Source of the DNA: Hamiltosporidium tvaerminnensis
Taxonomy: Eukaryota > Microsporidia > Dubosqiidae
Reading direction: 5' to 3'
DNA length: 64,000 nucleotides
NCBI GenBank assembly: GCA_022605425.2
Contig: CM061254.1
Coordinates: 310,001-374,000 of the forward strand
How positions within the stretch are numbered: the first letter of the stretch is position 1; each line of letters begins with the position of its first letter. The notes below the pieces were generated by a model that worked only from the letters and a program-made list of their open reading frames with translations, was not told the DNA's origin and did no database searches. The translations under genes and the position numbers were made by a program. Below are positions 1-64,000 of this stretch, piece after piece.

Positions 1-3000
1 ATAAAAAAAATTTCAAAGTTGTATAGTAAAAGAAATGATGAATAGGAGATTGTTGAAACTTCCAAATTTCTTTAAAAACGCAAAATCAAGAAAGACCGCA
101 GTGATGTCTGCTCCTACATTCGTGACACAACTGCATCGTAAGACAAAAAGAAAATGAAAATTCATGGAGATATAAGAAATCAGCGAGCAAATGAGTTCTA
201 TGTGTAAAAAATTTTAAATAAGACGAAATCCACGCAAAATGTTATGCACCAAGCCTTCAGAATAAATTATACGTTATAAATCGCAACACATTAATGTTGA
301 ATATGTATGAGTAACAAGTTGTATAACAGAAATTAAAAAAATATATTAATCCACAATAATAGAAGTATATATGAAATTTAGATTGTAAAATGAACAAATT
401 ACCGCCTAATGGGTTCGAAATTAGACGAAAGTGTGATAATAATTTTAAAATAAAAAAAACATGAATCCTAGACATTATTGGAACCATTTTTGCTTTTTTT
501 GATAATTATACAACATATATAATCTTAATCGTGAATATTTTAAATAATATGAACAAACGTCATATGAGATGTCCCTGAAGAATCATAAAATTCTTATAAG
601 AAAAGATTCAAATTCACACACTGGATCCAACAAGACTAAAAGGGTTCTTCGGATCGACAAATACACAAAGTAAACCCTAATACCGAACAAAACAGACAAC
701 CTTTTCACAAATCTTTCACACGAAGCAAGTATACATGAACAACTCATACTCAAACAAACTTAAATGTTAGTATGAAAAGAAATATAATCGATTCGAAACT
801 AACTATTGATACAAATGTGTACATAATGTTGTTTACGAATAACATCAACAAAACATTGGTTCTTTCCTCTCCAAGTACACTATGGTGGGATTCACAAAAA
901 CTCATTGTATATTGACGATTATGACATTCAATTTTAAATAATTCGATCAAATATGCCTAGCATAAATCTTGACACTGGTAGATCATTTAATTATACAAGC
1001 ATGGTTTATATATAACGAATGAAGTTAGTCTCAGAGAATTAGATCCCTCTACAATAACATAATCTGAACATTGTTTTAAATATAAATTGCAGATTATAAA
1101 CATGTGAACAAAGTAATATACAACAAGACCGAAAAATATCCTCAATAAGTTTTGATTATATTCTTTCTGTATTTTTTTTCTTATTGAATATTGACTTTCA
1201 ATTTCATATGAATATATCTAAAAATATTAGGAGGATATATAGAGCAACATAACTTTTAAAGATTTATATAAATATGTTTACAAATATTTAAGCTGATTGT
1301 GCGTTAATGAAAGCATTTTAAAAATTTTAAAAATTTACATTGTTAGAATATAAAAAGATTATTTACTGCATTTTTTTGAATTTTATTTTCAAAGATGATA
1401 TACCATGAAGAAATAAACAGATTTATAATGTATTTCCAATTCGTTAAATTAGTTGTAATGCAGTTATAAAATGAATTATAAACTCTTGCGATATAATGAT
1501 CTCGTTTTTATACAGATCAGGCAACAATCAAATATTGCAGATAATCAAGAACTAAATACAGAAGAAGTAAAAGACTTACGAATAATAAACACATATGATT
1601 AATTCTAAAATTTCTATAAATTTGTTTTTGATTTGAATAATTTCTCAAAACATATTTTCTATCGTTTTCATAACACAAAGGTGCTTTTTTTCAAAAAATT
1701 TAGTAACAGAGATTAAATATAGCTAGAACAAATATGTTTAATATTGATATAACACACAGCAGAAAACACAACTAAATACCTTATTTACAAAGAATTGCAG
1801 AAATTTACATTTCCTTTTTAAATATCGAATGCCAAACGAACCGAATCGGATACATAAACAAGAAATTGTTTTCTCATAAATCCATCCTAGTTATATTAAA
1901 AATTTATGCCCGTATATCTATCTATTGCAATATATTCATATGTTGAATTTGATGTTTAAAATGAATCATCATTGAAGCCGATAGCTTATTTATAAATAAA
2001 ATCCATCATAATCGTTCCATGCATCATATTAAATGCATTTAAAGCCTATAGACGAGCGAATCTTTAATACATAATCTTTATTTTCGAGATACTATTTTTA
2101 TTTTGTCAGAAAGTCTTGTACGCCAAATATATTGTACTCGAAATAATCACTAGAAATCTTTTTACGACAAAGATATCACATAAATGATGTTATATTTTTT
2201 AAATGTCGAAAACAACACTTTAAGAATATTTTTAAATCACATTTAATAGACAAAATATCGTAATTTCATAAATCATATTACATAGCCATATTTTATAATT
2301 TGTTTCATTTGAAACGAACAGCTATATGAATTACTAGACTCAAAGTGCAAATTCGTACTTGTACTAAATTATTCGGTTTCATACCAATGAGAATAAATTT
2401 TCTCTTTATGGGTTGCTGCAAAAATTCAGTATAATTATACAAACCTTCGCAATAATTGTGGATATATTTATTTTGATCTTATATGTAGGAATAGTATGTG
2501 ATTGTTGTTATTTAATGATACAGTTGAAATGGAGTCAAGACAAATTTTTATTTTTTTTGTTTATAAAATTTACTTTTCGGAAAGATTCGAGAAAAAACTT
2601 TTTTTGAGAGATCTAGATAAATTTTTTTCAAATAATTTATATATCACGTAATAAATCAAATTTATATTTAATTCATAGTTTTAACTTTGTATTATAGACT
2701 AATATTATAAGTCGGAAATATGATTTAGTTATAATTATTTAAAGAAAATGTTAAAGTTCAAAAAATGGCAAACCTTTGCCAAAAGATACATTATTTTTAA
2801 AACATATTAAAATTTATGATTCTTTTATAAAATACAATAAATATTTGTTAACGAATCATCTGTTATTCGATAATTTAAATTCGATTTGGTTTTTCTGGAA
2901 TTTATTTGGAACTAAATATGGAATTTTTTAATAGTCATATAGATTAATTATTCATGTACGAAGAACAAAAAATATACCTTTTAGTGAAAATACAAAAATC

Positions 3001-5484
3001 TTATCCAAAAAAAAAACAGATTTACATTTATTATTCGATTTTCCTCGTTGTAAACCAATTTTAAATTAGATTTCTATATTCCGAATTTGGGTTTCCAATA
3101 TTCAAAATATATTTTTCTACGTTGACATTTTAACACCAAATAATCTCCTCATATTTATTTCACAACAAGGCAAAATAAAAATTTTTCGGTTATTTTTTAA
3201 ATCTCATACCTGAATACCTGTAAAAAAATATTTCTTTTCGAAGATTCAATACATTTTACAAATATTCAAACAAATATTCTCTATGTATAACTTAGTGTAA
3301 AATTTTGTTTTCTATTCATGTTGTCTTTAGTAGAATACTTTAACACAATGCTACAGTTGAAACCCTTTTTTTAGCATTAAAAAGACTTGGTTTCCAATTT
3401 TTAGATAATATTAAGTTCGCAATGATAAATTGATATTAAAAGTTTCTAAAGTCATTGCATACTTAACATAATCATGTTTAAGATACGCAAAAAAACGTAA
3501 GTATCAAACATAGTGAAACTTAGCATAACAATGACATCAAACGAGAATGGAATCCGCATACAATTTATATCTATAAAATATAATTGTACTAAGATTCACT
3601 AAAAGAGATAAATACATAATATACCTAGATTTGTTTTTCAATAAAGTTGAGAAAAGATTCCCACTCTTCGAATAAAATTTTGAAAAATCTCCCGCAACTC
3701 TTAAAATTTACTACGAAAATAGTTTCAAGGCTATCTGGTCATAGATCATAAAATATTTTAGATATAATTAATGTATCACCCAGTTTATAAAGAGCAATAC
3801 TCCTTCATAAAATCGTTACTATTATTTGAGTTTTACACCATATTCAACTCATTAAACTTAATTTGCTTTGAATATAATGCATGCTTTTCCATAATTGCCA
3901 TCTAAAAAGGCTCTAGAACAGCTCTAAAATCTAATTTAGATATAAATTTTTGTAAATTTACGGCATATTTGTGCTAAACAAAATACATATATACTTCATA
4001 ATACTCTCATCTAAAAATTAACAATACTAATATTGTCTCTTTATTCGTATTTCAGAGCAATTCTTTACCATATATGTGTTGATTTAAGCAAACATTGTGC
4101 AGAATGATGGTCTACGATTTTCATTAAATATACTTTTCGAAATTTGTAATATTTTTTAAATTAAAATTTTAATATAAAAAAAGTAAATAGAAGATTTATT
4201 AGATGACTAAAATGTAAAATTAATTAATCATTTATTACTTATTTTTTTTATATAACAGATTTATAAAAATCTGTAAAGTTTGACGAATGTTATCTAACCT
4301 TGCCTATATTTCAGAAACTACCAGGCTATATATAATAGATAACAAGCTGATATGCTATATATATTTGTGTATATATTTAAACATATAAGAAAAAAAGACA
4401 CTTTATGTTCCTGAGAAACACACTATATTTATTATATCAAACTGTCATCAAAAAGTTAATTTTAAACATAATTATAGCATTATTTGAGGAAAACAATGTT
4501 TTCTTATTCATTATTTAAAAATAATCGAAGCATATATAACAGTGTATCAGTTTATTTTCCAAGTCTTAGAAAGTAAATATGCTTATAATTTGTATTAGAA
4601 TAAAATCTTGCATTTTGAAAAAAAAAATTAAATATATCTTTAAAATATAAACCTAACGTATAATAAGTAAGAATAAAAAAGCCAATCATTAGAATATTGT
4701 TACAGATATGACTTTTTATGCCAAACCAAATGCACCCTACATTAGATCGAATTCAAAATGGTATTTTTTAGTTACAACATAAATATATCAAACAATTAAA
4801 GAGTTGCAATTCAAAAGTGATATTATCAACCAACATGCAAGCTTCATTAACGAATTATATACATTCTTTGTAACTATACTAAATCTTTCGGACAAATTTA
4901 TCAGATTAAATTTAGATTCCCGATCTTAACAAGCTCCTAACTTCATATATACGCTGTTTTATGTACAAATACAAGAATTCAATAAAGAAGTCAGGCAGAC
5001 TTGGAATCGAGTTATTTATAAACGAATACGCATTTATTTCCTTATTAAATATCGAAAAGAGTCGTTGCGAAAGTTTTATACAGGGGCCTAGAATAAGATA
5101 AAAATTTCTAATAAATCGAGGCTAACTATCCAGAAATAACACTAACAGTTCGGTAAATTATAAATGATACTCGACGTTTGAGTTCTATATTTTATGTTAT
5201 GAGTGACTATTTCTTTAATTTTAAATGTTTGTCCGAAAATAGTCTCTGGAAATTATTGGGCAATATATTATAGTATTTTTGCAGATCTTCTGCATGTAAA
5301 AAACAAATTTACAAATAAATTTTACCAAACTTTTATTTAGCTGTCATATAAAAGGCATTGGTTAAGCGATTAAATGCAAATCTAGGCTAGATTTATTTAT
5401 CTTAAGTTACAGATTATATATTAAAAAATATACGTTAATATATTGCCTCGTCCAGAAGAGATATTGACTAAACTCAAAGCTAAA
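1..5484. other. gene desert, 5' part
   Basis: I see no supportable gene here. The sequence is very AT-rich with stops in all frames. Open frames of 60-76 codons at 257-487, 750-950 and 2413-2607 have the F/I/K/L/N/Y-only composition expected by chance at this base content. There is no tRNA-like or rRNA-like block, and no tandem array apart from short TA-rich runs such as those around 4321-4390. Confidence 0.6.
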
Positions 5485-5720
5485 TTTCTCTACAATACCC
5501 GGGCAGAATTAGCTCGATATATTCTCTGTTTGTCGTAAAAAGTGACTCAAAGGGACTAGTCTTCTAGTTTGGGGTTAGGCGTAGGGCTAACAGCCCACCC
5601 TTTAAAACCACCTTGTTACGAAACCTAAAAGTAAACAAACCCACTTAAAAGACCAGTGGGCAGTATCACCGAGGGGAGCCCAGGCTCGTACAGGGCTATA
5701 GTACCGATCATTATAATGAT
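5485..5720 (+). repeat. SINE-like retroposon, copy A
   Basis: This is one of four related, GC-richer, non-coding units in the window. It runs from TTTCTCTACAATACCCGGG to a GAT-rich end (ACCGATCATTATAATGAT). It contains all the shared blocks: a CCGGGCAGAATT start, GTCGTAA...GTGACT, GGGGTTAGGCGTAGGGCTAAC, CACCCTTTAAAACCACC, TTGTTACGAAACC, GACCAGTGGGCAGTATCACC and CAGGCTCGTACAGGGCTATAG. It is flanked by the 6-bp direct repeat GCTAAA (5479-5484 and 5721-5726), which fits a target-site duplication. No reading frame is conserved, so it is probably non-autonomous. A fragment of a larger element's untranslated region is the alternative. Confidence 0.8.
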
Positions 5721-5726
5721 GCTAAA

Positions 5727-8700
5727 AGCGAATTATAATTTTTTATAAGACGTTTTACCATTTAATTTTTCGTTTGCTTTTAAACTACGTTAATGAAAGT
5801 ATATATCAAAACGGTAACTAGATTTATTTAACTTTATGTGTTCATTTCAAACCTCATTTTAATATTTTTGTTTTTGCTAATATTTATATTTTATTGATCG
5901 TTATATAAACAAAAAACATGCAATGTTTACATAAATGCATTTAATTAATGTTATATACACATAGAAAACAGCTTCATTTAAAAGGAAAGCCTGCTTAGAA
6001 AGTTTTTTTTAAAATTTGAGTTCTCTTTTTCGATTTTATCAAAAATTTAATAGATAATTACTATGCCATATTTTAGAGCATAAACTTATAATGATGTTTC
6101 CAAAGTTTTCGACATTTAAAAAACTATTTATATATAGATAGAATGCATACTAAGAAAAAACTAGATCTGAAACATCAATCACATTTAATAAACACATATT
6201 TAAAGAATTTCTTAAAAAGTCTGCTTCAAAAATTTTTATCTTTGATGAATGAAGAATTTAAAATATTTTTGTTACATCGTATGTTTGTTTCCGACTCGCA
6301 AAATAACGGTTTATGCTTTGATATTTTTTTTATATTTCTATTTTTTAATTTTTTTTCATTTTATACTTTTCTTTTTATTTGAACTGTAAATATTTTAATA
6401 AAACTATGCGATGATTTTACTTCTCGATAGTAAAAATCATTAAGATAAAATATATTCTTTTAGATTTTTTAACGAAATCACGCGAAACAATGAATAAATT
6501 CTTTTTCTATGTATTTGACTGTCATTATAAATTTCTTTATGAATTAAGAATATGTTTCATAACAGAAGTATGCTTCGGATAAGTTTCTATTCAGAATTTG
6601 ATCTGTTATAGATAATTACATTTAAAGATGTGGCATCTTAAGAAAATAAATAATCCGAGTATTACTAAAATTATTAAGTTAAAATAAATAACAAAAAGGC
6701 TGCACCCAAAAATGTTCGAATATTTGTTTGAAAGCAGCTTTTTATCTCTGAATGTATCATAATATAGATCTAGTTTTTTTCATCGACAAATACACCTGAA
6801 AATTAAGAAATGAGATCCAATATGAATACAGAAATTTCAAAAATAGCTCATATACAAAAAAACGAATGTGTTAGTTAATTCTTGAGAACAAAAAAAGTAA
6901 CTAACAATTTAAAAGACGCTTAGCATAAATTATTCTGTTATCTCATTACTTATAAATAATCTCGTTTTAATTATTGCATTTTATTATAATGATTCGGAAA
7001 TTATAATTTTATAAGAATTTAAGATATTTTAAACGATTCTATGATTTTAAACGTAAAATTAGCTCGCAGCTATTAAATTTAAATATCCCAAATCGTTAGT
7101 GTTCTACCTCGCCTCAGTTTTATACATATACTTTTTCAAAAAATTCTAAATATACATTAAACAATGCCATTTCCGGGTCTGTTTATTTCAGAGTGCTCTA
7201 TTTGAGTGACAATATGAAATAAAGTTTATTTTTACTAAATTATTAAGGGTTCTGGTTTGCAAGAGGATACTTTACACTAATAAACACAGCAAATCTCTTA
7301 TATCAATCTATCCATTTGGTTATAATAACTAAATAAATTTCAAGTAGAAATGCCAAAAAATATACTTAAGTTTAAAAGTATTAACTTTACATAACATATA
7401 TGAATTTCTTGTATAAAATTTACGATATAAAGTAATAAATATATTTTAAATTATTACTGCTGATTTCAAAAGCCCTATGAAACAATATAAATACTTTATA
7501 CTTTTTTATTCTAATTTATGTATAATACAATTTTTATGGTAAATAGCAACTCGAAAAGACATGGCTAGCCTTTTTAACTTATTTATTACATTTTTTTAGC
7601 AAACTCGAAATAATATATACTTTGAATTAGGTATTTTTTTATTCTAAATACACAGAAGTTAAAGAAAATAAGAGATTATTAACTTGGTACTAATCGAGAT
7701 TTTTTTCCTCCAATTCCGATTCCAAAAAATAATTTAACTTGTTTGAGCAATGTATAAAGCTTATTATTAAATGGCAAATGTACTTTAGTACCAATTCAAC
7801 GCCTTAATATAATTTCTTGAAGAAATACAGAAGATTATAAATTTCATTGTATGAATCGATAATTAAAAAAATTTTTAAAAAGAAATATTCTTGACTTCTA
7901 ATTCAAAATTCCAAAAGTGTCTAACACAAAAAATTCTCTTCAGCACCGAGATGTACAAGACGCTTGAAATAAATTATTGAGTATAAAAAGTTAACATGAA
8001 TTTTAACTGTATTTGCTTATATGTTTTATAAAGTACAAAAAATATATTTTTTTACTTGATAATTTCTATGTAAAACAGAAATGAAATTATTAAAAATTTC
8101 TTGAAGAACAATTCAACGTTTCTTAAAATAACTTGAAGCAATTATATCCCACGCTATTAGAAAAAACATTATCCCTTTTTTTGCTACAAAATCAAAATAT
8201 ATAAAACAATATAGACGTAAAAAATTGTTCTTCTATTTTTTATATGAAACCTTTTTCACGATTGATAAACTTTAATATTTTGTAGAGTTTAATCTTGTCA
8301 TTCTCAAATTTGTTCAATATAAGAATTACAAATTTTTATTTATAAGTTATATATTGAATCTTATAGTTAAAAACTTACTTTTCTGTTATTATATAAATGT
8401 GATATGTTATAAAGATAACTATATTTGCTGAACTTAAACAATTTTTTTAACCACAGAACCTAATTATAAGATTAAAAGCCAGTATATAAAGCATAAAATA
8501 GTATATTATAACCAATTATTGTTCTTTATTAAATTCAATTAGATTTTTAAAAATATTAAAAGTGCGATTAAACAAAAAAACTACTTCCAAGTATATCATT
8601 AAAGGATACAGTCCCATAATTTTTAAAAATTTGATTTTTTTCTATCAAATCATAATAACTTGTATAAATCAGACACTTTCACAATAAAATTTTTTAAAAT

Positions 8701-11480
8701 AAAAAAAAACTATAAATATTTCATATGATTTTTTTTAAAAATTAAAAATCTTTGAATTTGCTTTTATTTTTTAAATTTCATACGAGCAATTGAAAAAGAC
8801 TGATATTTTCTTATATAAAAACATTACGATTAAAAACATATACAGATATGGCATACCAACAAAGTTTCAACGATAAATCTGCATTTTAGTTTTCATATTC
8901 ATTTTTTAAACTTTAATTACGAAGTATCGTACATTCCACTAATTTTATTATTCGAATATCCGGAAGAAATGCAATCATTAAACAAATAATCTAGTTATTA
9001 AGATACAATAAACCTATAATTGATGATTTCATCCGAGAATTTTTTTGGTTTACTTTTTTTTGATGTTTTGCGAACATTTCATTCCTATGATCTATAAGTT
9101 GATCAAAAAAATGTCAAAAGTACAATAATTCATAGAATATAGTACAAAGACAAAACGTTTACAAGACCTAGAACTCGCTTTTATAAACACGAGCGTCCAG
9201 CAGGTTTGAAAAATATATCTTATTTCAAAAGCATCTAAGAAAAAATATAGCAGCAGCGAATATTTTTTTATAATTAGGTTTTAACTTATATTTAGCGAAA
9301 ATAAACAATTGGGTTTTATAGTAAGAATCTATTACATGTAAAAATTGCATCTTAAAGGCAGTTATAAAATTTCGACCACTTCTTATAAAATACTATTCGG
9401 GTTTCTAAATGTTTTATCTTATTATAATTCTTATTTTAGCGCCATTGAATAATATTTAATTGCAAAATGCATTTGTACCTAAAAAAATGAAAATATAGTA
9501 CTATATGGTATATATTAAAAATTTCATTTTGAAAAAGATGTTTTTTTGGGTGTGTTTATTTAATTCTTGGCTATAAATAGCACAATAGCATATTTTTTAA
9601 CACATGTTATAGACCAAGAAATCCTATAAGATACATTGATCGATTTTTTATTCAAAAATATCGCTATGTATTTTTAATCCCAGAATCGATTTCAGATTTG
9701 TAAAAATTACTAACATAATATATGGATTCTAATTTATTTGTTAATCTGATTTAATTTGTCAATAATTACATAGTTTCGAGCTTCAAGTACTATATGATAA
9801 ATTTTAAAAAGTATCCAATGATAAAACCAAATTCATGTTTGCTAGATATCCGATTTACTCTAGACCAAATAAAAGCTTAATATGTACAAAAGGCATATAT
9901 AAATTAATTAATAGACTTTTTTTTGTTTATAAAACCAATTTTACAAGAATAAACACAAACCAAAATTCAAAGTTATCGTACGAAAATCATTTCTTTTGTA
10001 TTCTATTGGTTGTACAATAATGAATATTACCGCTTAATTCTCGTTTAATCCTTTAAATAAAACATATCAGATATATCTTTGGTTTATAAACATTTTACCT
10101 AACTTTCTTTTCATTTCTCTATTTAAATAGATACAAGGACCAAACTAACGTCTTCTTTGCGACTTTCTATATCGTTATTAGACCATTTTTTTTTGTTAAA
10201 GGCTGCTTACGAATTACATGTCTAAAAAATCGTTCTCCACAAATTCTTTGCTCTTAATTTTGGTTTTTTTATGAACGCTATTTAAAATAACAGTTTGGAA
10301 TATCTCGGTAACTATTACTCGGTAACCATTTTTTGAATATAAATTTTAAGCCTTCTACTTTAGCTATAATGTTCACTTGTATGAGTTGATAGAAGCAAAA
10401 CATCGAGTCGAATTTATTTTCATAACAGTTTTGACTTAAATTGTTTTAAATCTATTTTTGATAAAAAGAAACGATAAAATATCATCATATTTATCCGATT
10501 AAAGTATTTGTGTTCTTAAAGGTAGTATTTTAAATTTTCGAAATGAACATAAATTTAAGGTACAAGGTTTTATTTTAAACATTTACAAAATCGTTTCAAT
10601 GCTAAAAAGTTAGCCTTAAGTCAATAATATTTACATTTCTTTGCAGTGTAAGGATTTCACCATTAATACAATGTATTATATTATTTTCATAAATAAAATA
10701 ACTAGAAAGGACCTTTACATCATATCGATATAGTAAAGGCATGTTGCGTCTAATCTAATATAAAACATTTTTGTTCTATGTATAAATGACATAGAATAGC
10801 ATTCTGATTTTAAAATAATATCTTAATCAAAATTGACGAAAGAAACAAAAGGTAAAATAGAGCTATAAGCAAAAAGAGAGGCTTTCGAGTGCAAATTTAT
10901 CCAGAAAAATGCTTCATTTTATTACAGCGGTATTCTGTAGACATTATAATTTGGATTTTAAGAAAGGATAGGAAGCTTAGTGTGCTGTCCTACATAAATT
11001 TTTTTTGTACACAATGAAATTTGAAAGTATAATAAATCATCATGCATTGTGATAAAGTTTGGGAGTAGGTCTATGGTGTTCGCTTTGTGTTGACAACAGG
11101 ATAAAACCAAAAAACATATATAATACAACATTTTATTGTAAAGTAACAATTCAATAATATCCAGAAATGATAATGAAATAGAAGATGCAGCATAAAAACA
11201 CTTTTCTACAGCTTAAATTCTTTAGCGAATAAAATAATGTACCAAACGACGCTTTTGGATTTAAAGCGGCAATATTTAGACTTATTACAACATCGAATGC
11301 TTTTGCGCAAATAAATTATAAAGATACTTAACAGAAAAAACATACATTTTATACGGCTTACGGAACGGACTGCCCTCAAATAAAAATCAGCTGAACTATT
11401 GAGAAATGCACACATATTCAATAGATTTGGAACATTGTCTTTTTTAAGTACTAATATCTGACTTAAAGGTCATAGCCATT
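5727..11480. other. gene desert between repeat copy A and the retroelement
   Basis: No gene can be supported. Chance frames at 6143-6382 and 9835-10020 lack any recognisable motif and have homopolymer-driven composition. From about 11200 to 11430 the plus strand can be read as a stretch containing NSLANKIMYQTTLLDLKRQY. That resembles the pre-RT region of the retroelement that follows, but I cannot confirm that it belongs to it. Confidence 0.5.
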
Positions 11481-11489
11481 TTAATTAAA

Positions 11490-13712
11490 TTTCGGATAAA
11501 TGTTCCGACTATTGACCAATATACAGTATGCCAAACCGATAGAATCTTACGACGAAATGCGCAACAAAAGTCGTTGAGTTTAAAGTGCAAGGAAGAAGTA
11601 TATCACCAGATAACCTGTTAGAATCGGTAAGAGGAAAGCAGCGCATGAGAGAGCAGAACTAACTGAACATTGCCTTAAATAAAGATAAGAAAACAAACTT
11701 AAGACAACGTGGATTGATCTCAAAAAAGCGTATAGTTCAATAGATCATGCGTTTTCTTCACAGTATATCGAAAACATGTATTTACGGATAAGATCGTAAA
11801 TTTATTGAAGTAATAATATCGAAATACAGAATTGATACCAGAATAGGGCTTGAAAAAATCATGACCCAAAAGATTGATAGAGTTATTTTGCAAGGGAATA
11901 GTTTGTCACTATTGCTGTTTGTGCTGCGTATTTTTCTTTCAGCTGAAAGCTTAGCGAGAAATACACAAAGAGACAATACTAACAGATGCAGAATCTAACT
12001 CTACTAATCATCTCATTTTTTAGAGATGAACTTAAGCTCCTTTTGCCAAAGAGTTTAATGCTGGAGGAGATGACAGATGAGGTTAAAAAGTTTTTGAATA
12101 ATACAGTATTAGAAAAACCAAATTTTGTCAGCCATAAAGGACTCGTGTTGGAAAGATACTGATACTCTTTTTGGAGGTATAGGTGTTTTTCATATCTTGG
12201 AATAATATATGATAGCAGAGGAATCTCAACCTGTAAATCGTTCGAAGAAGTACAAAGCGAAATGATATTAAGTTGAATGACTTTGACGCATATGATTGGA
12301 TACAAAAGATTTCATTTCTGCAATCAATCAACATGCAATATCGTTAATCAACTATCACATAGGAATACTTCGACTGGAATTTGCTGACTTCTCTAGGTTA
12401 GATGATACAGTACAGACAGCGGGGGTAAAGAATAAGATACATTTACGCTCAAGGGGTAAAGAGTCTCTATATCTTTATAGAGCAGAACTTGGAAGAGGTC
12501 TTTATAATGTTGAGTTGCGAAACGAAGATATGCTTTTGCAACTTCTGAATAGTTGGGGAAAAGTAAAAAAATATAAACTAACAGAGTAGCAATTTCCAAA
12601 ATGGAGAATATCAATAAAACCAATTTTGTACAAATAAAAGGCTTCCTAAAAGTAAAATATTGATCGGAAAAAGGAGTCACTAGGAGGAAGTGCGAGGAAA
12701 CTTTACTTGCAACATTATTTAACGAAATAGAAAAAATAAAACTTCAATCAAATTTATATAAGGCTAGAGAAAACGAGCTTGTAAGTGTAAGTGAGTCTTT
12801 GAGATGGTTAAAGGAATTAAAGTGTGACCATGTGATGAAGCAGTATTCTGCTATATCTAGAATAGAAATGTATTCAGGGGCGCAGAAAGTGTGTTTCACC
12901 CTGCAATCAATCAAAACAACAGTCGTTCATTTTCAGCCCTCGATATGAAAAAATGCTTGGTCAGGACTATATTAGAGACAAAATAAAGCGGTAAGATGCA
13001 TACACTTACTCCTACTAAATATATAAAAATTCAAGTCCTTATAACGAATTAGAAGTCACTCGGTCCAAAAATCTTTATAACGAGTATGCAGAGATATGAG
13101 GGGAAACTGGATATAAATTGATGTCGAGATTCGGTGTAAAGACTCGATATATTTATTTTTGATAGGAGAAAAAACAAGATTCACTCATTGAAGTTGGAAT
13201 AACTTCACAAGGCTAACTTCAAACAGTCTAAACGGAGAAACTTAGAAAATATGACCTATTAGTAAATGAGCTGGATTTTATTTATAAGCGTAGTGTTGAG
13301 ATAATCCCTTATGGGATGACCTAGGCGGTATTGGCACAAAATACTATAATTCACTCCTTAGAAGACCGCAAATCCTCCATAAGGATGGGGTTACATCCTG
13401 TCGATTGTACTTAAAAAGACAGTCGAAACACTATCTTCATATCGACGAAGACGACTTGAGTCGTGACCAATTGCTGTGGAGAGTTTGGAAAGTTTGTTAA
13501 TAGGTATTATTAAGTGAGCCGAGATGTAAAACAACCAATACCCTTTTTTAAGCAAGTAGACAACGAGGAAGATGGGGCTAAAAAATAAAATACAAAACAA
13601 ATACGAAACACTTATTTTAGAAGACAAATACAGTGAAGGATACAAGATAAATATTAACCAAGAGTCGGATTTAGAGAAAGATAACGAAGGGCTAAATGTT
13701 TGGAATAATTAA
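11490..13712 (+). mobile_element. decayed R4/Dong-type non-LTR retrotransposon (RT + restriction-like endonuclease)
   Basis: The reading frame is broken many times but the protein order is clear. At 11500-11580 fragments match the RT approach (SDY-PI-SMPN then LTTKCATKVV). At 11700-11750 there is a near-intact TWIDLKKAYSSIDH, the RT motif carrying the first catalytic aspartate region. At 11980-12100 there is TNHLIF, then after a frame change DELKLLLPKSLMLEEMTDEV. The catalytic FxDD is altered to DE here and disrupted by the frame change. From 12296 to 12589, 97 codons stay open and include NQHAISLINYHIGILRLE and KESLYLYRAELGRGL, hallmarks of the R4/Dong lineage. At 13140-13330, EKKQDSLIEVGITSQ and RKYDLLVNELDFIYKRSVEII correspond to the C-terminal restriction-like endonuclease. 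The last open stretch stops at 13712. The element is dead: several stops, several frameshifts and a damaged active site. The clade call rests on motif recognition, and the 5' limit is uncertain. Confidence 0.82.
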
Positions 13713-15770
13713 TCCATACGAGATAAATTTAAAAAACCCAGATTTTAATGGAATACTTTTTAAGGATAAATGATATTTAAATAAATTATGCTTTCGAAAA
13801 AACAATCAAAATAGTTATTTTACAATTTTTTTTAGAATTAAAACCGAAAAAAAAATCTAGTACAATAAATACAGTTTTGATTACGCTTATAGTTCATGCA
13901 TTAAACTCAAGATTTAAGGTTTTACTTTTATTAAAATGTTAAGTTTTTTAGTGAAAATTTAACTAGCAACTAGCTCTTTACAAATAAATATGAATGGAAT
14001 TAAACAATCATAACAATAAATATGCCTCAGAATTTCCTTAATAACACTCATATGTTTTTTAAATTGCAAGAATAATTCCGAAACGAACTTTCAAAGGATA
14101 AAAAGTACTGATAATGTAAAATTTTAGCAATGCATATTTTCCATTATTGATTTAGCGGCATTCAAAAAAAAAGAAGATATTTTTCAGAAATATTTTTTTG
14201 ATTTTTTAAATAACTATAAATCTCATTATTTCCAAAATATGGCAAACAATTTTTTTTTGGTTTTCTTTTACTAAATAGATATATTTTTTTAAATATAAAA
14301 TTAAATACATTGAAGCAACAAATCATACTGTCGAAGGAACTTAAACGCCAAATAAAAGTTTAAGATTGTATTCGAATAGAGTAACGTAACGATGATTATC
14401 TTTGGAGCGAAAGGGCCATATATATTGGAACAATACTTTGTAAATGGGCATTAATATTTTATCATTTTAAAAAAATTGTTTAATCTGAATGTGTGTTAAA
14501 GTAAAATACATGAACTTGTTGGAATTGTACGTTTGATGATTTGACTGATTATAAAGGTTTTATGGCGGATTTCAGCCTAATATTTTTCTAACAAGCGCGT
14601 TGTTGTGTTTCATTCAGGCTTATAAACACAGGTTTTTTCTTACTAAAATAGCAAAATAGATAATAAAATAATTCCATGCAAATTTTCCATATCAAAAAAT
14701 ATGATATATCCTGTTTCTGTAGCATAATCATTTTTTTAGATATTTCTAGGCATCTCAACAGATCAAAACAAACAAACAAAAACAATATCTGTAACAAATG
14801 TGATACGCAAGTAAAATTGTCAGTAAAAAGGCTCTAATTTTGCGAATGAATTCCTTAATATATCGATTTTGCAAATCAAATTGTTGTAATAATGTATTGA
14901 TTCATACCAGTGTGAAAAATATCCAGTACTCATAAATTACTTGATGATAGAATTGGGGTATTTTGAAGTTATTATTTTTTCACAAACCACAATTCTCTTT
15001 TAACTGCTAAAACCCCCAAAAATAACTTTTTTATATACCCATAAAAATTCTTTTAGGAAAAAACTAAACATATTTCGTTTGGCAAAAGCTTTAAGGCTAG
15101 GAAATTTTCTTTACAAAGAATATACTAATCATTATTACTTTAAAATAAATCAAGGATATATTTTAAAGACAAACATTCAAGAATCGTTGAATCGATAAAG
15201 TACCTTTACGTTCATTTAGACTATAGTTAAGGCGAATATTAGTGGATGTATGTGTCTCTACGTGTGGTGTATAAATTCTATAATTTAATGGCTTCGCAGT
15301 TTTGAAAATTATAATTTATAATAATGTTTTGAATTACCACCAATAAATGCTCTAGAAATCTCTAATAGCAAAATTAAAGAACATATTTTATCGAAGCGAG
15401 CAAGCTCTATCAATACTTTATAATAATATTGTTTATATCGATTGGCTTGGTGGTTCTGATCTTAAACAGTACCCTGCTATATTGCCATACTTTTTTTTGG
15501 CTTTCTATATTGAAATATACATGCTTTGTTCTTCTGCTTAATGAAAAAAAACATGTAACAATTAAGGCACTATACTTGCGATTTAGTAAATTATAAATAT
15601 TAAGCTAAATATTTTTTTAGGTTAAGATCATGAAAATAAAAAATTTGCATATAATTAATATTTTGAAAGCGCCTCCGCAAATCTAATATTTCAATCATGT
15701 AATAACATCACATTTCAACAATATTCGGGTAAAATATATATCGTTTTATTCTATAATATATAATAAAAAT
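13713..15770. other. intergenic, no gene
   Basis: I see nothing that supports a gene. A 69-codon minus-strand frame at 14588-14797 has no motif. This stretch lies between the 3' end of the dead retrotransposon and repeat copy B. Confidence 0.6.
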
Positions 15771-15941
15771 TCCTCTCCATGCCGGGAACAGAATTGGCTT
15801 GGAGTATTCACTGCTTGCTTTTTTTGGGTACGTTGGGCGTAAGGCTAACAACTCCACTAGAAAAATCAGGTAGGTGTATTTATTACCCAGAAAGGCCAAG
15901 GCTCGTACAGTAACTTTAGTGCCGATGATCCTGATGATATA
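15771..15941 (+). repeat. SINE-like retroposon, copy B (internally shortened)
   Basis: It begins TCCTCTCCATGCCGGGAAC, keeps AGAATTGGCTTGGAGTATTC, TTGGGCGTAAGGCTAACAAC and GGCCAAGGCTCGTACAG, and ends GTGCCGATGATCCTGATGAT. It lacks most of the middle (the CACCCTTTAAAACC to GTTACGAAACC part), so it is about 65 bp shorter than the other copies. Flanks at 15762-15770 and 15942-15950 share AATAAAAAT exactly. Allowing one indel, the match extends a few more bases. This looks like a target-site duplication. Confidence 0.78.
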
Positions 15942-18900
15942 AATAAAAATCTACGTGTATAGATCTAAAGAGTAAATAAAAAATTTTTTAACTACGTTAA
16001 ATGGACAAACAGTTACAGTGAGATTTTTACATAAAAATTGCGTATATCTCTAATTGCTGTTGATTTTACTTATACGAAGTTATAGTGTAACCGAGAATAC
16101 TAAAAACAGATTTTTAGGCTTTTATAGAGTGCAAATGCGATTCCCGGTTGATGCGCTTTTTATCTTTCGTGCGGAAAGTTTGCGAGAAATGCCGACCAAA
16201 CAAACAAAATTGTATTAGGACTCCATAACATGGCGAAGCCCTGATTCATCGTCGGATTGTGTATAAATGGTTAGCAAGGAGCGAGCTATTTAATAAATAG
16301 ATAGGATTCAAAGGTTCTCTTAATATATCTATAAATACGTTAATTACCCTGAATAGTGCTATAGTGTGTTTTTCGCTCGAAATAAGACCACAGATTATTC
16401 TCACATCTATTTATTCCGTTCTTGTTGTATTTGCGACAATTTTGTTTAAGTTCGGGGTTCGTTCTGTTATTGTCAAATTTAAATTAAATATGGTGTAAAA
16501 ATTCTGAATTGAATAATTTTTTTTGTGAAACAAGCAAATTCAATTAGCTTTCATTTTGGCTCGGTATTAGAATATATCGTGGATCACTTTATCGTTGCAA
16601 ATAAATAGCAAAAAATATTTTTAGTGATTATAAGACAACATATCAAACATCAATACAAAGTATCAGGGCTCATATGTTTGAATTATTAGACAATATATTT
16701 TTTTTCATTTGCATCCATAATTTATATTCCTTTTTTTTAGAAAAAAGGAAATCGCGTAAAAAATTTTATAAATATATACAGCAGATCAAACCTACGAAAA
16801 TTTTTAGTTTATATGATTTAAGTAGTTATAATCCGAGCTCTCTGTTTATATATCTATGCTTTACTTAACAAGTGATTTCATACTATAATTTCGGTTAAAA
16901 TTTATACTGAATCTATTAAAATTCCAATCGTTTCTTTTATGCAATCTTCAAACATCAAGTAAGCAAAAAATAGAAACGTTACACCAGTTCGAAATTTTTA
17001 TAAGATTTTAAACAATTTCAAAGCTCGATTGTTTAATTTTTTTCAAACAGACGTATTAGAGCTTATATTTGTGACGAATTTGAATTTCTTAGAAGGATTT
17101 TATCACCACCGGATGGTAGATTTATGATATTTATTGTATTTATAGAGAGAAATAAACCAACATAAACATACGAAGTATATTAAATGCTCAAAAAGCAATC
17201 TTTGCTTAAAAAGCCCGAAAAAAATATGCATATCAGAGAAATATATTATGACAAGGTTTGACCAAATTTTATTTGAAATTGTTTTTAGAGTTTTTTTTTG
17301 AAACCATTTTAACCAATATACGACACGATAGTGAAAACTATAGTTAATTATCTTAAAGAACTTAATATTTCAAAATTTGTATAAAATTTCGATTGCAAAA
17401 ATAGCTTTATCATAAGCATAAATATATGTTAATAGAACTTACGGAAAACTAAGGAAATCCCAAATTATTAGAATCAATACATTTATTCAGTGATCAAATA
17501 CGATTAAAAATAGAAAACTCTTATGCTAATCAATTATATAGGGGTTACGGGCAATTCAAATAATTGGGTATTATGTATAATGCCCGAGGCAAATTGGAAT
17601 TTGAAAAATTTTTTATGTCATTAAAAAAATCCGAAATATTAATAATAGAAAAAATTTCAGAAAGAAACATATAACCTAGCTTAAAATCTCTAATTTAATA
17701 TACGCAACCTTTAAAAAGTTGACGGGAGAGTGTTAGTCTTATATTTCGAAAGAGGCTGCACCGATGCAAGAAACATTATGGTATTTGTTCTTGACAAAAC
17801 AGATACTTTTAGATTATTGAGCACTAAAAATAGAATCTTGTTTTGGGTTTGCGCGAGGAACCAATCTACAATATGTAGTTTAAACTTTTTTTTATTTTGA
17901 AGAAATTCCAAAAGACGTCAGCTATTAAGTGAATGTGCACGAATGTTATTTAAGACCGCGTGCGAAGGTTAGTAATCGATAGATTTTCAAACTGAATGGT
18001 ATCTGATAACTGTAAAAGCTATAAAATAAAGGGCTTTGTGCCTCGAATTTCACAGAAGGAAACTGTTCTAATAATGTAAACCGTATAGGAATAAATGTTT
18101 TTCAAATGTAAATGTTTTTCGTTATAATTACTTTTTTTCTATAATGTTTTTACTTTAGTAATATTTCTTCTTATTTTTGTATATAATAAAATAATTATAT
18201 TAAAATTCTCAAATAAACCAATTTTTTTGGCATTATAATAATGATAATGCCCAATTTTTTAATTTTCCCGTAACATATATATTGCTTTTAATTCTGAAAT
18301 ATTTATTTCTTTTATATGAATAATTCAGGAATCTTTTTGTGTTATTAAACTAGTTTATCTTAGTTTTTTTTATATATGAAAATTTATTTTTAGATGACCG
18401 TTGCCTAAACAGATTATGACATTCTGACCAGGTATTAAATTGACATATTATTTTCAGGTAAAATCCGTGTGAAAATACATCTTGAATGGTTTACTACATT
18501 GAAATATTTCGAAGTGAGTTAAGATTTAGGCTCTTAATAAGAAAAAAACCTTTTGAAAATCAAATAAAAAGCCTAAACTAGGAAAAACAAAATCGATTTG
18601 GATCAGCAAATTTCCATTATAATATCTTTAGAATTGTATATTTTTGCCAACAAAAAAAATTCTAGCACTATTTTTCACTGATTTTTTTTGATTCTATTTA
18701 TTATAAAGACCCGGGTTGCAGTATAGCTGTTGTGCATATTTTTGGATGCTAAACCAAGTGTCAATTGTTCGAGATATTATAGTTTTGTAAAGAAAGTTTC
18801 AAGAATATGATAAGCAATTTAAAAAATACGAGTCATACGATTGGAATTGTTGGTTAGTAATATGTAAAGTGCAATTTGGGTTAATTTGTATCAATATAGT

Positions 18901-20172
18901 ATTTTTTCACCTTTTCTAATCTATGATGAACGATTTTAAAACACAAAGAATTCTAGTTTAAACATATAAAATGTGAATTTCAAGATCGCATAATATTAGC
19001 CTTATCCATATTAAATTTTTTATTTTAAGACAAAAGAAAAACTATAAATTTGATCTTCTCGAATACGTTCAAGCGAAAATTAAAATATTTTTAGGGTTTT
19101 CGTTGCTTATGATCTTTTTTATAAATAAACATAAAGGTTTATGGATAATTAGATTGTGGTTGATTTTTATGTATAAATGTGAAGTAAATCAAAACTAAAA
19201 TATAAAAATGAGATAAGTACTATTATAAAATAGATAATCTTTTACAGAATCATAAATCTTAACTTAATTTATTTATTTTTTATTTGTGCTTAAAATGATA
19301 ACCATTTTTGTAAACTGTTCTAAAAAAACCTTTTATTTTGACTTAAAGATTAAAATTATATGAACTAATAAAGAGCAAATTTAAACTTGCATTGTCGGAT
19401 ATATACTTTACACAATCTTTGTCACATTCTTAAATATCTCTTTTATAAGAAATATGTTAAATTGTATGACACATACCTGCAATGAATTATAAAAACTCGG
19501 TGACCGATATAACACCCTTAAAGATAAAGGATTACTCAATGCTGACATAAAGCGTAAAATCTCGCTATACCGATATAATGCTAAGGAAGTCTTTTTTTAC
19601 TAAGCTAACAATATTTATGATTCTTTTAGAAGTTCAATAACATTTTAATTTATATATTTTATTGAACAACTATCTTTCAAATTACATACTTATAACCCGA
19701 ATGTACTTTTTTGACTTTTATTTTTTCTTATTTATTTCTAAGTCATTTGTAAAAAATGGATATATGCGATTTTATTAGAACAGATTAGAGGATAATATAA
19801 AGTTAAACAAGTCAACGAAATTATCAAACTAATTCATATAGTTACAATAAAGGTTTTGTCTTAAATAGAATATTATCGCACGCTATTCAAAATTATGTCT
19901 ATAATTGTATATTTTTTAAATTATATTTTGCAACCTTGCTTCAAAATATATTTGATTTATTAAGAATTTTTAGTTTAAGTAAGATATTTTTTTCCGTAGA
20001 ACAAAGATAACTTTATTTGTAAAAATATGATAAATGAATTTTCATTAAAGATAACTAAATAAGTTTAGAAATCGCTTTAAAGATTTTGGTAAAGAAACCT
20101 AACAGGCTCATTTATTAGTTATGTGAGTGTATAACCATATTTGATACAAAAATATATGTTTTTCTATCTCAT

Positions 20173-20215
20173 ATCTGCTCTAATGTATCTTTAAAGATAC
20201 CTTATACGAGCAGAT
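20173..20215. repeat. nested inverted repeat / hairpin
   Basis: The outer arms ATCTGCTC (20173-20180) and GAGCAGAT (20208-20215) are exact reverse complements. They enclose a perfect 16-bp palindrome GTATCTTTAAAGATAC (20185-20200). A single-stranded form would make an 8-bp stem, an asymmetric internal loop and a second 6-7 bp stem. No gene is adjacent, so its role is unknown. Confidence 0.7.
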
Positions 20216-22109
20216 GCTCTTATATTCAATGTATGTAAAATCGAACAATTTCAAAAGAACAATAAACTATAAATTTTCTATTCTAATAAAATAAAAAGAA
20301 AAAGGAAAAAAACAATGAATTTGCTAAGTTTAAAAAAAATACTAAACGATAGAAAGTTCATATATAAAAAAACCAATCCCTCTTTTATATTAAAAAATCG
20401 GTTTTTTATGCATCACATGATTTATTAGGCGATATTTTGTAAATAATATAGTTTTATCACTTAAAGAAAATTCCAATTTACCTAACACTTTTTTAAAGAA
20501 TATTTAGGAGCTACAACATATATGTAAAATTCTAAATGAAAAAAATCTTAAAGTTTACCTGGTAAACGTTGCAAATATGGTATTTGTTTGTTTTACAAAT
20601 GTTTCGCAGCTAATTTAAGATGTGATTGCAAAGAAATGTTTATAAAACAAGAGTAAAATCAAAATAAACAATAAAGCTTTGTATGATTATTTTAATTATG
20701 ATTGAAAATAAATATTGTTTTGCTCTTAGCGTTTCTATACTAAGGCATAAATATATTACAAAGGAAACTAATTGATGCAAATAAATATTATATTTCATTA
20801 AAGTAGTTAAAAAGCCGGTATATTGAATATAATTTGAAAACACTATATGTAACTCATAAAGCATTTTGTGATGCATTTACTTTCTACTGTTTATACACCG
20901 ACGTATCTCTTTGTTTAATATTTGTGGTAGAACAAATGTTTAACGATTTTTCTAACGAACGATAACGATTTAAAATATTGCTACATTTAATTTTAAAATG
21001 TGATCTAAATATAAGATTCTTACACCCTGATATTATTTATTCTATTTGTTTTTTCTATACATAGATATGTATTTAACTATAATTTTTGATTTTTTTTAAT
21101 AATTTATCCTAACAACCCAAGTGTACGTGTGCTTCATCAAATTTCAAAATAATATTGTAAGAATTGAAATCAACATAAGTATAGATCAATATACTTTTCA
21201 AAATACAGCGCACGTATTTTTAAAATATATTTAATATTTGTTATATATCATCAAACATCATATTTTAACTAACATATTTTTCAATTCGTTTTTTAGATTT
21301 TGTTGCTCGAACGCTATGCTATTGAAATATATCAAAAAATTTAAACAATAATAAAATATTCTAAAAATGCGAAAAACAATTTATTAAGTCTTATTTCTAA
21401 TAAAATAAAAATATTATGTTATTTAAGGTAAAGTGATTTAGGTATGATTTGTGTGTTTATAAATATAATATAATCGCCAAATATAAATCGCATATGTTCA
21501 ATAGCACTGCATTTAGCTTTATTTTGCAGGTTCTGACATATTGAATGATTTTCTTGAGATTTTTACGTATAATATCTTAAAGAAATTTTTACATGTTGTG
21601 TCGAAAATTAGAAATATTTTGACATAGTATAGCTCAGAATTCTTCTTTCGGATTCGCCGCATTTAATAGTTCGTGCATTTTAAATTTTTTAAATTTTTAA
21701 ATTTGAGAAAAACATATAAAACCAGGCCTCCTTAGATATATTTAGACACAAAATCAACCTCTGAGCTAATATAATACTTAGTTTAGCTTTTTTTTCTGAA
21801 TTAAATTTAATAGAAAAATTCTACCTGTTTGTTTTTATCGTTATTGTTCCTTATCTTTTACTGCGTTCGACAAGTATACGGTTCTATTTATTTCTCATGC
21901 CCTTAGGTTCCATACTTATTTTATTTAGGTACAGATATATTTAATTTATTACCAGCGGAATTCAAACTTTAATTTTACACTAATAAATTTATTCTATACA
22001 AAAAGTATGCCAAGATTATAAATTTAAAATTTAAATAAAAAGATTTATAATTCATAATTAAACCTTTATGCGCATCAAATAAATGATGATGTTCTTGCAA
22101 TTTAGGATC

Positions 22110-22128
22110 AATATGCTGTCAGCATATT
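22110..22128. repeat. 19-nt palindrome
   Basis: AATATGCTG and CAGCATATT are exact reverse complements separated by a single T, a near-perfect 9-bp dyad. There is no adjacent gene and no downstream T-run pattern that would make it a credible terminator. At this AT content it may be chance. Confidence 0.45.
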
Positions 22129-23455
22129 CAAAATAAAAAATTCTTCAATATTTTATTGAAATAGTTAATCTAGGATATGTTGTTATGTTTATAAATTTTA
22201 TATTTTAAAATTTTTAACATAGTCCCAAAACAGCTGTTCGTAACCTTTATGAAGTTTTATTTCCTACGGTTGTAATATCATAAAGTATGACAACTACAAA
22301 AAATCCAAATATACATAAGATTTTTATAACTTAAATTTTTCTAACGTTTTAGTAAATTTATTCATAAATAACAAAATTGCCATTTTATAAATACATTTCT
22401 CAAATCACAATCAATCTATCGAACTTATAAACACAGCTATCAATTTTAAGGTACAATCATGCAGGCAAAATATATTTATAAATAGTTCTAACACCATTAT
22501 GTTTTTTTTAATTTGGATTTTGGCGTAAAAAAAACAACTTTCTACTGATTTAATAGAACCGAAAGCAACAGTGCCTTTTTCTCTTTAAAACGTAGAACCT
22601 ATCCATTGGCTTTGTATTTTATTTTATATTCTAAATCTTAAAATAGTATAATTTCTATAACTTTTTCATTAAGGTCAAATATTCAAAACCTAAAACTTTG
22701 CGCTTGTATAAATTGCTTTACTTTGAATTTACTATTTGAATTTTTGAAAAGTATAATAGATAAATTTTAAGTTCCGTTTATTGCTTAGAGTTGGTATTCT
22801 AACTGAGCGTGCATAGAACCAATAAGATATTGAGTTTCTGTAAAAGTAGGCGGATCTCTATGTTAATTTTGAACGATTTGTGCTGAAAGAACCAATAAAA
22901 CAATATTTGATAGAATGCGAAGAAAAGCCAAAAATTTTAAAAACGAATAGCTATACGTTAATCTATAGCTTGAAAACTTACATCCAAAGCCCACTATAAA
23001 TTTTGATAAACTTAAAACAGTTTAAGCGCGAGGCTCATGATAAATTCAAAATCGTTTTTTTTGAAATTATAAAATTAGCCGGAATGTAGTAAATCTAAAA
23101 AAGACAAAATACTTCCTAGCATATTCTAATATTATCGTACCAATAGCACCTCTGCTCAGAATTTTTGATTTAATAAAAGATGAAAATTTTATCATTTAAA
23201 ACATCAGTATTCGGATGAAGCATCGAACTTAAATTAGAATATGGGTATCAACATAAAAAAATACAATATATTCAGAAGATAGTAAAAAAAACAAATTAAC
23301 CGTATTGCATTGTCAGACTATGGTTCTAAAATAATTGAATTTCTGCGTTGTGCCCTTTCCTTGCATTTATACAAGAACTCAAGTATAAATGATCGATATT
23401 CTAACTATCGTATGACATTCGGAATTTTTTGTTTTGATACATATTAGGTAAAGGG

Positions 23456-23691
23456 TTTTCTACCATGCCGGGAGCAGACTTCGCTTTGAGTATTCTCAGC
23501 TGTCGTAAGAGGCGACTAAAAGAGACTGATCCTCCATGTTGGAGTTGGGCATAGGGCTAACAACTCACCCTTTAAAACTACCGGTTACAAACTCAATAAG
23601 TATACAAAGCCACTGGAAAAAGATCGGTTGGCGCTATTATAAGGTAGGCCAAGGCTCGAACAAGGCTGTAGTGCCAAGGATGAATGAATGA
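23456..23691 (+). repeat. SINE-like retroposon, copy C
   Basis: This is a full-length copy starting TTTTCTACCATGCCGGGAGC. It contains GTCGTAAGAGGCGACTAAA, GGAGTTGGGCATAGGGCTAAC, CTCACCCTTTAAAACTACC, GATCGGTTGGCGCTATTA and GGCCAAGGCTCGAACAAGG. It ends GTGCCAAGGATGAATGAATGAG, so its tail repeats GATGAAT rather than GAT. I could not find a clear target-site duplication. It has the best preserved 5' half of the four copies. Confidence 0.8.
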
Positions 23692-25162
23692 GTTAGTTCA
23701 AAAGTACCTTATGAAACCTTTTCGAATCCCCAATTTATATATTTAGTTATTTTACATTCATTTATTATGATGAATCAGTCTGTTCAACTTGCGATATATT
23801 GAATGAGTCTTTTGCCTATCAAGAATTACGGCATATTACTTAGATCAATAGAAAGATTGTAAATCTTGCAATATAGAACACAAACAATATATTTTATAAC
23901 ATCTATGTATTTTAATACTTTATTTTCCACGCTAATTGTTTAAAAAATATGTTTTATTTTATAAGGCAGTTTAAAGAGCTTTTCATAATATACACACAAA
24001 AAATATTGAAATCTTTTACTTTCTGAGATAATGATTTGCCTTATGTACGCCATAATTAGATATATAAAATTCTATCGTTTGCTTCGTAATAAAATGGATT
24101 TTAAGAGTTATAATAGTAAGTAAACATGGATGCGACATATAAGTAACAAAGATATGAAATTTAAGAAATTTGGAATTAATTAGGCTTATGAAATATAAAA
24201 TGATATTGTTCTATTATGCACGATAACGCATTTGGATTATTATTGTATACATTTTCCTATAATAGAACCTATATCTAATGAGCCCGTATAATTTTTCTTT
24301 AGATATTTCTAACGATTTTTATGAGTTATTTAACGCAAAGAATAACATCGGGAACGAAATCATTATTTTTTAGCTATTTTAAATTTTAAAACTAATATAA
24401 ATTTTTCTTTAGGTTTCGAATTTATTTGAAAACAAACATATAAGATCTTTAAGCATAAGTTTGGGATATTACAATATATTGATAATGTACCTCATCAATG
24501 AAACTCTTATTTATATTAATTGTGTTTTGGAGTATAGTAAAAACTCATGAATTCTTTTATTGTGTTTCTATTTGATCTAAAGTGTGGCTAAATATATATT
24601 GGTAGTACCTAATTAGTGTTTTGAAATTGTATCAAACAAATTTAAATAATATTTTAACTAGCTTTCGAATAATTCATTATTTCAAGGTAACCAGCACATT
24701 TAACACATATCTATTATAAATATTTATTCGCTAAGATAGCACAAAATTTTGCATGATTATATAAATTTTACAAGTTAATTAGACAATTGTTGCAATCATA
24801 AGTTGTTTAGAACGTAGAACAAAATGTGATCTTCTCATTGTACTAGAAAAAAGGTTCTTGAAGAAAAAAATCTATAGAAACAATAATTGAAATTTTATTC
24901 AAGTGAATGAATCAGTAGCATTCAATAAAATTGTCCATTTTAAATTATAAAAAAAATTCAAAAGTGTTCTAAGCGATTTTATTAAAAAGAGATATATATT
25001 TCATTATAGACCATTATATCTTTTACCTATTCTACCTTACATATTTTTTAGCATATGTTTTTTAATAGCAAAACAAATGAGTTGAATACTTGCAGTATAT
25101 TCTAAGCTTGGATCAGGGCTTTGTTTTTCTCTTATCGAACTTGTGGATTGAATAAAATAATA
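23692..25162. other. intergenic between repeat copies C and D
   Basis: About 1.5 kb of AT-rich sequence with no open frame of note and no recognisable motif. Confidence 0.6.
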
Positions 25163-25176
25163 AAATAAAAATATCT
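25163..25176. repeat. left target-site duplication of copy D
   Basis: AAATAAAAATATCT lies directly upstream of copy D. It is repeated 14/14 at 25411-25424, directly after the copy's tail. Confidence 0.75.
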
Positions 25177-25410
25177 GCACCATGTCAAGAGCAGAATTGG
25201 CTTGAAGTATTCTTTGCTTGTCGTAAGAGGTGACTAAAGGGACTGGTCCTCTATGTTAGGCGTAGGCTTAACAACTCACTCTTCAAAATCACTTGTTACG
25301 AATCCAAAATAAAGAAACTAAACTACTGAAAAGAGATCGATTGGCAGTATTACTAAAGGAGAAAGAGGTCTATACAGGGCTGCAGTGCCTATGATAAAGT
25401 AATAGAAGAT
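25177..25410 (+). repeat. SINE-like retroposon, copy D, with 14-bp target-site duplication
   Basis: This copy starts GCACCATGTCAAGAGC. It contains AGAATTGGCTTGAAGTATTC, CTTGTCGTAAGAGGTGACT, GGACTGGTCCTCTATGTTAG, GGCTTAACAACTCACTC, CTTGTTACGAATCC, GATCGATTGGCAGTATTAC and CAGGGCTGCAGTGCC. It ends in a degenerate ATGATAAAGTAATAGAAGAT. Exact 14-bp repeats on both sides define its ends, so the unit is 234 bp. No open frame is shared with copies A-C. A tRNA-type internal promoter is conceivable (GGCTTGGAGT-like and GTTACGAAACC-like boxes about 100 bp apart in the family), but neither box is a good match. Confidence 0.85.
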
Positions 25411-25424
25411 AAATAAAAATATCT
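25411..25424. repeat. right target-site duplication of copy D
   Basis: AAATAAAAATATCT, identical to 25163-25176. Short duplications flanking a unit are the signature of insertion. Confidence 0.75.
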
Positions 25425-28400
25425 TGCTATGCTTCTATATACTAAATTTATATTTTTTTTGGAAAACATTTTTTTAGATATCATAGAAACACCTAGCTTC
25501 TAATTTAATATTTTTTTGTTTTATAATTATCAAATTTATGTCTACTGATTTGATAAAACTATAAAAGAAAATCTATAGTGGCGTAAAACTTTACTTAGGT
25601 CAGTATAATTACACCATTTGTTTTTCCATTTCATATTTTCATTAAACTCTACTACATTTAAGTTTAAAAAGTTCTTTTCTTTAAATAAAAATTTGAATAA
25701 AATTTTGAATGCTTGCAGTGACTGGATGTCAAACTAAGGTATTCTTTAAGATTGGAATATGTAAAAATTATATCCCGAATTTTTTAAAGATTTTTTGCAA
25801 TCTTACTATAATTTACTGTTGTAGAAGCTTTGACATATCTCGCTGTTTATATCGTTTATTGCGCAAAATTTTAATATTTTTCTATTGATTCTATAATTAG
25901 GTGGAGAAAGTATCACTCTATTAAAACAATCTGATGGGCAATAAGTTTATTTAAATAGTGTGAATATCATTATTGCCTTTTTACTCGAATATAAACCACA
26001 ATGGATCTATAAGATAAGACATAATAATATTAGTTACAATGGATAAAATAAGCAAATAGAAAACTACCATTTTTAATCTTCGAAACTGAAGAGTTAAATA
26101 TGACTGGAATAAGAGAGAGGATTCTTTAATCAGTTTGAAAGATCTCTAGATTATACAAAGCAAGAAGCATAGCGGAGTTCATCATAAACTTTTCAAGCAA
26201 GAAAATTTTAGATACAAAATATTGTAAAGAAAGTGAATGTCTAGGATCAATATATTTAACGTAAATATTTACTATTTTTAGAATTATTAAAAAATCGAGA
26301 CAAATTATGAGCGTCGCTTTTCGATTGCTAGAATTGTGTCGTAAGCCATACCGAATCACTGCCAATTATCTGCTCTCCTGTTAAATTTAATGCTTCGTTA
26401 ATTTTTCTTTTTAAATTGTGGCTCACTTTTTTACTTAAGCCAGGGCTTTTGGTTTGAAAATGAAGCCTTTCGTTAACTGTAACCCAATCGCCTAAACTTA
26501 TTTTCTATTATCAAACTAATAACAAAGTGGCAGTTTTTATTATTTTTTTTATACGCAAAGGAAATAATAACATTAACCTAGAAACCTTTTCATATATTTT
26601 TTCACAATAGATATATTTAATATCTATCGCGGATCTACTTTAAAAAGAAAACCGTAATTTTGTACACACATTAACATTTCTAACATATGGAACACCTGCC
26701 ATCATTCATTGAACTCTAACTACGCGACAGAGTAATTAAGTTTTAGCATTTCTTGTCTTGGAACAGTCATTAAACCAATCTCTTTACAAATTTTAAAATA
26801 TAACCTGATTATATATCAAATAATAGTTCTGAAAATATATCCGCGAGAAAGACTTTTATTTTTACTATATATTTTGAAAGTCATATAATTTCTTCTATTT
26901 GATAATTAAAATTGAATTTCAAAGGCATAATTTGTTTATAGAATAAAATTGGTAAACGAAACACATGGTGTTTATTAATTTATGTACGATCTTGTAAAAT
27001 AATTTACTTACGAAAATTTATATACAAAGAGATATAACTTTACTTAAATTATTGTTTGGTAAATAAAAACAGGGTATATAGTTTTGTATTTTTCTATATC
27101 AAAATACATTTTACAGTTAATTATAACTCATAAACACGGTATGTTCGAAAATAAAGAAACATTACAAGAATTTGAAGTAGATTTTCTAACTAGTTGGTTG
27201 TAAGAAATAAAAAAATATTATTTTAAAAAGTTTAGATGTATCTAAGATTCTGAGTCTTTTTTTATGCTTTATAAAATTGTTTTCGACAAAATAGGTTTCA
27301 CAAAAAAAATATATTTAGCTGGATGAAAAACAAATTTTTTTTCAACATTAAAAAAATAAAAAAAAGCTTTTCATGTTTAGACATAATTGTATCGATTCGT
27401 TAAAAGTAAAATGTGTTTCAGTTATTTAACATGAATGCTCCAAAAGACAAAAATATTTTAATTATTATCTTTTCAAAAAACTATAGTATAAATTTCGATG
27501 TTTTTTGATGAATTTAATACGCCTTTAGTGTTTATTATGCAGGTTTTTTAAATTTTCATATAATAATTCTTTTATAACAGAATTTATTGGCAACAAGCCG
27601 ACATAGCTCTATATTTTAGCTTATATTTTTGGTGAAGGAAAACAAATCGCATGTAAAGTTTTATATATATAAAAATCTAGTTAACATTTTTTGCGGCATT
27701 AATATAAAATTTTTGAACAGAAAAGAGTTTGCGATTCGTCTATTTTTTTCATCAGTTTCTATATTCATAAAAAAATCGGGTTTATAAAGTATTATGGGCA
27801 TAGACATGTTCTCTTTGTTGTTTTTTCTTCATCTTATGGTTTAATCCTTATCTGGCCCAAAATATATCTCAAACTATGAAACTATAATGAATTAATTTAT
27901 TTTAAAAAACCAAACCCGTAAGTGTTAATAAATATTATACAAAATGCTTCTTAATATCATGTCTATACCCTTAAACTAATTTTGTTTCAAATCAAAGACC
28001 CGGATCGAAAAACAGTTATTGATTGTAAGACTATCCTTTAGATTTTAAAATACAAATCATTGTGCAAATGTCTTTTATTTTTTGGGATATATGTTAGAAA
28101 ATAGATTTATAAGTGAATATTATAATAGAATTATAATGTACATAACATTAAGTGTTTTTAAGCTGCATATAACAAAGTTTTGCCATGTGAGCCATAAAAA
28201 CGTGTATTTCAATCTAGTTAAATCAAATAAAGTCTAAAATTTCAATCGAATATTAGCGAAAAAATGTGCTTATAATAGACTTAAGCCTTTAATTCGTTAA
28301 TTTTAAATCTAAAATTTGAAAATATATGTGTCTAGAAAAATTGAGAATCTTAAGGTTGGAAATATAAAGAACTTTTATTTAGCATTCAATAATGGTTGCC

Positions 28401-31400
28401 TTATTTATAGTCTTGTTAAGAATTAGAAACTGTCTGTTAATATTTTTTCTAGAAAATTTGGGCTGTTCTGTCAAACCTGATTTATAAAATTTTTCGAAAA
28501 ATAATTTAATTCCATAATCGATTTCCAGCAATATATTTATATGTTAAATTTTGTTTTATATTCAATTTTTTTAAGAATATTATATTTCCCAAATTGTTTT
28601 TTTGTGTTTCTACATTAAGCTTCTAATGTACATAATTATGATGAATTTATAGCTTTTAAAAATTAATTTATTAGTTTATCTAAATAAAAAAATACTTTGA
28701 GTTGGTGGCTTTAATACTACTTTGAAGCGTGTCTATTTAGAAAATACACATGTAAAAGGTTTAACCCTTGCAACTTTAAGTATTTCTGTATTTGTTACAA
28801 GAACTGAATTATGAGCAGGTGAAATATACACATATGACGTTATTGTTTATTTCCCAAAATTACTGCCAAACTGTTATTATAATTAAGTTGATATTTTGGG
28901 CCTTGGTTACCAACAGCTGTTTATCAATTTAAAAGAAAGATCTAATTTACATTACAGTTAAAGCTTCATCTATAAAATGATTAGGTAAAAGTGGAAATAC
29001 ATTAAGATATCACCAAAATTATTTTAGCCTAAATATTATTGATTTGCTTTATATTTCTCTGAATTAATGCAAAAATCTATAAAAAATAAATGTTTAAGTC
29101 TTATACAAATATTTTAATTATAAAAATAAGAAAATAACTTATAAAAAAAATTTAAGTTTTGCTTAGAGTATTTTAAGACAGAGAAATACTTTATAAATTT
29201 TTTTCGTCTTGATTTAACTAGTTTTCTAAAACCCTAAACTTTATCAATATGATATTTTTTATGCGTTGATATATTTTTCCGAATAAGAAATTATTAGTAG
29301 GCCTTTGCTAAGCCTTTTTTGCTGCAAATGATTAAAATAATAGCTAATGAATTTATCGTTGAGATCATAATAAAGAAAAGACAAGTAGAAAATGTTAATC
29401 TCCTGCATTTAAAGTTCTTTGGTTCTAAACATTTACTGATATTTTTTCTACGAAAAAGAATACACTATTGAGATGATCTTATATTTTTGAAATTTATTTC
29501 TTTGCTGCTTATTTTTTAGAAAAATACAGTGGATAAAGCTTTCATATGAAATTCTTATATTGTCTAGAAAACAAATGTTTTAAGAGCCCTATCTTAATCA
29601 GATAAATTACTTAATTTATTTACCTTGGGTCTTTGGTATGATATCACTTATGAACAAAAAGCATTGTTTATCGTAAGACACAACTTATTTGGTTAAATAC
29701 TAGAGGAATAAAAGGCAAAGTTAATGTTACGCAACTTATACGAGTGTATTCGTTGAAAATATCTGATTCTAATATTATTGCATATTCAAGAAGAGAAATA
29801 AATATTCTCTACATAAATGACGGTAAAATATTCCTAGAAAGTATTTTTTTTATTACAATAAATAATGCGTTATATATCAATGGATAAAATGTATTTCATT
29901 TTTGACCTGCATTTTTTTCTTGTTTGCAAATCGAAATATTTTTTTGTTTTGAGTAATAGAAAATATTATTTAGTTTCTTGTTAAGAAATGTAATTATTAG
30001 TTTACTTGGTTAGTGCTCAGAGAACATTTTCTTTGAATTTCTTTAAAGAAGTATGTGAATATCTGCTATTTATATATTATTTATTTCTGCATCTATAAAA
30101 TAGGATTAGAGTGTGCGTTTTTCGGTTTTAGTTAAAAAGAACATAAACTTTTCGATTTTGGCAAAAATTATTTTTTTGTTTCATTTAGAATATATACACA
30201 TGCTGTATTTCTTGTAAAAAATTTTTAGCAAGCTTTAGATACGATTTTATAATATTTGAAATCAACAGCAAGAGATAAAATGAACTTTAATTTAGTAGTA
30301 AAGACCAGTTTATTTATAAAGTTTAAACCTTGGTGTTTTTATAGCACTTTATATTAGAATGATCTACTATGTTTCCCGGTTGTACGCATTAATTCTCGGA
30401 ATAGGCTTCTTTGGGGCGATTTGCCTACAATAGCAATTTTTTGAAGTGAGGTGTTAAAGCAATAGTCATATAAATGCGAATAGCCTTAGTCTAGGACTTC
30501 CATATTGTATATTTTGAGAACTCTAAGGTTATAAAGGTTTTGGGAAATACCTCAGCAAGGCTGTTCTTTACTTCATACTACAATTTTAGTTTTTTTTCTT
30601 TCTTCAACCAGTTCATCTGATCTAATTCCTTCAATATGCAGTTCTCTTCTTATGAAAACTAAAAATCAAATGCGAATTTTTAAAACATATCTCGTAGGAG
30701 TGATTCTGGGTTTTTTATAGTATTTTCCTTATATTGGATAATCTAAAGAAAATTTATATTTTAAAACGTATGCAATGTGTATACAGAATGAAATTACAAT
30801 AGAATTCAACTGTTTATATACAAATGTAAATTTCATAGTAGCTATATAAGTTAGTAACTAGAAGTATATGAAAAAGTTGATATTAAATAAGATACACGTT
30901 TACTGTACTAACTTCTATATATACTAGAGAATTATATAATGTTTTTTTCATAAAAATAATATAGAAAAAATAAATAACCTTTATCATAGAGTAGTCACCA
31001 GACTTTTGATACAAATCAAGTCCAACCGTTAAATGTTTTTTATAAAAATCCATCTATAGCCTACATATATTTTCGGAGTGATTGCTAAATTTTGCAAATA
31101 TAACTATTATCAATTTGATATCGAATATAACTTTCTGATCTAAGGATCGAGTTACTATTAAGAACGAATTCGTTCGTAAAACAACCGAATTTCTTTTACA
31201 AGTAGAAGTCTTTAATTAACATAAATTAAATTTTGTCTTAGTATATTACACTAATTTTTTTGATATATCAAAAGGTATTATCAAAGTAGTTGGTATAGAT
31301 ATGCAGTTATGTCGTGTTTTTTTCATTAGATATTTCTACTCTATGAATATAATTTTATAGTATCTTAAAAATTCACAATATATGTTTTTTCTCGATAAAT

Positions 31401-34400
31401 TTTAAAGGCTTGGTTTGTAGATTCAAGGTGGCGAAACTAAGAACAAGATTTTTTGAATTGGCATAAACTATCTTTTTTTTGTTTTCTAAAGCTTTACCGT
31501 TTTGTTTTAAATTTTTACTAAATCTTCAAATTGTTATTTTTATTTAAATGCGATTGTATACTATTTTTGATTTTTAGTGTCAAGCCTATAGATAACACAA
31601 ATTTTGATTTTTGTTTCCTATAAAATCTTATATTTTAAAAAGTGAAGGTTTCTCTACAAAGATTATTTGATAGCTAGATTTTCAAATTATTTAAATTTGA
31701 AAACATTTAGATTGAGCTATTTGAGAGTAATTATTTTCTTTACGTTCTAAACCAAACCTTAAATATGTCAGAATTTATAATTCTGTAGTTTTTTTTACTT
31801 TCGCAGTCGAGCTGCATTCAACTTTAGTTCTAACGTTCGCTTTTTACATTCATTTTTTAATATATTTATAATTTTCTTGTTCTAATTGCTGATATTGTTT
31901 GTAATATTTTATAGAATAAAAATACATAAATGTTTTCAGGTTTTCGCATATGTTAACTGCTGGGCGTAAATGTTGACATTTTGATCTTGTGATATCATAT
32001 ATAACATATGATTGCCTCATGGGACAAAATTAGTCATTTCACATTCCATAATATGTAATGCTAGAATTGATTGATCTTGTTCTTACACATAGAAAAGATT
32101 TTAAGGAAAATTCAAAACCTTCTAAATAGATCATAATATCTTTCCAAGATCATTCTACATTTTTTCTTAAATATAAATTATCGTTAATTGTAATGATTTT
32201 TGGTTTCGAAATTGTATTAGAAAAATCAATTTAAATATTCCATATCTTGAATTCAATTCTATTGAGGAAATGCAAAAATTTAAATTTCAATGAATTTCTG
32301 ATTATAAAATTAAGTATTTTGAAAAGAAAAGGAACTGGATGAAATACAAAAGCGTTTATGAAATCTTAGTTAAAAAATAGGCTTTATATGTTTATTTTAT
32401 TTCCTTTTTGATAGTTTTGCATGATTTTATTATATTTTATTAATTTAGATTCGCTACCTTTCAAACTGAAACATAGATTACACATTGCTAATCTCTATAG
32501 AATCCAAAAACTTAGATTTAAATCTTATAAAAAACACAGCTCATGTTAATCAGAATAACTTCGAAAGAATAAATGAATTACGTTTATATTTTTATATTCT
32601 TTGGGAATCGATATATCATAGTTATTATTCTTGATGACGTTTTTCATTTAATTACGAGTAAATTTTTTTTTAAAAATATTTCTAAAGCAAATGAATCGAT
32701 TTGGAATAATCGAATACTAAAATATAGAGTTTGATTTTTCTAACACTAGTAATTATATGTTGATTTTTAGATTCTTAAATGAGCTTATGAGTCATTTGAT
32801 GCCATGTCAGCATATTTTTAGACATAAGAATTTTTTAGTTTTTTTGAATGTAGAATTATGCTAACTAGAAACTCGGGAAATTTCTTTTATTGACTTTCAG
32901 ATAGAACTAGTGGCAATATCTCTTAATAAATATTTATAGCATAAAAATACAATATTACTAGAGAATTACAACATAAATAATATCTAATCTTATTTATTTA
33001 AGCTTATATTTAAATTTATATAAAATATTTATTTTGTTAAACTGCTTAGTCATGTAAATGACTTCTGATATTGCACAAAAAAGGAAGAGTTGTAATGTTT
33101 TCGAAAAAAAAATGTTACAACTTCGACTAAACTATTTCTAATTTATTCAAAATTTCAATCAGTTATATTTTACTTAGAAATATATGAGTATTTTAATTAA
33201 ACTGTAATTTTGTAATTATAATTTTCTTAATTCTGAAAAATAGCATCTGTTATATTTCATAAACCGATGCTATTAAGTTTAAGATGTTTAAGTGTTTCTG
33301 CATATGTATATCTATCTGGATATGTTAGTATTTAAAAAGAACAAAAATATTAAAAAAAATCCGATAATATGTGAGGAAACGAAAAGTTTCTTTAATCTAT
33401 ACAGGATAATCTTAGGTACAACTTTTTAGCGTCTTTTAACAGAAGAAAGCATTAAAATCGATATACTTGCCTTTTACAGTCTTTGTATGCTCTTTTAATC
33501 AATCATAACCCGACATTATTGAGATCTTTCTATGTATTCGGTAAAGTTTGTATCCATAAAAAGTTCGACAGAAACTTTCACACCTTTTGCACACACTCAC
33601 ACCCCGCAAATAGTCTTTAACGAAACTGAGCTCTAAGCTAAGGAATTCAATTTATTGGTTAAATTATTATAATTTGCAGGATTAATTTTGCATACTATAA
33701 AGATGAAACATTTTATCTTTTTTTTAACTATGCAAAGAATCACGATTAGAATCAAAATATATGTCTTCTTTTTTCTTTAATATAGGTTTGTATTTAAAAT
33801 TAGAATTATATTATTGAATTTTTTCCAGTGTGTTGTGTCTATGGAAATATTGTTGTCGTATTTACATTCTATAGACTACATTTTTAAGTATATATTTTAA
33901 TAAAATAAAGTTTATTGCCTTTTGGATAACGAGATACTGTGAATTTAGTAGCAGTTTGGCAATAAAAATAGAATTGGTTATATAAAATATAGAGTTTGGG
34001 AAAAATTAAGCTTTTTTTAAATTGCTTTAATCAAAATTTAGGCGAACATAGCAAGATTTTATTTTTAGATAGTTTTTAAAATCTAACCAAATCGTATTCA
34101 GACAAATAAATGGCAAAATATAGCAGATATGACTTGAAAAAAATTATGTTTTTTCGTTTAAAATCACTGTAGAACTGTTTTGCAGGAAACAAAGAGTTCA
34201 AAGCATATACTTATGATAATAATCCGAGATTAAATTAAAAAAAACAATGCATTTATTTTTAGGAAAAAAATCTTTAACTGAATAATTAAATAAAAAACAC
34301 ATTTTTCGGTTTTGTTAAATAGTGCTGTACTGATCTCTTTTTTTTACACAAAGCAGCAACAAATATTTTTCAGGTTTTGATTTTTTTATTCCAGGGCCTT

Positions 34401-37400
34401 TTTCGGTATTGTTGAAGACTATTAACATTGATCAGTTTTATATTAAAATATTGTCAAAAAAGTCAACGATTCGTGATTTTTTTAAATTAAAATGATTAAA
34501 TTCTATTCTAGTAGGATTTTTATGAAATAGAAATTTTAAATCATAATTAGCGAACAACATGACTTTATATTATTATTATCTAGCATTATATGTATTGTTT
34601 CGTACACATCTTTTTAATTTATAAAAACACATTAAAAATTAATTTTTTTAATCATATTTACAAAATCAAGTAAGGTATGAGCGAATACATATCCACCCCA
34701 GGCTTTTGTGATTTAATTTGGAAATAACAAATCAAAGGTATATTATTTTTAACCTATTTTTTTGTTATAAATTAGCAATCCATCATATATTTGTTATAAT
34801 GCTTCTTTAAATGTGTAAATAAATTTTAAAAAATCTGTCCGTAATGTCAATCAGGGGATCAGACTGAAGAATAGAGTTATTGCACTGAATAGAATCGGTT
34901 TCTTATTTTCTTGCTATAAAGTTTGAGGCCTTACAAAAATAAAGGGAAAGACTTTTTGTGTTATAAGTCGAGATTACGAGGTGTGAATTCTGATCATAAA
35001 ATAACTTCTTAAAGTAAAAACACTAAAAATTTACTTTCATTATAAAGCTTTGTAAATCTAATTTATACTTCATATAAAAATCATTTTATAAGATAATAGT
35101 TTTCTCTCTGGTTATACTTATATTAAAAGTTTTTCAGGCATGAAATGGCAAATATTATAAATATACTTTAAAACTTCTGTAAAGGATGAATAATACGTCT
35201 TAAATATAACAATCCAAACGACAAAATGTATTGATATACTTTGACATATAAGTTGCAAAAATACACCATTTTTTAATGCGATTTCTGAGTACTTTTTTTG
35301 GGTCCAATTTTTATTTAAATACAAATTTATTTTATATTAAAAAGCATCAATTACAGAAAGATGTTGCCATCGTTTTTAGAGACGTAAATTAGTTTTTATA
35401 ACTTTTTTTCTTGTAAATCGTTTATTTCTTCTTCCTCGTTCTAATAAAATATATAAATGGATGTTTTAATACTTAATTTATTTCTAATTATAAAATTATT
35501 GCACAGATGAATTTCTCGAAGATTGAATACAAACAACATATTTCAATTTATAATGATTGTTAAGTCGAATTAATGGCTATGTTTTATCAAATTTACGAAA
35601 TTATAAAATTACACAAATTTAGATTCATAACGTTTTATGTTAAAAAAAATATTGATTTAAACTTTATTTGGGCATAACTAAAGAAGTTTTAAGCTAAATA
35701 TTATTTATTCGTTTTTTGAAAAAAAACCTATAATATTCATTAGAATAAAATTCAAAAAACAAAAAGAACCACAAACTCATAAAAAGAAACGTTTTATTAG
35801 CATGTGAAGTTTTAAAAATAAAATTTATAGACTTTTCTGATGGAATCACACTTCTTCTGAAATCCATTTTTCTGCTTCTAGAGTTTTTTTTAAAGTGTTT
35901 ATTCCTAGGTATGCTTTGGATGGCCGATGTAAGATTTTTTGTACGCTTTTATATCCCCAGTTGAAATTACAAAGAAAAGGAATATAAATTACTTTTAATA
36001 CATATTTTGTATATATAAACGACTTTCATGGTGTAAAATATACCTTTCCTTGATATAAATGGGATTTGGCTCTGATTTTTTTTATGTAAGTTGTTTATCT
36101 TAAATAATAAATTATTATTAAATTTTATGAAATATACAAAAGAATATGAGCAACCTATTTGTTGCTATCAAACACAATCAAAGCTCTTTATCAGGAACAA
36201 GAAATATTTTTAACATAGAGTCTAGTTGATTAATTTTATAATTTAATGCTTTTTAAAGCTGCGATTGCTTAAATAATTATGATATTTTTTTTAATATATT
36301 TTTTGCTTCATCTTCTAGGTATCTTTTCAAAATGAACTATCTATTCCTTTTATAATTTAATTTAAACTCTATTAGTCAGAAAAAATATATTTTACAGGTA
36401 TTTAAATTGTGCCATGTAAATAGAAAGTTCTGTACAATGTTCTATAAAAAATTGGTAATGGGCTTTTAATATAAACTGATCAAGAAAATTCTAAATATAA
36501 AAAATTGTTGCATTATAACGTGATTTAATAAAAATTTATTTTTTCTAACTTTTGCAAATATATATTTGAGGTATAATCATTACTGTATTTAAATAGATAA
36601 TATTGGTGGTTTTTTAGGTAATGCATTGTCTAATTCAAGTTCGGGGATCCTTTTTTGATGGTTTCTACATTTAGTTGCTCGAAGTTTCACCAAGATAACT
36701 TTTTTTCATATGATTACGGTATAATAAATTGTAGGAATATGTATATATTTAATTATATCTATAATTTTCTATTAAAAATATTTTAGGCTCTTTAATATTT
36801 TTTAATTTTTCGAGTCAACTTTGGAAAGTTAGCAAAAAGTAATTTTGCGCTTAGTTGCAAGCATGTATTTTTATCAATTAGCTCCTTAGATTCTATTTTT
36901 CCAAATATTTTCTTTTCTTACGTTTCTTATAATAAATATAAAGCCACATTCTTTTTAAAGAAATAAAAAAAACATCTCAAATTTGTGTAGGCTTTCTGAT
37001 CTACACAAAATTTAATTTTTTATTCAAGCTCAAGTTATTTAAGTAAATCGTTAATTGTATAGTTATTTTATTCGTTTATATTCTCGATTTGTGGTTTCTT
37101 TAATAGAATTTCGTTTGTATATATTTTTACATAATAGGTACTAAAAAATAGCAAGTCAGTATATCTATAAATCTTTTTTTATTTTAATAAATTTTTGAGA
37201 TTTTTTTTACAGCTAAAATGACAAAATCCATTTCAATGTTAACGTACTTTGAAATCTACTCTACATTTTTAGATTGATGTGTGGTTTTTGGTTTTTTTTG
37301 AAGCTATGATTTCAATTTGATAATAACTTTTTTTTAAATTAAAATATATTTTTTTGTAGATTAATTTATAAACTTTTTGATCATTTATCGTGATATTTTT

Positions 37401-39520
37401 AGCTTCTTTAAAAATATAATTTTGTAAACTGGTAACCATTGGTTTTCCACTTAATATATTTACTTTTTTCATTTTATTAGCGACAAAAGTCAAAAGGCTT
37501 TTAGCAAAAGACAAAATTACAAAATTATATTATACAGATGCGCCTGGACAAATTTATGAAAAAAACTATGATTCGTCTATTGATTCGGATCGCCTCATTA
37601 TTTATAGTTAATTAAACTTTTTTAGACTCTTTTATTTATCCTTTGCGAATATATTAAATGAAAAGAAAGATATGCATTTGTGATAATTCATATATTATAT
37701 CTCGGTTTTTCATTAGAAGCTAAAATTTTGGTTTATTGAATTTTTTTACTTGTTACGGCTGTTTAATATTTATACAAGCTTTTCATATTTAATAAATATA
37801 CATTTCAGAAAATAAATTTGAAAAAAATAGTTGTCAACTGAATAATAGCTAGAAATTAATTGATATATATATTCCTTGTGTTTAAAAAGGCTAATTTGAT
37901 GGTGAATCATTATTGCCCCGAATTTCTGTAAGTTTTATACGCTGTTAATTAACTTAGTAATTTTTTTGCATGAACATATATAATTTTGATGAGAACAGGG
38001 CTGAGACTGGTTATAATTTTCGATACTTTAAATATATAAAATCTTTTATAGCAAGAAATATTGTTGTCTTTATATAATAATTCCCATAAATTTATACAAA
38101 AATTGCGCATACGGAATCGAAAAAAAAACATAATCTTACTAATAAACTATCAATATATTAAATTTATTGTTTAAATTTAAAGCAAGAAGTAATTCATATT
38201 TTAGCATATATATTGATATTCCAATCGGAATTCTATTAAAAGTATTATAAAAGAGCATAAATGTATATTTTTAAAAGAATATAAAGATTTTAACATCGCT
38301 TATTTTAACAAAGTATATAGTATAGATATTTATTAATAACTTAGGCATAATATTACTCATTGAAACAAAATATATATTTATGTAACTATATTCTTAACAA
38401 AGATATTCTATACTTTATTTGTTTCTCTAAAAAACAACAGTTTTACATTTGTTTTAAAATAAAAAAATTGACCGAACTAACTCGTATTACTATGTGAGAA
38501 CTTATTTGGATGTTTTAAAATGTTTTAGAAGCAACTAAGAAAAAATAGAACGTGTAGCTTCAGTCTAATCAAACTAATTTAGATAGGATCCTTTAAATTT
38601 TAAATCTACTAATATTAATGTAATACTTAAATAAGAAAGAAAGAAAAAATGTTTTAAAAGAAGTTAAATACGTTCTGATTAAATCAGCAATAGTAAAACT
38701 CTAGCAAATACAAAAAATTTTAATGATACTGTTATTATTGAAGGCATCGTAGCGATCCCAAAATCTGTTGACATTTTTTTAGTTATATAATAGCAATGTA
38801 TTTAAAATTCTTTTTTACAAGCAAGCCTGCATATATTTCTACTATACTTAAAGTTTCTATTCGCAGTGGCATTTTTTACGATCAAAATTGGATAATTTAC
38901 CTTTATGTTGATGTATCGCTATTAGCCCGTCTGAATCTGTTTAAGGATTTTATTAGTTAAATCTTAAAGATTTTCAAGGAGAAAACATACTCGAGATATT
39001 TCCAGGCACTATATCTTAACAATATGGATTCCATTCTATGGATTTGATTATTTGAAATATAAAACAAGCAATTATAATTTTTCATTTGGTTTTAAATAGA
39101 GTTAGTATCATATTTAATTTTCGGGTAAAGTGTCTCCTTCAGATTGTTTTAAAAGTAATTCAAATTCTTTAATGCCTGCACAATCCTTTTAAATCCTAAA
39201 TATTTTACAATAAAAATGATTTGGAAATGGTAAGGGTGCACTCCTGCTATTTAGATTATTTCCAGAAGCTTGTGTTTGAGTTTGCTGCTTAAAAACTATT
39301 CATACACTTCTGATGATCGTACAAATGAAATACAAAAACATTTTTTTTTATTTTAATGAAGCAAATAAGATTTATTATTGCGAATGTTTTGTTAGGTCTT
39401 AAATATTGCTCTGGTTTGATATCTTAATAAAAAAATCAGTAGTATATTTATTTAAAAGTATCACTTTTTTAAATAGTGGCAAGTGTTATATTTGTTTTTA
39501 TGACATTAACAAAGTTCTAA
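25425..39520. other. gene desert, central part
   Basis: About 14 kb without a supportable gene. Frames at 26126-26365, 35118-35324, 37269-37514 and 37949-38131 (minus strand) have low-complexity AT-driven composition and no motifs. A less random minus-strand stretch ends at 35846. It reads RPSKAYLGINTLKKTLEAE near its end and has no usable ATG, so it is listed only as an observation. No repeat family member was seen here. Confidence 0.55.
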
Positions 39521-40180
39521 GTTTAACATAAGTAACTGCTACCCGAACACCACACCAGCAATTCCTACGATACCTATGTCTCAAAGATTTTTATCTAAAA
39601 GTCTGAGAAGTTCATTAATATACGAGGCAGTTGCCCAATGATCGTTAATTTCTGTCGTATGCAGTGTGATAGAAAGCCCAACTCCCCCGCGGTTCCCTCG
39701 ATACCATGCATCATTTTCACTTACTCTATACTTGCCCAACCTAATAAACTTCTAGCTAAGATATACTTCACAGACTTAAATGGAGTCCACCTAGATAGTG
39801 CAATGTCATACAAACGGGTATAACCTGCTACCTAGCCTTCCCGGCTTTATAGGTTATATATTTTATATCTCCCAGGCACTATGTATTCTAACCTGTGAGA
39901 GCAATATTGGGTTTATATGTTTTTAAGTGGCAATTACATACAGGTTCAGCTACAGTCTGCAATCTAGTTACATAAAAAACTGCAAATAAATTTTAGGAGA
40001 AGTTCGCCATTTTGTAAACCGCTCCTCCTCATAATAACTCCCATGAAATAACCAAAGATGTAGTGTTGTTTTATTTGCCCCAAAAATTCAAACAGATATC
40101 TTAATACCAGTTTCACATACTCATCGCCAAGCAGAAAGTTTTTAATGTGGGGTTATCTTCCCATCACAAGGCAAATTATA
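39521..40180. other. GC-richer island, probable old transposon debris
   Basis: Base composition rises clearly above the surroundings (CCACACCAGCAATTCC, CCCAACTCCCCCGCGG, CTAGCCTTCCCGGC). Both strands carry stops. A 61-codon plus-strand frame at 39638-39823 and a minus-strand stretch containing KNFLLGDEYVKLVLRYLFEF near 40070-40140 are the longest open parts, and I recognise neither. An inactivated mobile element or a gene relic would give this pattern. Confidence 0.35.
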
Positions 40181-43100
40181 AAATAAATATACATTTTATC
40201 TTAAAATATTCACTTCTAAGATATTGAAATGACTATTATTTAGATACAAAAATTATCATCAGGTCACAAAAATATGATAAGAAGTATAAAAATTAATTTT
40301 TGTTTATTCCAAAATGTTCTTTGTGATTCTAACTCATTAACTTGTGCAATGAATTTTTTAATATGCTCTATTCTATAGATATTTCTAGAGTCTATTCGTA
40401 ATAGGAAAATATATTTCTTGTAAATAAGCAGATTTCAAATCAGAAGCTGTTAGAGCGTCAATTTGTAGAAAATAATGCTGTGGTTTGTTCGTTATTTTAT
40501 ATATTAGGGCACGGACATTAAATCGTATTTCTCTAATTCAGCTAATAAAAAAAAGTTGTATCAGAATTTTCAGGTTGATGACGATATCTATTTTAAAAAT
40601 TATAAGAAATTAATCGAATAGCCAACGAAATTTATTATCCAGAAAACGTTACTTGTATGTATAAAAAACGGTAATATATCGGAATTATTAATTTTTTAAG
40701 AAAATTTACTCGAACTTTTTGATAAAAGTATTTTTCGTTGTTTAATCTAGATCATGATTTTCGATTGAGCATCATCTATTCAAAATATAAATATGGTAAA
40801 TTTTTGATTTGCCATAACAAAAAGATTCTTGTGCCTGATTCATCTAATGAAATTTTGATTTAATTCTTAAAGCATGGGATAATATAGACGTACCAAGTTA
40901 CGATACAATTAATAGTAATGTATTAATTCTATATAATCATTGTACTCAACCTTACATGCAAAAAATAATATGTGTGCTCTTTCCTGGATGTCCTCAATAA
41001 TTAAATTTAGTTCATTCATTTAAAAATTTTCTTCCACACTGGTTATCGATTTCATAATAAATATATGTTTATAAATTCTTTATGGATTGAATATCTCATC
41101 ATAGGTCTAAACATTATTTAAGGATTTATGAACTAATTATCTACAAAAAATAACATGTATATCACGAATCTTTATGACTAAACCCCGCATTTAAATAAAT
41201 GTTGTGTAAAACAATCCGTTATAAGAAGAAATGGTAATTGCTTATTTTGCGAACAATGTATCCGAAATCAAAATTCGACATTAATAAATTTGTGAAATTA
41301 TAATCCACGAAAAACGACTGAAAAGAAATATAAGTTTAAAAAGCTCACTGTTTTGGAATATGTGCTTTAAATTAAATATCTAATCAGAACACTAGCGATT
41401 AAGATTGATAAATATTCGTACAAATCATAAAAAATTATACTTTATTTGCTTATGAGTAAAAGAGATGAAAATAAGTAAAAGTCATAGGGTGAAACATCCT
41501 AAACTATGACAAAAATTTAACAATATAATATTTTTGATGATTAATAGAGAGTCTATAAGATGTTAGAAATACATAGGAAAAGATTTTATACCTTCAAATC
41601 TTTAAAAAAGCTATCGTTAATAGTTTGCTTGGTAAATCTATAATAGGTCATATGGGATAATGATTTGAATAGTTTTAATTCACAAAGTTGATTGTTCTAA
41701 AAGAATATCCAAAAAAATAGAATTTATTTTAAGAATAAAGAACCTGACAACAGTCTAGTATTTTGAGGATTTTATGTATTTAGAAATAAAAAAAATATAA
41801 TTGAATATTTAAAAAGGTTTTACTACAATTCGTTTATGATATTGTAACAAATCATATTCTATGTAATATTCTTTTATGGTTTTAATTAAGTCTTTTTAAA
41901 TTACCATAATAACTTTCAATCAGAATTATATTTGTCAGACGATTTTGAAAATTTTATAATTTAGGTTTGATAAGTAATCTTGTTATCATTTATTGTCCAA
42001 AATCTAAGGTGCAAATCTAGTCAACTGAAAAATCAAATATAATTTTTGATGTTTCATTCGAAATATAGATAGAATCACGTTGGTTATCAATTTTAATTTA
42101 AAGGCAGAAAGCATAATTATAACGACCTTGTATTGTATTTTAGACTTCTTATTCATAATATTAATTTAAAATAGAAGTACTAGTATAAATAAGCGATAGG
42201 TTCTCGTATAAAAGATAAATATATATAGATGTTTAACTTAGAAATTTTACTTCAATTGAAGATAAAATTCTAGTGAGATTCATATACTTAAAATGTTTAT
42301 TGGTAGACAAAACTTTTATCGTTTAACGATCAAATATTTCATATAATAGAATATATGAGAATCTAATTATCATTATTTTTTCCATTTACGTAATTATTTC
42401 TTTGTAAAAATGCTTTTATAGTTTTTATATTAATTTTTATGTTTTAGTTGTGTATGAATTTAACATATAATTTAATATTAAATCTTTCGGATTCTAAAAA
42501 ATAGAAGAATATTTTTTAAATCAATGAAATTATAACTTTTGCAAATTACAAAAAAAATGGCACAAAAACATGATTAATTTGTTACTTTAAGCACCAGAAA
42601 GGAATTCATAAGACATATAAAGTTTAAATCACTTGAGATTTTCATTATAGATATTTTAACATAAAAAGGCCAGGGAAATAAGAAATATTTTTCAAATAGT
42701 CAGTCATATCTGTACAATGTATGCGTATTGCTTACCGAAAAGGTTTGGATATGAAATATTTACGCTTAAAAAACTTAAATTAAAAAAAAATATGGAAATA
42801 CTTTGCTAAATATCTATTTTGATTGGGTAAAGATGTTTTTTATCGAGCACAAATATCAAAGGAACTACGAATTCAGCATAGAAAAATGCCTTTTAAAAAT
42901 TAAGGTACAGTATACAGTGAAAATGATGAGGAGACATTTTAAATGTAAGTACAGTGGAATTATTTGATCTTTGATTTACAATAAAATTTAAAAGTCCTAG
43001 GAAGGATTCACAGCAAAATATAAATATGAACAAATAAGAAAAACTTAAGAAAGCTGTAAACGCGTTACGTTTTAAAAAAATGAACCAAAAAATACAGCAT

Positions 43101-43282
43101 TTATAAACATAACTAGAACATTTTAAAAAAATTCAAATAGAATTTGAAGAATAATTTTTTTAGAAAAGTAAATTATTACAAATATTTTAACCAATAGAAA
43201 TTTATTTTATTTATATTGTAAAGTGAAAAATGCATTTTTAGAAATATTAAAACAGAAACTTTATTTTTTTTTCAATTTTTTT
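40181..43282. other. intergenic, 3' of the histone-chaperone gene
   Basis: AT-rich sequence with no gene seen. It ends at the stop codon of the minus-strand NASP-like gene. I could not recognise a specific polyadenylation signal in this background. Confidence 0.6.
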
Positions 43283-43999
43283 TTACTCTTTTTGCCTTTT
43301 ATTCATATTAATATCAATAACTTCTCCACTTTCGCTTTCCTCTTCAGTTACTTCGCCTCTGGCAATTTTCTCCTTTTTTTCTTTCTCTCCTTTTTTATAC
43401 AAAACTTCTTTGATTTTACAATTCAGTTCTTCATCAACTTCTCTTGAAATTCCTTTCATTTTAATGAGAAATTCGACACATTTTTCATATTCTTCCATAA
43501 ATTCATAGCAAGTTGCCATCTTGTAAAAAACTTCTGATTCACTCAATGTATTCTTTCCAGCACATTTCTTTATTTCGACGATAGAAGAAACGTATTCAGT
43601 GATTGCACCAGTGAAATCATTATTTAATAATAAAATATCTCCTAAGAGATAAAATGTCTGAGCCAAATCATTATGATCCTTGTTGGCTATAAAAACTGAT
43701 TTGCTGATTTCTAAAACGTCCCATGCAATGTTTAAATCATCATCTCTGCTACTTCCTACCGTTCTTTTGCTTACCATTTTTTCTAATTCGTTTACAAAAT
43801 GTTCTTCACTTCCCCTGATTAATGAAGCTGCATATTCTAAATATATTTTACAAAGATTCGGGTCATTTTGATCGTAGATATTTTCTGCTGCAGACAATAC
43901 TTCGGAATAAACTTCTGATGCCATGTCATATTCATTGTGTGCCATGCATACTCTTGCTTTCTCAAGAGAAGGAAATTTGTCGACAATATTTTGTTCCAT
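43283..43999 (-). CDS. NASP/Hif1/Sim3-family TPR histone chaperone
   Basis: A 238-residue protein of the SHNi-TPR family, which binds H3 (and H3-H4 or H1 in other species) and escorts histones to chromatin assembly in the nucleus. Helical pairs at about residues 12-48 (ARVCMAHNEYDMASEVYSEV) form TPR1. A second TPR begins near 50 and is interrupted around 61-84, where family members carry their acidic insert. It resumes with DDDLNIAWDVLEISKSVF, the family's most recognisable segment. TPR3 is at about 108-145 and TPR4 at about 150-182. The C-terminal third is charged and ends MNKRQKE, a possible nuclear localisation signal. The interrupting insert is only about 25 residues and weakly acidic, and the whole protein is shorter than typical family members. 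The start is well supported: five C residues abut the ATG on the coding strand. It lies downstream of the UTP13-like gene on the same strand. Confidence 0.85.
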   Translation of the reverse strand: MEQNIVDKFPSLEKARVCMAHNEYDMASEVYSEVLSAAENIYDQNDPNLCKIYLEYAASLIRGSEEHFVNELEKMVSKRTVGSSRDDDLNIAWDVLEISKSVFIANKDHNDLAQTFYLLGDILLLNNDFTGAITEYVSSIVEIKKCAGKNTLSESEVFYKMATCYEFMEEYEKCVEFLIKMKGISREVDEELNCKIKEVLYKKGEKEKKEKIARGEVTEEESESGEVIDINMNKRQKE

Positions 44000-44004
44000 G
44001 GGGG
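44000..44004 (-). promoter_or_regulatory. CCC-type start-site motif of the NASP-like gene
   Basis: The coding strand reads TACCCCCATGG, with the C5 run directly touching the start codon. C-runs just upstream of the ATG have been described as a widespread microsporidian gene signal. In a background this poor in C, five in a row at this position is unlikely by chance. Confidence 0.65.
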
Positions 44005-44035
44005 TATAGCGGACTAAGGTAGAAATTATATTTTT

Positions 44036-44149
44036 AGAAAAAAACGAAAAAAAAGTTTTGTTAAATTAAAGGTTGCATAATATGGGTTTATTAGAAAAAA
44101 CGAAAATTTTTTTCTATTAAATTAAGGGTTGCAAATATGAGGGTTTATT
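44036..44149. repeat. 57-bp tandem duplication in the NASP-like upstream region
   Basis: Two adjacent 57-bp units, 44036-44092 and 44093-44149. Both begin AGAAAAAA(A)CGAAAA, share TTAAATTAA then GGTTGCA, and end GGGTTTATT, with scattered substitutions. They lie 37 bp upstream of the start codon of the minus-strand gene, so the promoter region itself may be duplicated. Confidence 0.75.
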
Positions 44150-44435
44150 AAAAATTTTAATTAATTTAAGATATAGCAACGGTTTGTTTATGCAAATTAG
44201 ATATTATTAAAAATATCGTATAAAATAAGAACCACCTAGATAATCATTTTATTGATATTTATAAGTAAAAAAAATATATATTTCCAAAAAATATTATTAA
44301 TAAATCATTTAAAAAAATTCTCACTTTTGATGAAAAAAATCAATTCACACTTAAAGAATCACTTTAAATTTAAATTAAATCTACTTGATAATATTTTAAT
44401 AAATAAAATTCTGAATTTGTTAACTCTCTTAAATT
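44150..44435. other. spacer between the UTP13-like and NASP-like genes
   Basis: A short AT-rich spacer holding the 3' end of the upstream gene. A 64-codon plus-strand frame overlapping it (44252-44446) is a K/L/I/N-rich chance frame that runs into the UTP13-like gene antisense. Confidence 0.6.
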
Positions 44436-46565
44436 TTATTTTATAATATCATAACAAATGACATTACTATAAAGATCAAGAATGCCTTTAAATTGCTTTT
44501 GTAAATTTTTCTGTATTTTAAAACAATCTTCCTCGTTAAGCATTTTTCTATCAATTAAACATCTTAAAAGTAAATCAATTATCTGAACGGATTTAAAACT
44601 TATAATAAATTTGTTGATAGCATTTATTACAGCTTCTTTGCGTGTGAAAATAATTTCAATAATTTCTGACAAAATTTCACTACAAAAATTATCTTCTAAA
44701 ATACTGTAAATTACTGTATAATCACTGTTATTTAAGATTTCTTTATTTATGAGTAAAGAAATTGTTTGTAGATAATTTTTATCTTCGATGCTTCTTTGAA
44801 TTAAAAAAATTGTTTGAATTAAATTTTCTTTTGATTTTTTTATAGCGGTTTGGTGAGATTCTGTTATATCAATAAAAAAATTAATTTGGCCATCAGAAGT
44901 GCCCGTGTAAAGACCGTTGTGGTAGAATAAAGACCAGATTTTTGTATTTTGTGTGTCGAGTGTGTTTAAGCATTTCAATTTTTTTGTGTCCCAAATTTTT
45001 ATTATTCCGTTGAGGTCACTAGAAATTACTTGAGTGTCGTTATTGAAAACTAGGCATTTGACCACAGCTGTTGTATGTCCGTGAAGTATTTGGCTGTCAT
45101 ACGTATCAAGATTGTGGATTTGAACAGTTGTATCAGAAGATGATGAAGCAAGTATATTTTGTCCAAAAGAGACTGACCAAATACCTCGTGTATGTGATTT
45201 TATGCTTTTTAAAATAGTTCCATTAAAATCAAAAATATTTATACTTTTGTCTTGTGAGCCAGTGGCAATCATTTTACGATATTTTGAAATTTCCAAAGAA
45301 TTGATTTCTTTAGAATGAACTTGTTTGGTAAAAATGGTTTTGATTTTATCATTTTTAATTTTAAAAATTTGTAATGTTTTATCTTTTCCAGCCGTGGCTA
45401 TCAAATCTTTAAAAATGGCTGTTCCATTTATAGAATCGGTATGCGTTTTTAATTTTTTAATTTTTTTTATTTTCTTACCTTCAATTCTCCAAATTATTGC
45501 TGTCTTATCACGAGAACCACTTATTAAATACTCGTCTGACAAATCTAGACTAAGTATGGCGTCCCTGTGTCCCTTAAGTAAATAGGATTTACACGCAAAT
45601 TTTCCATTTTCATTAAAATCATTTAAATCCAAATATCTGAGTATTTCACTATTTGTAGAAATAAAAATTCTCTTTTTATTATCCATTTTCATATCTGTAA
45701 TTTCATCTGCATTTCCAGTCAAAATATATTTAATTTTGAAATCTTTCAAATCTACAATTATAAAATCATATTCATTGGTAACTAAAATTAAATTATCAAA
45801 ATATATTTCTGTTCTGATAATTTCACAATAAACATTTAAAAGTTTCTTCGGCGTACGATTGTTTTGTAAAAAATATATTTTATTATTATTTATTCCATAT
45901 AATTGATTTTCATAATTAAAAATTAAAAAATCTTTTTTTAATTCCAAGGTTTCGATTACAGAAGAAGTTATAAACTCATAAATAAAAAGTTTTCCAGAAA
46001 CAAACGAAATATAAACAGTAATACACGGATTTACTGTATTCTCTGCACAGTAAATACTTCTTATTGGTTCATTAAATTCATGCGTTTTTAAAATATTACT
46101 TGTCAAATCATAATATAGCACGGTTCCAATCTCATCAACGACAAATATTTTTTTATTTTTGATTTCTAAAAATTTATACGAATTTTTATTTTTAAATAAA
46201 ATTTCTATTTTTCGAGTCGTAAAACAAAATCTACGAACACATTTATCGCTACAAAGAAAAATAAGAAAATCTTCTATTCCTTTCATACATAATATTGTAT
46301 AATTTTGTATATTATTTTTATAAATAAGATTTCCAAATAAGTCGATAATATTCAAAGCGGAATCATAAGTAATTATTTTATTATTATGAATGGTAAATAA
46401 AAGAATTTTCTTTAAAAATTTAATTTCTTCGACTTTAAAAGTCGTTAAATTCGTTATTCTGATTGAAGAATCAAAAATTGTATAAAAATTTATTTCATTC
46501 ACATAAAAATATGGCGTGTCAGATATCGGAATAAAGGAACGATCAATTTGAAGAATTGATATCAT
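44436..46565 (-). CDS. UTP13: UTP13-like WD40 protein of the small-subunit processome
   Basis: A 709-residue protein read without interruption. Residues 1 to about 560 are WD40 repeats. The first half is divergent. The second half has clear repeats near residues 332 (HRDAILSLDLSDEYLISGS), 373 (HTDSI), 420 (HSKEI with MIATGSQDKSINIF), 461 (HTRGIWSV), 500 (HTTAVVKCL) and 540 (KIWSLFYHNGLYTGTSDG). This fits tandem propellers. From about 565 to 709 the chain is all helical with no WD repeats, as in the C-terminal domain of Utp13 (TBL3 in animals), a UTP-B subunit that binds the 5' ETS of pre-rRNA in the nucleolus. Yeast Utp13 is somewhat longer (about 817 residues), which fits microsporidian shortening. 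The UTP-B relatives Pwp2, Utp12 and Utp21 have the same architecture, so the exact subunit is less certain than the complex. CCCC sits three bases before the ATG and supports the start. Confidence 0.7.
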   Translation of the reverse strand: MISILQIDRSFIPISDTPYFYVNEINFYTIFDSSIRITNLTTFKVEEIKFLKKILLFTIHNNKIITYDSALNIIDLFGNLIYKNNIQNYTILCMKGIEDFLIFLCSDKCVRRFCFTTRKIEILFKNKNSYKFLEIKNKKIFVVDEIGTVLYYDLTSNILKTHEFNEPIRSIYCAENTVNPCITVYISFVSGKLFIYEFITSSVIETLELKKDFLIFNYENQLYGINNNKIYFLQNNRTPKKLLNVYCEIIRTEIYFDNLILVTNEYDFIIVDLKDFKIKYILTGNADEITDMKMDNKKRIFISTNSEILRYLDLNDFNENGKFACKSYLLKGHRDAILSLDLSDEYLISGSRDKTAIIWRIEGKKIKKIKKLKTHTDSINGTAIFKDLIATAGKDKTLQIFKIKNDKIKTIFTKQVHSKEINSLEISKYRKMIATGSQDKSINIFDFNGTILKSIKSHTRGIWSVSFGQNILASSSSDTTVQIHNLDTYDSQILHGHTTAVVKCLVFNNDTQVISSDLNGIIKIWDTKKLKCLNTLDTQNTKIWSLFYHNGLYTGTSDGQINFFIDITESHQTAIKKSKENLIQTIFLIQRSIEDKNYLQTISLLINKEILNNSDYTVIYSILEDNFCSEILSEIIEIIFTRKEAVINAINKFIISFKSVQIIDLLLRCLIDRKMLNEEDCFKIQKNLQKQFKGILDLYSNVICYDIIK

Positions 46566-46568
46566 TGT

Positions 46569-46572
46569 GGGG
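46569..46572 (-). promoter_or_regulatory. CCC-type start-site motif of the UTP13-like gene
   Basis: The coding strand reads GCCCCACAATG. The spacing to the ATG is three bases, against zero for the neighbouring NASP-like gene. This is the same signal type and selects this ATG as the start. Confidence 0.6.
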
Positions 46573-46720
46573 CTTTAAATAAAAATTATCTTCAAATTTT
46601 TTTTAAAATTTTTTTATTTTTATAAATTAATGGCGCTTTAAAAAACTGATAATTTAAGAAAAATAAAAAGAATTTACCAGTAAAAATTTATAAATCAAAG
46701 TTAAATAAAAAAATAAGAAT

Positions 46721-46935
46721 AATAAGAATTATTAGTGTTACTACGAATAATATGAAATATGAAAAAAATAAAAATAATAAGAATTATTAGTGTTAATACG
46801 AATATAAAAAAAACATAAAATATTTAAGAATTATAAGAATAATACGAATTATTAGTGTTAATACGAATATAAAGGATATATGACACATTAAAAAAATAAA
46901 AATAATACGAATTATTGGTGATACTACGAATAATA
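46721..46935. repeat. minisatellite, four units of ~55-65 bp
   Basis: The core AATAMGAATTATTAGTGTTA followed by a TACGAATA block recurs with starts at 46721, 46776, 46841 and 46904. In the last copy the core is varied to ATTGGTGATAC. The units are separated by A-rich spacers (GAAAAAAATAAAAAT, TTAAAAAAATAAAA). The array lies about 150 bp upstream of the UTP13-like start codon. Confidence 0.75.
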
Positions 46936-48712
46936 AAGATGCTTACTCATATAATTTAAACGTAAGGAAATATTTTTTTATTCTCAACAAAAATTTGCAT
47001 TAAAAAATGTGCTTTTTTCTTGAGACACGAATAATGAAAGTGGATTTATAATTTTGTTCTTCAATTTCTTTATTATTCTGGTATTTTTCTTTCTTAGATA
47101 ATTTTTAAATTTGAAGAATTTCAGTTGGTTTTTTTTTTAAAAAATTGTTCTTGTAGTATGAAATATTTTTTAATTTGGGTAATGAAATTTGTTTTTCAAA
47201 TGAATGAATGCATTTGGTTTATAAATGACAATTTTGATGTTCGAAATGAATTTTTTACGTATAAAAAATACCGAAAAACTTTACTTTTCTTACTGATCAA
47301 GCTATTTATCTTTATCAAAGGTTTTTTGTAGATAAATAAAATAAAATTGGATTAAATTTTTATCTTGAATTGGTATATTACTTTTTCCAAACATTTAAAT
47401 TGAAAATATTTTATCTGAACATAAGAATATATTATGACTATATTTCGGAACGAAAGCTTAAAGAGTTTACAGAGAATTCTCGTACTTGAAAAGTGACGTT
47501 TAAATAATATTTATATTCTTTCCAAGTCTATAAATTTATTATTAAGGCCTCTGTGCAGACTTTAAATAGTTTAAAATAACAAAAATGAGGTTCATTCTGT
47601 GAAACACTTTCAATTTTACAGTATTCTGAAATCATATTAAAATTAAAAGATGTTTTGAATAAAAATTTGTCGGTTTTTTACCGCTTAGATAAAAACCGGT
47701 CTGAATATGATTTATGAGACATTAATACGTCGATTTTTAGGGGAAATAAATTTGACAAACTAAGAAATTAAAAGTTTCTTGGAAAATAAAATTTTCATCT
47801 TGATTGATTGTAGATTTAATATTTTTAAGAATCGTTTATCAAACTTAAAGTTAGGTTGATTGTATTCATTGGAGATTTATAAACACATTAGAAATTGAAT
47901 GGACTATTCGTTGCATTTATGACGATATAACTTGTAATCAAAAAGTTTTTTTATTATTGAAATGAAAAGTAAAAAATGAAGTAAATAACTCATTTCATTT
48001 CGATCTCGTTTAAGTCTTACTGTGATAATACTCATTTCATCATACAAAATTTATTTTTAAAATTTTACTTCGATGCAAAAAACTAAGATTCGCTTATTTT
48101 ATATATTTGTTTGTTAAAATAAAAGAAACTCTGATATTTCATCCTTAAACGATACGAAATATAAATTTAGACGAATATTTGAGGACAATGTTGTCTCTTT
48201 TTAATAAATTTTATTAAATACAGGCAATACTTAGGTTGAAAAAACTCGAGATAATTTGTAGCTATAAAATAATACAAAGCAATTCGTATAAATTATATCA
48301 TAAATCTTTGTATTTTTTAGACACGCACAATACATTCTGTGGTTGTATAAATTAATATGTTATATCTGCCATATTCAAAAAATATTTTTGTGGTTTCGTT
48401 ATAAATAACATCTCATTTGAAAAGTATTTTTATTACATTGTAAATTCTAAATATACAGAATTATGTGATATACGCGTTTCTTTTTGTATCTAAGAGAATC
48501 ATTTAAGATTTCAAAATCTATTTTTTTTTCGAGATTTAACTAAATATAGATCGTAGAGATTGCAAATATTCTTAAATATCTACTTAAATAATATAAGGAT
48601 TTATTATAAACCGACTATATAAGTTTAAAACATTTAAAAGTTTTAACAAAAAAATGCTATATTATGAAAAAGTGTGACGTCAAGTGAATGTACTAAAAAG
48701 ATGGAAACAATT
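46936..48712. other. intergenic, no gene
   Basis: No supportable gene. A 68-codon frame at 47125-47331 begins with TTG and has chance-like composition. Confidence 0.55.
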
Positions 48713-48872
48713 ATAAGCTATATGAGTATTTTTGAGACGTCGATAAAATTATCACTCATGACGAGTATAAATAAAAAGGTGTTTTGGATAAGCTATATGA
48801 GTATTTTTGAGACATTCGATAAAATCACTCATGACGAGTATAAATTCAAAAGTGTTTTTGATAGGCTATATA
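48713..48872. repeat. tandem repeat, two full units plus a partial, ~73-75 bp
   Basis: The unit ATAAGCTATATGAGTATTTT...GAGAC...TCGATAAAAT...ATCACTCATGACGAGTATAA starts at 48713 and again at 48788. A third, truncated start (ATAGGCTATATA) is at 48861. The first two units are nearly identical, which suggests a recent duplication. The array falls inside a 68-codon open frame (48674-48880), but I see no reason to call that a gene. Confidence 0.8.
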
Positions 48873-49560
48873 CTTCATAATTTTAAATTTGTGAATAAAA
48901 GATCGAAAGTTTAAAATTGTAAAAATACTAAAAAAAACAAAAATATATTGAAAAATATTATCATATAAGGTTGTTCTGCAATTTATTTGTATTGAAAGGC
49001 GAGAATATGTTTTTTAATTTCGAAAATAATCAAATATTTAAAGATTTGATTTGCGAGTAAATGCGGGTTTTTTATTTTTATTGCCTTTTTTTAAGAATCG
49101 TTTCCTTTATTTAGGAAAATGAATAATTTCTTGTCATAATATTAAAGCAAATTGTATGATTGAAACACTTATTATAATATATGGACCCAATAAAGAGCAT
49201 TATAATATTCTTAGCGATTTAAAAAAATCAAAGTTGTTATAATATTAATATTTTTTTTAAATTTCACATAAAATACAAGGCGTCTTCCTGGAGAAAATAA
49301 GCATGTCATTTCCATGTTTAGTACTCAAAATTCCTTAAATTAAGTTTCAGAAAGTTTTTATATATTTTTTAAATATTTATTACAGGAGCGGCTATCCGAA
49401 TTTTATAATACCAATATTCAAAATGAATACAGGCGGGTATAAGATCAAAATACAACACAATAATATGTATAGACTTGCCCCTAGCTGGACATAAATGAAT
49501 TCGATTTTATATTAATAATGGATGCGATAAATGATATATTTACAAAAAACCATTACTACA
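48873..49560. other. intergenic, no gene
   Basis: AT-rich sequence without an open frame of note or any recognised motif. Confidence 0.55.
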
Positions 49561-49860
49561 AATATTTTTTTAAATAAAAATTTGTGGTTAGCATTGAGTT
49601 ATTAGTACACGCTAGTATTGAAGTTGGGGTCAAATCAATATAAGCAGTCGCGTACTTCGATCATGACGCAACCACGATCGTGCATATAGCTCCACTCGTC
49701 TAACACCAATGAGCAAGCTTATTATAAATTTGTGTGTACCAGCATTTTCCTGTGGGTAGATCCTTCAATAATGATGATATATTCCAAATTTTAAGAATTT
49801 TTGTCAAGGTGGATACCCTTTAAAGTGTTTATTCTACCGGGGCTGTGCATGCTCATAATT
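49561..49860. other. GC-richer block ending in a GAT-type tail
   Basis: The block includes ATTGAAGTTGGGGTCAAATC, GCAGTCGCGTACTTCGATC, ACGCAACCACGATCGTGC and CCTGTGGGTAGATCCTTC, followed by AATAATGATGATAT. The rise in GC and the GATGAT-like end recall the SINE-like family of the first 26 kb, but the internal blocks differ. It may be a member of a second short retroposon family. It is a single copy here, so this cannot be tested within the window. Confidence 0.35.
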
Positions 49861-52800
49861 TTTGTTTCCGTGATTGTATAGTTTAAAACCTTGTTTATTT
49901 TTCTAAATTTTTATTAAATAATATGTTTTTTACTTCCCAGTATGAATGCGAAACCGTTAAACCTGAGCTTCCTTTTTGGCCGTATAAAAAGTAAATGTTT
50001 GGATAGATTAATGATAAATTTAAATAGTTATTGTATGGATTTGAATTAGTTTTGAGTATATACGAGCGTTGGAAATGTCGTAGAGAATGCAATAATTCAA
50101 ATGTCTCAAATTTCTGATATAAATCGATAAATATCCTTAACCAATGATACCCTCTTACATATCAAAAGGTCTGAGAAGTCTGATTTGCTTAGACTCATTT
50201 GTCGTAGATAAAATTTTACTGTTGACTGTTTATTTGTGTGTGAAATCAGTCAAAACGGTAATATTAGAGTTAAATCCGGCGAGGGAATCTGCGTATAATG
50301 ATAATTTTTTTAGAGAGACCTAGGGTGATTTGTTAGAGAGAGGGTTTGGTTTATTTTAGCGAAAGGAAAATTTTGGAAATGGATGAATGTAAATTAACAA
50401 CAGAAAGTACAACAGGATTTTTCCTTCGGAAGATTATTTAATTTTTTTGAAAGTAGAAAAAAAATCAAAATGTTTTTTTCTGTGCTGTTGGAAGGAGCTA
50501 TTAATATACTTGTCGAAATTACTGAGACTTCTATTCTGTTTAAAACAACCCAGCATTTCGAATTGATAGAAATCTTATATACACCAAAAGGTACCAGGCT
50601 TCGTCATATTAGTGTTAATTTTTCTATTTATATTAGAATCTGAAATAGGAGTAAATAGAATGCCATCGAGCGAACATAGGATGCCATCAAAGAGAGACTT
50701 GCTAATTTAAACAGTTACTGTATTTTTTTTGCCTGTTATCGAGATTTTTTTTGGCGTAGGCATTTTTCTAGGGTGTAAATCTCAAATTCGATATTTCACC
50801 GAGAGTTAAAGGTGTATTTTACTCGGATCGAGGGGTTCTGTGGTGTATATAATTTCTAACTGCTTCCGAAAAACATTATTATTTGTTCCTAGGGGATAGA
50901 TAGGACACGTTTTATTTCACTTTTTTGTAATATGTGAGAAATTTGTGAAAAAATGACTTAATTTTTGTACATTGATTTATTACATTCACTATTTTTATTT
51001 GATTATAGCAAGAAAATCTAAAGTTGAAAGGTTTATGACGCAAAATCGTATTACTTCATAGATTGATAGTTATTTTGATTGATTTTTGCAAAAAGATATC
51101 TTGGACAGAAGATTTACCGAGAGTGCGAGCTAATGATTAACCCTAATTTAACCTTCCCCAACCCTAAATAGGCCTTCGAATCCATGGCCGATTAGAGGTT
51201 GAATGATATAAAAATACTTAAATTTTAAGATTCTAAACAAAATTTTTTTTAATAGTTGCAATATTTGAATTTGTTTTTTTTGATTTTTAAAATGTAAAAC
51301 ATATGGCTTTTTATAAACTACGGAGGTGTTATTTTTTCATAAAAAGAAAATATTTTAAATTTCCTGTCTATATATTCTAACTAAAATATATATAAATATT
51401 CAAATAAAAAGATGTAAAGAACCGTTTTTAAAGACGATCCTATGTAATATTTGCTTAAAGTATAATTTTCATAGCCAGTTGTAGTTTTCAACTGCATATT
51501 ATGTTATATTATATGTTAGTAAAAAAAATATTCTAATAATGCGAATTACATATCGAAATGGAAAGCGGATAAAGTCTAATGGAAGAAAATTTATGATAGA
51601 TATCTGCTAGAAAAAATTTCGCGTTGCACGGGTAAAAATGACGTTTTATTTAGAGGATAGAGCCAGTTATATAAACGAAGTCTTTTATCTTGGTACCTCG
51701 AAAAAGGTTACGGCATCCGGAAAAGTTGCCAAAAGGATCATCTCATTGATCGAAATATACTTTAGACCCGAGTATCTTATTAAAAATTGGAACACTAATT
51801 CATATTTTTTAACAAATAAGATGTCAAAAATATTTCTATGAGAAAAAAAACAAGCTGTTTAGATGAATAATGCTAAAGCTATAGGGAACTCTTTTTAAGT
51901 TCATATAAAAAATGAAACCGAACTAAAACCATTATGAATTGAACCGTAAAAACCTGCAACTAATGTATTAGTGTCCAAATAAAATATTTTAATTATTGTT
52001 TTGCATTCGCAGTTTCTATCTTGCCATAATATTATTTCTTGTCGAACCTATTCCACAACCAAATTTAAAAAAAATAAGAAATAACTTTTAATAACTTAAT
52101 TTTTTCAGTAAACTCTTCTATAATCAGAATTCACATTTGGTTGTTTATATTCCTGTCTTGAAGAGGAAAATCTATCGTCTTTTTAACAGGTAGAATTTCT
52201 TAAAAGGAAATAGTTTGTGACAAATCTGGAATTAGAAGACTTAAAAAACTTTAAAATTTCGAGAAACATACCTCAAGTATGAATCTCAATCAAAAATAGG
52301 TTTTTAAAGAAACAAGCGATATATACATCGAAAATGGTAAAGTATATGGGACAACTGTCACCCGTATTCTTAAGAAGTTATAGCAGATGATAGTAAAGAA
52401 AGGCACGCCAATGTTTTCTTCTATACATCTTAATGTTCATCTTAGTATAAAATAAATGCACCGGTAACCCATCTGAAAGTAATGCGATTAAACAAGAGAG
52501 AACGGAATACAGTGTAAAGGTTTGACATTGCCGGAATTATCAACATTTAAAGCAAAATACTGCAATTTAGACGATCACTGCCAATTATTCATAGGAAAGA
52601 ATTCAGATTGTTCTTGTTGATATATAGAAATTCTCAATTGATAATGGAAACTATAATTCTTCTCATAAATCTTTAAATAGCTTCTAAGTTTTTATTTGGG
52701 GTACCTTTTCAAAAAAATTCGGCAGCCGGTATTGTAAACGAACTTGGAAATTTTATTTTCTTTGAAAGTGCTCTTAGTATTTCAGAAAAAAAATAATAAA

Positions 52801-52983
52801 AGGGGTTTGTAAACGAACAAATATGTGTTTCTCACTGCATTTCTTTTATTAAAGAAAGAGAAAGTCACCTAAAAAATCTAAGGTAAGATGAGGGATGCAA
52901 CCAGACAACTATACGTAACCTGGCTATAAATTTAAGAACATTCTGGAAAATGGGATCGATTTATAATAGAAAATCATAATACC
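49861..52983. other. intergenic with possible retroelement debris
   Basis: No intact gene. Patches with less AT-biased codons occur at about 50560-50720, 51590-51800 and 52300-52620 (for example VFYLGTSKKVTASGKVAK at ~51660-51715). They sit upstream of the integrase relic on the same strand, so they could be earlier parts of the same Ty3/gypsy element, but I recognise no motif in them. Confidence 0.35.
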
Positions 52984-53485
52984 TACAATCAAACCCAGAG
53001 CAGGGCAAGAAACATGATCCCAACGGAAGCACTTATGGTCGGATATGCAAAAATGTTGTTAAATACTAAGAAAACCCAATTTATTAAGAATATTCTGCAT
53101 GTTCTGGTATAAAGAAATATCTCAAAAATACAGATCCAAACATAGAAATGACATGTGATGAAGATCAAGTAACTGTTATTAATAAGGTCTCTCGTAAAAA
53201 AGATATGCTTCTAACGATTTAATTAAATATCGAGACGAATATTTAAATCGTATGAAAAATGATGTAGATGTATACGGCTTTCGCTTTAAATTTTATAATG
53301 GTGATTTGGTGCTATCAAAGAGAGATTTAGATAGCACTAAAAAACTAAAAAAATGGTTGGCTTCTATGAAGAAAGGCTTTGGAAAGTTGTTTCCGTAGGT
53401 GGCATATGTGACTTTTTATTAGAAAGTGACGGCCCATAAAAAATTGTGTGCAAAACTAGTATTCAGATGTATCAATGGGATGAAT
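52984..53485 (+). mobile_element. Ty3/gypsy integrase C-terminal relic
   Basis: Three open pieces in changing frames give the end of a Ty3/gypsy-type integrase. From 52984, YNQTQSRARNMIPTEALM corresponds to the end of the catalytic core (Y/N-R-x-H-x-A-x-x-x-x-P-x-E-A pattern). From 53216, LIKYRDEYLNRMKND runs on into FYNGDLVLSKRDLDSTKK. After a frame change, FYEERLWKVVSVGG resembles the GPY/F module that closes this integrase class, and the relic ends near MYQWDE. Stops and frameshifts show that it is inactive. No long terminal repeat was recognised on either side. The assignment rests on motif order. Confidence 0.7.
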
Positions 53486-53613
53486 TGTCTCATATTGACA
53501 AAAATATGAATAATTAGAACCTCACTTTTTAAAAATATAGTTCTTATCTTTTAGAATAGAATTTTTTAATATTTTTTTTTCTATTTTACTCTTTAATGAC
53601 TGTTTTTTTCTTT
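53486..53613. other. T-rich sequence after the integrase relic
   Basis: Long T-runs on the plus strand. This would be the position of a 3' LTR, but I cannot recognise one. Confidence 0.4.
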
Positions 53614-53666
53614 TTTTTCTTATTTCTATTTCGTAAAAATAAAAAAAAATACGAAAATAAGAAAAA
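53614..53666. repeat. long inverted repeat with A-rich loop
   Basis: TTTTTCTTATTT...TTTCGTA and TACGAAAATAAGAAAAA are near-perfect reverse complements with one small bulge, around a loop of about 14 A/T bases. The stem is roughly 17 bp. It lies about 130 bp after the integrase relic and far from any gene, so a terminator role for a nearby gene is not indicated. Confidence 0.6.
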
Positions 53667-56140
53667 TCTTAAAAGAAGAAAAAAAGGCTTAAAAAATAAT
53701 TGGAGTAAATTTATGAATATATTTAAACAAAATTGACACATATAATATTTTTAGAGCTTTCAGTGCGAACTTTTTTTGTGGTTGTATAATTGGCAATGGT
53801 TGTGGAATAGGTTCGGCATTTCTTACATGAATATATTTTAACCATGCTATATCACCTTTCTCTTGCCATGCCAAAACACTCTATCTAACATTATTCAAAT
53901 ATTTAACAATAAATATCGTATATTAATATGGTCTCAGGATTTTTCTCATCATTCTTGTTAACTTGCACAGATCGAAGTAAGCAACTAATATAAGGAATAA
54001 AAAAAAAACAAATATCGTTAAATCTTATAGTTTTTTTTCCTAAAATTTATTTAAGTAGCTTAGATGTTATTTTTTTATTTTTATTGAAATATAGAGAAGT
54101 GTCAATTATAGCGAATCAGTAAAATAACCCGGAGATAATAAACAAAGCAAATAAATATAAATTACATTGAAATAAATTTCTTGGGTTTTCTTTATTGATT
54201 TTCTGGTTTCTTTTGGTATTGTTTTATTGCGATTTTTTATTTTTTCTGAAAACAGTCGTTTCTTACCAAAAAATACAAAATTTAATTTTTTTTAGTCCCA
54301 AAGGAACTGAAAGTGAGAAAATTCAGCTAAATCCTACATTGGACAGTGGTTATATTATATAGGATGACTAATAGGAAGAAATGTGATATTTCAAATTCGA
54401 AAGCTTTTTATTAGATATTCAACTCAATGAGATTTTATTTGTGGTGTGCCGCGTTAGGTCGTATGGCATGCTAAAATGATTTCTAAATATTTTAAACAAA
54501 TGATTTTTAATGTCTTTGATAGTTATAAAAAAAAATTAATGTTACCTAACAAGAAGATAGGCCCATTTACACTATTATGAAAAAAATTTTAACCGGCTAT
54601 ACGAAAAAAGTATACTTTTGGAATAATCGAATGTGATTTTGAATTATCTTAATCTTTAAATTGCCTTAAGATACAATATAAATATCAGATTTAAAAGCAA
54701 ACATCAATTAAAGTATTTCCAAAAACTTTGAAATGTTTAAAAGCCGAAAATAAAACCTATGGAAAACTCTCGAAAGCTATGATTTTCACAATTTTTAGAG
54801 ATCAAAATGTGAATAAAGCATAAAAAAAGTATTTCGAAGAAATATATATCCATCGTTTTTGTCTTGAGGTAATATTAATGTCAAAATATATATTGACCCA
54901 ATATTTTGTGTCAGAGTATGTTTTCGTGACAAAACCTCAATTTCAATGGAGTGTGATATGAAAATTTATGAATGTACATTTTATTTCAATTAGAACATAA
55001 TATTTAAATATATTATCAAAAAATAATGACAAAATATTTCAAGGGGCTGTAAAATATTTTATTAAAACTCATAAATTAAATATTTTTTTTAAATTATAAA
55101 GAATTATTATATCGAAATTTTTGTTTATCAAGAAATATAACAGTTATGAATTTTTTATTGAAAATTTTGATTTATTCCTCCTTCAATTATTCCTCTTAAA
55201 AATCGAAAACTTACGCGTTTTATATATCTTTACACAAGTCAATTAAAATGATTACTGAAATTTATATAATTGAGTTTATAAACTGAAAAAGTCTTGATAT
55301 ATTTCTTGTAAGACTGCTTTGTGTAAAATATTTAAAAAAATAATCAATCTTTTACTCATACTTTAATTTAAAAAGGTACATCGTTTTACATACACCTAAG
55401 AGGCATTCAAAAACTATACAATTATATCCGTTCTATTGTTTTTTTAATTAAAATTAAATTCTAGAATTAAAAAATGTATTCTTGAATACAAACAATTTAA
55501 TTATTTCTATTTTGGTTAAATAATAATGCAATATTTCTAATCGCTCTCATATTTCTTTTTTGGGTACAAAACTTACAAGTATCGATATTTTTTCGGTTTT
55601 TTGACCAACAACCTTTTTTTGCAAAATTTAATTGATTTAATAAAATATTTGAAAGTTATTGATTTTTGCTCTTATATATCTAGTTATAATTAAAAGAATG
55701 TTTTCTATATTAGAGCAGATGTCATAAAGATTATTTTTTATGAAAGTTTTGGCAAGAAGCTTTTTACAGATGAATTTTTCATTTTAAATAATCTAAGAAT
55801 ATTTAGTAAGATCTTTAAATTAGATTATATTAATTAAGATTTTCTAAATTATAGATGATTCTTTATGTTTCGATAAAATTATGAACTATTTGTAACATTT
55901 TAAAAGTCTATTATGCTTTTTTATAAGTATATGTAAGTAAAATTTATTTTATTATGAAATTGTTTAATCCATTTCTATTATCTTATTTTTTATAGATTCT
56001 GAAAAGTTGTAAGAAATTAGTAAATATTTTATAATTCCTCTTTGAATTAAGCATTGTCTAGGTCATAAAATAAATTAATTTCTATATTATTCCTTTATTT
56101 GGTAGAGGATGGATAACTATTTAAAAATTATCTAGGTTGC
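53667..56140. other. intergenic, no gene
   Basis: AT-rich sequence. A 61-codon minus-strand frame at 53689-53874 contains NAEPIPQPLPIIQPQKKF. It is slightly unusual but has no recognisable domain or start signal. Confidence 0.5.
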
Positions 56141-56720
56141 AATTAATATATGAAGCCGGAGGGCTAATCATTGTAGGGTTCTTGAAGTGATAAAAATGAT
56201 CCAAATTAGCTGTTGTTTCATGAAAGTAGGTATATGTCGATATGGTCTAAAGGGTGAATTCTCTTTTATAGACGTGGTTTATTGTTTTTATGTAATTTAA
56301 TCCGAGGTCAAGGCTAACAACTTATAGGTAATTTCCACTGAAACATAAAAAATGAGCCTTGTTCGCCTGATTTTCAAACTTGGGGGGGGGGGGGGTTTAG
56401 CTCGAAAAAACACTTTCTAGAAGCCAGGAAGACCTGGTTGCGTCTAAACCTAATGGTTAAAATTGCAAAATCAGGTAGAATTCATGTAAGTCAAATATAT
56501 ATTGAAGCTAGGTGGTTTTGTTGTTCGAAGAGTGTAGTAGTGGTTGAAATGCCGCAGATACTGGGATGTATAAGATGGGATTCAGCTTGCGATCCTACTA
56601 AATTCAGCATACATAAACGAGATTCTGCCAACTTCTCCGTCCTTTAAATAGAGTCTGAATACATATAGATTACGAACTTTAGGATGGCGGTATTGTAATC
56701 AATGCCGATATAGTGTTGGT
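56141..56720. other. GC-richer island with a G14 tract
   Basis: GC content rises above the flanks, and 14 consecutive G residues lie at 56382-56395. A plus-strand frame at 56438-56647 (69 codons, VKIAKSGRIHVSQIYIEARW) opens just after the tract. I do not recognise it and it has stops close on both sides. Probably the remnant of an insertion; no family can be named. Confidence 0.4.
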
Positions 56721-56927
56721 AAAATAGTTATTTATGTTAAACGGAAAGATGCGGTATTGTTGCGAAAAAAATATAAGCTCTACTGATTTTATAAAAATAA
56801 TTAATATTTGTTAAGTATTGTTCCGTTTAAATTTTAAAAATTTATCTTAGACCTATTTAGTTATTTGGTTACAATTATATCAAGAAAGAATATTAAAAAC
56901 ATTACTTGATGCATGTAAATGCCTGGT

Positions 56928-58462
56928 TTATTTAAAACTGAATATGGCATTCTTGTTAAATAAATTATTAATTTCGTTTCTGAATTCTGGGGCCAAATCA
57001 AAATTAATTTTCTCAAACATAACATTCCATAAAAACCTAATCGCACATTTATAAAATTTGGCCGAAATTCTCAATATTTTCATACTATCTAAGCTGAACT
57101 CATTTGCTAATATTTTTATTAAGCATTTTACAAAAAGATCGTAGTATAGAAGAAACTCTTTTTGGTGCAGAGTAAAAGCAATTTTCGTATTTATTTCCTG
57201 TATATAAAATCTTAATTCCGTTAAAATATTTTTATACATTATAATCCATTTAATTGTATCTAATCTTGTAAAACTTAAGCGATCAAAACCTAAGTACCTA
57301 GAAATCTGTGCAAATATTTTCTTGTTGCTAATTGTATCAACAGAATTATTCCATAAAAAAACATGTATTTTGACATATTCTTTAACGTCTAACATAAAGA
57401 ACAAATCGAAATATACTTTTTTTAAAGGGATGTTTGTAAAACGAGACTCATCAGCATTTTTTGAAACCAATTTACTTCTAAAGGAAAGATAAATTGGAAT
57501 AAAAATATCATCAGTTTTTAAACTCTCGAAAAATAAAATAAGAAAGTGAAAATGGTTTCTTGATCAGATAAAATTATTTTACAATTTTTTTTCTGATATA
57601 ATCGGCCTTTGTTAGGAAAATATATTTTTTCTTCTTCGATAGTCTCTCTGGATCTTGAACAGATAATATGGATAATAAATAAATTTCGAAACAAATGAAA
57701 AGGTTTTAGATCAGATTGAAGATATTTATCATTGATGAATGTACCAAATCCAAAAAGTTCTGGAAAAAAAGAAATATATAGCGACCTTTTAAAGTCATTC
57801 CATTGAAAAAGAATTAGTTTTTTTGTTTCATCAAAAATCCAAGCTAAGTCAGTTTCAGATGAAGAATGACAATAAAATCGCTCATATAATTCTAATCTTT
57901 TCAAATATAATTTAATATGTGAAATTAAAGTATAAAAATGAATTCCATTTACAGAAAAAATATGATGCAGTTCTTCACACATTTTAACAAAAACATATTC
58001 TATTTTTTGAGGTGACTTGGAATGAAACAGAAGCATATTGTCTATGGATAAAGAAAACTCGGAAGCTTTACGGGAACATGCTTGATTTGAATTATCCATT
58101 AAATTTTGTATAGAACACGGTGGCAATAATATTTGTGGTTCCTGATAAGAGAATTCTCCTTTTAAAAGAGCTGTGATTTTCGGATAGAATGAAGCCTTGT
58201 TTTTATCACCTTCAAGATGTGGCGTTGCTACAGTTTCTGAAGTTGCATTTGATTTAATTTTTTTTTCTTTTTCCGAATCTGGATTATCGCAATTATTATA
58301 TATTTTTTGTCTTTTGCATTTTTGAAACTCATAAATCATATCTTCTTCGCTTTCGGTATCTGTAATCAAACATCTTTCGGTATTAACTCTAATAATATCT
58401 GTGGCTAGTAAGGATTTGATTAACATTGAACTTAGTTGTACATAAAAAATTCGATTTATCAT
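56928..58462 (-). pseudogene. frameshifted member of an unrecognised gene family, paralogue of the 607-aa gene
   Basis: Two adjoining frames, 57518-58462 (314 codons from an ATG) and the frame ending at 56928, together form one gene. The downstream frame has no ATG near its beginning and stays open upstream to a TGA at 57564-57566, so both frames are open together at about 57521-57563. One base is missing relative to a continuous frame, most plausibly in the A5 run at 57529-57533 (T5 on the coding strand). The joined product would be about 510 residues. It has a weakly hydrophobic N-terminus, an acidic and polar region at about 30-105, then a helical region. The helical part aligns with the intact neighbour: SLYISFFPELFGFGTF against SLRFIFYNLLFGIENF, and RLDTIKWIIMYKN against RLETMIKWTHSKI. 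No C-run precedes the ATG. Function unknown. It may be a decaying gene or a homopolymer sequencing error. Confidence 0.7.
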
Positions 58463-60129
58463 GGATAAAAAATAGTTCCTAGTTTTTTATAAATGGAATT
58501 TAAATAATATATTAAATATTAAACAAATTAAATTGCTCTATTAAGATTGCTCTTCGAATTTAAATTATTATTTGATTTTGAGAAATAAGAGAAAGCTGTA
58601 TATTATCACATATTATGAATTAAGAACATTCTAATTTTAGTGATTTTGAATCATTTTAATTACCAAGAAAGTATTTTAAATTAGCGCAATTAATATTAGA
58701 AACTAGACAAAGAAATATTAATATTTTAGATTAAATCGTGATTTAAATTGATTTTTTTTATAAATCTTGTAAACTATACAAATATTTTTATCAGATAGTT
58801 AAAATCAAGTTGATACTCCAAAATGTTTGAATTAAAATCAACTCATATTCAGCATTCATTATTTGTGTTGACTTATAAAAGAAATCAGGAATACTTTAAA
58901 ATTAAATCTATTAAAATGCAGTTTTACTATTTGCGAATTTTAAATCAAAACATATTCTACTGTTATAAATTTGATACTATATTTTTATTTTTAAAGATAT
59001 ATTTCAAAAAAATATAACTGACTAGGTTTCATCCTAATATTCCTAGTCATTTAATTCCTAAAATTGTTTTAATAAAATGCAGAGGAGTTTATTCAAATAT
59101 ATGATTAAAACAATGTTTTAATGCTCATCGTAAACAATTACTATATTTTTCAAAAAAAGGTCGAAATACTGATACTAAATTTCAAAACATACAGAGCTGA
59201 ATGTGTTAGAACGAAAAAGTTTTTATAGTAATGCGAGATAAAAAATAAAATTGAATTATTCGAGAGTTTATTTGAGTAACTTGAAGTTAAAATTTATAGT
59301 CTGTTTTCGAGTATATAAATCATATTTGAAATAAAATAAATGTCTTGTTTTTTTACAAAAGTAATATGTGTGATTTTTTTTTAAGAACTATATCTAGACT
59401 TTGACTCTCACTTAGACAAATGCTCTTAGACAATTTATCAAAATCCCTTAGATATCTAAATCGAAAAGTATTTCCCTTGGAATTTAAGATTTGCCGTTTA
59501 ATGCGAAAAAATTTCTAGATTTTCTGTATCATAGATTGCCTGGTGTGTGATTGTAAATAGACACTCACTTTAGATTCCCAAATAGACCACATCATATGAA
59601 CATATTCTGCTGCTTCAAAATAAAAAAAACATCTAGCCAAAATCACATAGCCGTCATAATGTCATACTAACAAATATTCCCCGTGGCGTAGTTTTTTTAA
59701 ATTATTGAAAGGTAAGTATTTTGCCTACCCAGGCTCAGTCACTACCATAGTGAATAAAGGTAGATTTACATATTTTTAAATCGAATTTTTTATAGCTGCA
59801 GCCGAAATCTTCGAATATATTGAATTAAAAACTATTAATTAAGGTTTGAAAAAAGTTTCGGCTTTCTATAAACTATCTTTTACTCATAGCAATTCTCTAT
59901 AGAACAATCAGAAAATTGATTTTTGTCGTTTCAGAGATTTAAAAAATGACGATTGCACTATTATACCAAATTTTTATACAAATCAATATTTACCAAAAAA
60001 TTTGATTTGTATCAAAATTAAAGTCTTATATATAAAAGATTTTTTTATACGATATAACAACAATATCAAGATAAAAGACATGTAAATTTATTTGTAAAAT
60101 TATAAATACGAATATAAAATCAAGTTGGT
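58463..60129. other. spacer between the two paralogues
   Basis: About 1.7 kb. A 64-codon plus-strand frame at 58823-59017 starts with ATG but has only AT-driven composition and no motif. A GC-richer stretch at about 59560-59760 (including TGGCGTAG and CTACCCAGGCTCAGTCAC) is unassigned. Confidence 0.5.
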
Positions 60130-61953
60130 TTAATGATAATATAACTTCATCAATAAATAATGCACATATTTTAGGATTTTTCGACTTCTCTCGAGATAGA
60201 AATTGTCTCGCAATTTATGGTGACTATAAATAATTTTTGAATGAGTCCATTTTATCATAGTTTCTAATCTAAACAAAACCTCAATAAATTCCTCGTTTTC
60301 GATTTCAATTTTCTCCTTATTATCGTAGTTAGTCGAAATCTTTATTAAATCTTCATTAAAATCTGAATATATTGTGGAGAAATTCGATATCTTTTTCATT
60401 AAATTATAAGTTCCAATATATTGTCTAATCAAATCCATGTCTTTTAAATTCAAAAAAAACTTTTTGAAAAAATATTTTTGATTTGAAAACGATGACTCCG
60501 AAGAACTCATAACGTTGGATTTATAGAATTCTATGGCACTGGTCGCATATTTATTATTGAAATCGCGTAAAAATACACATTGGCAAAGAATGTTTAATTG
60601 CAGACAATAAATCTTTTTTTTATGACGTAATCTCTTAATACCTCCTATATCATTAAAATATATCAAGCTACCTATAATAATATAAAAGTGTTTCCTGCTA
60701 TCAAAGTTTTCGATTCCAAAAAGCAAATTATAAAAGATAAATCGAAGTGAAAAAACAAAACTATTATATTTGAAACAAAAAATATTTTTAAGTCCAACGA
60801 AATCAACAAGATTTGAATGCCAGATTTCTAATAATTTAAACATAAAACTAACATAAACCACATGATTTTTTTTAACAACTATCGAGCCTTTGTTGTAGGA
60901 ATAAATAAAAAAATAAATTTCATTTAAAATACGATATTTTTTTAAGTTTGAAATATTTTCTTCGAAATTCCTTAAATCTAATTCCCTGAGAAAATTATTC
61001 ATTTGTTCGTTTGATAAATTTTTCATATTTTTTTTTTCAAAACAAATTATCTTTTTTGCAAATTCAAAATAAGGAATTAAATCTTCGTGTCTTTTTATTC
61101 GTTTATATTGCATTGAATGTATTTTCCGGGAAAGTAGATTTTCAAAACACCTTTCTTCTGCAAATCTTAAAAAATTAGAGGATATATCTTCACATGTATT
61201 TTTAGAAATAATCTCTTCGATGGTTTCGTGCAAATAACCAATATTCCGAATTGCCTTTATTTTATCAGAATCGCTGATCGGTGGAAATTTATGACGTTTA
61301 TTAAAATTTTGTTTGACATTCAAGTTCAGTAATGTATCTTTCCTTTTTTTCTGATTAAGTTCATTTTTTTGTAAAAACCTAATATTTTTGCTTTTTTCTA
61401 TATCTTCTCCACATACCGTATTTTCTTTTCTGTTTTCATTTTCTTGTGGTATTTTATGTGTCAAATCGGATTTGGAATAGTAATTATGAGATTGTTTATT
61501 ACTAACTTGTACATATTCAACCTTACCTTCTAATACGTTTTTTAAAATGCATTTATTAGTAATGGATGTTTTACCTTTTTGCAGCGTATTATCAGACGAT
61601 GTATTATTTGGTTGAACACTGTTTTCTGAATAATCTACATTGTATTTTTCAATTTCTGATGTCGAAAAGTCTACCAATACATCCGCAAATAATGGATCGG
61701 GTTCTGTTTTTTCGCTTCCCAGGCAAAAACCTTCGTCATATGTATATGAATAGTTTTCGAATCCTGATTCTAAATTAGGATCATTGTATTCCTCCTCATC
61801 TATTAAAAACAAACTTTCGGATGAAAAAGTATTAGAATATTCGTTTATTTCAAACCTATCACGTTCTTGAGAATTATCTGATAAATGTCCTAACCAACTA
61901 CATAGAGTTTTTTTAGGAATAAAAATCAACAAAAGTTTTAAAATAAGTTTCAT
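60130..61953 (-). CDS. unrecognised 607-aa protein with signal-peptide-like N-terminus, paralogue of the frameshifted neighbour
   Basis: I do not recognise the family. The chain begins MKLILKLLLIFIPKKTLCSW, a hydrophobic stretch of signal-peptide type, which would send the protein into the secretory pathway. Residues about 25-115 are acidic and rich in D, E, S, N and Y. Residues about 115-225 are polar, with a basic segment (NQKKRKDTLL...NKRHKF) just before residue 225. From about 230 to the end the sequence is helical, with alternating hydrophobic and basic residues. It aligns in its last ~270 residues with the frameshifted neighbour about 1.7 kb downstream on the same strand: FYKSNVMSSSESSFSN against SFRSKLVSKNADESRF, plus the blocks cited there. 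The acidic N-terminal part is longer here. No C-run precedes the ATG (AAAACCGTAATG), unlike the housekeeping genes. A lineage-specific secreted protein is plausible but unproven. Confidence 0.75.
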   Translation of the reverse strand: MKLILKLLLIFIPKKTLCSWLGHLSDNSQERDRFEINEYSNTFSSESLFLIDEEEYNDPNLESGFENYSYTYDEGFCLGSEKTEPDPLFADVLVDFSTSEIEKYNVDYSENSVQPNNTSSDNTLQKGKTSITNKCILKNVLEGKVEYVQVSNKQSHNYYSKSDLTHKIPQENENRKENTVCGEDIEKSKNIRFLQKNELNQKKRKDTLLNLNVKQNFNKRHKFPPISDSDKIKAIRNIGYLHETIEEIISKNTCEDISSNFLRFAEERCFENLLSRKIHSMQYKRIKRHEDLIPYFEFAKKIICFEKKNMKNLSNEQMNNFLRELDLRNFEENISNLKKYRILNEIYFFIYSYNKGSIVVKKNHVVYVSFMFKLLEIWHSNLVDFVGLKNIFCFKYNSFVFSLRFIFYNLLFGIENFDSRKHFYIIIGSLIYFNDIGGIKRLRHKKKIYCLQLNILCQCVFLRDFNNKYATSAIEFYKSNVMSSSESSFSNQKYFFKKFFLNLKDMDLIRQYIGTYNLMKKISNFSTIYSDFNEDLIKISTNYDNKEKIEIENEEFIEVLFRLETMIKWTHSKIIYSHHKLRDNFYLERSRKILKYVHYLLMKLYYH

Positions 61954-63400
61954 TACGGTTTTCCTTTGGAAAATATTTATAAAAAAAAGTAACTAAAATC
62001 AAAATCATATTGAAATTTTTGACAGGATATATGATTGTTGATTCATATTTATATGTCTTAGTTAAAATAACATAGTATAGATTTATTATTATTTGAATTT
62101 AGTAATTTAAAATAACTGTTGTACTTTATAATGTCCTTTTCTGTCTGAAAAGATGACGATTGTTTCAAACTTGAATTTAATTAATTGCATTTAAAATTTA
62201 GCAAATAAAAAGGTATAAGAAGAAATGTTGGTAGCGCAAAAAAAGGCTGCAAACGACGCTAATGAAATGAATAAAATTGCAAAGTGATGCAAAACTGTAA
62301 GAAACGCCTACCAGTGAATTCCGTATCTTTCTCTCCTATACAAAAAAAACACATACATCACCATGCCAAACATGCAGATACATGCAAAATATTGGAATTG
62401 ACATCTTATCTTTCACTTATACACTCTTTCGCAATTCGGTTGATCTCTGCGGGCGAACCATCGTATATAATGACAAAACTCTGTATTCTAGCCATTCCTT
62501 AATGTAAAAGTCTAATTACATGGCAAATGATATACGATTCCGTTGTCGACTTGAAGAAATAGCCTCACACTGTTTTTTTTTTTCGGTACAGACAAGATTT
62601 AAAATAATGCTTCATGACGCGTAGAACGAGCCACACTGGTACTTTAATGGGAAATTCGGCTGCATATTAACTCTCGACGGTAAAAAGAATGGGCATAGAC
62701 TGAGATAAGAAGAGAGTAAAATCGGTAGAAGATGAAGAGCAATGTAAATTCACCGGTTTTATCGCTGATTCCTGCACCTTTAACCACACTTCCGAGTAAA
62801 TGAACCAACGTGGTTTAACTTTGTGTAAAATTAGAGAAATCTTGTGGTAACAATTTTAAAAGTGGTCCTCCAAACTCAAAAACATCCATATAAATTTTCT
62901 CATAGTAGAACCTTGAATCTCATTAAACAAGTAGTTCGTAATATTCTGAGCCCTATATATCTGAGTAAATTACGGACGCCGTGCATATCATACAAACAGC
63001 GCAGGTATGCTATGACGATGCAACACGCATATAGAAGCCCAGATACGCTTGGATAAAAACATATAGCGTTAAATATCAGAGTTGGTACTGCCCAAAGCTC
63101 ATCTTGAAAAGTTTTAGACAAGATAGGATCTCTATTTCAGAAACGAAGAGCATTAAGAAAATCATAAGAATGTTCAATTTAAACCTCTGAAATGTAACTG
63201 ATATTTCCGAGGCTTTGTTAAGAAAAATGTGTCTTCATGTGTTTAAGAGAAAAAATTACGATGCATAAAATTCGGAATTCTTCCGAAAGAAGAATCGTGT
63301 TTTAGATTTTCCGAGGTCGATTTTATCTTAAGTTATCTGAGCTCGTTAAATTCGAGCATATGATTGGTCTTAAAGGAATTTGTGGATATTTATCTACTAT
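61954..63400. other. GC-richer region upstream of the second retroelement copy
   Basis: From about 62200 the composition rises (ATCTCTGCGGGCGAACCATC, GACGCGTAGAACGAGCCAC, CGGACGCCGTGCATATC). The longest frames, 62284-62502 and 62844-63056 on the plus strand, show no recognised domain. The position directly before the reverse-transcriptase remnant suggests the decayed N-terminal region or 5' UTR of that element, but there is no direct match to copy 1 to prove it. Confidence 0.4.
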
Positions 63401-63409
63401 ATTGATAAA

Positions 63410-64000
63410 AATAAAGGCAAAGTCACGTATTCTTGTTATTTTATCCAATTTGTATCAGATAATTATCCGACAATCTCCCCTTTTCTTGATGAGTTGGTAA
63501 GTATACATAATTGGCTTCTCAAAAAAGAAAGCTTCTGAAATTGAGGTTATTTATAATCTTTTCATCAAGAAATAAACAACACTTTTAGAATATATTTATT
63601 ATATGTGTAGGTTATATGTTTATAAGGTATATTCTATGCTGATTAGGACTAGTATTTGTCACATATTTGATCCTGAAACGAATTTGATAAAGAAGCTCTG
63701 AGTACAGGTCAATCATATCTGTGTCAAACCTCTATGAGTTAACGAAGAATGTTTTTAACGAAAGTCGTTTAACTTGAAGTACAAGGGCGAAAGTTGCTTG
63801 CCTAGAACCAATTAGTAACGGTAAGCAGTGTGCAGAGAGGAAAAAATCGGGCTCTATTGAACATTGCCTTGAATAAAAAATATGGAAACAATCTTAGAGG
63901 AACGTAGATTAATGTAAAAAGCTTATGATTTTATAGATCATACAAATTTTACTCAATGCATTGAAAACCTTTATTTACCAAATCGATCCTGAAAATTTTC
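63410..64000 (+). mobile_element. second decayed R4/Dong-type retrotransposon, cut by the window end
   Basis: The remnant aligns with the element at 11.5-13.7 kb. KKASEIEVIYNLFIKK at about 63515-63570 matches the pre-RT block of the lineage. The stretch around 63705-63780 matches copy 1 at 11505-11580 (CAAACC then GAGTTAACG...AAGTCG). TTGAACATTGCCTTGAATAAA at ~63860 matches TGAACATTGCCTTAAATAAA at ~11664 almost base for base, and the following ~100 bases stay alignable to the window edge. The frame is broken by stops. Copy 2 keeps a segment upstream of the RT that I could not find in copy 1, so the two together show more of the element than either alone. Confidence 0.75.

Follow-up and report, generated by a model that had tools for sequence, protein, structure and literature searches.

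Our findings identify, in Hamiltosporidium tvaerminnensis, a microsporidian parasite of water fleas, a short repeated element of about 236 bp which, with high probability, is a non-autonomous retroposon that arose by one loss of the middle of a LINE of about 3.1 kb and would have been mobilised in trans. The element begins and ends at fixed points, has a tail of short repeats and is associated with target-site duplications, and it is a LINE-derived retroposon of the RIME/Bov-A2 type, not a classical SINE. It came to light through four units in the window, by which we mean the whole 64-kb stretch of DNA that was analysed. The units and their flanking repeats are as follows.

5479..5484, no strand: left flanking direct repeat GCTAAA of unit 1 (right copy 5721-5726; by sequence and script)
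5485..5720, plus strand: unit 1, an old full-length copy, about 80% identical to the consensus (identity 0.797); profile match 2e-60
15762..15770, no strand: left flanking direct repeat AATAAAAAT of unit 2 (right copy 15942-15950; by eye)
15771..15941, plus strand: unit 2, an old copy without the conserved block or the middle; profile matches 15775-15854 and 15847-15929
23456..23691, plus strand: unit 3, a younger copy with a (GAAT)n tail, about 91% identical to the consensus (identity 0.907); no target-site duplication found
23502..23520, plus strand: conserved block GTCGTAAGAGGCGACTAAA in unit 3, within the part derived from the LINE 5' end (alignment with 14 LINE 5' ends)
25163..25176, no strand: left target-site duplication of unit 4, 14 bp (right copy 25411-25424; by sequence and script)
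25177..25410, plus strand: unit 4, an old copy, about 78% identical to the consensus (identity 0.783); profile match 9e-55

A sequence-only reading had placed four such units on the plus strand at these positions, and the sequence bears this out; an iterated profile (E<=1e-4) matched these four in the window and no others, with unit 2 found as two pieces, which fits the loss of its middle. The direct repeats, of 6, 9 and 14 bp, that had been ascribed to three of the four do flank units 1, 2 and 4, unit 3 having none, and the reported GC enrichment over the surrounding sequence was likewise recovered, at 40-46% in units 1, 3 and 4, to which these figures apply, versus 21-32% in 2-kb stretches of the window. 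Two other features had been generalised too far. The internal block said to be common to the units, GTCGTAAGAGGYGACTAAA, matches units 3 and 4 without error and unit 1 with 3 mismatches, where 0.03 matches would be expected by chance, but it is absent from unit 2 at up to 3 mismatches and therefore not common to all four. Tails of the GAT type describe units 1 and 2, whereas unit 3 ends in (GAAT)n like the young copies and unit 4 shows neither clearly. Across the whole assembly, the 40 scored matches to unit 3 (315 candidates) are 83-88% identical to it, besides unit 3 itself.

The anatomy of the element was established with a profile seeded with units 1, 3 and 4 and run iteratively on 264 kb, namely the window and 20 stretches from elsewhere in the assembly; these stretches were centred on the best unit-3 matches (20 of 39 others), which biases the sample to unit-3-like copies. 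Of the 33 matches it returned, 28 are almost complete and can be aligned from end to end. Their consensus starts with TCCCCACCATGCCGGGAGCAG, carries GTCGTAAGAGGCGACTAAAAG from about position 47 and ends with GGGCTGTAGTGCCAAGGATGAATGAATGAA. Among the 28 aligned copies, 21 are 91-95% identical to this consensus and 7 are 72-83% identical, and copy GC spans 39-51%; the genome as a whole is published at 26.6% GC (PMC10542269). A hairpin over the conserved block scored z -11.3 for short copies and LINEs together and z -3.1 for the 28 short copies; the 14 LINEs alone did not yield this hairpin (z -1.3, with another fold), and the 3' part of the element has no common RNA fold (z 0.1). Since the LINEs alone lack the hairpin and the changes look like CpG decay, we make no claim of a ribozyme or of a hairpin bound by reverse transcriptase.

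The origin of the element is apparent from its two parts. A LINE 5' end makes up the first ~157 bp, and the last ~80 bp correspond to the 3' end of the same LINE, with the final 16 codons and the stop. In one decayed LINE, L012, the 5' part of the element lies at 1403-1565 (profile 3-166) and the 3' part at 4415-4488 (profile 158-231), on one strand and about 2.86 kb apart; between them runs a decayed reverse transcriptase (RT) frame, in pieces, one of five of which matches RVT_1 (2.6e-7). A DNA search with the 395 bases just inside the LINE 5' part found 14 places, L012 included, and the 5' part of the element precedes the LINE coding region in all 14, which represent 8 independent insertions, 7 of the 14 copies having common outer flanks and thus being duplicates of one insertion. 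These matches begin within a few bases of one point, with the exception of L046 (from profile position 11). The guessed 5' regions of two further LINEs did not match the element (0 of 2), and these may be truncated copies. A protein search with the C-terminal piece of the LINE found 27 places. The comparison with the 3' ends of non-LTR elements that the sequence-only reading had proposed gave a uniform result for the partner family: the 3' part of the element stands at the end of all 12 LINE copies inspected (L012 and the 11 best others of the 27), of which 8 are independent, 5 of the 12 copies sharing outer flanks as duplicates of one insertion. That reading had also named the case that would count against it, a repeat that is no more than an inner or untranslated part of some longer element whose ends lie outside it; what we see instead is a unit with both ends of the LINE and without its middle.

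The direction of descent is indicated by the coding content of the 3' part. In frame, the consensus reads DRWAVLLREAKARTGL-stop, and the predicted protein P0001 of H. magnivora ends in DQWATLLRKAKTRAGL, like the element. The 3' part is thus coded by the LINE and resembles the end of an H. magnivora protein, and we conclude that the LINE gave rise to the short element rather than the other way round. The deletion junction, AAACCCA^CTGGAAA, is the same in the aligned short copies as judged by eye, and one branch splits the 28 short copies from the 14 LINEs (support 94/82; 92% of bootstrap trees) in a tree of 151 columns of the common 5' part whose bootstrap had not settled. Because there is one branch and, by eye, one junction, a single deletion event would be the simplest account.

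Insertion as a discrete unit is seen at the ends of the copies. Direct repeats there score >=9 in 17 of 29 copies versus 2.65% of mismatched flanks, the 29 rows counting one duplicated insertion twice (L010 and L011, both in the 17) and including one LINE 5' piece (not in the 17); the other 12 of 29, unit 3 among them, have no duplication with a score >=9. Clear target-site duplications measure 11-17 bp with at most 1 mismatch. One copy, L017, has a 14-bp duplication and sits inside another LINE, with an RT frame upstream of it and a downstream frame that resembles, by eye, the C-terminal frames of L058 and L059; we take this host LINE, and L056-L061, to be of the Dong-R4 class. A query made of the flanks of L017, brought together around a single copy of the duplication, matched 40 of 40 scored places across the join at 83-85% identity (534 candidates), so that this copy is a clean insertion. 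Fixed ends, tail, target-site duplications and this empty-site test concur with the original description of a short non-autonomous retroposon.

The assembly-wide count that had been suggested gave 193 sites for the 21-base block at <=2 mismatches (reversed control 0), a figure that takes in some LINEs, at least two of the listed sites lying within LINE 5' ends (L012 and L044). Block sites occur on all 17 contigs, among the 100 places listed. They divide 78 to 115 between the two strands; the common strand of the four units in the window, correctly noted as it was, is no more than chance can produce. The young 3' end has 88 sites in the assembly (control 0). Because old copies can escape both search patterns, the total likely comes to several hundred copies.

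Other origins were weighed against this evidence. The initial description had called the family SINE-like, and length, tail, target-site duplications and copy number would all be compatible with a classical SINE, that is, a Pol III head derived from tRNA, 5S or 7SL RNA and joined to a LINE tail; a box-B-like motif, GTTACGAAACC, is also found at consensus 129 with 7 of 10 positions matching. The head, however, corresponds to the 5' end of the LINE itself in all 14 LINE copies, ARAGORN finds no tRNA in the window, and Rfam finds nothing there at gathering thresholds, nor, at E<=1, in a 331-base stretch containing unit 3. Scored jointly for boxes A and B, the element reaches at best 13 of 18, a value also attained by 181 of 500 shuffles. 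With a LINE-derived sequence and no sign of a Pol III head, the classical sense of the term does not hold, and we consider this origin very improbable. The same LINE-derived sequence might suggest that the units are dead LINE copies, each shortened by its own deletion and forming no family of their own, given that every part of them comes from the LINE. Against this stand the single junction (by eye) in the aligned copies and the one branch that holds all 28, the number of block sites (193, LINEs included), which far exceeds the 14 LINE 5' ends, and the possession by short copies of their own duplications, in one case with empty sites. Repeated independent deletion is accordingly hard to credit.

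A MITE or another non-autonomous DNA transposon would also be short, repeated and non-coding, and MITEs have been described in Nosema (PMC4405373). We give this origin practically no weight: L009, the one copy tested, has no terminal inverted repeats, the ends are TTCC... and ...(GAAT)n, the clear duplications vary in length from 11 to 17 bp, and both ends are those of an RT-coding element.

Derivation from the LINE by deletion and movement in trans thus remains our preferred reading, and the following sequence of steps is proposed. The ~3.1-kb LINE most likely lost its middle once, amounting to 2.86 kb in the one measured copy and comprising nearly all of the RT frame. The retained first ~157 bp would hold the promoter, and the retained last ~80 bp would serve as the part recognised by the LINE's reverse transcriptase. 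RNA of the element would be made from the retained promoter, and LINE protein acting in trans would copy it into nicked genomic DNA by target-primed reverse transcription, an insertion mechanism that would leave the short-repeat tail and the target-site duplications. In this account promoter use, movement in trans and the mode of insertion are inferred.

The ages of the short and long forms were compared by K2P distance. Among short copies the smallest distances are 0.077 in the 5' part and 0.085 when the entire element is compared, whereas among independent LINE copies the minima are 0.188 in the 5' part and 0.204 in the C-terminal part; we left out pairs from the duplicated LINE set (C-terminal part, 0.046-0.095), which are copies of one insertion. 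Even the most similar independent LINEs are thus separated by over twice the distance found between the most similar short copies, a comparison that, with short copies sampled near unit 3 and few LINEs, is a lead and not a measured rate. The closest pair of a short and a long copy stands at K2P 0.188 (5' part). No intact LINE of the family was found, the longest open frames being 166 aa among 27 matches and 180 aa among 23 matches, so that the presumed helper was not seen. Because of the K2P gap and the lack of an open frame above 180 aa, it seems that the short form spread after the last surviving LINE insertions, or else that the active LINE is missing, either through loss or because the assembly does not contain it.

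The likeliest helper is either this decayed LINE or an active sister that has since been lost. Eight other LINE loci (L055-L062) gave no match to the element in their 3' regions (one hit, E 4), the true element end lying within the read stretch for six of the eight, L056-L061. It is conceivable, if doubtful, that the short element outlived its LINE and that the young (GAAT)n subfamily was moved, then or still, by the machinery of a different LINE; were this switch true, the element would be an orphan retroposon with a changed helper in a parasite.

The partner LINE itself has what we take to be an RTE-like look. Three protein searches returned Hamiltosporidium proteins but for one weak match. 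As to an APE-type endonuclease and RT in the LINE, besides the RVT_1 match on one L012 piece, Pfam had no match on six related predicted proteins, and there was one weak tie to P0011, a protein with PF03372 (27% identity across 16% of the query). Among six weaker relatives of the LINE (33-39% identity), five weakly match the 3' part of the element, the best of them with E 0.0011 when eight short loci were searched; they are a related family rather than a demonstrated source of the element. A phage collection, a poor place for a eukaryotic repeat, gave no match to the element.

The closest structural parallel is RIME of Trypanosoma brucei, which at 0.5 kb corresponds to the 5.25-kb ingi with its central 4.7 kb deleted (PMC2323293), just as our element is its partner LINE minus the central part. 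The likeness is one of structure, and there are differences: the trypanosomatid tail is described as A-rich (PMC2323293), whereas that in Hamiltosporidium is of the GAAT or GAT type, and ingi has potentially functional copies (PMC2323293), whereas no intact partner LINE was found in Hamiltosporidium. In mammals, Bov-A2, RTESINE1, MAR4 and RTE1-N1_LA, which are listed as SINEs, also combine as head and tail the ends of one RTE-type LINE, BovB or RTE (PMC3747384). SIDER of Leishmania is similar in being short, present in many copies, suggested to originate by LINE deletion and accompanied only by degenerate LINEs (PMC2323293). LmSIDER2, however, is called extinct, its most conserved copy lying 12% from the consensus (PMC2323293), in contrast to the younger Hamiltosporidium copies at about 5-9%. 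In the account given there (PMC2323293), a living autonomous partner is described for RIME and not for SIDER, and such a partner is hence not strictly defining.

Within the microsporidia, the claim that short retroposons of this kind are uncatalogued has to be narrowed, since the repeat table of Nosema bombycis includes a SINE class of 28,669 bp, or 0.18% (PMC3614468); that entry is a total only, and the word 'SINE' occurs in that text once. For H. tvaerminnensis the claim stands in the literature searched, where no description of the element was found, though table entries and supplements can escape such searches. The word 'SINE' is absent from the main texts of PMC7313128, PMC4202319, PMC13174016, PMC10542269, PMC12449221, PMC12558613 and PMC2784321. 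The element may be present among the unclassified repeats of earlier repeat libraries.

Large microsporidian genomes are rich in unnamed repeats, and in the published H. tvaerminnensis assembly 25.45% of the sequence is reported as repeats of the class 'other' (PMC10542269); the element described here names part of them and ties that part to a LINE. The gap in age between the short and long forms gives reason to ask whether short elements win out over the LINE from which they derive, and the older and younger groups of copies, together with clean insertion sites, offer possible markers between Hamiltosporidium strains. Our findings indicate that the route by which trypanosomes and mammals have obtained a short retroposon from their own LINE has also been taken in a microsporidian.

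The four units of the short element lie in a gene-poor stretch, as positions 1-30000 of the window hold no ORF of at least 120 aa (table 11; ATG, GTG or TTG starts). Elsewhere in the H. tvaerminnensis assembly (G000, with contigs numbered C1-C17), two further copies of the short element share one contig, in opposed orientations and about 88 kb apart:

C8:147700, short-element copy (L010)
C8:59000, short-element copy in the opposite orientation to L010 (L011)

Over the extent shown in the alignment, both the copies and their flanks are identical and, judged by sequence, L010 and L011 are one stretch that has been duplicated.

Flank comparisons of the partner LINE drew on the following stretches of G000:

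C12:1993735, C3:559320, C8:92600, C1:1848600, C14:1133270, C4:318410 and C8:462770, 5' flanks (L048-L054)
L032, L035, L036, L037 and L039, 3' flanks

The seven 5' flanks (~140 bp fetched each) are 89-99% alike and the five 3' flanks 74-98% alike; these loci seem to represent a single partner LINE copy carried within a larger repeat. The partner LINE also has relatives that form another family of decayed LINEs. The C-terminal frames of L063 and L068 close with a similar ARALQGL-stop, but the match between the end and the short element is no more than weak:

C2:471110 and others, second decayed LINE family (L063-L068)

Protein searches returned public hypothetical proteins of Hamiltosporidium (P0001 and P0002-P0010), which, from their sequences, look like remnants of the partner LINE family or its relatives. 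P0001, H. magnivora CWI36_0662p0020, looks like a gene model with splicing across a broken LINE copy.

The assembly also contains many long open RT frames of about 1250-1300 aa, for example:

C12:1405245, open RT frame
C17:775900, open RT frame
C4:112789, open RT frame

These probably belong to a LINE family that we take to be Dong-R4; six fetched ends terminate near AAC(C/T)CAGAATTTTATTAAATAAA. Since the long frames are numerous and a good number of them tie in score, they suggest a young, perhaps active LINE family in this genome.
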